A DNA stretch of 36,125 bases from Ktedonobacterales bacterium (GTDB lineage: Bacteria > Chloroflexota > Ktedonobacteria > Ktedonobacterales > JADMIN01), in the NCBI GenBank assembly GCA_025935195.1, contig JAICVS010000030.1:1-36125 (forward strand), written 5' to 3'. This document shows, in pieces, positions 1 to 36,125 of the stretch. A program made the translations under genes and the position numbers. The first letter of the stretch is position 1; each line of letters begins with the position of its first letter. Under the pieces are notes generated by a model, which saw only the letters and a list, made by a program, of their open reading frames with translations, was not told where the DNA came from and made no database searches.

Positions 1-1
1 G

Positions 2-961
2 CAGCTTCGCGACGTGAAGGTATACTTCCCGATTCGCGGTGGGCTGCTCGGCCGCACGGTCGCGCAGGTGAAAGCGGTGGACGGCGTTAGCTTCGACATC
101 CGCCGTGGCGAGACGCTCGGCCTGGTGGGCGAGAGCGGCTGCGGCAAGTCCACGCTGGGCCGCGCCATCCTGCATCTCATTCCACCAACCGCGGGATCGA
201 TCATCTTCAACGGCGACGACCTGACGCGGCTCTCGCCCAACGCCCTGCGCCAGCGGCGCGGCGACATGCAGATGATCTTCCAGGATCCCTTCAGCTCGCT
301 GGACCCCCGCTACACCATCGCCCGCGTGATCCTGGAGCCGCTCATCAACTACAATCGCGGCGGCGGCGACCAGCGGGCGACCCGCGTGCGCGAGCTGCTG
401 CAGGTGGTGGGGCTCAATCCCAACTGGATCAACCGCTATCCACACGAGTTCAGCGGCGGCCAGCGCCAGCGCATCGGCATCGCTCGCGCGCTCGCCCTGA
501 ATCCCAAATTCATCGTGGCCGACGAGCCCACCTCGGCGCTGGATGTCTCGATCCAGGCGCAGGTGCTCAACCTGATGCGCGACCTGCAGCAGGAGTTCCA
601 CCTCACCTATCTCTTCATCTCCCACAACCTCTCGGCCATCAAGCATGTGAGTGACCGTGTGGCCGTCATGTACCTCGGTCAGATCATGGAGATCGGCAAC
701 AGCGAAGATGTGTACCGGGATCCGCAGCATCCGTATACCATCGCGCTGCTCTCGGCCAGCCCCATCCCGGACCCAGAGCTGGAGTCATCGCGCAAGCGCA
801 TCATCCTCACCGGAGACGTGCCCAGCCCCGTGAATCCGCCGACTGGGTGTCCATTTCACCCGCGCTGCTGGAAGGCGCAGCCCATCTGCCGCGAGGTCCG
901 GCCGCCGCTGGAGCTGAAGCGGAATAATCAGTTGGCCGCGTGCCACTTCCCCGGCGCGTAG
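2..961 (+). CDS. Oligopeptide/dipeptide ABC transporter ATP-binding protein (OppF/DppF type), 5'-truncated by window edge
   Basis: This is the ATPase subunit of a peptide-type ABC importer, which hydrolyses ATP on the cytoplasmic face to drive uptake through a membrane permease pair. The track starts the ORF at a GTG at 14, but the frame is open to base 2 and reads QLRDVKVYFP, the usual family N-terminus, so the true start lies outside the window. The Walker A motif GESGCGKST, the Q-loop (MIFQDPFSSLDPR), the ABC signature SGGQRQRIGIARAL, Walker B with D-loop (FIVADEPTSALD) and the H-loop histidine (ISHNL) are all intact. The C-terminal oligopeptide-transporter extension follows, with its cysteines in GCPFHPRCWKAQPICRE. 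The binding-protein, permease and OppD-like genes would be expected upstream. Substrate cannot be told from this subunit; nickel or other solutes are possible. Confidence 0.95.
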   Translation, partial: QLRDVKVYFPIRGGLLGRTVAQVKAVDGVSFDIRRGETLGLVGESGCGKSTLGRAILHLIPPTAGSIIFNGDDLTRLSPNALRQRRGDMQMIFQDPFSSLDPRYTIARVILEPLINYNRGGGDQRATRVRELLQVVGLNPNWINRYPHEFSGGQRQRIGIARALALNPKFIVADEPTSALDVSIQAQVLNLMRDLQQEFHLTYLFISHNLSAIKHVSDRVAVMYLGQIMEIGNSEDVYRDPQHPYTIALLSASPIPDPELESSRKRIILTGDVPSPVNPPTGCPFHPRCWKAQPICREVRPPLELKRNNQLAACHFPGA

Positions 962-965
962 ACGC

Positions 966-1001
966 GGTGGGACGGCGGGATCCTTCTCCCGCCATCCCAC
1001 C
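966..1001 (+). terminator. Hairpin terminator after the ABC ATPase gene
   Basis: Arms of 15 nt (966-980 and 987-1001) pair with one mismatch around a 6-nt loop, starting 5 bp after the stop codon. There is no long T tract, so termination efficiency is uncertain. It marks the end of the peptide-transporter operon. Confidence 0.65.
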
Positions 1002-1034
1002 TGTCTGGACATCGGTCAGTCTACCCCGCCCACG

Positions 1035-1062
1035 TTACGCGGCGCTCCGCATGGCGTAGAAT
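1035..1062 (+). promoter_or_regulatory. Candidate sigma70 promoter for the Xre gene
   Basis: TTACGC (1035-1040) and TAGAAT (1057-1062) are separated by 16 bp. The -10 is good and the -35 weak. The gene start at 1210 would leave a leader of about 140 nt. Confidence 0.4.
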
Positions 1063-1209
1063 GAGCGTGCGGGGCGGGCGAGATAATTGAGACGCGCCGT
1101 AGGCGGGCGCGTGATCAGGTTGTCCATCGCGTATGCCCGCCATCCCCGCGAGCCGGTCGAGGCAACGGAGCCTTTGATCGGGTACGACACCTCAATGAGG
1201 AGGGTCATC

Positions 1210-1485
1210 GTGAAGCTTCGTGGATTACGTCAGGCGCGCCAACGCAGCGGCCTCAGCATCAGCCAGCTCGCGGATATTACGGACCTGCGCCGCGACACCA
1301 TCACGCATCTGGAGCATGGCAAGGAAGAGCCGCAACCCTACGTGTTGCGCCGCCTGGCAACCGCCCTCAACGCCACTACCGCGGACCTCGTCGGCATCTC
1401 TGTGATCGAATCCCCGCCAGCCGATCATCCTCAATCCACTGCCCCACATGATGGCGCGACGTCGTTAAGCGCCGCGGCCAGCTAA
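1210..1485 (+). CDS. Small Xre-family helix-turn-helix regulator
   Basis: A 91-residue DNA-binding protein consisting almost wholly of one HTH_3/Cro-C1 domain: LRQARQRSGLSISQLADITDLRRDTITHLEHG, then the family's closing helix around YVLRRLATALNATTADLVGI. The track ORF opens at TTG 1087, but a perfect AGGAGG sits 6 bp before the GTG at 1210, and the HTH homology begins right after it, so I use 1210. The C-terminal 20 residues are polar and probably disordered. There is no toxin, phage or restriction partner beside it, so its target is unknown. It lies between the transporter gene and a convergent chemoreceptor gene. Confidence 0.88.
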   Translation: MKLRGLRQARQRSGLSISQLADITDLRRDTITHLEHGKEEPQPYVLRRLATALNATTADLVGISVIESPPADHPQSTAPHDGATSLSAAAS

Positions 1486-1575
1486 CACTACCGGTGGCGA
1501 GTGCGGATATCCGGACGCGACCGCTTCCCGCCCGTATCCATGCCGCTAGGCGAGCAGGCGAGCGGGCGCTGCCGG

Positions 1576-3654
1576 TCAGCCTTGTACGTCGCGCTCGTCG
1601 CGCTCCAGAGTGGGGAGCGCGGAGGTTTCGTGATGCGCACGCGCGGGTATCGGCGGCGCAGCGTCGTGCCGATCCTCTCCGAGCGGTCCGCTGAGCGATG
1701 GGAACGATCGTGGCGACGAGGGAAGATGGGAATTTGGGGCGCTTGGGAAAGCCCTGTCTCCGTGGGCGGATGGTCTGCTGGAGTCGGGAGGCGGCGCGGC
1801 CACGGACTGAGGCAATGGCGGCAGTGGAGGCAAGGGAGCCGACGATTGCGGCAAAGCCCTCGTCGTCGCGCCGCGCGCGACGGGGGATGGCGCGACGACA
1901 TGAGGAGGGGCATAGAGGGGGATAGAAGCCGCTGAGCCTGGGATGCTCACGGCGGGCATAGGCTGTGTGGTGATCTCCGGCGTGGCGGCGGGGGAGAGCG
2001 TGGGGGCCGGCAGCTCTGCCTCGCGCTCCGGCGCCGCGCCGAGGCGGAAGACGCTGATCGAGCGCAGGAGCGCGCGCGCCAGCTCTTCCAGGCGATCCAG
2101 CGCGGCACGACTCTCTTCCATGCTGTCGCGGGTTTGCATGGTGATGTCGGCGATGTCCGCCATCGAGCGCGAGATGGCGGCGGCAGTCTCAGCCTGTTGT
2201 GTGGCCGTGTCGTTCATGACGGCGATGGCTTGTGCCAGCTTCCGTGTGGCAAGATCCACGGCCTCAAGCGCGGCGCCCGCCCGCAGCGCCAGCTCAGACT
2301 GAAGCACGACCTGCTGTGTGCTGTGCTCGATGGCGATGACGACGCTATTCGTCTCGTTCTGCATGCCCTTGATGCGCGCATGGATTTGTTTGGTCGCCTC
2401 GGCGCTGCTGTTGGCGAGGTTGCGGATCTCCTGTGCGACGATGGCGAAGCCACGGCCGTTCTCGCCGGCGCGCGCCGCTTCGATGGCGGCGTTGAGGGCG
2501 AGCAGATTAGTCTGGCTGGTGAAGTCGGAGACCATCTGCACGATCTCGCCGATCTCCTGGCTGCTCTCGCCAAGCCGCTTCATCTTCTTGACGGACTGTA
2601 TCGCCATCTCGCGCACCTGGCTCATGCCCTCGGCCGCATGCTCAGCCGCATCGCGCCCTTCCCGCGAGATTTCGATGGCCTCGTGCGCCTCGCCAGCCGC
2701 CCGATGGGCGATGTCGGCGATGGTGTGGACGCTGGCGGCCATGTCGCCAATGGCGGTCGAGACCTCTAGAATCTGATCTGCCTGGTGTTGGGCGTTGGTG
2801 ACGAGCTGAGTGGCGGCGTCACGCATGCCGGCGGCGTTCTCGGCAACCACCACGCCAGCCTGACGTGTCTCTCGCAGGAGCTTGCTGAGCGCCTCCAGCA
2901 CCGCGTTGAGCGACTCGGCCATCGGTCGCAGCGCCTGATCGTCGGCCTGTACTCGTACCTCCAGATTGCCCTGGCGCACCTGCTCCAGATGGTAGAGCAG
3001 CGCGAAAAGCTGGTCTTCGAGGGCGCCACGTTCCTGTTCACGCTCCTGGAAGAGCGCCGAGGTGTCAATGGCGAGGGCGGCCTGGCTGGCGAACAGCTCG
3101 ACAATCTCCAGGGTCTCGAGGGAAGGAATCTTGCCGTCGTCGGGCTGGTCGAGCGAGAGGATGCCGAGGATTTCCCCCTCGTGACGCGGGCTGTAGAGCG
3201 GGACGAAGAGCACGTCTTCGGGGTGCCAGGCATCGGGGGAGCGCTGGGCACTGGGGGGCTGGGGCGTGTAGACGGTGACACCCTCGACCCCTTCGAGCAG
3301 GTGTTTGTAGAGATGGCTGATGAAATAGGAGCGACCGACACAGAATTCCGGCCGCATCACGGAGAAGAGCCGGGAGACGGCAGGGGGTGACTTGATCAGG
3401 CGTTGGCGCTCAGCGTCGGTCAGGCCAGTGGTGGCGACCACCTCGGCGTACTCGGCGCCCGAAGGGAAGAGGTTGAGCACGGCGACCTGGAAGCCCAGTG
3501 TGCCGCTGATGGCGTCCACAACATGCGCCAGGATGCTCTCAAGCCCCATCTCGGCACGCAGCTCGGTGCCAAGGCGCACGATCTCCTTGATCTGTCGCGT
3601 GCGGCGCTCGACATCGCGATCGGAGCCGCGCCGCTGTACCCAGTTCACGACCAT
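1576..3654 (-). CDS. Cytoplasmic methyl-accepting chemotaxis protein with GAF sensor
   Basis: A soluble chemoreceptor of 692 residues that would signal to CheA/CheW. The order is an N-terminal coiled stretch, a GAF-type sensor (about 30-205, [10 protein letters not shown]...[10 protein letters not shown]), a HAMP-like segment (about 225-265, [20 protein letters not shown]), a long coiled-coil signalling domain with the family hairpin tip [20 protein letters not shown] (about 380-400), then roughly 150 residues rich in Pro, Ala and Ser that look disordered. I see no hydrophobic membrane segment or signal peptide, so it should be cytosolic. The track start is GTG 3684; I prefer ATG 3654, preceded by GAAGAGGGGG at suitable spacing. 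No cheA, cheW, cheR or cheB lies in the window. The ligand is unknown. Confidence 0.9.
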
Positions 3655-3861
3655 ACGCCCCCTCTTCCCAACTGGCCGGCACACCGTCTCTTGTTCGTCT
3701 GTTTACCGTGGCAGTGACCGGGCCGCGTGCCGTCTCCTCGTCAGCGTCTCCTCACTGCCAGCGCCATCTTGCCGCCTCGTCGGTCCGCCGCTCAGGATAG
3801 CACATCCTCCTTCGTCACACAAACGCCGCGCCACGCTTGCCATCGTATGGCCGCCTATGGG

Positions 3862-5013
3862 TCAGGCAAGCGCCTCATGGATGAAGCGAGCGCAGACGGC
3901 GCGGAAGCGCGCCAGGCTGAGCAGGGCGATCCATTCGTCGTGGCTGTGCCAGTTGGCGCATTCGGGCTGGAAGATGAGGGTGGGGATGCCGCGGGCGGCG
4001 AAGAAGCGCGCATCCGAGGCGCCCGCCTCGCGGGCGAGCGGGAGGTCGTGCCCAAGCTCGCGCCGCGCCGCCGCTTGCAGCAGGGCGACCGAGGGCGAGT
4101 GATCGTCCAGACGGAAGGCGGGGCCGCGCAGCAGTGTCCGGGTGGCGGTGTGGAAGGGGCGGAGGATGGCCGCGATCTCGCCAGCAAGAGCGGTGGACGT
4201 GTCAGCGGTGGAAGGCGAAGCGCCGGCGGGATAGCGGATATCGAGGATGCCGCTGGCGGCCTGGGGGAGGGTATTGGGCGAGTTGCCTTCGCTACGGAGA
4301 TCGGTGAGGGTGATGGAGACGCGCCAGTCATCTTCGTCCGTGGGGATGGGGTAGCGGCGGCGCAGCTCCTCGTAGCCGGCGTAGAGGCGCTCGATGGCGC
4401 TCGCGCCCAGCCAGGGACGAGAGCCGTGCGCCGCCGTGCCATGTGTGGAGAGCGCCAGCCGCAGCACGCCTTTCTGCTCGCGGATGAGGCGCATGTTGGC
4501 ACCGCCGTCGGGCAGCAGCACGACCTCAGGCGGCGTCTCCATGCGCTCCAGCACGTGGAGCGCGCCATGCTCGCCGCCGCTTTCTTCGTCAGTGGTGAGG
4601 AGCAGGCCCAGGCTGGGCAGGCGCTCGCAAGCCAGAAGGTCCAGCAGGGCCGCGACAGGGCCTTTCATGTCGGCGGCGCCACGGCCATAGAGCCGGCCGC
4701 GCTCGTCACGTCGCGGGGTGAAGGCATTCGGTTCGGAGGCGGCGACAACGTCCAGGTGGCCGACGAGCAGCACACGAGGCGGGGTGTCGCCGTGCCACAG
4801 CAGCGCGGATGGCTTGCCGCCGGAATGGTACCGCTGGACGCGCAGGTCTGGCGCGCGGGAGCGGGCATGTTCGACGGCCCAGGCGAGGCAGCGGTCCAGC
4901 GCGTCGCTGTCGTCCGCGAGGGTGGGGAAGGCGATGAGCGCGGCGGCGATCTCCGCCAATCGCTCGCTGTCGTCGGGCGTCGCGTCGTCGGGTGTGTGCG
5001 TGTGGCTGCTCAC
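3862..5013 (-). CDS. M20-family zinc metallopeptidase / deacylase (ArgE/DapE/CPG2 type)
   Basis: A cytosolic amidohydrolase of 383 residues that would cleave an N-acyl or C-terminal peptide bond using two metal ions. Metal-site motifs are in order: VLLVGHLDVV (His and Asp), GRGAADMKGP (bridging Asp), TTDEESGG (general base Glu plus ligand Glu) and a C-terminal His in ANWHSHDEW. The middle carries the lid/dimerisation domain. The N-terminus MSSHTHTPDD is polar, with no signal peptide. The start is GTG 5013 with only a weak ribosome site, so a slightly later start is possible. The TnpB element ends about 80 bp upstream and may have replaced the native promoter region. The substrate (acyl-amino acid, carbamoyl or dipeptide) cannot be chosen from sequence alone. 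Confidence 0.88.
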   Translation of the reverse strand: MSSHTHTPDDATPDDSERLAEIAAALIAFPTLADDSDALDRCLAWAVEHARSRAPDLRVQRYHSGGKPSALLWHGDTPPRVLLVGHLDVVAASEPNAFTPRRDERGRLYGRGAADMKGPVAALLDLLACERLPSLGLLLTTDEESGGEHGALHVLERMETPPEVVLLPDGGANMRLIREQKGVLRLALSTHGTAAHGSRPWLGASAIERLYAGYEELRRRYPIPTDEDDWRVSITLTDLRSEGNSPNTLPQAASGILDIRYPAGASPSTADTSTALAGEIAAILRPFHTATRTLLRGPAFRLDDHSPSVALLQAAARRELGHDLPLAREAGASDARFFAARGIPTLIFQPECANWHSHDEWIALLSLARFRAVCARFIHEALA

Positions 5014-5075
5014 GAATCACCGTCCGATCTAGCGGTCGCGCCGGGCGTGTCCTCAGCGTGTGGCATGGGTGGTCT

Positions 5076-5250
5076 ATAGTTTCCTACGTCAGATACCCCC
5101 GGCTCAAGCACGGGGGCTTGTGTCTGGACTCCACCGCAACTCCGTGTAGCGTCGCCGCCGCACGGCTTTGGCTTCAGCGTCCGACACATCAGGGCGTTCC
5201 GACAAGACGCCCGTTCTCACCCAGTCCTGCCGGGCGAGAAGCGTTCTGAG
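5076..5250 (-). ncRNA. Putative TnpB guide RNA (omega/reRNA) spanning the tnpB 3' end and right end
   Basis: In characterised TnpB elements the guide RNA is transcribed from the 3' part of tnpB through the right-end hairpin, and its guide is the host sequence just outside the element. Here the right-end hairpin CCCCCG/CGGGGG (5096-5101 with 5111-5116, 9-nt loop) contains the tnpB stop codon, as expected for such an overlap. The 5' limit and the guide are not visible from sequence; coordinates are approximate. If the element ends just after the hairpin, the guide would start in minus-strand sequence near TATCTGACGTAGG. Confidence 0.4.
5096..5116 (-). repeat. Right-end hairpin of the TnpB element
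   Basis: A perfect 6-bp CCCCCG/CGGGGG stem with a 9-nt loop holds the tnpB stop codon (TGA, 5106-5104). It resembles the left-end palindrome in its first arm (AAGCCCC). Confidence 0.7.
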
Positions 5251-6411
5251 CGCGACGTTGCGCGCGCCTACCAAGTCCGCGTGGATGACTAGACGGCACG
5301 CCTGACAGCTGAATAGCAATCCTTTGCTGGGCCGGTTATCCGCTGCGGTGTACCCACAGCGTGGGCATGCTTGACTGGTCTTGTAGGCGTCCACCTTCAC
5401 GGTCATGCTGCCAGCAAGCAGTGCTTTGTAGGCCACATAGCCCTGCAGCTCGGCGAAGGCCCACTGCGAGGTGTGCCGATTCGCACGGCGCTGCTTCTCC
5501 GTGGCCTTCTGACGGTGCCCGCGGTTAGTCCGCTCACGGATGTGGGTCAGGTCTTCCAGGCCAATGAGGCTGTGCGGATAGGCGTCCACGATCTGCCGGC
5601 TGATGACGTGGTTGCGATCTTGCTTCAACCGTCTCTCTCTCCCGGCGATCACGATGAGTCGTCGTGTGGCCGAGCGAGTGCCTTTCTGCTGCAATCGCTT
5701 CCGCAGCCGGGCGTAGTGGTCTGCCTGGGCACGGGCCTCTTTGCCAGGAAAGAACCGTGTACGGTTTTGTGTGTCCGTGGCGGCGGCCAGATACCGCTGG
5801 CCCACGTCCACGCCGACGAGACGTTGATGCGCCTCAGGACTCGGGTCCGCGACCGCAATCTCCAGACTCACCAGCAGGTAGAACTGCTGGCGCGGCTTGT
5901 CATACCAGAGCTTGGCGGCGCCGATGCGCGCCCCCTGCTGGATGAGGGACACGTGCCGGGCATAGCCGCTATAGGGCAGAATCACCCGCCCATCCAAGGT
6001 CAGGAGGCTCACCCGCCGGTCCGTCTTGAAGCTGTAGTCCTTGCCAAACTGGTAGGTCAATGTAGGCGAGATGAAGCGCGGCACGGTATCCAGGCCTCGG
6101 TAGTGCTTCTTCGTCTTGCCCGCCGCCCGCGCCGCCACATTGGTCTTCACCTTGGTCCACAGCGTCTTGTAGGTCGCGCCGACCTGACGTGGCACTGAGC
6201 AGGCCATCTGCGCGGGCAACCCAAAGCGTGTGCGGATGGCCGCGTAGGTGCCGTCCTGCAAGTCTACCGCATGGCTCATCTTGCCGTGTGCGAAGGCATA
6301 GCCACTCACGTAGTTCAGCGCGTCGCGGTAGGTCAGTTGGGTCTGGCGCAGCGCGCGGAACTGCGCAGGAGTCGTATGCAGCTTGAGCTTGGCGGTGATG
6401 ATCTGCTTCAT
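5104..6411 (-). CDS. tnpB: TnpB RNA-guided endonuclease (OrfB, IS200/IS605 family)
   Basis: TnpB is the RNA-guided DNA nuclease of IS200/IS605 elements and the ancestor of Cas12. This 435-residue copy is full length and apparently intact. It has the N-terminal helical OrfB domain, then a split RuvC-like nuclease with all three acidic residues in the expected places: D202 (VGVDVGQRYLA), E286 (LIGLEDLTH) and D379 (VIHADLVGARN). A four-cysteine zinc ribbon (C349, C352, C369, C372) is inserted before the last one. The ATG start at 6411 opens with MKQIITAKLKLHTTPAQ, a normal family N-terminus. The stop falls within the right-end hairpin, so mRNA and guide RNA overlap. There is no frameshift or missing catalytic residue, so activity is plausible. 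No TnpA partner is encoded nearby. Confidence 0.95.
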   Translation of the reverse strand: MKQIITAKLKLHTTPAQFRALRQTQLTYRDALNYVSGYAFAHGKMSHAVDLQDGTYAAIRTRFGLPAQMACSVPRQVGATYKTLWTKVKTNVAARAAGKTKKHYRGLDTVPRFISPTLTYQFGKDYSFKTDRRVSLLTLDGRVILPYSGYARHVSLIQQGARIGAAKLWYDKPRQQFYLLVSLEIAVADPSPEAHQRLVGVDVGQRYLAAATDTQNRTRFFPGKEARAQADHYARLRKRLQQKGTRSATRRLIVIAGRERRLKQDRNHVISRQIVDAYPHSLIGLEDLTHIRERTNRGHRQKATEKQRRANRHTSQWAFAELQGYVAYKALLAGSMTVKVDAYKTSQACPRCGYTAADNRPSKGLLFSCQACRLVIHADLVGARNVALRTLLARQDWVRTGVLSERPDVSDAEAKAVRRRRYTELRWSPDTSPRA

Positions 6412-6499
6412 ACAGGCAGTCTCTCACACGTTCACCCCTATCGCAAGCGATGTCTACTGATGAAAAACATCCCTGCCTGACGGCAGCGGCGCATTCCTT

Positions 6500-6518
6500 C
6501 CCGCCCTAAAGGGACGGG
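6500..6518 (-). repeat. Left-end hairpin of the TnpB element
   Basis: CCCG-CCC pairs with GGG-a-CGGG around a TAAA loop (minus strand CCCGTCCCTTTAGGGCGGG), about 90 bp upstream of the tnpB ATG. It is a typical IS200/IS605 subterminal palindrome with a one-base bulge. Confidence 0.65.
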
Positions 6519-6648
6519 GCTTCCTGCGCCGGTTTCTGTGATATTGGGGCGTGGGCACGGTGCGCGCCTCAACGAGCGTCGAGTGGAGAAAGCGAGAACA
6601 GGCGTGGCAGAACAACACGGCGGGCCGCCCCAGGTGCAGGGGACGCCC

Positions 6649-6984
6649 ATGCCGACACCCAGCGGCTTGCAGTACATCGAGGTAGCGCGGGGGAGCGGGG
6701 CCGAGGCGCGGGCGGGCCAGCAGGTGACGGTGCATTATACGGGCTGGCTGACGAATGGGACAGAGTTCGACGGCTCGCGCGGGCGCAACCAGCCGTTCGC
6801 GTTCGCGCTGGGGCGCGGGCAGGTGATTCGCGGCTGGGATGAGGGCGTGCAAGGGATGCGTGTGGGCGGGCAGCGCCGGCTGATCATCCCGCCGGAGCTG
6901 GGCTATGGAGCGCGCGGGGCAGGCGGGGTGATTCCGCCGAACGCGACGCTGATCTTCGACGTGGAGTTGCTCGACGTGCGCTAG
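6649..6984 (+). CDS. FKBP-type peptidyl-prolyl cis-trans isomerase
   Basis: A single-domain FKBP that speeds up rotation about X-Pro bonds during protein folding. The hallmark core is complete: GQQVTVHYTGWLTNGTEFDGSR, FALGRGQVIRGWDEGVQGM, RRLIIPPELGYGARG, IPPNATLIFDVELL. I start at ATG 6649 (MPTPSGLQYIEV), which has AGGGG 6 bp upstream and gives 111 residues, the normal size of a minimal FKBP. GTG 6604 would add 15 residues (VAEQHGG...). The track start at 6538 lies almost on the TnpB left end and is unlikely. There is no signal peptide with the chosen start, so it should be cytosolic. The TnpB element lies immediately upstream; the next gene is convergent. Confidence 0.92.
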   Translation: MPTPSGLQYIEVARGSGAEARAGQQVTVHYTGWLTNGTEFDGSRGRNQPFAFALGRGQVIRGWDEGVQGMRVGGQRRLIIPPELGYGARGAGGVIPPNATLIFDVELLDVR

Positions 6985-7062
6985 GCGCGCTCCGCATGCC
7001 GGCACCGGATGGCGGGCGTTGAGGGGAAGGCGTTTTGGCCGCAAATGATCACTCGCCCTTCC

Positions 7063-8517
7063 TTACGCGCTGATGGTGACGGCGACGATGCCCGCCAATG
7101 TGCCGATGAAGAGGGTGCGCTGCGAGAGCGTGGGCGTGGCGAAGCGCGAGATGGGACCGACGGGGAGCGTCGCGCGGACCGCGCCCGTGGCGGCGTCGAG
7201 CGCGTAGAGCGTGCCGGAAGGGGAGGTGTCGAGGCTGTAGACCGTCTGGCCGGCGACGATGGGCGAGCCGGTCACCTGCGCGGGGGCGTGCCAGCCGAGT
7301 GATACGCTTGGGGTGGATGTGGCGGAGGTGAGGGTGAGCTGGCGCAGGCCGTTGGTGCAGGGGATGAAGAGGGATTGCCCGCTGACGGCAGCGCCCCCGT
7401 AGGCACGGCAGACTTGCAGCGTTTGGAGCTGACCGCCGACGCCGCCGAGGTGATCGGCGCGCAGCAGGTAGCCCTGCCCGCCTTTGCCGTTGGCGTAGAC
7501 CAGCCCGCTGGGCAGCAGCACCGGCCCCATTGAGCCGAGGTCGGCATCTCCCGCGTTCTCTTGCGGCCAACTGCTCGGCGCGAAGCCATCCTGAAGCTGG
7601 AGCGTGGGCGAGAGGCGCAGGATGGAATCGCTGTGGTCCCAGTCGCCGCCGGTGGCGGCGCCGTTGCCGACGGAGACGTACAAGTTGCCCTGGGCGTCTA
7701 GGACCAGCCCAGGCGTGGCCCAAATGCCAGCCTCGCGCTGGGTTGGCACCTGATAGGTGAGCAGCACGCCGGCGCCATCGGTGCGCGCGGCGACGACGGT
7801 GCCGTGGTAGTTGCCGCAGTCGCCGAAGAGGCCACCATAGGCGATGTAAACATGGTCGCCGGCGAGGGCGAGGGCGGCGCGCTGCTGGAGGACGGTCGGA
7901 TCGGCGCCGGGCGGGTCAACGGAGCGGCGGACCTTGACCTGGCCGGTATCGGGGTCCAGGCCGACGAGCTCGTGGGCCGAGCCGGTGATCTCGGCGACGG
8001 CGAAGACGAGGTTGGTGCGCGGATCGTAGACCGGTGTGCCGGTGATGCCGAGCGGGTCAATGTTGCCGCAGGGCAGCGCGGAGAGCGGCACCGGCTGGCC
8101 GACGGAGGTGCGCCACTGCACCTGGCCGGTGCGCGCGTCTAGGGCATACAGGGTGTCGTGCTCGGTCGCCACGAGCACGTGGCCGCGGACGACGAGCGGC
8201 TCGGCGTAGACGGCGCCATCAAGAGGGGTCTGCCAGAGGCGAGTGAGGCTGCGAGGGTCGGGAGCGCCGGCAATGAAGCCGGTGCGGGCCGGGTTGGCGT
8301 GGTACATAGTCCAGTCGGCGCTGGTCGCGGGGCGCGGCGTGAGCGTGGCGGGGGCGAGCGTGGTCGGCGTGATGGGCGCGGGCGGGGGCGGGCTATCTCC
8401 GCAGGCGGACAGGAGGAGCAGCAGCGCGGCGCATACCCCAGCCCAGACGGCGTAGATATGACCGCGACGGGCGGATGGGACACGAGATGTGGATGTGGTG
8501 CGCTTGTCGTCTCTCAT
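7063..8517 (-). CDS. PQQ-repeat beta-propeller lipoprotein
   Basis: A secreted, lipid-anchored protein of 484 residues. After a basic N-terminus and hydrophobic stretch, the lipobox LLLLLSACGD predicts lipidation on Cys, followed by a Pro/Thr-rich linker. The rest is a propeller of outer-membrane-assembly/quinoprotein type, with recurring blade signatures such as DTLYALDARTGQVQWRTSVG and GTLYALDAATGAVRATLPVG. I see no full catalytic quinoprotein dehydrogenase signature, so it is more likely a binding or scaffold propeller. The track start at 8856 overlaps the divergent cyclophilin gene. ATG 8517 (MRDDKRTT) has AAAGG 7 bp before it and directly precedes the signal sequence. It is convergent with the FKBP gene and divergent from the cyclophilin gene. 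Confidence 0.87.
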   Translation of the reverse strand: MRDDKRTTSTSRVPSARRGHIYAVWAGVCAALLLLLSACGDSPPPPAPITPTTLAPATLTPRPATSADWTMYHANPARTGFIAGAPDPRSLTRLWQTPLDGAVYAEPLVVRGHVLVATEHDTLYALDARTGQVQWRTSVGQPVPLSALPCGNIDPLGITGTPVYDPRTNLVFAVAEITGSAHELVGLDPDTGQVKVRRSVDPPGADPTVLQQRAALALAGDHVYIAYGGLFGDCGNYHGTVVAARTDGAGVLLTYQVPTQREAGIWATPGLVLDAQGNLYVSVGNGAATGGDWDHSDSILRLSPTLQLQDGFAPSSWPQENAGDADLGSMGPVLLPSGLVYANGKGGQGYLLRADHLGGVGGQLQTLQVCRAYGGAAVSGQSLFIPCTNGLRQLTLTSATSTPSVSLGWHAPAQVTGSPIVAGQTVYSLDTSPSGTLYALDAATGAVRATLPVGPISRFATPTLSQRTLFIGTLAGIVAVTISA

Positions 8518-8640
8518 CTGCCGGCCTTTCTCGCCAGGTGGCACTGCCCCATTCGCATCTGCGCCGCGTCCAGGCGCGCGGCCGCACTCGCCATTTGGAC
8601 TATAGTATGACGCGCGGAATAGGCGGGGTATGACTGGGGT

Positions 8641-8669
8641 ATGACGCAGGGTCGGGCGTGCGGTACGAT
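8641..8669 (+). promoter_or_regulatory. Candidate sigma70 promoter for the cyclophilin gene
   Basis: ATGACG (8641-8646) and TACGAT (8664-8669) are spaced by 17 bp, about 54 bp before the start codon. Just upstream is a direct repeat, GGGGTATGAC twice (8626-8645 region), overlapping the -35, which could be an operator in this divergent gap. Confidence 0.5.
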
Positions 8670-8722
8670 ATAGCTCTGGATGACGCCGGGCCGAGGTGGC
8701 TCGGAGAGGAGGAGGGAAGGTT

Positions 8723-9235
8723 ATGGCCAAGCAATACAGCGCACCGCCACAGATGGGGATCGATCCGAACAAGCAGTATCTCGCGACGTTCCACACGAAC
8801 AAGGGCGACTTCGCGGTGCAGCTCTTCGCGAAGGAGGCGCCGGCGACGGTGAACAACTTCGTCTTCCTGGCGCGCGAGGGCTTCTACGACGGCACGACGT
8901 TTCATCGTGTGATCAAGGGATTCATGGTGCAAGGCGGCGACCCGACGGGAACGGGGACGGGCGGGCCAGGCTACCGCTTCAACGACGAGCGCGGGGCGCT
9001 GGCGCTCAAGCACGAGGGGGCGGGCATCCTGAGCATGGCGAACGCGGGAGCGAATACCAATGGCTCGCAGTTCTTCATTACCTATGGGCCGACGCCGCAC
9101 CTGAACGGGAAGCACGCTGTCTTCGGCAAGGTGGTGAGTGGAATGGATGTGGTGAATAGCATTCGCGAGCGTGATCCGCAGCGCGACCGGCAGCCGGGCG
9201 ATGTGATCACCAGTGTCGAGATCAGTGAGCGTTAG
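8723..9235 (+). CDS. Cyclophilin-type peptidyl-prolyl cis-trans isomerase
   Basis: A cyclophilin of 170 residues catalysing prolyl isomerisation in the cytosol. The family core is intact: [52 protein letters not shown] (catalytic Arg in FHRV), [35 protein letters not shown]. It starts at ATG 8723 (MAKQYSAPP), with a GGAGG/AAGG ribosome site just upstream; the track start 8696 adds nine unlikely residues. It is separated from the next gene by 3 bp, so the two form an operon. It is the second prolyl isomerase within 2.5 kb, after the FKBP, but the PQQ-propeller gene lies between them on the other strand. Confidence 0.95.
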
Positions 9236-9238
9236 GCC

Positions 9239-10171
9239 GTGGCGGAGTCTCAGAAGCAGATCAAAGACGCGGCCCGAACTGAGGGCCAGGCGGCGGCGGC
9301 GGCAGAACCAACGCTGGCGGTGATCGCCGACATCCACGGGAATCTGCCGGCGCTGGAGGCGGTGCTGGCCGATCTGGCGCGGGTGCGGCCGGATCGGATC
9401 GTGGTGGCGGGCGATTTCGTGAATCGGGGGCCGCAGGGGCGGGCGGTGCTGGAGCGGCTCGCGCCATTGGGATATCCGGCGATCAGCGGGAATCACGATA
9501 CGTGGCTGGTGGCGCTCGCGCGCGGCGAGCTGGTGCCGCGCGACTGGGGCAGCGCGTGGACGACGCCGGTGCGGCTGGCGCTGGAGGAGCTGACGCCGGA
9601 GTGGCTGGCGTGGCTGGAGGCGCTGCCCTTCAGCCTGCGGGTGGAACTGCCGGGGGCGGCGCCGATCCGGCTGGTGCATGGCAGCCCGCGCCACTCGCGC
9701 GAGGGGATGGGCCGGCTGCGCGCTGATGCGGAGGTGGCCGAGGCGCTGGCGGGAGTGGAGGAGCGGACGGTGATCGGGGCGCACATTCACTACCCGCACG
9801 AGCGCATGGTGGCGGGGACGCATGTGGTGGTGGTGGGCGCGGTGGGCTGCCCGTTCAATGGGGATGTCAACGCGCAGTATGGGCTGTTCCGCTGGGATGG
9901 CGTGATGTGGCGCTTCGAGCACCGCTCCATCCCCTACGATCATGAGCCGCTGTATCAGGCATGGCGGGATGGCGGATATCTGGACGACGGCAGCCTGGCC
10001 TCGGAGCTGATGATGCTGGAGCATCGGACGGCGCGCACGCATTACGTGCCGTTCTGGGAGTGGTGCATGGCGCGGGGGCTGGCGCTGACGCGGGAACAGT
10101 ACGAGCGCTTCGCGGCGGAGCGGCCGTCGTTCACGCCGCCACCGTTCACGCCGCTGCGTGACGAGAGCTAA
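9239..10171 (+). CDS. Calcineurin-like metallophosphoesterase (YfcE/MJ0936-like)
   Basis: A two-metal phosphoesterase of 310 residues. Metal-binding motifs are in order: LAVIADIHGN (D-x-H), VAGDFVNRGP, SGNHDTW, RLVHGSPRHS and the closing H-x-H in IGAHIHYPHERM. The first 25 residues are an Ala/Gln-rich leader, and the C-terminal 80 residues form an extension outside the minimal fold. The start is GTG 9239, 3 bp after the cyclophilin stop, so translation is probably coupled. The substrate cannot be assigned; relatives act on phosphodiesters, sugar phosphates or dinucleotides. A run of 9-bp tandem repeats begins 35 bp after the stop. Confidence 0.88.
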   Translation: MAESQKQIKDAARTEGQAAAAAEPTLAVIADIHGNLPALEAVLADLARVRPDRIVVAGDFVNRGPQGRAVLERLAPLGYPAISGNHDTWLVALARGELVPRDWGSAWTTPVRLALEELTPEWLAWLEALPFSLRVELPGAAPIRLVHGSPRHSREGMGRLRADAEVAEALAGVEERTVIGAHIHYPHERMVAGTHVVVVGAVGCPFNGDVNAQYGLFRWDGVMWRFEHRSIPYDHEPLYQAWRDGGYLDDGSLASELMMLEHRTARTHYVPFWEWCMARGLALTREQYERFAAERPSFTPPPFTPLRDES

Positions 10172-10206
10172 GACGAGAACCGACACGGAGGAGGAGAGGA
10201 TTGAAC

Positions 10207-10269
10207 CGCAGAGGTCGCAGAGGTCGCAGAGGTCGCAGAGGTCGCAGAGGTCGCAGAGGTCGCAGAGGT
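10207..10269 (+). repeat. Seven perfect 9-bp tandem repeats (CGCAGAGGT)
   Basis: Seven identical units run without interruption just after the phosphoesterase stop. In the antisense frame they produce the artefactual CDLCDLCDL peptide of the 688-residue ORF. The unit resembles the CRCRGAGRN units after the M20 dipeptidase and the GGRCAGAGC units after the AI-2E permease. There are no spacers, so this is not a CRISPR array. Confidence 0.95.
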
Positions 10270-10306
10270 GGCGGGAGAGAGGAAGGGAGGATGGAGGAAG
10301 AGGGGG

Positions 10307-10357
10307 ATGTTGACTGGGATGGTCACCATTGCCGTTTTTGCCGCTTTTTGATTTTGT
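10307..10357. repeat. Dispersed intergenic repeat R1, copy a
   Basis: This 51-bp block starts ATGTTGACTGG and contains CATTGCCGTTTTTGCCGCTTTT and GATTTTGT. It recurs at 34340-34390 with most positions identical (about 44 of 51 by eye). A GCGGCAAAAGCGGCAAG array, complementary to its core, follows about 80 bp later in both places. Confidence 0.8.
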
Positions 10358-10797
10358 TATGAATGATGATTGGGGACGAAGGTTGAATTCAAGCCGTGTG
10401 GTGCGGATCAGCAACGTGACACTGCGCGTTCTGAGCGGCAAAAGCGGCAAGAAACGGCAAGGGGATGTTGCCGTTTTTGGCAAAGGGGTTGCCACTTGGG
10501 GATGAAGACGCGGATCAGCACGGAGGAGACAAGAGCGAACACCAAGGAGACGGAGGGGAGAGTGGTTCACGGAGGAATGGAAGGGGAACGCATAGGATGT
10601 TAGGCGGCAAGGGACGCGGGGGCCGCGCTGTGGAGGTAGGGGCGGAGGGATGAGGATGAGGCGCATAGGGGATTCCCTTCAGCTAGAGAGGGCATGCCGG
10701 CCGATCTATCGCCATGCGAGGCCACCCCGGACATTCCCGTGCGTGAGAGGAAACGTGCCACCGGGGAGCGGGCGTGATGTGAGGTGGTAGAGACTAC
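10358..10797. other. Gene-free stretch with GGCAA-rich array, no supported CDS
   Basis: Between repeat R1 and the orphan promoter I find no convincing coding frame on either strand. Bases 10435-10492 hold degenerate GCGGCAAAAGCGGCAAGAAACGGCAA units followed by TTGCCGTTTTTGGCAA, which can fold back on them. The remainder is purine-rich (GGAGGAGACAAGAGCGAACACC-like) and resembles decayed tandem repeats. The large ORF crossing it on the minus strand is a shadow of the cyclophilin and phosphoesterase genes. Confidence 0.5.
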
Positions 10798-10826
10798 AAT
10801 ATAGAATATAATTTCCTATTTGTCAA
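10798..10826 (-). promoter_or_regulatory. Near-consensus sigma70 promoter with no recognised downstream gene
   Basis: On the minus strand TTGACA (10826-10821), a 17-bp AT-rich spacer and TATATT (10803-10798) make one of the best promoters in the window. It fires towards the repeat-rich gap, where no minus-strand gene can be supported before the PQQ-propeller gene 2 kb away. A small RNA, a very short peptide gene or a decayed gene could explain it. Confidence 0.6.
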
Positions 10827-10918
10827 GGCGACGGGTGATGACATGCGCTACTGCAGCGGGGTATCGGCTAGAGCGGATGTTCTGTGATGTTCCCGTATTC
10901 GGGGGTAGGCGCGCGGGC

Positions 10919-10938
10919 GGGCGTGGCATGCCGCGCCC
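10919..10938. repeat. GCATGC-centred palindrome, copy a
   Basis: GGGCGTGGCATGCCGCGCCC is almost self-complementary. It lies about 60 bp past the stop of the minus-strand hypothetical gene and recurs at 34784-34806, again just past a minus-strand stop. It may work as a terminator or be a REP-like mobile palindrome. Confidence 0.65.
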
Positions 10939-10997
10939 CTACAACCAGCAAGCTGGGCGGGTTTTGGCTTACCACGATGGGAGAGCGAGATACGAGG

Positions 10998-11327
10998 TTA
11001 GCGGCCGGGTTTGGCCGTTTCTTCGCGGGTGGCCTCGTGGTAGTTGGGGGCGTAGCGCTGGTTGTAGGGGGCGCGGTGGGCCTCGACGGCGCCGGGGCCG
11101 TAGAGCAGGCCGGAGAGGCGTTCGCCGCTTAGGTGGGCGGCGCCACGGGCGCGGGTCTGGGCGGTGGTGAGGCTGTCGCGCAGGGCGCGGGGGGCGAATT
11201 TGGGCGCGGTTTCGGGGCGCAGCGGGAGGCGCTGATCCGCTTCCGTTTGGCTCGCCTCGGCGTGGGTGCGCTCGATCTGCGCGGTCTGGACGGCGGCGGA
11301 TTGCTCGGATTGTGGTGTCTCGCTCAT
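10998..11327 (-). CDS. Hypothetical polar protein
   Basis: I do not recognise this 109-residue protein. It starts at ATG 11327 (MSETPQSEQSAAVQTAQIER); the longer track ORF runs back through the tRNA terminator and is not credible. The first half is rich in Gln, Glu, Ala and Thr and probably disordered. The second half has a more distinctive segment, APKFAPRALRDSLTTAQTRARGAAHLSGERLSGLLYGPGAVEAHRAPYN in part, rich in Arg and aromatic residues. There is no signal peptide or membrane segment. The ribosome site is weak. It stands alone downstream of tRNA-Val. Coding status rests mainly on ORF length and composition. Confidence 0.5.
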   Translation of the reverse strand: MSETPQSEQSAAVQTAQIERTHAEASQTEADQRLPLRPETAPKFAPRALRDSLTTAQTRARGAAHLSGERLSGLLYGPGAVEAHRAPYNQRYAPNYHEATREETAKPGR

Positions 11328-11483
11328 AGGGGTGGTGCGCTCCCAGCTCTCAACTCGATCCGGCGCGGTGGATGACGCCGGGAGAAATGTATCCAGTTGC
11401 CGGGCATTGTAGCATACGGCAGAGGTGATGGGGCGGCAGGTCATGCCGATTGCTGTTGAGGGTGATGTGCCGGGGCGGACATG

Positions 11484-11517
11484 AAAAAAGCCGCCGGAGG
11501 GTGTGTCTCCAGCGGCC
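11484..11517 (-). terminator. Rho-independent terminator of tRNA-Val
   Basis: On the minus strand GCCGCTGGAG pairs with CTCCGGCGGC around ACACACC, followed by TTTTTT: a textbook stem and T tract 11 bp after the tRNA. It is the only terminator in the window with a clear T run. Confidence 0.92.
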
Positions 11518-11527
11518 GTTACCGGGG

Positions 11528-11601
11528 TGGGCGATGAGGAGCTCGAATCCCCGACCTCCACGATGTCAACGTGGCGCTCTAACCAACTGAGCTAATCGCC
11601 C
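11528..11601 (-). tRNA. tRNA-Val (anticodon GAC)
   Basis: The cloverleaf is complete: acceptor GGGCGAT/ATCGCCC, D-arm AGCTCAGTTGGTTAGAGC, anticodon arm CCACG-TTGACAT-CGTGG with anticodon GAC, and T-arm GGGGATTCGAGCTCC (loop TTCGAGC). The discriminator base is A, and the 3' CCA is not encoded (the genome reads ACCCC). It is flanked by its own promoter and terminator, so it is a single-gene transcription unit. Confidence 0.97.
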
Positions 11602-11611
11602 GTGCGCATCC

Positions 11612-11641
11612 AGTGTAGCATCGGCGGCGGCGGCGCGTCAA
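11612..11641 (-). promoter_or_regulatory. Promoter of tRNA-Val
   Basis: TTGACG (11641-11636), an 18-bp spacer and TACACT (11617-11612) end about 10 bp before the mature tRNA 5' end, the usual distance for a bacterial tRNA promoter. Confidence 0.78.
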
Positions 11642-11681
11642 GTGGCGTGCAGCGATGGGAATAGTGGGAAAGACGGAGGGT

Positions 11682-11720
11682 GGGCCGGGAGAGACGGCGC
11701 AATGCCGAATCCCCCGGCCC
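11682..11720 (-). terminator. Hairpin downstream of secreted paralog A
   Basis: GGGCCGGG pairs with CCCGGCCC (8 bp), with an inner CGGC/GCCG stem, about 60 bp after the stop of gene A. There is no T tract. Confidence 0.55.
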
Positions 11721-11781
11721 GGCGCACGCACACGCGGCAGGATGCCGCAGCACGGGCGCTCAGCGTTGCATGCTGATCACC

Positions 11782-13635
11782 CTAATTGTCGTCGGCTTCG
11801 CCGGCGGCGATACGGGTGATGAAGGTGCCGAAGTTGGCGAAGAAGCCGCGGGTGCCGCCACAGGTGAAGTCGGCGGCGTACTGGGCGTCGGTGCAGGACT
11901 GGCCGATGTATTCCTGCGCCAGCCAGATGTTGCCGCTCTCGTCGGCCACGGCGGCGGAGTAGTCACCCCAGCGCGGGCGGTCGAAGAGGTAGGCGGAGAA
12001 GCCGTCCTCAGGGCCAACACCGGCGCCGGAGATGTGAACCTTGCGGTTGCCCTTGTCGAGGCGCACGAACGCCGCGCTGGGGAAGAAGTCCGGTCCGACC
12101 AGCGAGAAGGTCATGACGGCGGTGCCGTCCGGCGTTACGCCGATGGATGGGTAGGTGGTGTTCTGGCCGGCGACGGTGACGTAGCCCTGATCGGTGACGC
12201 GAGCGGCCAGGTGGCCGTGATCGGTCTTCGGCTCGACGACGAAGTAGGCGATGCCGGCGCGATTGCCGCTGACGACGGTATCCACAGCGGACCAGAGCTT
12301 GCCATCGGCGAAGACGACCTGGTTCATGCGGTCGTCGTTGCTATCCAGCGGGGCTTCGGGCGCACCGACGAGATCGCCCAGGGGGATTGGGCCGGCCTTC
12401 TGGGTGGAGGGCGGCGCGAGGCCGTAGGTCTCGGTGGTGATGACCTGATGATCCAGGCTGACCGATGGCGAGGCGCTATCGAGCGATGCCGTGTTGGTCA
12501 GCGCCCAGACGGTGATGCGGTTGTCGAGCGAGTTGAAGAAGTCGAGGCTGCTGAGGAAATACTCGGTGCCGCCGTTGGCGCGCTCGAAGGCGCCGCTGGG
12601 AGGGGTCTCGGCGGGCTGGATGGAGAACCAGATGCCGCCGGCATCGGGCGTGGGGATGACGCCCGCGTTGATCTGGACGACGGACGAGAGGGCGCCGGCG
12701 ACGAGAGCGCGCTTGGAGATGGCGTAGACCTGGGCGCCGTTGAAGCCGTTGTTGAAGATCGGGAACTCGTTGGTGGTGACGTAGAAGCCGTTGGCGTCGG
12801 CGCCGATCAGCGGCTGGTCGCCGAGGCAGGGGCAGCCGGGATGGCCGGGCAGGGAACCGTCGCCGTCGGTGGTGTCGAAGCTGAAGATGTTGAAGGCGCC
12901 GGTCGGGTCGCCGGTCTGGCTGACGGCGATGAAGGTGCTGCTGTGGCCGGGTGTGGCGAAATTGCCGGTGGGCGCGTCAATGTCGATCTCGAGCACAGTG
13001 AAGAACCAGCGGCCGGTCGCGGCGTCGAAGTAGCACTTCGGGTCGCTCAGGAAGGGGCCGAACGGCGCGCCGCCATTGGTGGAGGCGGGGGCGACGTTGA
13101 GGAACTGGTTGAGCGGGGTAGGGCCGCTAAGCTGCGCGCCGGTGCGCGCGTTGTAGACGGCGTTGGCGAGGTTGATCGTCTCGAAGACGAAGCCGTTGCC
13201 GACGCACATGCCCTGGTCGGGCGGCTCGAGGTCGAACTGCGAGTTGGCGTAGATGCCGGTGCCGGCGTTCGCCTGCTGGAAGTCCGTCAACCCCTGGAAG
13301 CCGGTGGCGCCGCGAGTGTTATTGGCGAGCTCGTTGGGCTTGGGGTTGGGGACGGTGAGGGTGGTGATGTGGCCGGCGGTACTGCCGCTGCTCGCGTCGT
13401 CCTTCTCAAAGGGCTGGCGGAAGCGGTGCTTGACGGCTGGGCCGCTGAGGGCGGCGCTGGCGGCGCCGAGCCTGCCGGTGCCGTGGGAGGTGAGACGCGA
13501 GGTGGTGAGTTGCGGGGCAGCGGCGCGCGCCGTGCCCTGGTGGCCGATGACGAGCGTCGCCGCGAGGGTCGAGAGCAGGGCGAGGGCGGTGACGCCGCCG
13601 ATGGCGATACGCTTGACCGTGAGGAATTGACGCAT
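11782..13635 (-). CDS. Secreted LEPPDQ/WGDYS-family protein, paralog A
   Basis: A 617-residue exported protein of a family with no assigned function that I know. The signal peptide is MRQFLTVKRIAIGGVTALALL...GTARAAA, with cleavage likely after ARA. Motifs shared with C and D, in order, are GFQGLTDFQQAN, LEPPDQGMCVGNGFVFE, SDPKCYFDAATGRWFFT, GCPCLGDQPLIGADANGFYVTTNEFP, NGGTEYFLSSLDFF, DDRMNQVVFADGKLWS, TYPSIGVTPDG, GAGVGPEDGF, RWGDYSAAVADESGNIWLAQEYIG. Repeated short strands and the RWGDY element suggest a beta-propeller or sialidase-like fold; this is inference. Conserved cysteines (MCVG, PKC, CPC, SC) probably form disulfides. ATG 13635, preceded by GAGAGAAGGTTCC, is the start, not the track's 13677. 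It is preceded by a shared leader. Confidence 0.85.
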   Translation of the reverse strand: MRQFLTVKRIAIGGVTALALLSTLAATLVIGHQGTARAAAPQLTTSRLTSHGTGRLGAASAALSGPAVKHRFRQPFEKDDASSGSTAGHITTLTVPNPKPNELANNTRGATGFQGLTDFQQANAGTGIYANSQFDLEPPDQGMCVGNGFVFETINLANAVYNARTGAQLSGPTPLNQFLNVAPASTNGGAPFGPFLSDPKCYFDAATGRWFFTVLEIDIDAPTGNFATPGHSSTFIAVSQTGDPTGAFNIFSFDTTDGDGSLPGHPGCPCLGDQPLIGADANGFYVTTNEFPIFNNGFNGAQVYAISKRALVAGALSSVVQINAGVIPTPDAGGIWFSIQPAETPPSGAFERANGGTEYFLSSLDFFNSLDNRITVWALTNTASLDSASPSVSLDHQVITTETYGLAPPSTQKAGPIPLGDLVGAPEAPLDSNDDRMNQVVFADGKLWSAVDTVVSGNRAGIAYFVVEPKTDHGHLAARVTDQGYVTVAGQNTTYPSIGVTPDGTAVMTFSLVGPDFFPSAAFVRLDKGNRKVHISGAGVGPEDGFSAYLFDRPRWGDYSAAVADESGNIWLAQEYIGQSCTDAQYAADFTCGGTRGFFANFGTFITRIAAGEADDN

Positions 13636-13851
13636 GGAACCTTCTCTCTCGAATGAGCAACTCGGCCCCAGCATCAAGGGTCAGCGAGTTGCGCGTGGAG
13701 TTTGATGCGGAGTATGCGAGATTCCGGGGTATGCGCCGAGATGTACTGGGAAGCGCGAAAAGGCGCCGTGGGTGAGTGCGTGCGCTGTGCCGTTGTAGTG
13801 AGGATACGCGGGCGGATGTGCCGCACGCGACGACGCGATGCCCTCCTTTCC
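13636..13851 (-). promoter_or_regulatory. Shared 5' leader, copy A
   Basis: On the minus strand the leader runs from a GGAAAGGAG box (13851-13843) through an 8-bp hairpin GCAACTCG/CGAGTTGC (arms 13685-13692 and 13657-13664, GGGG in the loop) to CGAGAGAGAAGGTTCC and the ATG. Copies C and B' keep the same order, and D keeps a degenerate form. The last block contains the ribosome binding site. Confidence 0.7.
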
Positions 13852-13957
13852 CCATGACCACACGTCCGCGATCGTTCGACAGCGCATTCGTCCACAGCGT
13901 GCGCGGGCGACGAGAAGCCGCACACGAACCTTGCCGTCCGCGTCATAGTGCGACCAT

Positions 13958-13986
13958 ATTTTAGCGCCTTGCTTTGCATCGCGCAA
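13958..13986 (-). promoter_or_regulatory. Candidate sigma70 promoter of paralog A
   Basis: TTGCGC (13986-13981), a 17-bp spacer and TAAAAT (13963-13958) predict transcription starting about 316 nt before the ATG of gene A, so the transcript would carry the whole leader. C and D have promoters at nearly the same distance. Confidence 0.6.
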
Positions 13987-14256
13987 GAGCGGGTGGGCAG
14001 CGAGTGGGGGGATGGGGGGTGTCGCTGTGTGTTGAGCCGTTGTCGTTCGCTGGCCTCCCGGCATGATGCGTTTTGACGAATGAACGCGGATAGACCATCC
14101 GCGACGGCCAACCGGCCAGCCGGCGATGGCAATCGCGCCTGGAGGGCGTGCCGCCGCGACGTCCGCCGTCGCGGACTGGAGCAGCGGCGTATTCCAAGGC
14201 CAAGAAGCAAATGACATCGGCACGGTGGCTGTGGGAACCGTGGCGCCGGGTTCCGC

Positions 14257-14270
14257 GTCTTGTACAAGAC
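14257..14270 (+). promoter_or_regulatory. Perfect 14-bp palindrome before the lipoprotein gene
   Basis: GTCTTGTACAAGAC is fully self-complementary and abuts the ribosome binding site GAAGGAGGG. It could be a dimeric repressor operator or a small hairpin affecting translation. Which is not decidable from sequence. Confidence 0.5.
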
Positions 14271-14287
14271 GAAGGAGGGACGGCCGC

Positions 14288-14875
14288 ATGCGACGACAAC
14301 GAAATCGAATGGCTCACTTGGGATGGGTGATCGCGGGGGTGTGTGGGCTGCTGGTGGGATGCGGCGTGAGCGGGCAGGGCGGCGGCGCGGCGGGCGGCAC
14401 GGCGCCTGCCGCCGATGCGACGGTGGTGGTCAATGGCACGCCGATCCCGTCACAGCGCCTGCCAACGCCGTCATCCACCGTGACGCCGGGCGGGGGGAGA
14501 GCGACGGCCACCGCCACGCCGGGAGCGGTGCGGCTGATGCTCGACAAGGCGGCCTATGCGCCCAGCGATCCGGTGTTGGTCACGATCGAGAATGGGCTGA
14601 ACATGAAGATCGTGGTCAGCGATCACCATACGGGCTGCACATCCGTGCAACTGGAGAAGCTGGCGCAGGGTTCGTGGCAGTCCGCCGGAGGCGTTTGTAA
14701 GCTGCTGACGCCGGTGCGGCTGATCACGCTGGCGCCGGGCAGCGTGACGCCGCAGCGGATCGGCATCCCAGCCGGCGCGAGCGCGGCGGGGACGTATCGG
14801 GTGAAGCTGGTGTATGGCGCGGGCGGCGCCAGCCAGGATGGGGTGGCGCTGTCCGCGACGTTCACCGTTGGGTGA
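14288..14875 (+). CDS. Small exported lipoprotein with Ig-like C-terminal domain
   Basis: A 195-residue lipoprotein. ATG 14288 has AAGGAGGG 8 bp upstream and is followed by a basic N-terminus, a hydrophobic stretch and the lipobox GLLVGC, so I use it instead of the track start at 14126. A Thr/Pro/Ala-rich linker (about 35-80) leads to a beta-rich domain (LMLDKAAYAPSDPVLVTIENG...GTYRVKLVYGAGGASQDGVALSATFTVG) that resembles Ig-like domains of bacterial cell-surface proteins. Two cysteines (TGCTSVQ, GGVCKL) may pair. Function is unknown. It sits between secreted paralogs A and B on the opposite strand, so it may act at the same surface, but that is only positional. Confidence 0.78.
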   Translation: MRRQRNRMAHLGWVIAGVCGLLVGCGVSGQGGGAAGGTAPAADATVVVNGTPIPSQRLPTPSSTVTPGGGRATATATPGAVRLMLDKAAYAPSDPVLVTIENGLNMKIVVSDHHTGCTSVQLEKLAQGSWQSAGGVCKLLTPVRLITLAPGSVTPQRIGIPAGASAAGTYRVKLVYGAGGASQDGVALSATFTVG

Positions 14876-14909
14876 GGAGGTGTGCCTATACAAGAAAAGA
14901 CAGAAGAAG

Positions 14910-14939
14910 GGCCGGACCTCCATGAGAGGAAGCCCGGCC
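14910..14939 (+). terminator. Hairpin terminator of the small lipoprotein gene
   Basis: GGCCGG pairs with CCGGCC, with an inner CCTC/GAGG stem, 34 bp after the lipoprotein stop. It is distinct from the hairpin that serves gene B on the other strand. Confidence 0.6.
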
Positions 14940-15034
14940 GGTGTGGCGGAGAAAGAGGGCGCGGTCGGCATAGTCGAGTGTTCGGGGTCGCGCCGACTTC
15001 CTCCTCATGTCCTCATGTCACGCTGAACTGGCGG

Positions 15035-15069
15035 AGGTGTGGGCGTGTGTGTCAGACACGCTCACACCT
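15035..15069 (-). terminator. Long hairpin terminator of paralog B
   Basis: A 14-bp stem (one G-T pair) AGGTGTGGGCGTGT/ACACGCTCACACCT with a 7-nt loop starts 32 bp after the stop of gene B on the minus strand. Confidence 0.7.
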
Positions 15070-15101
15070 GCCGAGACGATGCGCGTAGGGGCGAGAGGAC
15101 G

Positions 15102-16868
15102 CTAGTGGGCGCCCGCTACGTCCCAGACGCGAGTGCCCCAGTTGTCGATCGGATCCTGATCTTTGGCCGGCGGGATGTACTCCGCGGCGCCCCAGATGTT
15201 GATGCCGTTGGGGTCGAGCACGGAGAAGGAGTAGTCACCCCAGCGCACGCGGTTGACGAGCGGCCCGGCGAAGCTGACATGGGGGCCTGCGCCAACGCCG
15301 GTTATCTGGATGCTGCCGAAGGACTTGCCGCCAGCCTTCCGGACGACGAAGGCGGTGGACGGGTTGAGCGTCGGGCTGGTCAGCGAGAAGGTGATCACCG
15401 AGGTGCCGCTCAACGTGTGAATGAGCGCGGGATAGAGCAGGTACTTGCCGGCGGCGGCGATATAGCCCTGGTCGGTGACTTTGTGGGCCGCCGGGTTGAT
15501 CTCGAACCAGGCGATGCCGTCGCGTGCGGAGGGATCGGTGCCGATGGTGATGGCGGTGTCGAGCTCGGTGAAGAGTCGCGGACCGCTCTTATCCGCGAGG
15601 AACTGCACCTGCTGCATACGGCTGTCGCCGGCATCCAGGAACGGCTCCGACTCGACCAGAATGCCGGCGGGGCAGTTGATCGCGACGAGGAACGGCACGC
15701 AGGTGAGGGCGCCGGTGCCGGTGCTGGCGGCGGGCATCGGGAAGGCGTAGGTCTCGCTGGTGATGATACGCCCGCTCAATGTGACGGTGCCGCCGGTGGT
15801 CAGGTGGCGATCGCCGGTGACCTGCCACAGGCCAAGCGTGTTGGCGATCGAGTTGCTGTTGCCGAATGCGTCGAAGGGGAACGAATTGACGAGGTACTCG
15901 GTGTTGGTGCCGTCGCCGAAGGCCGGCTCAAGCGTGAGGATGGGGACGCCACCCAGCGAGACGGGGCCGAACGCGAGCGCATGCACGCTCAAGTCCTGGC
16001 TGACGAGCTGTGGCTTCGAGATGGCGACGACGAGGGCGCCCTCGAAGTTGTCCTCATTCGGGCCGCAGAACTGGTCGGTGGTGACGTAGACGGCGTTGTT
16101 GTCGAAGCCGGTGTGCGGCTGGTCGCCGAAGCAGGTGCCGCCTTGCGACGTGTCGAACTGATAGGTCGTCTGGCCGTGGCTGTTGATCACGGAGACGTCG
16201 TCAACGGTGTGCCCCAGGCTGTTGGAGCTGATGATGGTCAGGAAGAACGTCTGTGTCGTGGGATCGAACAGGCAGCGCGGGTCGCTGAAGGCGCCCGGAT
16301 CCTGGAAAAGCGTCGCGACGGAGATGGGGGCTGTCAACGGCGTGCCGCCGGTGGTGAAGAATCGGCCGGCGTCGTTGACGATCTCGAGCACGACCTTCTG
16401 ACCGCCGAATAGGGAGGAGACGGAGCCGACGCAGAGCGCCTGGTCGGGCGGCGTGACCTCCGCGCCCTCGCCACCGTTGGCGTTGGCCTGATCGAGATCG
16501 CTCAGGCCGTTGAAGTTCGCGAGCTGCTGCCCCTGGGCGGTGCGGGCGATGGCCGCGCCGGCGGTGTGGGGGAGCGCGCCGCGGGCGACCGTGGCGCGTG
16601 CGCGGGCCGCGTCGCCGCCGGGGGAGTGATCCTTGAAGGCCAGCGGGCCGTTCTTGGCGTTGTGGACGGTGGAGGTGATGTGCTTGCCGGGGACTTTCGA
16701 GCTGGTTGCCACTCTGGTGGCGCTCAGCGGATGGCCGTTATAGCTGGCGGTGACGGTTCGTGTGGCGGCGTGCGCCGCCGGCACGGCCACTGCCACGAGC
16801 GCGCCGACGAGCGCCAGCGCGCCGATGATCGCGAATCCAATGCTGGATCGCCGAGGAAAGTGCATCAT
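15102..16868 (-). CDS. Secreted LEPPDQ/WGDYS-family protein, divergent paralog B
   Basis: A 588-residue exported protein, the most divergent of the four paralogs. The signal peptide is MMHFPRRSSIGFAIIGALALVG...AAHAAT. Family landmarks persist: FNGLSDLDQANANGG, TPPDQALCVGS, SDPRCLFDPTTQTFFLT, CFGDQPHTGFDNNAVYVTTDQF, DSRMQQVQFLA, LYPALI, GVGAGPHVSF, RWGDYSFSVLDPNGINIWGAAEYI, NWGT. It differs by an extra pair of cysteines (ALTCVPFLVAINCP) and lacks the GCPCLGDQP form. ATG 16868 has GAGGAG 8 bp upstream; the second ATG follows directly. Unlike A and C, its own start lacks the GAGAGAGAAGGTTCC block, but an orphan copy of that leader lies 256 bp upstream on the same strand. Function is unknown. Confidence 0.83.
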   Translation of the reverse strand: MMHFPRRSSIGFAIIGALALVGALVAVAVPAAHAATRTVTASYNGHPLSATRVATSSKVPGKHITSTVHNAKNGPLAFKDHSPGGDAARARATVARGALPHTAGAAIARTAQGQQLANFNGLSDLDQANANGGEGAEVTPPDQALCVGSVSSLFGGQKVVLEIVNDAGRFFTTGGTPLTAPISVATLFQDPGAFSDPRCLFDPTTQTFFLTIISSNSLGHTVDDVSVINSHGQTTYQFDTSQGGTCFGDQPHTGFDNNAVYVTTDQFCGPNEDNFEGALVVAISKPQLVSQDLSVHALAFGPVSLGGVPILTLEPAFGDGTNTEYLVNSFPFDAFGNSNSIANTLGLWQVTGDRHLTTGGTVTLSGRIITSETYAFPMPAASTGTGALTCVPFLVAINCPAGILVESEPFLDAGDSRMQQVQFLADKSGPRLFTELDTAITIGTDPSARDGIAWFEINPAAHKVTDQGYIAAAGKYLLYPALIHTLSGTSVITFSLTSPTLNPSTAFVVRKAGGKSFGSIQITGVGAGPHVSFAGPLVNRVRWGDYSFSVLDPNGINIWGAAEYIPPAKDQDPIDNWGTRVWDVAGAH

Positions 16869-17061
16869 CCAAGCCACTCCTCATAACACTCGCGTATCCC
16901 TTGTGCCTCCCGCGCGCTCGCGAGGCGACTGGCCTCTTGTAAGCGATCACGCGGGCCCCAAATCGGCCGTATCCCGCCGGCGGCAGTGTCGAGGCGCTCC
17001 CCGCGCCGCCTCTATGACGGGAAACGATGGATGATCCAATGCGGATGCGATTGGCGCGATG

Positions 17062-17124
17062 TCATCCTGGGTGGCGTCGCCGCCGATCGTGCGCGTCATC
17101 GTGCGCGAAATCGTACTGACGCAT
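17062..17124 (-). pseudogene. 20-codon ORF fused to an orphan leader, upstream of paralog B
   Basis: The ATG at 17124 follows the invariant CGAGAGAGAAGGTTCC block and reads MRQYDFAHDDAHDRRRRHPG, then stops. Only the first three residues match paralog A (MRQ). There is no hydrophobic signal sequence. It is either the start of a lost fifth paralog or a short leader peptide translated ahead of gene B, whose start is 194 bp downstream. Confidence 0.45.
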
Positions 17125-17277
17125 GGAACCTTCTCTCTCGCTGGCGTGCGCCCGGCCCCCGCGTGTTCCGGGCGTTCGAGATGGCGCGGCGCGAATGCCG
17201 CGTGAGGGTTGCCAGATAGCGCGTCGGAGTCCGACTGTTCTCTTGCTGCTCTCTCCTGGTCGGGCCGCCTCCTTTCC
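17125..17277 (-). promoter_or_regulatory. Shared 5' leader, orphan copy B'
   Basis: This copy has the GGAAAGGAG box (17277-17269), a CCCTCACG segment, a small GCGGC/GCCGC hairpin, the main hairpin CGCCCGG/CCGGGCG (17174-17168 with 17155-17149, GGGG in the loop) and CGAGAGAGAAGGTTCC-ATG. The arms differ from copies A and C but still pair. It is followed by only 20 codons, then by gene B. Confidence 0.65.
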
Positions 17278-17280
17278 ACC

Positions 17281-17477
17281 CAAACACAGCCGCGAGCCGG
17301 CGCTCGCGTCTCCCCCCCATGCTATGGCGAGCGGCGGGCGCATCGAGGCGCGGAGATGATTCCAGCAAGTATGGGGCCGAACCAAGGGACGAATGGGCAC
17401 GAATTTGCGGTACGTTCGCCAGACGGAGAGGCAGGTGGAGAGGGGGAGGCGCGTCCGTGCCGTCCTTGCCGATGGAA
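17281..17477. other. Non-coding stretch upstream of the orphan leader
   Basis: No gene is supported here. I looked for a promoter at the ~310-nt distance found for A, C and D. The best minus-strand match near 17370-17400 (TTGGTT, 17 bp, GAATCA) is poor, so I do not annotate it. Confidence 0.4.
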
Positions 17478-17529
17478 CGACACGAAGCCCGGCGGCTCCC
17501 ATGTGGGAACCAAACCGGGCTTCGTGTCG
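17478..17529 (-). terminator. Strong composite hairpin downstream of paralog C
   Basis: A perfect 15-bp stem CGACACGAAGCCCGG/CCGGGCTTCGTGTCG (17478-17492 with 17515-17529) encloses an inner TCCCA/TGGGA stem. It lies 85 bp past the stop of gene C, beyond a first GC hairpin. Confidence 0.65.
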
Positions 17530-17560
17530 AATATCGCAGGGATTGGATCGGGATGGTGGA

Positions 17561-17586
17561 GCGGGCGCTCCCGGGAGAGCGCCCGC
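17561..17586 (-). terminator. First hairpin downstream of paralog C
   Basis: A 10-bp perfect stem GCGGGCGCTC/GAGCGCCCGC with a 6-nt loop begins 28 bp after the stop of gene C. Together with the 17478-17529 hairpin it forms a tandem terminator. Confidence 0.65.
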
Positions 17587-17613
17587 CCGGTCAGTTAGGA
17601 GGCGAGGGGTGAG

Positions 17614-19497
17614 CTAGTCGCCATCGTCAACGTTCGGGTTGACGCTGGTGATGAACGTGCCCCAGTTGGCGAGCTGGCTGCGGGTGTTGCCGCAGGTGAA
17701 GTTGGTGGCCTCGAAGGTGGCGAGGTCGCAGCTCTGGTTGATGGACTCGGCTGCCAGCCAGATGTTGCCGCTCTCGTCCGCCACGGCGGCGGAGTAGTCG
17801 CCCCAGCGCGGGCGGCCGCCGAATGCCTGGGGGTATTCCTCGAAGCCGTCCTGCGGGCCGACGCCGGCGCCGGAGACGTGGACCTTGCTGGCGTGGCCGC
17901 CACCGTTGATGGTGACGTAGGCCGCGCTGGGGAAGAAGTCCGGCCCGACCAGCGAGAAGGACATCACGGCGTTGCCGTCCGGGTTGACGCCGATGGAGGG
18001 GTAGACAACGCTGTTGCCGTCAACGGAGACGTAGCCCTGTTTGTCGGTCTTGGCCGTGAGGGTGCCGTGATCCATCTCGGGCTGGACGATGAAGTAGGCG
18101 ATGCCGGCGCGCTTGCCGTCGCCGATGGTCGTGTTGACGCCGGAGAACAGCTTGCCGTCGGCGAAGACGACCTGATTCATGCGGTCATCGTTGGCGTTGA
18201 TCGGGCCCTCAGGCAGGCCCAGCAGGTCGCCGAGCGGAGTGCTGCCGGCCTTCTGTGGGACGAGGCCCGGCTGGCCGTAGGTCTCGCTGCCGATGATCAC
18301 GTGCTGCAGGCCGAGGGTCGGCGTGCTGCTGTTGAGCGAGGAGGTGTTGGTCAGCGCCCAGGCGGCGAGCCGGTTGTCCAGCGTGCCGAAGAAGTCGAGG
18401 CTGGCCAGCAGGTACTCGGTGCCGCCGTTGGCCGTCTCGAAGCGGCCGCCCGGAGGCGTGATGGCGGGCTGGAGCGAGCCCCAGATGCCGCCGGCGTCGG
18501 GCGTGGTGATGGTCTGGCCGACGTTGATCGTGGCGACGGCGTTGGTGATGTCGGCGCCGGCCGTCGCGTTCACCAGCGCGGACTTCGACATCGCGTAGAG
18601 CTGCGTGCCGTTGAAGCCGTCCTGGAAGAAGGGGAACTCGTTGGTAGAGATGTAGACGCCGTTGGCGTCGGCGCCGAGCAGCGGCTGGTCGCCGAGGCAG
18701 GGGCAGCCGGGGTGGCCGGGCACCGTGCCGTCGCCATTGGTGGTGTCAATGCTGAAGATGTTGAAGGCGCCGGTCGGGTCGCTGGTCTGGCTAACGCCGA
18801 TGAGCACGCGCGTGTTGCCGGTGAATGCGCCGGACACCGGATCCTGGTCGAGGATGAGGGTGGTGGCGAAGAAGCGGTGCGTCTGCGCGTCGTAGAGGCA
18901 CTTCGGGTCGGTGGCCTCGGAGCCGAAGACCAGCGGATTGCTGCGCGTGATGGCCGGGGCCAGGCCGAAGAACGAGTTGAGCGCGGTCGGCACGCCGATG
19001 CGCGCGTGCGTCTTGGCATTGTAGATGCCCACGACATCGTTGACGGCGTCAATGACGAAGCCGTTGCCGACGCACATGCCCTGGTCCGGCGGCTCCAGGC
19101 TGAACTGGTTGTTGCCCAGGTTGCTGCCGAAGCGGTTGTCGAAGTGGTTGACGCCGGCGAAGCCGGTGGCGCCGGGGTTGTTGTTGGCGACGCCGTTGCC
19201 GCGCGGGTTGGGCGCGGTGGTCGGGGCGCCGGCCGGGGACTTGCCCTGCAGGCCGGTGTCGTCTTTGTCGAACTGCGGGGCGATCTCAGGCCCGTTGACG
19301 CCGGAGGCGCCAGTGACCGAGGAGGCGATGCCGCCGGTGCCGGCGGCCTTGAGGTGCGTGAAGGAGACCTGCAAGCCGGTCGCGGCGCGCGCGGGCGCGC
19401 CATGGCCGATAAAGAGGGTGGCCGCGATGGTGGCGACGGCCGCGAGACTGGTGAGACCAAGCAGCGCGACGCGCTTCTTGTTGCTCAGAAGACGCAT
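17614..19497 (-). CDS. Secreted LEPPDQ/WGDYS-family protein, paralog C
   Basis: A 627-residue exported protein closely related to A and D. The signal peptide is MRLLSNKKRVALLGLTSLAAVATI...APARAAT. The family motifs are all present: GFAGVNHFDNR, SLEPPDQGMCVGNGFVID, TDPKCLYDAQTHRFFAT, GCPCLGDQPLLGADANGVYISTNEFP, NGGTEYLLASLDFF, DDRMNQVVFADGKLFS, VVYPSIGVNPDG, GAGVGPQDGFEEY, RPRWGDYSAAVADESGNIWLAAESI, ANWGTFITS. A fold rich in short beta strands (propeller-like) is inferred. The true start is ATG 19497, right after GAGAGAGAAGGTTCC, not the track start 19683, which lies in the leader. It is divergent from D across a gap holding both promoters. No enzymatic residues can be named. Confidence 0.86.
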   Translation of the reverse strand: MRLLSNKKRVALLGLTSLAAVATIAATLFIGHGAPARAATGLQVSFTHLKAAGTGGIASSVTGASGVNGPEIAPQFDKDDTGLQGKSPAGAPTTAPNPRGNGVANNNPGATGFAGVNHFDNRFGSNLGNNQFSLEPPDQGMCVGNGFVIDAVNDVVGIYNAKTHARIGVPTALNSFFGLAPAITRSNPLVFGSEATDPKCLYDAQTHRFFATTLILDQDPVSGAFTGNTRVLIGVSQTSDPTGAFNIFSIDTTNGDGTVPGHPGCPCLGDQPLLGADANGVYISTNEFPFFQDGFNGTQLYAMSKSALVNATAGADITNAVATINVGQTITTPDAGGIWGSLQPAITPPGGRFETANGGTEYLLASLDFFGTLDNRLAAWALTNTSSLNSSTPTLGLQHVIIGSETYGQPGLVPQKAGSTPLGDLLGLPEGPINANDDRMNQVVFADGKLFSGVNTTIGDGKRAGIAYFIVQPEMDHGTLTAKTDKQGYVSVDGNSVVYPSIGVNPDGNAVMSFSLVGPDFFPSAAYVTINGGGHASKVHVSGAGVGPQDGFEEYPQAFGGRPRWGDYSAAVADESGNIWLAAESINQSCDLATFEATNFTCGNTRSQLANWGTFITSVNPNVDDGD

Positions 19498-19651
19498 GGA
19501 ACCTTCTCTCTCGTAGAAGCGACCCGGCCCCATGCCCGGGTCGTCGAGGGGATCGCGGTGCGCCGTCGCACCGCGTGTGCTCGTGTCGTGAGGGATTGCG
19601 TGATGATGCGTCGAAGATGCGCCAGTAGCGAGGGGTATTCGTCTCCTTTCC
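19498..19651 (-). promoter_or_regulatory. Shared 5' leader, copy C
   Basis: The order is a GGAAAGGAG box (19651-19643), the motif CACGACACGAGCACACGCGG (19590-19571), a perfect 9-bp hairpin CGCGGTGCG/CGCACCGCG, the main 8-bp hairpin CGACCCGG/CCGGGTCG (19543-19536 with 19527-19520, GGGG in the loop), then CGAGAGAGAAGGTTCC-ATG. The main stem has compensatory differences from copies A and B'. Confidence 0.72.
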
Positions 19652-19813
19652 TCCAACCAACATCCATCCCAAAGCCCTGCCATAGAGAAAACTACGCACG
19701 CATGTTACGCGACGCGCGGCGTTCAGCTCACGAGACGACGGGCATGCGCGGATGCGGCTCGCGGCGCCAGAACAGCGGCGCGCGGTGCGAGAAGGAGAAA
19801 TCACACCACGATT

Positions 19814-19842
19814 AGGATACCTGCAAGGCGGCGACGCGTCAA
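19814..19842 (-). promoter_or_regulatory. Sigma70 promoter of paralog C
   Basis: TTGACG (19842-19837), exactly 17 bp, then TATCCT (19819-19814). The predicted start is about 310 nt before the ATG of gene C. Confidence 0.7.
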
Positions 19843-20051
19843 TAGGCTGAGCTGACGCATGCTCGCCGTACACAGGGTGACGGACGGGAAATTGTCGCTC
19901 CCCGCTGTACTGAGTAACGGACATACGGCCGAGCAGTCACTTGCCGCCGACGTTTGACGGGCATGGGCGCGGCAGCTTTACAGATTTTTTACCGATTTGC
20001 CGGCATCACCTTCACACGCGCGGCTGCGCGCTCGCGTGCCTGCCGTGACGC

Positions 20052-20080
20052 TTGCCAACGCGATGTAAGAGCGTTACAAT
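20052..20080 (+). promoter_or_regulatory. Sigma70 promoter of paralog D
   Basis: TTGCCA (20052-20057), 17 bp, TACAAT (20075-20080). The predicted start is about 307 nt before the ATG of gene D, matching the leader length of A and C. Confidence 0.7.
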
Positions 20081-20133
20081 GCAGCCTGCTCTGCAAGCGG
20101 CGCAACGGCGTGCCGCCGATGATCAGCGATGAT

Positions 20134-20393
20134 GGAAGGAGCATGCCAAGACGCAATGGCGGCGCCGGATTGGGAGCGCATCTGCGTGGGCGTATGGCGG
20201 TATTCACGTTGCGCGGAATACCTGCCCACATCTCTGACGACGGCGCCTGAAGACTGAAAAAGAGCAAAGCTGTTTGGGTGGAGCTTTGGCGGCGGCAGGC
20301 GGAGATGCCCCTCCTGGCGCTGTGGCTTATGTCGAGAGAGCGGCTCGTGTGGGGAGATGGGCCGGCTATGTCCATAAAACGAGAAGGTAGTTC
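20134..20393 (+). promoter_or_regulatory. Shared 5' leader, degenerate copy D
   Basis: It begins with GGAAGGAG (20134-20141). The main hairpin is AGCGGCTC paired with GGGCC-g-GCT (20339-20346 with 20359-20367, one bulge), again with GGGG in the loop, followed by CGAGAAGGTAGTTC-ATG in place of CGAGAGAGAAGGTTCC-ATG. A 35-codon frame from ATG 20143 (MPRRNGG) to 20250 exists, but its ribosome site is only 1 bp away, so I do not call it. Confidence 0.55.
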
Positions 20394-22256
20394 ATGCATC
20401 ATCCGAGACGATCTGTGCTGTTGGCTGCTAGCGGCATCGCGCTCGTCGCGCTTGTCACCGGCACCCTGTTCGCGTTCCATGTCACTGGCACGCGCGCGGC
20501 GGCCGGCGCGAACGGCACCCTGACCACGGTCGCTTTCAAGGGCGCCGCCTCGTTGAAGGCGACAGGCGCCGCCGCCACGAAGGGCGGCGACACCAGCCAG
20601 GAGATCAGCCCCGCCGGTGATGTCGGCGAGGAGATTCCGCACTCTTCCACTATCGTCCACGTGGATGCCTCGCACGTTCCGTCGCCGGCCGGAAGCGCCA
20701 TCGCGGCGAGCAATGCGGGCTTCCGCGGCTTCGCCGGCCTCAACCATCTCGATCAGCGGCTGGCGGGAACGGGCGCGTTCGCCGGCACGCAGTTCAGCCT
20801 GGAGCCGCCGGATCAGGCGCTCTGCGCTGGCAACGGCTTCGTCTTCGAGAGCATCAACACGGCCATCCGTGTCTTCCGTACGGATGGCAGCGCGGCGACG
20901 GCGCCGATCGCGATTAACCAGTTCCTGGGGCTGGCGCCGGAAATCATCCGCGGCGCGAACCCAGTCTTTGGGGATTTCACCAGCGACCCGAAGTGCTACT
21001 TCGATGCCACCACGCAGCGCTGGTTCTTCACGATTCTGCAGGCCGATGTCGTGCCCGCGACCGGCGATTTCAGCGGCCGGACGCACGTCTACATCGCCGT
21101 CAGCCAGTCGAGCGATCCGACGGGGGCGTACAACCTCTTCGTGCTGGATACGACCAATGACGGCCTGAATGGCACGCCGAAGCACGCGAGCTGCCCGTGC
21201 CTGGGCGATCAGCCGCTGATCGGCGCCGACGCCAACGGCTTCTACGTCACCACCAACGAGTTCCCGCTGTTTAGCAATGGCTTCAACGGCGCCCAGGTCT
21301 ACGCGGTCTCGAAGGCCGCGCTCGTGGCTGGCAAGACACCCCCGGCGGTGACAATCAACGCGGGCGCGCTGCCCACGCCGGACGCCGGCGGCATCTGGTA
21401 CTCGATTCAGCCGGCGACGGTGCCGGCCGGCGGCGCCTTCAACACGGCGAACGGCGGCACCGAATACTTCCTGAGCGCACTGGATTTCGCGGGCAAGCTG
21501 GACAATCGCATCGCCGTCTGGGCGCTGACCAACACGGCGTCGCTTGGCGGCAAGGCGCCCGCCGTCAGCCTGACCAACGCGGTGATCGCCAGCGAGGTCT
21601 ACGGCCAGGGTCCGGCGCAGATTCAGAAGAACGGGCCGACGCCCTTCGGCGACTCGGTCCACAGCCCTGAGGCGCTGCTGGACGGCAACGATGACCGCAT
21701 GAACCAGGTGGTCTTCGCGGGTGGCAAGCTCTGGTCGGCGGTGGATACCGTGGTGCAGACGCCGAACGGGCCGACGCGCGCGGGCGTGGCCTATTTCGTC
21801 GTGTCGCCGTCGGTGACGAGCGGCCAGGTCGGCGGCGCGATGACGGGCCAGGGCTACGTGGCGGTCAACCAGCAGAACACGAGCTACCCATCAATCGGTG
21901 TGAACGCGGCCGGCAAGGCGCTCATCACGTTTACGCTGACGGGGCCGGGCTTCTTCCCCAGCGCCGCCTACGCGACGATTGACGCGGCCGGCAACACGGG
22001 CGATGTGCATATCGCCGCGGCTGGCGCGGGGCCGGAGGACGGCTTCACGGGCTATAAGTCGCCGGGCTTCGGCGGCACCAGCCGCTGGGGCGACTACTCG
22101 GCGGCGGTGGCGGATGCCGACGGCTCGATCTGGCTGGCGCAGGAGTACATCGGCCAGAGCTGCGGCGATGCGCAGTTCAACGCCGACTCGACCTGTGGCG
22201 GCACGCGCACGCTGTTCGCCAACTGGGGCACGTTCATCAGCAACGTCCAGCCATAA
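20394..22256 (+). CDS. Secreted LEPPDQ/WGDYS-family protein, paralog D
   Basis: A 620-residue exported protein, close to A and C but encoded on the other strand. The signal peptide is MHHPRRSVLLAASGIALVALVTG...TRAAAG. Family motifs are GFAGLNHLDQRLAGTG, SLEPPDQALCAGNGFVFE, SDPKCYFDATTQRWFFT, SCPCLGDQPLIGADANGFYVTTNEFP, NGGTEYFLSALDF, DDRMNQVVFAGGKLWS, TSYPSIGVNAAG, GAGPEDGFTGY, SRWGDYSAAVADADGSIWLAQEYIG, ANWGTFISNV. GAAGG lies 6 bp before ATG 20394. The inferred fold is an extracellular beta-rich propeller; ligand and activity are unknown. A promoter and long leader precede it and a strong hairpin follows. Its divergent orientation to C suggests an inverted duplication. Confidence 0.86.
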   Translation: MHHPRRSVLLAASGIALVALVTGTLFAFHVTGTRAAAGANGTLTTVAFKGAASLKATGAAATKGGDTSQEISPAGDVGEEIPHSSTIVHVDASHVPSPAGSAIAASNAGFRGFAGLNHLDQRLAGTGAFAGTQFSLEPPDQALCAGNGFVFESINTAIRVFRTDGSAATAPIAINQFLGLAPEIIRGANPVFGDFTSDPKCYFDATTQRWFFTILQADVVPATGDFSGRTHVYIAVSQSSDPTGAYNLFVLDTTNDGLNGTPKHASCPCLGDQPLIGADANGFYVTTNEFPLFSNGFNGAQVYAVSKAALVAGKTPPAVTINAGALPTPDAGGIWYSIQPATVPAGGAFNTANGGTEYFLSALDFAGKLDNRIAVWALTNTASLGGKAPAVSLTNAVIASEVYGQGPAQIQKNGPTPFGDSVHSPEALLDGNDDRMNQVVFAGGKLWSAVDTVVQTPNGPTRAGVAYFVVSPSVTSGQVGGAMTGQGYVAVNQQNTSYPSIGVNAAGKALITFTLTGPGFFPSAAYATIDAAGNTGDVHIAAAGAGPEDGFTGYKSPGFGGTSRWGDYSAAVADADGSIWLAQEYIGQSCGDAQFNADSTCGGTRTLFANWGTFISNVQP

Positions 22257-22285
22257 CAGGCGGCGGACGACGATAGTCCGACATG

Positions 22286-22322
22286 CCGGGGGCCGGGGCT
22301 CGCATGAGCTCCCGGCCCCCGG
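22286..22322 (+). terminator. Hairpin terminator of paralog D
   Basis: CCGGGGGCCGGG pairs with CCCGGCCCCCGG (12 bp), with an inner CTC/GAG extension, 30 bp after the stop. There is no T tract. It is similar in style to the GGGCCGG hairpins behind A and the small lipoprotein gene. Confidence 0.75.
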
Positions 22323-22347
22323 TGTTGTCAGCGCCAGCACGCGGATT

Positions 22348-22425
22348 TCAGGGCTTGTAGATGCTCCAGACGCCGTGCGCATAGTGAAGGATGACGGCGG
22401 CTTCGTCGCCGTTGGTGATGCATCT
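22348..22425 (-). pseudogene. C-terminal remnant of a propeller-type protein (ILHYAHGVW)
   Basis: The minus strand reads ITNGDEAAVILHYAHGVWSIYKP followed by TGA at 22350-22348. The ILHY-x-x-G-x-W pattern is characteristic of repeat units in YCF48-like/Chloroflexota propeller proteins (my recollection of the pattern). The similarity fades upstream and there is no start or full domain. It is likely the tail of a gene lost by deletion. The stretch is short, so chance is possible. Confidence 0.35.
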
Positions 22426-22576
22426 CTTCGCGGCGGGCGGCGAAAAGGTCCCTCTTTTGCGTCATAACGCGCGACGAAGCGCGCACAAGGCGTCTGTGGG
22501 GAAGGGCGAGCGACCGAGCTCCACCTGCTACAATGCTCATCGGAGTCGTCTGCGAGAGAGACGGAGGGGTTTCGCC

Positions 22577-23971
22577 ATGGCAGGACCGCAGGAGGAGATT
22601 GACCGCTACATCGAGGATCATCTGCCGGAGTCGCTGGATGATCTGAAGCGGTTGGCGCGCATTCCGAGCGTTTCGAGCAAGAGCGAGGGGATCGCGGAGG
22701 CGGCGGCGCTGGTGGCGGAGCTGCTGGGGCAGGCCGGATTCGCGGCGCGGGTGCTGCCGACGACGGGGCATCCAGTGGTGTACGCGGATTCGGCTGCCGA
22801 AGGGGCGAAAGGGAAGGACGGAGCGAGCGTAACGGACGACAAGACGCTGATCTGCTACAACCACTACGATGTGCAGCCGCCGGAGCCGCTGGAGCTGTGG
22901 GAGTCGCCGCCGTTCGAGCCGACGGAGCGCGGCGGCCGGCTCTACGCGCGCGGTGTCTCGGATGATAAAGGGCAGCTTATCTCGCGCATCGCGGCGATGC
23001 GCGCGGTGCGTGCCGTGACAGGCGGCCTGCCGGCGCGGGTGAAGTTTCTGGTGGAGGGTGAGGAGGAGATCAGCAGCCCGAGCCTGGAGCCGTTCATCGA
23101 GGCAAATCGCGAGCTGCTGGCGGCGGACGCCTGCGTATGGGAGTTCGGCGGGGTGGACTACGCGGGGCGGCCGCAGGTGGTGCTGGGGCTGCGCGGCATT
23201 TTGTACGTGGAGTTCCGCGTGCGCACGCTCGCGCGCGACGCGCATTCGGGCGAGGCGCACAACCTGCCGAACGCGGCGTGGCGGCTGGTCTGGGCGCTGG
23301 CCTCGCTCAAAGGGCCGGACGAGCGCATCTGTATCCCCGGCTTCTATGACGGCATCGCGGAGCCGGGAGAGGCGGAGCTGCGGCTGCTGGAGCGCATGCC
23401 CTCGGACGAGGAGTTCACACGCACGCAGTACGCCGTGCGGGCGTTCGTGGGGGATCACACAGGCGCGGAGTATAAGCGCGCGGTGTACAAGCCGACGGCG
23501 AACATCGCGGGCTTCGGCTCCGGCTGGCAGGGGCAGGGATCGAAGACGGTGACGCCAGCGGAGGCGCTGGCGAAGATGGATTTCCGCCTGGTGCCGGGGC
23601 AGGATCCGGCGGACCTGACGCGTAAGCTGCGGGCGCATTTGGACGCGAGCGGCTTCGCGGATGTGGAGGTGCGGGTGCTGGGCGGCGAGAAGGCGGGCAC
23701 GACGCCTCCGGACGATCCCTTCGTGCGGTTGGCGGCGCGCACGGCCGAGGAGGTCTACGGCACGCCGGCGATCCTGAAGCCGCTGATCGGGGGAACGGGG
23801 CCGACGTGGATTTTCCGTAGCGCGCTGGGAACGCCGATCGTGACACTGGGACCAGGGGATCCGGAGTCGAAGGCGCACGCGCCGAACGAGAGCCTCTCGC
23901 TCGCGCGCTTCGCGCAGGGGACACGACACATGGCGCGGCTGCTGATGGCGTACGGCGGGGAAGGGAATTAA
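22577..23971 (+). CDS. M20-family dipeptidase (CNDP/PepV-like metallopeptidase)
   Basis: A cytosolic dipeptidase of 464 residues using two metal ions. The motifs are complete: ICYNHYDVQPPEP (His, Asp), GRLYARGVSDDKGQ (bridging Asp), LVEGEEEISSP (catalytic Glu pair), RDAHSGEAHN (His of the dimerisation domain contributing to the active site), and HAPNESL (last His ligand). ATG 22577 (MAGPQEEIDRY) has GGAGGGG upstream; the track start at 22391 is too early. Size and the YDVQP motif fit the dipeptidase branch better than ArgE/DapE. It is the second M20 enzyme in the window, but the two belong to different subfamilies. 9-bp tandem repeats begin 2 bp after the stop. No obvious operon partner. Confidence 0.92.
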   Translation: MAGPQEEIDRYIEDHLPESLDDLKRLARIPSVSSKSEGIAEAAALVAELLGQAGFAARVLPTTGHPVVYADSAAEGAKGKDGASVTDDKTLICYNHYDVQPPEPLELWESPPFEPTERGGRLYARGVSDDKGQLISRIAAMRAVRAVTGGLPARVKFLVEGEEEISSPSLEPFIEANRELLAADACVWEFGGVDYAGRPQVVLGLRGILYVEFRVRTLARDAHSGEAHNLPNAAWRLVWALASLKGPDERICIPGFYDGIAEPGEAELRLLERMPSDEEFTRTQYAVRAFVGDHTGAEYKRAVYKPTANIAGFGSGWQGQGSKTVTPAEALAKMDFRLVPGQDPADLTRKLRAHLDASGFADVEVRVLGGEKAGTTPPDDPFVRLAARTAEEVYGTPAILKPLIGGTGPTWIFRSALGTPIVTLGPGDPESKAHAPNESLSLARFAQGTRHMARLLMAYGGEGN

Positions 23972-23972
23972 C

Positions 23973-24056
23973 CGCGGAGTTCGCAGAGGACGCGGAGTTC
24001 AGAGGAGAGATGAGAACGACCACAGAGAACACGGAGGACACGGAGAACACGGAGGA
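23973..24056 (+). repeat. Degenerate 9-bp tandem repeats after the M20 dipeptidase
   Basis: Units CGCGGAGTT, CGCAGAGGA, CGCGGAGTT (23973-23999) and CACAGAGAA, CACGGAGGA, CACGGAGAA, CACGGAGGA (24021-24056) share the pattern CRCRGAGRN approximately. The array starts directly after the stop codon. Confidence 0.85.
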
Positions 24057-24139
24057 AGGGGAGGTTACGGAGGAGGAAGATGAAGCGAGAGAAGAGAACC
24101 GCGTCTGTGTCGGTTTCGCCAGATGGCGAACATGACGAG

Positions 24140-24165
24140 GCGGCCGGGCAGCGCTGCCCGGCCGC
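24140..24165. terminator. Perfect 26-bp palindrome between convergent genes
   Basis: GCGGCCGGGCAGC followed by its exact reverse complement lies between the stops of the M20 dipeptidase and the Flp pilin. It probably serves as a shared terminator, and sits 20 bp from the pilin stop. Confidence 0.7.
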
Positions 24166-24184
24166 CGCCCGGCGGGTGTGGGGT

Positions 24185-24340
24185 CTAGAGATTATTGGTG
24201 AGGTTCTGGAAGATGGACTGAATCTGCGGGCCAAGCAGGATGAGCGTGCCGATGACGACGACGGCCACCAGCGCAATGATCAGCGCGTACTCGACGAGAC
24301 CCTGGCCGCGCGCCGCGCGGCGGAACAGACGATCCAGCAT
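24185..24340 (-). CDS. Flp-type pilin (class IVb prepilin)
   Basis: A 51-residue prepilin. MLDRLFRRAARGQ is the basic leader, then GLVEYALIIALVAVVVIGTLILL carries the conserved Glu at +4 or +5 after the processed Gly and the hydrophobic assembly helix, ending in QIQSIFQNLTNNL. Flp subunits are cut by a TadV-type peptidase and assembled by the Tad secretion system into adhesive pili. The start at ATG 24340 has AGGAG 6 bp upstream; the longer track ORF is the untranslated region. No tad/rcp genes are in the window, so the machinery must be elsewhere. Its upstream region shares a 20-bp motif with the leader of paralog C. Confidence 0.9.
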   Translation of the reverse strand: MLDRLFRRAARGQGLVEYALIIALVAVVVIGTLILLGPQIQSIFQNLTNNL

Positions 24341-24392
24341 GGATAGCTCCTGTTTCAACTGTACGTTTCCCATCCCGACATGCGCGAGATGT

Positions 24393-24412
24393 CCGCGCGT
24401 GCTTGTGTCATG
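24393..24412 (-). promoter_or_regulatory. 20-bp motif shared with the leader of paralog C
   Basis: CATGACACAAGCACGCGCGG here matches CACGACACGAGCACACGCGG in leader C (19590-19571) at 17 of 20 positions. In both places it precedes a hairpin (here GACAT/ATGTC) and lies 50-75 nt before the start codon. Confidence 0.5.
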
Positions 24413-24500
24413 GTACGAGAGGCTGTCAAGTGGCCGGACTCGCGCGACGGCGTTCGCGGGCATGACGGCGCACGGGAAACGAGGTAGAGAACGGGTTGGA

Positions 24501-24524
24501 GGCCCGCGGATGCGTCCGCGGGCC
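24501..24524 (-). terminator. Hairpin terminator of the acetamidase-like gene
   Basis: GGCCCGCGGA pairs perfectly with TCCGCGGGCC around a 4-nt loop, 49 bp after the stop on the minus strand. Confidence 0.72.
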
Positions 24525-24572
24525 TGGCCGAGAGGGGTCATAGGCGAGTGTTGAGATGGGATCAGGACGAGA

Positions 24573-25520
24573 TCAGGAGGCGGTGGTGAAGATGCTTTGG
24601 GGAAGGAAGGCGCTGATGATCCAGTTGGGGGCGTCCACCACCTCGGAGACTTTGAGGTCCACGGCGACGCTGCACAGCATGTAGGCGTCTGGGCGCGAGA
24701 GGCCGTAGGTGCGCGCGAGGTGATCGATCATGTGGCGGACGGCGGCGCGGGCGGCTTCCAGCAGGTCGGGGGCGATGCCGTCGGTGGCGTAGTAGCGAGC
24801 GGTGTTGGTGCGGGGGGCGAGCGGGCCGGCGGTAAGGAACTGTGGCTGGGGGATGGCGAGGCCCTTGAGCACGCTGAGGCGGACGGTGGCGCGCATGGGG
24901 GTCTCGATGGCGGTGCCGCAGACCTCGCCGTCGCCCTGGGCAGCGTGGCCGTCGCCCATCGAATAGAGCGCGCCGGGGGCCTCGATGGGCAGATACAGGG
25001 TGGCGCCGGCGGTGAGGTGCTTGGTGTCCATGTTGCCGCCGTGGCGGTAGGGCGGGATGGTGGAGAGGGCGCCGGGGGCGCCAGGGGCAAGGCCGATCTC
25101 GCCGCAGAACGGTTCGAGGGGGATGCGAATGCCGGGAACGAACTCGGCCCAGCCGCCCTGCAAGTTCCAGACTTTGAGCGCGGGATCGGGGAACTCGTCC
25201 GCGAGCAGGCCGAAGCCGGGGATGATGGCGGTCCAACCCCAGTCGGCGGGACGCATGTCGAGGATATCGACCTGGAGGGTGTCGCCTGGCTCGGCGCCCT
25301 CGACGAAGATCGGGCCGTTGACCTGATCCACGCGGCTGAAGTCGAGCGTGCGGATGGCGTCCACCGTGGCGTCGGTGCCGATCTGGCCGCACGAGGCGTC
25401 GAGCAGGTCGAAGGCGACGACCTCGCCGGATTGGATGCGGTGGATGGGCGCGATGGAGGCGTCCCAGGCGAGATGATACTGGTCGCGGGCGACGTGGATG
25501 GTGGCGGCGAGCGGGCGCAT
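24573..25520 (-). CDS. Acetamidase/formamidase (FmdA/AmdA) family protein
   Basis: A 315-residue enzyme that would hydrolyse short-chain amides such as formamide or acetamide to ammonia and the acid. Family signatures are present: GEVVAFDLLDAS near the N-terminus, VNGPIFVEGAEPGDTLQVDI, PPYRHGGNMDTKHLTAGATLYLPI and GALYSMGDGHAAQGDGEVCGTAIE, the last two being metal/active-site regions. There is no signal peptide. The start is ATG 25520 (MRPLAATIHVAR), with GGAAGGAG exactly 6 bp upstream; the track's 25727 start includes the promoter. A TTGACA/TGTCAA dyad lies about 50 bp upstream. No amide transporter or urease genes adjoin, so the physiological amide is unknown. Confidence 0.92.
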   Translation of the reverse strand: MRPLAATIHVARDQYHLAWDASIAPIHRIQSGEVVAFDLLDASCGQIGTDATVDAIRTLDFSRVDQVNGPIFVEGAEPGDTLQVDILDMRPADWGWTAIIPGFGLLADEFPDPALKVWNLQGGWAEFVPGIRIPLEPFCGEIGLAPGAPGALSTIPPYRHGGNMDTKHLTAGATLYLPIEAPGALYSMGDGHAAQGDGEVCGTAIETPMRATVRLSVLKGLAIPQPQFLTAGPLAPRTNTARYYATDGIAPDLLEAARAAVRHMIDHLARTYGLSRPDAYMLCSVAVDLKVSEVVDAPNWIISAFLPQSIFTTAS

Positions 25521-25570
25521 AGAGTGCTCCTTCCTGGGTGGGGGGAGGATGAGCAGCAATGTCGCTATCA

Positions 25571-25600
25571 TTGACATCTTGGCATGGCCACCAGTGTCAA
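25571..25600 (-). promoter_or_regulatory. TTGACA...TGTCAA dyad upstream of the acetamidase gene
   Basis: On the minus strand TTGACA (25600-25595) and TGTCAA (25576-25571) form an inverted repeat with an 18-bp middle. The first half is a perfect -35 element; the -10 is not convincing. A regulator overlapping the promoter is possible. Confidence 0.45.
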
Positions 25601-25746
25601 TAGCGCGGATAAGCGGCGATGCTGATGTGAAGTGATACGATGCACGGACGCGAGGGCGATCTGCCAACGCAATGGGTAGGCGCGCGGGCGGCGCGTGAGC
25701 GGCGGGACGGGCCTTTATGCTCCACAATGCACGGGATGGGATGGGG

Positions 25747-26952
25747 ATGAGCGCGCCCGCGGCGGCGACCGGGCGCTGGGTTCGCTGGGCGCACCGGCGC
25801 GATGTCGGCCTGGCGCTGCTGGCGTGGCTGGCGCTGATCGGCGTCGCACTCTGGCTGGCGGCGCATGTCGTGCGCGCGCTGCTGATCGTGGTGATCGCGT
25901 CACTGCTGGCGTACGGACTCTCGCCGGCGGTGGCGCGGCTGCGCCGGTGGCTGCCGCGCTGGCTGGCGATCCTGCTGGTCTACGTGGGGCTGCTGGGCGT
26001 GCTGGGGGTGATCGGCTACTTCGTCGTGACGACGGCGGTCACCCAGCTCGGCGGCTTGGTGCAGCTGGCGCAGCAGCAGCTACGCGGCGGGCAGAACGGG
26101 GCGCCGTCGCCACTGGTGCAGCGGCTGGAGGATCTCGGCATCCCGCGCGACCAGATTGACGCGGTGGGCAGCGCGGCGGTCGCGCAGCTTCGCACAGCGG
26201 GCGGCGAGGTGGTGCCGGTGGTCACGGGGGTGCTGAACGGCACGCTGGACACGGTGCTGATTCTGGTGTTGAGCGTCTATCTGCTGCTTGACGGCGCGCG
26301 TGTGAGCGTCTGGCTGCGCGGGGGAACACCGCTCCGCCACCGTCGGCGCATCGTCTCACTGCTGGACACGTTCCAGCGCATCGTCGGCGGCTACATCCGC
26401 GGGCAGGTGACGCTGGCGCTGCTGATCGGCATGCTGGTGGGACTGGGCATGCTGGTGCTGGGCGTGCCATACGCCATCTTGCTGGGCGTGCTGGCGTTCG
26501 TGCTGGAGTTCATCCCGATCCTGGGGACGCTGGTCTCAGGGGCGATCTGTGTGCTGGTCGCGCTGACGCAGGGATTCCTGCTGGCAGCGGTGGTGTTGCT
26601 GTATTTCGTCGTCGTCCACATAATCGAAGGGGATGTCGTAGGGCCGCGCATCGTGGGCAAAGCGGTGGGGCTGCACCCGGTGCTGTCAATCGTGGCGCTG
26701 GTGGCGGGGGCGGAGGTCTTCGGCATCTGGGGGGCGCTGCTGGCGTCGCCGGTGGCGGGGGTGGCGCAGGCCGTTGTAGTGGATCTCTGGATCGAGTGGC
26801 GCAAGGGCCACACGGCCGAGTTTGGGGATGTGACGGATGAGGCGGTGGCGGTGGCTGATCCACCTGATCCCAGCGCCACGCGGCTCTCCACTGCTGAGGA
26901 GCTGCACGCGGCAACGGATGACGACGGGAGGGAAGGCAACAGCAGCGGGTGA
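25747..26952 (+). CDS. AI-2E family transporter (UPF0118/PerM-like permease)
   Basis: A polytopic inner-membrane protein of 401 residues. Hydrophobic segments are visible at about 20-40 and 42-60 (LALLAWLALIGVALWLAAHVVRALLIVVIASLLAYGL), 75-98, then after a soluble loop with VTQLGGLVQLAQQQLR a further cluster (TVLILVLSVYLLLD, LALLIGMLVGLGMLVLGVPYAILLGVLAFVLEFIPILG, LLAAVVLLYFVVVHIIEGDVVGPRIVG, LHPVLSIVALVAGAEVFGIWGALLASPVAGV). The FIPxxG and IEG-VxxPRI motifs are the family hallmark. Members export autoinducer-2 or act as Na+/H+ antiporters; the role here is undetermined. I use ATG 25747; ATG 25717 is an alternative with equally weak ribosome signals. Acidic C-terminal tail. Tandem repeats follow the stop. 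Confidence 0.9.
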   Translation: MSAPAAATGRWVRWAHRRDVGLALLAWLALIGVALWLAAHVVRALLIVVIASLLAYGLSPAVARLRRWLPRWLAILLVYVGLLGVLGVIGYFVVTTAVTQLGGLVQLAQQQLRGGQNGAPSPLVQRLEDLGIPRDQIDAVGSAAVAQLRTAGGEVVPVVTGVLNGTLDTVLILVLSVYLLLDGARVSVWLRGGTPLRHRRRIVSLLDTFQRIVGGYIRGQVTLALLIGMLVGLGMLVLGVPYAILLGVLAFVLEFIPILGTLVSGAICVLVALTQGFLLAAVVLLYFVVVHIIEGDVVGPRIVGKAVGLHPVLSIVALVAGAEVFGIWGALLASPVAGVAQAVVVDLWIEWRKGHTAEFGDVTDEAVAVADPPDPSATRLSTAEELHAATDDDGREGNSSG

Positions 26953-26953
26953 C

Positions 26954-26996
26954 GGGCAGAGCGGGCAGAGCGGACAGAGCGGACAGAGCGGGTAGC
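26954..26996 (+). repeat. 9-bp tandem repeats after the AI-2E permease
   Basis: GGGCAGAGC twice, GGACAGAGC twice, then a partial GGGTAGC, beginning one base after the stop codon. It has the same 9-bp period and purine-rich sense strand as the repeats after the phosphoesterase and M20 genes. Confidence 0.9.
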
Positions 26997-27117
26997 TAGA
27001 GGTGGATGCGCCAGGAGAAGGCGTGGCGCTGCCGAGAAGTGAGCGGTCCAGGCGGAGGAGATCGCCCGGATCGTCGCGCCGGCAACAATCGTGGCGCCGG
27101 CGGCCCGACACAAAGAT

Positions 27118-27145
27118 GTCTGCCGCCCCCGGAGGGGCGGCAGAC
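27118..27145 (-). terminator. Hairpin terminator of the response regulator gene
   Basis: GTCTGCCGCCCC pairs perfectly with GGGGCGGCAGAC (12 bp, 4-nt loop) 37 bp past the stop; on the minus strand ATCTTTGTG follows. Confidence 0.8.
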
Positions 27146-27182
27146 GGCGGATACGGAGCGCGCGACGGGAGCGCGCGGGGCG

Positions 27183-27887
27183 CTATGGTGTCACTTCCGC
27201 GGGCATCTGGGACATGAAGGTGTAGCCGACGCCTGGCACCGTCATGATGAACTGCGGCGTGCTCGGCTCCGGCTCGACCTTCTGGCGCAGGTGGCGGATG
27301 TGGGTCTTGACGAGACCGTTATCGCCCGAATCGTCGTAGCCCCAAACGCGCTCGACGATCACGTCGGTCGTGAGCACCTGGCCGCTGTGAGTGAGGAGCA
27401 GGTGCAGCAGGCGGCTCTCGGTGGGCGTCAGTCGCGCCTTGGCGCCGTTGCGCATCACTTCGTGGCGCATTGGGTCCAGCGTGATCGGGCCGACGGTGAC
27501 GAGCGAGTTAAGGCTGGCGTGCGGCGCGACGGCGGCGCGCCGCGTGAGCGCGCGGATGCGCGCGAGCAATTGCTTCGGCGCGAAAGGCTTGCGCAGATAG
27601 TCGTCGGCTCCCAGGTCCAGCCCACGCACCTCGTCCACCTCGCGGTCACGACAGGTCAGGAAGAGCACGAGCGCGGTGGACTCACCGGACATGCGCCGGC
27701 AGACCTCGAAGCCGTCCAGCTTGGGCATCTCGACGTCGAGGATCACCAGATCCGGCTTGTCCTCGCGCCACTTGAGGATCGCCTGCTCGCCATCGAAGGC
27801 CCGTACCACGTCAAAGCTGTGCCCTTTGAGCCAATAGGTCAGCAGATCCACCAGATCACGATCGTCGTCGGCCACTAGAATCTTCAT
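27183..27887 (-). CDS. OmpR/PhoB-family response regulator, orphan
   Basis: A two-domain transcription factor of 234 residues. The receiver domain (1-118) has the acidic pocket DDD at 7-9, the phospho-acceptor D51 (PDLVILDVEMPKLDG), the switch Thr (FLTCRD) and K100 (DDYLRKPFAPKQ). The C-terminal winged helix (about 130-228) has LTPTESRLLHLLLTHSGQVLTTD, the recognition helix region DNGLVKTHIRHLRQKVEP and the closing VPGVGYTF. ATG 27887 is preceded by GAGGGGG. No histidine kinase lies on either side, so the partner is elsewhere or the regulator works unpaired. Targets are unknown. Confidence 0.95.
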   Translation of the reverse strand: MKILVADDDRDLVDLLTYWLKGHSFDVVRAFDGEQAILKWREDKPDLVILDVEMPKLDGFEVCRRMSGESTALVLFLTCRDREVDEVRGLDLGADDYLRKPFAPKQLLARIRALTRRAAVAPHASLNSLVTVGPITLDPMRHEVMRNGAKARLTPTESRLLHLLLTHSGQVLTTDVIVERVWGYDDSGDNGLVKTHIRHLRQKVEPEPSTPQFIMTVPGVGYTFMSQMPAEVTP

Positions 27888-28199
27888 CGCGCCATCCCCC
27901 TCTTGTCCCCCGATGTCCGCGTGGTGTGAGCGTCTCGCCCGGTCCTCTCACCCCGTCACGGCTACCCCGGTCCCGGTTACGATACCAAATGTTGCGCGTC
28001 GCACGCCATCGCGCGTCACCGCGCACAGACATGCCGCGCTCCGCCGCCGCGCGGCGAATCTCACGATTTTGTGATCTCAATTGAATACAACGCACGGACG
28101 CCGAAAAGGCTACATGGCACTCGAAAAGACGCGCGCACCGGAGACTCAGCGGCATATGCGGGAATTCTATCACATGCCCATATGAACACAGTGGCGCGA
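27888..28199. other. Gene-free stretch upstream of the response regulator
   Basis: I find no coding frame here. It is locally AT-richer around 28060-28090 and contains an inverted repeat TCAC-gatttt-GTGA (about 28061-28075). A promoter for the regulator should lie here, but no -35/-10 pair stands out. Confidence 0.4.
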
Positions 28200-28370
28200 T
28201 CAGGCCGCGATGACGTCGAAGTCGCTGAAGGCGGCGTCCTGACCAGATCCGCCGGCGAAGAGGCCGACGCGGTCGGATGGGAAATGTCCGTCGGTGACGG
28301 GGCCGAGCCGTGTGCCATCCACGAAGCGAGTACATGTGTCGCTACGCGCCGTGAGTGTAGAGTCAGCGGA
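28200..28370 (-). pseudogene. C-terminal remnant of a LamG/concanavalin-like domain protein
   Basis: Downstream of the dehydratase gene on the minus strand, one frame reads STLTARSDTCTRFVDGTRLG then PVTDGHFPSDRVGLFAGGSG and QDAAFSDFDVIAA before a TGA at 28202-28200. The pattern (T-x-R-x-D-T-x-T-x-F-V-x-G-T, then G-x-V-G-L-F-A-G, then A-F-S-D-F) is how concanavalin-like C-terminal domains of many Chloroflexota secreted proteins and kinases end. No start codon or N-terminal part is present; the frame runs into the dehydratase gene. I infer a gene truncated by deletion or rearrangement. Confidence 0.5.
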
Positions 28371-28739
28371 TCACGGGATGATCACGCCGACGCGGTGCAG
28401 GCGGGCGTAGGCGAGATCGGTCTGGGCGGCCATGATGAAGTCGTTGCGCGTCAGGCCGTGGAGCGGATGAGTGGACCAGCTCACACACACCTTGCCCCAT
28501 TCAGTCAGCAGCTCAGGGTGATGTCCCTCGCGCTGGGCGAGCGCGCCGACGGCGTTGGTGAAGGTGAGCGCGTCGGTGAACGAGCCGAAGTGGAACACGC
28601 GCCGCAGGCAGCGTGTGCCGGCGCAGTCAATGATGTGCCAATCCGGCACGTCGCGGTGCAATGCGAGCAACTGCTTCCCGGTCAGGGTCAGGTCCGCCGG
28701 CTCCAGTGGCGTGCAGTGGAGCTGCGCCAGGGTGTCCAT
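28371..28739 (-). CDS. 4a-hydroxytetrahydrobiopterin dehydratase (pterin-4a-carbinolamine dehydratase)
   Basis: A small enzyme of 122 residues that dehydrates 4a-hydroxytetrahydropterin so the cofactor can be recycled after aromatic amino-acid hydroxylation. The core motif REGHHPELLTEWGKVCVSWS contains the paired His and the later His of the active site, and THPLHGLTRNDFIMAAQTD completes the fold. FHFGSFTDALTFTNAVGALA is the first helix. ATG 28739 has AGGAG 6 bp upstream. No phenylalanine hydroxylase gene is in the window; bacterial homologues are often found without one and may protect pterin or molybdopterin chemistry. The remnant of another gene touches its 3' end. Confidence 0.93.
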   Translation of the reverse strand: MDTLAQLHCTPLEPADLTLTGKQLLALHRDVPDWHIIDCAGTRCLRRVFHFGSFTDALTFTNAVGALAQREGHHPELLTEWGKVCVSWSTHPLHGLTRNDFIMAAQTDLAYARLHRVGVIIP

Positions 28740-28875
28740 GTGCGTCTCCTGTTCTCGCGTCGTCCCGCGTCAACACCCACTCGGAATGCGATCATCATAT
28801 GTCAAGACGTGAGAGAAGGGGAAGGGAACGCGGGGAGGGGATCAGGAGGGGATCAGGGGAGTGCGGGAGTGGGCG

Positions 28876-29431
28876 CTAGCCGAGCAGGTGCGAGACAGGG
28901 GCGGAGAAGCCCGGCAGCACATCGCCGCCATCCAGCGTGTCGCCGTCGCGCAGGGCCAGGAGGGGCTGGCTGGGACAATGCACGTCAATCGCGCGGACGC
29001 CGGGCGGTCACCACCAGCGCCATGCGCACGCCCGTGTCCAGCCACACCCGCACCTTCTCGGCGATCTCTGCCGGACGGTCACCAGATGAGACCACTTCGA
29101 CCACCAGATCCGGGATGACGGGAACCCAGCGCGGGGCCGACACGGCGCCGGGCAGGCGGCTCCGCTGGATGAAGGCGAAATCGGGCGCGCGCACGGTGTC
29201 GGGGTTGCGCCCGACGAGGAAGCCGGTCTCCGCGGTGTACGTCTTGCCGAGCTGGTTCGTCAGAATGTAATGGCCGAGCAGGATCTCGAGCCGACTGGAG
29301 GTCTCGCCATGATCCTCGAATGCCGGCGGCATCGTGACGATCTCCCCCCGCACCAGCTCGTAGCGCATATCGCCGAACGGCAGCGTGGCGAACTCCTCGG
29401 CTGTGAGCAAGTGCCGCGATAGCGTAGACAT
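28876..29431 (-). pseudogene. Uma2-family (DUF820) restriction-endonuclease-like gene with a frameshift
   Basis: The track ORF (28985-29431) gives 148 residues ending TARRPRD-stop, but Uma2 proteins usually have about 185. A one-base shift near 28990 continues the family C-terminus: IDVHCPSQPLLALRDGDTLD, then GGDVLPGFSAPVSHLLG and a TAG at 28878-28876, giving about 184 residues in all. The N-terminal part has the family features LTAEEFATLPFGDMRYELVRGEIVTMPP, the PD-(D/E)xK-like core VRAPDFAFIQ and PDLVVEVVSSGD, and AEKVRVWLDTGVRMALVV. The frameshift may be a real mutation or an assembly error. Function of this large family is not established. Confidence 0.75.
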
Positions 29432-29574
29432 GGCACGCTCCCTTCCGGCGCTCTTCCTAATTCAGGGGGGAAAGCCGATCCCTTCGAGCACTATATCACG
29501 CTGTCATGGGCAGACGGATAGCGGCGAGGGGATCAGCGCCAGGGCCAGCGCCAATTGCCCCGTACACGCGCGAA

Positions 29575-29609
29575 CGGGGCCACTCACCGAAGTGGTGAGG
29601 TCGGCCCCG
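29575..29609 (-). terminator. Hairpin terminator of the small helical protein gene
   Basis: CGGGGCC pairs with GGCCCCG, with an inner CTCACC/GGTGAG stem, 56 bp past the minus-strand stop at 29666. Confidence 0.7.
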
Positions 29610-29665
29610 TCTCGCTCATGGTTTCTCCGCCGCCAGGTCGCGCGTCGCAAGGTGCGCTGGGCCTG

Positions 29666-30031
29666 TCATGCGGCGTCGCTGCTGGGATCACGGCTGGGAT
29701 CACGCGGCTCGCGGTGGTCGTTGTCGTCGTCTTCGCAGGTGACATTCAGGGCACGCTCGATCTGCACCCGTCGTGTGGCGCGCTCGCGGCGCAGGATGTC
29801 CCACAGCAGCTCGATCTCGGCTGAGATCGCGATGATGCGGGCGCGGTTGGCTGGGGCGAACAGCGGATGCGCGGCGGATTTGGCGTAGAGCTTCTGCCGC
29901 TCGCGCGTCAACCGCTGGATGCGCGCCAGTGCCCCGTCACGGGTGTTGCGACGCGCCTCCTCGCCCAGCGTGTGTTCGACAACGATCGCTTCGAGCGGCG
30001 TGAGATCGGTCTTCCGGGTCGCGGTAGGCAT
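29666..30031 (-). CDS. Small helical protein, DUF2630-like
   Basis: A 121-residue cytosolic protein of unknown function. The central part is predicted helical: LEAIVVEHTLGEEARRNTRDGALARIQRLTRERQKLYAKS, then ANRARIIAISAEIELLWDILRRERATR. The L-x-E-x-E-x-x-W-D-x-L-R-x-x-R pattern recalls the DUF2630 family, but I would not insist on it. The C-terminal tail is acidic and basic by turns and likely disordered. ATG 30031 (MPTATRKTDLTPLE) has GAAGGA 6 bp upstream; the track start at 30220 is in the divergent promoter region. It is divergently placed to the DUF2089 operon and may share its regulatory gap. Confidence 0.7.
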   Translation of the reverse strand: MPTATRKTDLTPLEAIVVEHTLGEEARRNTRDGALARIQRLTRERQKLYAKSAAHPLFAPANRARIIAISAEIELLWDILRRERATRRVQIERALNVTCEDDDNDHREPRDPSRDPSSDAA

Positions 30032-30219
30032 GTCTGTTCCTTCCTGAAGGAGGATGATGGGTCTCCCGGTGATCACACGTCTCAAGGGCGCCGCCCTGGT
30101 TCCACATGTCCAGACGAGCGATCGGCCAGTGGGCCACGCATGCGGCGGAGAATCCCCGGAAGGTACTGCTATCGGGCGCTTTCCTGGCGCCCGCGCATGC
30201 CGCCGCACCGACCTCGCCA

Positions 30220-30262
30220 CCGAATTAACAATATTGATATTGATATGAATGATTTGAATTTG
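30220..30262. promoter_or_regulatory. AT-rich block in the divergent gap, with ATTGAT repeats
   Basis: AATTAACAATATTGATATTGATATGAATGATTTGAATTTG-type sequence contrasts sharply with the GC-rich surroundings. ATTGAT occurs twice in tandem, followed by ATGAAT and GATTTGAAT. Directly upstream of a near-consensus promoter, it could be an UP element or a regulator site. A GC hairpin (CGGGCGC/GCGCCCG, 30173-30193) lies on the other side. Confidence 0.5.
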
Positions 30263-30266
30263 CCCA

Positions 30267-30295
30267 TTGACTTTGCGCGACGGCCATGGTATACC
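30267..30295 (+). promoter_or_regulatory. Near-consensus sigma70 promoter of the DUF2089/beta-helix operon
   Basis: TTGACT (30267-30272), exactly 17 bp, TATACC (30290-30295); the predicted start is about 47 nt before ATG 30349. No later promoter is evident in the operon. Confidence 0.75.
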
Positions 30296-30348
30296 TCTGT
30301 CATCGGCTGACGCGATCCCGTTTTCTCGACAGGAAACAGGTGCTTTCT

Positions 30349-30852
30349 ATGCCTCAGATGCCTCAGACGCACGACGTGAGCGGCCGCTGCCCCGTCTGCG
30401 ACACCATCATGACGGTGACGCGCCTCACCTGCGGGGCCTGTGGCACGTCGCTCGACGGCAGCTTCCACGTGACCGGCGCGACGGCCGCCGCCACACGCGG
30501 CGGCTCGCTGCCGCAACGGGCGGATCGGGCGGAGGCGCGCTTCGGGCGGCTCGCGCGCCTGGACGCGCAGCAGCTCGAGTTCGTCGAGACGTTCCTGCGC
30601 TGTCGCGGCGTGATCAAGAACGTCGAGGATATGCTCGGCATCTCGTACCCGACGGTGAAGGCCCGGCTGGGCAACGTGCTCGACGCGCTGGGGTTCGCGC
30701 CGGAGGAGGAGCCGCCCGCGGCCGAGCGCCGCGCCCGGCGCCGCGAGATCCTGGCCGATCTGGCCGCCGGGCGCATCACCACCGAAGAGGCGCATCAGTT
30801 GTTGGCGCGCAATCAGTCGCCCGCTGGCGAGGAAGACGACGACACGGACTAA
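30349..30852 (+). CDS. DUF2089-family zinc-finger/HTH protein with SHOCT-like tail
   Basis: A 167-residue cytosolic protein. The N-terminus has a four-cysteine zinc site (CPVCDTIM...LTCGACG). The middle is the DUF2089 helical domain, LDAQQLEFVETFLRCRGVIKNVEDMLGISYPTVKARLGNVLDALG, whose GISYPTVKARL segment looks like a helix-turn-helix recognition helix. The C-terminus RREILADLAAGRITTEEAHQLLA is a short two-helix module also found at the end of the third gene of this operon. The track start at 30286 is in the promoter; ATG 30349 (MPQMPQTHDV) fits better. DUF2089 genes commonly adjoin YvlB-like genes in Firmicutes (family knowledge), as here, so it may be the operon's autoregulator. Confidence 0.9.
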   Translation: MPQMPQTHDVSGRCPVCDTIMTVTRLTCGACGTSLDGSFHVTGATAAATRGGSLPQRADRAEARFGRLARLDAQQLEFVETFLRCRGVIKNVEDMLGISYPTVKARLGNVLDALGFAPEEEPPAAERRARRREILADLAAGRITTEEAHQLLARNQSPAGEEDDDTD

Positions 30853-30912
30853 CGGTTCAACATCTCTGTGCGGTGACTCGAAGCAGGCACGAAGAAGAAG
30901 GGGCGAACCGGG

Positions 30913-31374
30913 ATGAATTTCATCGTCGCGAATCAATTGGCCCACGACCACATCGCCGATCTGCGGCGACAGGCCGACGGCGACCGGCTCGCACGCCTGC
31001 ACCGGCCGTCCACACTGCCCTGGCACGATCTGGCGCTGGCCCGCTGCGGCGATGCGCTGGTGGCGGTGGGGGATCGCCTGCGCGCGCGCAGGCTGGCGGT
31101 GGAAGGGATGGAAGCAGCCGCCACGCGCGGCGCGCTCGTTCCCGTCGCTCCCGTGGCGGCGCCAAGCAGCCACGGGAGTGTGAACGTGCTGGGGGTGCTG
31201 CCGTTCTTCACGATCTCGCGTGTCGAGTACCGGCACGGCGACGTGCTGAACTTCATGTACTGGCGGCTCGGTGGGCCAATGAGCGCGGGCGTTGCGCCGA
31301 TGCGCTCGCCGGGCTACAGTGACGCGCTGGCCTGGCTGTCCTTGCGGCCCGCGCCGGATGGCGGCGCGCGCTAG
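30913..31374 (+). CDS. Hypothetical protein, second gene of the DUF2089 operon
   Basis: I cannot assign this 153-residue protein. It begins MNFIVANQLAHDHIADLRRQADGDRLARLHRP, a helical N-terminus of a kind seen in small GC-rich-bacterial proteins, then has an amphipathic stretch (ALVAVGDRLRARRLAVEGME) and a more hydrophobic centre (VNVLGVLPFFTISRVEYRHGDVLNFMYWRLGG). No clear signal peptide or full membrane span. AAGGGG precedes ATG 30913. It lies 60 bp after the DUF2089 gene and 30 bp before the beta-helix gene on the same strand, so co-transcription is likely. Its job should relate to that of its neighbours, but nothing in the sequence says how. Confidence 0.72.
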   Translation: MNFIVANQLAHDHIADLRRQADGDRLARLHRPSTLPWHDLALARCGDALVAVGDRLRARRLAVEGMEAAATRGALVPVAPVAAPSSHGSVNVLGVLPFFTISRVEYRHGDVLNFMYWRLGGPMSAGVAPMRSPGYSDALAWLSLRPAPDGGAR

Positions 31375-31404
31375 CTGTTCTGCCCACGAGAAAGGGCGAG
31401 ATGT

Positions 31405-33351
31405 ATGGACTCGGATCAAGAGAATCAGGATCAGGGGCAGATGCGGCCCGGCCCAGGCGACGAGGAGCCATCGGGCGGTCAGCCGGAGGGTCAGCCGGAG
31501 CGTGCCGGGGCGGGTGAGGTTGCTGAGGAAGCCGTTGAGGCGACACCCAGCGAGTTCCCTGAGGAGCCGGAGGCGCCGGAGGCGCTGCGCATCGAGATTG
31601 ACCTCGTGGAGGGCGATCTCAGCATCCGCGGCGGCGCGGCGCGGGTGGAGCTGGACGCCGACGGCGATGAGCTGGACGACGATCTGGTCGAGCATCGCCA
31701 CGGTGTGCTGCGCTTCACACGCCTGCCCGACGACAGCGAGCTGCGCGTGCCCGACGGGACGCATGTGCTGGTGCGCCAGGTCTATGGCGATCTGAGTGTC
31801 GAGCATCTGGACGGCTACGTGCAGGCACAACGAGTGGGCGGCGATGTCGAGCTGGAGTTCGTCGCGGTCTGCGAGCTGGGGCACGTGGCCGGCGAGCTGG
31901 AAGCGCGGCATGGCGGCGCGCTGCGGGCGCGGACGGTGCTGGGCGACGCGGCGATTGACGACTATGACGAGGAGCCGATGATCGGCACCGTCGCCGGCGA
32001 TCTGGAGGTGTCGAACCTGCGCGCCTTCGAGCTGCGCGAGGCGGTCGGCGGCGATCTGACGGTGGATCGCTGCGGCGTTGCCACACTGGCCGGCACGATC
32101 GGCGGCGATCTCACCGCGCGCCGCTCCATCGTGATCGTGCACGGCAGTGCCATTGGCGGCGATGTCGAGATCGCGTCGGCGCGTGAAGTGGTGCTGGCCG
32201 CGGTCGGCGGCGATTTCACGGTACGTGGAGCGACCGGGCCGGTGGAGGTATCCAGCGTTGGCGGCGACGCCGATGTGCGCGAGGCGGCGGGACACGTGCG
32301 CATCAGCACGGTCGGCGGCGACCTGACTATCGCTAACGCCAGCGCCGGCCTGATGGTGCGCCGGGTGGGCGGCGACGCCGAGATTGACACGATGTTGTAC
32401 CCACACGCCGAGTACGACGTACATGCTGGTGGAGATATCTCGCTGCGCGTGCGCGGCGAGGTCAACGCGCGGTTCGTCGCCCAGACGACGGGCGGCGAGA
32501 TCCGCACGCGCCTGCCGCTCACCGTGGAGCGCGGGCGGCGGCGCAATCTGGTTGGGGTGATCGGTCGCGGCGAGGCTGCGGTCACGCTGCGTAGTGATGG
32601 CGGCGACATCAGTATCGCCGCGACGGATCGTTTCGAGGAGGAACGCACGATGGGTGACGAGTTTGTGGGGCGCGAGGGTGATGAGCGCGAGGGCCGCGGC
32701 GGCGCCGCGCCGCGCACCTGGGAAGGCAATGTGGGCCGGCATCGCTTCCGCGTCCGCTGGGACCGCGGGCCGGGCCATGCCAACGTCCACTTCCAGGGGC
32801 CATTCACCGAGGACGCGGATCCGGACGGCGTGGGCCAGAGCGGCTCGCGTGACTTCGGCTTTCATTGGGACCGCACCGAGGGCGCGCGCGTGTACGGCGA
32901 GTATGAGCAGCGCCTGAACGAGCTGCGCGACAAGGCCGAGCGGGTGGCGCGCAAGGCCGCCGAGCAGGCGCAGGACTACGCGGAGAAGGCGTCGCGCCGG
33001 GCGCGCGAGACGGATTGGGAGTCGGTCGGCCGCGAGGTGCGCTCCGCTGTCGAGAAGGCGATGGCCGATCTGGAGGACGCCTTCGGGCAGGTGCGGCGCG
33101 AGTGGGAGACGCGCCGGCCGTCCGGGTCGTCCACCGCGGAGGGCGGCAAGCCGGGCGCGCAGCGTGTGCGCATCGAGTACGACGACGAGGGCGACGCGAT
33201 GGGCGGCGGCACGTCGGAGGCGCACGGTGGCGGCACACCGGGCATGAGCCGCGACGAGGCCGAGGCCGCGCGCCGAGGCATTCTCGAAGAGCTGCGCAAC
33301 GGCGCGATCACGCTCGACGAGGCAGAGCGACGCCTCAACGAGCTGCGCTGA
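31405..33351 (+). CDS. YvlB/DUF4097-like beta-helix protein with VGGD repeats, amphipathic region and SHOCT-like C-terminus
   Basis: A 648-residue protein without signal peptide. Residues 1-60 are acidic and disordered. Residues about 60-400 hold repeats of roughly 20-22 residues, each ending in a GGD turn (VGGDVELEF, AGDLEVSNL, VGGDLTVDR, IGGDLTARR, IGGDVEIAS, VGGDFTVRG, VGGDADVRE, VGGDLTIAN, VGGDAEIDT), which should stack as a right-handed beta-helix like DUF4097/YvlB. Then come a basic linker, an alanine-rich coiled coil (YEQRLNELRDKAERVARKAAEQAQDYAEKASRRARE) and the module RRGILEELRNGAITLDEAERRLNELR. ATG 31405 follows AAGGG. In Bacillus YvlB belongs to an envelope-stress operon (family knowledge), so a membrane-stress role is possible here. 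It is much longer than typical YvlB. Confidence 0.85.
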   Translation: MDSDQENQDQGQMRPGPGDEEPSGGQPEGQPERAGAGEVAEEAVEATPSEFPEEPEAPEALRIEIDLVEGDLSIRGGAARVELDADGDELDDDLVEHRHGVLRFTRLPDDSELRVPDGTHVLVRQVYGDLSVEHLDGYVQAQRVGGDVELEFVAVCELGHVAGELEARHGGALRARTVLGDAAIDDYDEEPMIGTVAGDLEVSNLRAFELREAVGGDLTVDRCGVATLAGTIGGDLTARRSIVIVHGSAIGGDVEIASAREVVLAAVGGDFTVRGATGPVEVSSVGGDADVREAAGHVRISTVGGDLTIANASAGLMVRRVGGDAEIDTMLYPHAEYDVHAGGDISLRVRGEVNARFVAQTTGGEIRTRLPLTVERGRRRNLVGVIGRGEAAVTLRSDGGDISIAATDRFEEERTMGDEFVGREGDEREGRGGAAPRTWEGNVGRHRFRVRWDRGPGHANVHFQGPFTEDADPDGVGQSGSRDFGFHWDRTEGARVYGEYEQRLNELRDKAERVARKAAEQAQDYAEKASRRARETDWESVGREVRSAVEKAMADLEDAFGQVRREWETRRPSGSSTAEGGKPGAQRVRIEYDDEGDAMGGGTSEAHGGGTPGMSRDEAEAARRGILEELRNGAITLDEAERRLNELR

Positions 33352-33412
33352 GGCGCGAAGCCAGGCGCGAAACAGGGACCACAACAGGGCGCGATCCCAG
33401 TCGCACCGCGGG

Positions 33413-33437
33413 CGGCCATCCCTTCTTGGGGTGGCCG
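33413..33437. terminator. Hairpin between the beta-helix gene and plsY
   Basis: CGGCCATCCC pairs with GGGGTGGCCG (one G-T pair) around TTCTT, between two convergent stops; it could serve both strands. Confidence 0.65.
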
Positions 33438-33482
33438 TTCGTGGTGTCTTGGCTTGATGCCACAGTGACGAGGGGCACTGGC

Positions 33483-34148
33483 TTAGCGGGCTGGCTGGCC
33501 GAGCTTGCGCTCGGTTCCATGGAGGAGGCGTTCGATGTTGTCGCGGTGGGCGAGGATGACGAACAAGCCACCGGCGAGCGCGAAGATGGCGTGGGGCAGG
33601 TAGTCGTGGCCGGTGAGCGCGAGCGCCAGCGCGGCGAGGCCGGCCGCCGCGGCGGCGACAATCGAGCCGAGAGAGACGTAGCGGGTGAGCGCGATGGGCA
33701 CGATCAGCGCGATCACGGCGATCAGCACGGCGGCCGGCGACATCGCCAGGATCGCGCCACCGCCGGTGGCGACGCCACGGCCGCCGGAGAAGCCAATGAA
33801 GATCGAGAAGTTGTGGCCGAGCAGGGCGCCCGCCGCCGCGATGGCCTCGGCCGTCGCCTGGAGGTTGTGCGGGCCGCCCCGCGCGCCGAGCGGCTCGGGG
33901 AAGAAGAGGAAGCGCGCCAGCAGCACCGCCGCGACGCCCTTGCCGACATCGAGCGCGACGACCAGCAGCGCCGGCCCCACGCCGGCCGAGCGCATGACAT
34001 TGGTCGCGCCGGTCTTGCCGCTGCCGAGCGTGCGCGGGTCCACACGGCCGAAGAGGCGTCCCACGATCACGCCGCTGGGCACAGAGCCAAGCAGGTATCC
34101 AGCCACTGCCGCTACGGCGAACCGCAGCACGACTTCGACAGGCGACAT
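33483..34148 (-). CDS. plsY: Glycerol-3-phosphate acyltransferase PlsY
   Basis: An integral membrane enzyme of 221 residues that transfers an acyl group from acyl-phosphate to glycerol 3-phosphate, the first step of phospholipid synthesis in most bacteria. The three conserved cytoplasmic motifs are present: GYLLGSVPSGVIVGRLFG, DPRTLGSGKTGATNVMRSAG and LLGHNFSIFIGFSGGRGVATGGG. They are separated by hydrophobic helices (VVLRFAVAAVAGYLLG, ALLVVALDVGKGVAAVLLARFLFF, AVLIAVIALIVPIAL, SLGSIVAAAAAGLAALALAL, HAIFALAGGLFVILAH). ATG 34148 (MSPVEVVLRF) starts at the first helix; the track's 34244 adds an implausible basic stretch. It stands alone, with no plsX in the window. HRDNIERLLHGTERKLG is a normal family C-terminus. 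Confidence 0.95.
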   Translation of the reverse strand: MSPVEVVLRFAVAAVAGYLLGSVPSGVIVGRLFGRVDPRTLGSGKTGATNVMRSAGVGPALLVVALDVGKGVAAVLLARFLFFPEPLGARGGPHNLQATAEAIAAAGALLGHNFSIFIGFSGGRGVATGGGAILAMSPAAVLIAVIALIVPIALTRYVSLGSIVAAAAAGLAALALALTGHDYLPHAIFALAGGLFVILAHRDNIERLLHGTERKLGQPAR

Positions 34149-34339
34149 TGCCCACGATCCTCTCCGCGGCTGCGCGCGCGCCCGGATGGAGGCGGATCCA
34201 ACTCGCTTCCGGCGGCTCCCGGCGGCGCGGACCGCAACGCCCACATGCTACAGCCCCGGCGCGGGCGGCGTCAACGGGGAATGAGGGGAATGAGCCGTAT
34301 CTCACTCTGGCCACGACGCCAGGAGCATGTGAGCCGCTA

Positions 34340-34390
34340 ATGTTGACTGGATTAGTGAACATTGCCGTTTTTGCCGCTTTTCGATTTTGT
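34340..34390. repeat. Dispersed intergenic repeat R1, copy b
   Basis: Matches copy a (10307-10357): ATGTTGACTGG, a variable 10-nt stretch, then CATTGCCGTTTTTGCCGCTTTT and GATTTTGT. The block lies upstream of plsY, again followed by a GGCAAAAG array. Confidence 0.8.
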
Positions 34391-34446
34391 ATTGGAAGGG
34401 GTCGCGGGCGGATTAGGGATTCAAGCGGGTTTGCGGGGCGCGGAGA

Positions 34447-34537
34447 TGGCAATTCGCGGCAAGATCGCGGCAAAAGTGGCAAGGGGGATGGCAAAAGTGG
34501 CAACATGGGCGGCAAAAGTGGCAAGGGGGATGGCAAT
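34447..34537 (+). repeat. GGCAAAAGTGGCAAG degenerate tandem array
   Basis: Repeated units GCGGCAAAAGTGGCAAG, GGGGATGGCAAAAGTGGCAA and GGCGGCAAAAGTGGCAAGG follow repeat R1b. A shorter form occurs after R1a at 10435-10460. The unit is complementary to the R1 core TTGCCGTTTTTGCCGC, so the pair could fold into a long imperfect stem. The rest of the 34149-34853 gap shows no coding frame that I can support. Confidence 0.75.
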
Positions 34538-34783
34538 GGCTCTCCCCCCCACCCCTCTTTCCCGCGAGGGAAGGGGCAGTGGGGCGAAGGGTCGTGGCGG
34601 ATGGCAAGAGGCGGCGGATCGTGGCGGCGCTGAGAGGCGAAACTGAGCGCGGTGGGGCGGGAGGGGAGGGGATGGGGGAGTTGGGGAGCCATAGCGTACA
34701 CCAGCGGACGTGAAGGGGAACGAATGTTCTTCCGACCAGTGTACCACGGGTGAAAGGCTGGCGCAAGGGAGCCGGCGGCGGGA

Positions 34784-34806
34784 AGGGCGCGGCATGCCAC
34801 GTCCCT
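34784..34806. repeat. GCATGC-centred palindrome, copy b
   Basis: AGGGCGCGGCATGCCACGTCCCT is nearly self-complementary and matches the copy at 10919-10938. It lies 48 bp past the stop of the minus-strand membrane protein gene, mirroring the position of copy a. Confidence 0.65.
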
Positions 34807-34853
34807 CCTCTGCTTTGTCGTTGCTTTGTCCTCAGAGTGGGCGGCGCGCGGGG

Positions 34854-35252
34854 CTATTCGTCGGGGGTGGGGTGCCGTTCGTGATGCAGGTGCGCGCCGA
34901 TCAGCGCGAGCGCCATCCAGATGACGGCGACGAGGAACAGGGTGGTAGATGCCTGGTGCAGCGGCATGCGCTCCGGCAGGGCGAGGCCGATCCACGCCGC
35001 CACCGTCAGCACGGGCGCCGCCAGGAAGCCGCCCAGCACGCAGAGTGTGGCCGACGTCTCCACCAGCCAGTGTCGCGCTTGCGGGTGCGCGACGACCAAC
35101 GCCAGCCAGGTCAAGCACGCCGCCAGCGCCAGGGGCAGGGCACGCGGGGCGCGCGCCATCATCCGCTCACACTTCTTTAGCAGACCCAGCGCCGCCGCGC
35201 GCGGCTCCCGCACGCCGACGCCGCGTAACCGGGCTACGCTGATTGAACCCAC
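34854..35252 (-). CDS. Small membrane protein of unknown function
   Basis: A 132-residue protein not recognised by family. Hydrophobic segments at about 38-57 (ALPLALAACLTWLALVVAH), 65-93 (VETSATLCVLGGFLAAPVLTVAAWIGLALP) and 101-120 (ASTTLFLVAVIWMALALIGAHL) predict three or four membrane helices. The N-terminal 30 residues are basic and amphipathic, and the C-terminus ends HLHHERHPTPDE. GTG 35252 has GGGAGG 7 bp upstream, which supports the full-length start; ATG codons for MMARAP further in are alternatives. It stands alone between the plsY upstream repeats and the endonuclease gene. No function can be inferred from neighbours. Confidence 0.65.
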   Translation of the reverse strand: MGSISVARLRGVGVREPRAAALGLLKKCERMMARAPRALPLALAACLTWLALVVAHPQARHWLVETSATLCVLGGFLAAPVLTVAAWIGLALPERMPLHQASTTLFLVAVIWMALALIGAHLHHERHPTPDE

Positions 35253-35498
35253 GATAACGCCTCCCTAGTTCGAGCCGGAGTGTCTGGCTGTGTCTCGCCG
35301 GCAATGCGCCGTGAGGATCGCCGTCCGCCGCCGCATCGCTCGGAACCATCGCTGAACTCATCAGGATGATGATCCGTTGCGCCGCCGCTCGTGGAGACAC
35401 TCGCCATGGCAGCAGCGCCATGACTTGCATCCTTCATCGTCTCCACCTGACACAACGGCATCCACTAGCATGTGTAACGCCTCTCGCCTGTCTCGGTA

Positions 35499-36125
35499 TC
35501 AACGCTCGGCCGCCACCAGCGCCCAATAGTACACGCATTCTGGCCGCAAGGGACAGCGCTCACAGGCGGGTGTACGCGCATGGCATATTTGTCTGCCGTG
35601 CCGGATCAGATCCACATGCATGGTGTGCCGCCATGCGGGTGGGATGAGGCGCGCGAGCGTGTCGTGCGCCGCCTCCGCTGATACGGTAGCACCGATCAGG
35701 CCCAGCCGCCGTGAAACGCGCCACACGTGCGTATCCACTGGGAAGGCCGGCTGGCCCAGGGAGAAAAGCAAGACGCATGCCGCGGTCTTTGGTCCGACAC
35801 CTGGAAATGATTGCAAATAGCGCTGCGCCTCTTGCAGCGGCAGCGCGGCGAGCAGGTCAAGCGCCAGCGGCTCACCGGCGAGCCGCTCGGTCAGCTCGCG
35901 CAGGATGGCCTGGATGCGCTCGGCTTTCACGCGCGCCAGCCCGCCCACGCGGATGGCGTCGGCGACGCGCTCGGCTGGGGCGTCGCGCACGGCCTCCCAG
36001 GTGGGGAAGCGGCGTACCAGCTCGTCGTACGCGCGGCCGGTGTTGACGTCGGAGGTGTGCTGCGAGACAACCGTCGCGATCAGGCCGCCGCGCGCCTCGC
36101 CGTCCGGCTCCCAGGGCGGGATGCC
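35499..36125 (-). CDS. Endonuclease III-like DNA glycosylase (HhH-GPD, iron-sulfur), 5'-truncated by window edge
   Basis: A base-excision repair glycosylase/AP lyase of the endonuclease III superfamily. The frame stays open past the track's start at 35990 to the window end, adding GIPPWEPDGEARGGLIATVVSQHTSDVNTGRAYDEL in part, typical of the family N-terminus, so the start is outside. The helix-hairpin-helix LQSFPGVGPKTAACVLLF contains the catalytic Lys, PAFPVDTHVWRVSRRLG contains the catalytic Asp, and CHARTPACERCPLRPEC is the C-x6-C-x2-C-x5-C iron-sulfur loop. SQHTSDVN in place of the usual SQ-T-D groups it with Nth-like variants rather than classic Nth. Substrate preference is not certain. 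Confidence 0.9.
   Translation of the reverse strand, partial: GIPPWEPDGEARGGLIATVVSQHTSDVNTGRAYDELVRRFPTWEAVRDAPAERVADAIRVGGLARVKAERIQAILRELTERLAGEPLALDLLAALPLQEAQRYLQSFPGVGPKTAACVLLFSLGQPAFPVDTHVWRVSRRLGLIGATVSAEAAHDTLARLIPPAWRHTMHVDLIRHGRQICHARTPACERCPLRPECVYYWALVAAER

Follow-up and report, generated by a model that had tools for sequence, protein, structure and literature searches.

The locus considered here raises the question of why a leader and start codon of a kind carried by two genes of a paralog cluster should open a reading frame of only 20 codons, upstream of a third and divergent paralog, gene B. A first-pass annotation had offered two answers: either a fifth paralog has been lost and B now uses its leader, or the short frame encodes a leader peptide controlling B. 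The window, i.e. the whole stretch of 36,125 nt that was analysed, is one entire contig (C78) of a fragmented assembly (4.74 Mb, 277 contigs, 87.6% complete), from a class represented by 47 genomes in the collection. Among the closest named matches to its proteins, several come from Ktedonobacterales-type Chloroflexota.

The paralog cluster and the affiliation of the orphan leader

Four genes of the window make up the cluster:

13635-11782, minus strand: gene A, a secreted paralog with an intact leader of the orphan type at 13851-13629
16868-15102, minus strand: gene B, a distant secreted paralog (by alignment and tree) with its own GAGGAG ribosome site before ATG 16868
19497-17614, minus strand: gene C, a secreted paralog with an intact leader of the orphan type at 19651-19491
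20394-22256, plus strand: gene D, a secreted paralog

Genes A, C and D share 50-58% identity, while B is only 31-35% identical to these three; another contig holds one further B-like copy. None of the four proteins matches a Pfam family, and no NCBIfam model scores above cut-off for A, B or C. The structural model of C (pLDDT 83) resembles beta-propellers, for example sialidases and sema domains, at low TM-scores. Judging from this model, A-D would belong to a widespread unnamed family of secreted, beta-propeller-like proteins of ~600 amino acids, for which 117 relatives were confirmed in genomes titled Chloroflexota, Acidobacteria, Actinomycetota and others.

The family tree pairs A with C as sisters (82/96), assigns D to a different clade (fork at 98/95) and sets B apart together with the copy of contig C196 (100/99). 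The latter forms a long branch whose exact place is unsure, but that B stands far from A and C is certain. The leader cassette is exact in A and C and lacking at the start of B itself, while the leader of D contains a looser version, GGGCCGGC...CGAGAAGGTAGTTCATG, read by eye. Since the leader blocks occur with A and C only, and these are sisters from which B is remote, the orphan is a leader of the A/C type. For the same reason, B was rejected as the natural owner of the leader in the ancestral state.

Elsewhere, the cassette was found neither by pattern in 46 genomes of the class, nor by DNA similarity in 40 relatives, nor in the loci around 80 named relatives, and the literature that was searched held nothing on leaders in Ktedonobacteria. 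The paralogs L012, L024, L025, L026 and L152, which belong to another family within the same order, have a similar ribosome-site context among themselves, GAAAGYGAGG...ATGCGC or near variants, which parallels the invariant block of A, C and the orphan.

Layout of the leader, its hairpin and its distal box

The orphan comprises the following elements:

17277-17062, minus strand: orphan leader of the A/C kind, then start codon and 20-codon frame
17269-17277, minus strand: GGAAAGGAG(G), distal anti-Shine-Dalgarno complement, with the orphan start codon 152 nt downstream
17148-17174, minus strand: hairpin CGCCCGG...CCGGGCG around GGGG, a 7-bp helix just before the ribosome site
17154-17159, minus strand: GGGGCC, with a merely suggestive alternative pairing with GGUUCC beside the start codon
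17118-17140, minus strand: invariant block CGAGAGAGAAGGTTCCATGCGTC, with the ribosome site and the orphan start codon
17062-17124, minus strand: 20-codon frame MRQYDFAHDDAHDRRRRHPG, ATG 17124-17122 to TGA 17064-17062, probably a chance frame

The coordinates given by the first-pass annotation proved right, both for the orphan, with GGAAAGGAG starting at 17277(-), and for B, which begins 194 bp beyond the orphan frame with its own ribosome site. Its description of the leader as almost identical to those of A and C applies to three blocks, GGAAAGGAG, GGGGCCG and the 23-nt CGAGAGAGAAGGTTCCATGCGTC, which are the only ones common to the three leaders; it does not apply to the leader as a whole, in which the ~110 nt between the shared blocks allow no reliable alignment. 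The GGGGCCG block lies at about -35 from the start codon, and GGAAAGGAG about 150 nt upstream in the orphan and C and 216 nt upstream in A. Anchored similarity upstream of GGGGCC is weak between the orphan and C (p 0.019) and at chance between the orphan and A (p 0.66).

The conserved parts are highly specific. CGAGAGAGAAGGTTCCATGCGTC is identical in A, the orphan and C and is found nowhere else in the genome, and its 16-nt core has a single stray match elsewhere, on an unrelated contig, when two mismatches are allowed. The window has exactly three copies of GAGAGAGAAGGTTCCATGCG, in the same three leaders (0 in 100 shuffles), and GAGAGAAGGNNNCATG is restricted to these leaders in the 4.74-Mb genome. 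No Rfam model matches at gathering scores across the window, and between 11500 and 22500 a search down to E=5 returned only a tRNA and a sub-threshold snoRNA; a known riboswitch was dropped because no Rfam covariance model matched.

Directly before the ribosome site, all three leaders form a hairpin whose 3′ arm follows GGGG. The arms are GCAACTCG/CGAGTTGC in A, CGCCCGG/CCGGGCG in the orphan and CGACCCGG/CCGGGTCG in C, with helices of 8, 7 and 8 bp. They differ between leaders and each matches its own partner, in a comparison of three sequences, whereas a 5′ flank combined with the 3′ arm of a different leader yields only 3-5 bp. The joint helix total of 23 bp was reached in none of 20,000 trials with random 31-nt stretches of the window; the MAFFT alignment of these three sequences puts one base of the orphan arm out of place. 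The stem has thus been maintained in A, the orphan and C through changes on both sides. Because the arms covary and differ among leaders, the orphan is an old leader that diverged independently under the same constraint, and not as a recent copy. A fresh duplicate of the leader of A or C was ruled out, as hairpin arms and spacer are unlike both.

In all three leaders, GGGGCC has a second potential partner, the GGUUCC immediately preceding the AUG, and further pairs with AUGCGUC would lengthen this alternative helix, which suggests at most a possible hairpin covering the start codon: when the alternative helix was enforced, 5%, 10% and 3% of random flanks were equally stable, and the folding energies of the whole leaders are ordinary, no better than those of shuffles. 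Translational riboswitches and RNA thermometers likewise rely on two mutually exclusive hairpins, one of them over the start codon; the present leaders differ from such platforms in having neither an Rfam match nor a recognisable aptamer, in an alternative pairing that is only suggestive, and in being known from one genome.

The distal box reads GAAAGGAGG in A and the orphan and GAAAGGAG in C, with no start codon in the bases that follow. Its core GGAAAGGAG is found at three places in the window, all of them in the A, orphan and C leaders, and at 39 in the whole genome on both strands. Over 9 nt, GAAAGGAGG matches the complement of a generic bacterial 16S 3′ end, the 16S gene of this genome being absent from the assembly. 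A strong anti-16S complement within a leader, with no start codon at initiation distance, is also what characterizes STAB-SD. In cry3A of Bacillus thuringiensis, STAB-SD binds the 30S subunit and blocks 5′-3′ decay without initiating translation (Agaisse and Lereclus 1996, reviewed in PMC4113751). By this analogy, the GGAAAGGAG box probably shields the mRNA in the same way. The two cases have in common a Shine-Dalgarno-like sequence in the 5′ UTR, more than 100 nt before the gene and without a start codon, and an association with genes of abundant or secreted products (PMC4113751). Unlike STAB-SD, the orphan, A and C leaders add a covarying hairpin and an invariant ribosome-site block; they also belong to a different phylum and are known here from sequence alone.

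Boxes of the same sequence are present in other members of the family. GAAAGGAGG lies far upstream of the start codons in L009 (-208), L012 (-165) and L083 (-144), and it recurs in L154 just upstream of a gene starting at 3177(-); in none of these four is there a start codon at Shine-Dalgarno spacing. The number of relatives with a box 144-208 nt upstream, three, compares with about 0.6 expected at the background rate, as computed from the control figure. Such distal boxes could possibly reflect a wider STAB-SD-like habit of the genes of the A-D family.

Surroundings of the leader and the region after its start codon

Two further stretches delimit the orphan:

17470-17600, minus strand: two very strong hairpins after C (-76.1 kcal/mol, z -8.25 versus shuffles, with no U-run required or scored)
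16869-17061, minus strand: interval from the orphan frame to B, with no signal-peptide core, convincing relic, terminator-like site or good second genome copy

The hairpins are adjacent, with arms of the 17-bp class, CACGAAGCCCGG.../...CCGGGCTTCGTG; they probably end the C transcript before the orphan leader, which for this reason probably relies on a promoter of its own. Scans for sigma-70 promoters returned no match for the orphan or A and one for C, and are uninformative. Given that no terminator-like site occurs on the minus strand between the orphan leader and B, read-through from the leader into B is expected, though unproved. That B now uses the orphan leader, as the first-pass annotation had suggested, is thus possible from the arrangement of the sequence.

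Past the orphan ATG, no reading frame contains the hydrophobic core of a signal peptide (maximal mean hydropathy of 0.62, as against 2.3-2.9 in A-D). Neither hmmsearch nor tblastn gave a convincing paralog match between the leader and B, and no relic of a paralog 3′ end was found there. The similarity anchored at the orphan start codon is marginal to A (p=0.014 against the window background) and nil to C or D; it corresponds to a possible alignment with a frameshifted relic of the signal peptide of A, for which an earlier and looser shuffle test had given 0.002. For the 253 nt after the 23-nt block, the genome offers no good second copy, and mobile or repeated sequence was dropped as an explanation of the interval on that ground.

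A probable lost paralog and its alternatives

The favoured reading, with a probability of about 0.52, is that 17277-17118(-) represents the 5′ UTR of a third A/C-type gene, the fifth paralog of the cluster, whose coding body was deleted from about its first codons. It is based on exact blocks shared with A and C only, on a hairpin kept through two-sided changes, on the sister relationship of A and C with B on a long separate branch, and on the lack of a signal-peptide core after the orphan ATG. The marginal similarity to the start of A, the lack of a terminator-like site before B and the strong hairpins that separate C from the orphan leader point in the same direction. Against it stand the absence of a convincing coding relic between leader and B, the absence of a promoter match for the orphan (as for A), and the undecayed state of the leader, whereas a long-dead gene should decay. 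Some 46 constrained positions are undamaged, so that either the gene was lost recently (under roughly 6-7% neutral change) or its leader still has a use. Of the earlier proposal of a lost fifth paralog, the tree upholds the attribution of the leader to the A/C sisters and the compensatory hairpin changes indicate that its divergence is old; a convincing coding relic is missing, so that the loss of the gene itself is only inferred. The arrangement recalls truncated pseudogenes in tandem paralog clusters, in which a promoter-proximal part persists among relatives and the body is missing; it departs from them in having no readable coding remnant and undamaged leader elements.

According to the lost-paralog reading, the fifth, A/C-type gene would have been deleted from close to its first codons onward, with its promoter and leader left in place. 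The latter would be of the type described above, with a distal GGAAAGGAG box as a probable STAB-SD-like mRNA shield, and then a hairpin just upstream of an invariant block of ribosome site and start codon. The GGUUCC of this block might act as a switch, with GGGGCC in the hairpin as its alternative partner. Transcription initiated at the orphan leader should then continue into B, whose translation would start at its own ribosome site. The locus would neatly illustrate how a structured 5′ UTR seemingly outlives its gene within a paralog cluster and, if the leader still acts, how an adjacent gene can come to inherit post-transcriptional control through gene loss. It also points to leaders combining a STAB-SD-like box with a hairpin on Chloroflexota genes for secreted proteins, for which a limited literature search returned no description. 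The covarying hairpin, the STAB-SD-like box and the placement of the orphan in the A/C lineage are new with respect to the first-pass annotation.

The main rival, clearly less probable and yet to be taken seriously, is capture of the leader by B: recombination within the cluster would have put an A/C-type promoter and leader before B, with no full fifth gene there earlier. As part of this scenario, the mRNA of B would be stabilised by the leader, serving as a long functional 5′ UTR, and B would be translated from its own site. The intactness of all conserved leader elements, the lack of a convincing coding relic between leader and B, and the lack of an intervening terminator-like site are all compatible with capture. 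However, hairpin arms and spacer are unlike those of A and C, which would require either a third, diverged leader as donor or an old capture event; B moreover retains a complete ribosome site of its own, and the marginal similarity to A extends past the start codon.

It is rather unlikely that selection maintains the orphan leader in the absence of its gene, be it as an inherited stabilising 5′ UTR that tunes B or as a titrator of a factor recognising the invariant block of A and C; if so, the leader of a dead gene would have turned into a regulator of its former siblings.

An assembly artefact, by which a real paralog between the leader and B would have been lost, is improbable. Paralog clusters are a known weak point of fragmented metagenome assemblies, and the present genome, incomplete and in many contigs, is of that kind. 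However, identity is limited to 23 nt and the following 253 nt lack a good second copy, which leaves no long repeat on which an assembly could collapse.

The leader-peptide alternative of the first-pass annotation fares slightly worse and can largely be set aside. It would require translation of the 20-codon frame, with its four Arg codons or the position of its stop controlling B by attenuation or coupling. The frame has a well-formed ribosome site and start codon, as do short frames of leader-peptide attenuators upstream of their genes, and RRRR within the first 40 codons is rare (1% of the ATG frames of the window). Its length is nevertheless ordinary, since 32% of the ATGs of the window open a frame of at most 20 codons, and the peptide has no more than MRQ in common with A, and MR with C. 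Both this frame and a second one, which overlaps its stop, end before B, and the interval showed no hallmark of an attenuator, whether a terminator-like site on the minus strand or a coupling of the frame to B. The orphan thus differs from known attenuators in lacking an alternative terminator, coupling and a conserved peptide; B, a secreted propeller-like protein, has no evident link with arginine. An Arg-codon leader peptide was dropped on grounds of frame length, terminator and coupling, and the frame is probably due to chance.

Least probable of all is a gene-less regulatory RNA, transcribed alone and titrating an RNA-binding protein or small RNA that recognises the A/C invariant block: the 23-nt block is perfect at three places and the neighbouring leader sequence is not, but no terminator-like site would end such an RNA on the minus strand, and no complementary small RNA was found, the sole other two-mismatch match being the one on an unrelated contig.

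Two minor observations concern the family at large. A small lipoprotein-like gene, 14279-14875(+), lies inside the paralog cluster, and in the relative L016 a lipoprotein-like gene also follows the paralog. In another relative (L021/L159, on G003:C1 at about 5065399 and below), the copy contains an in-frame TGA in its signal-peptide region; members of the A-D family may therefore be decaying elsewhere too.
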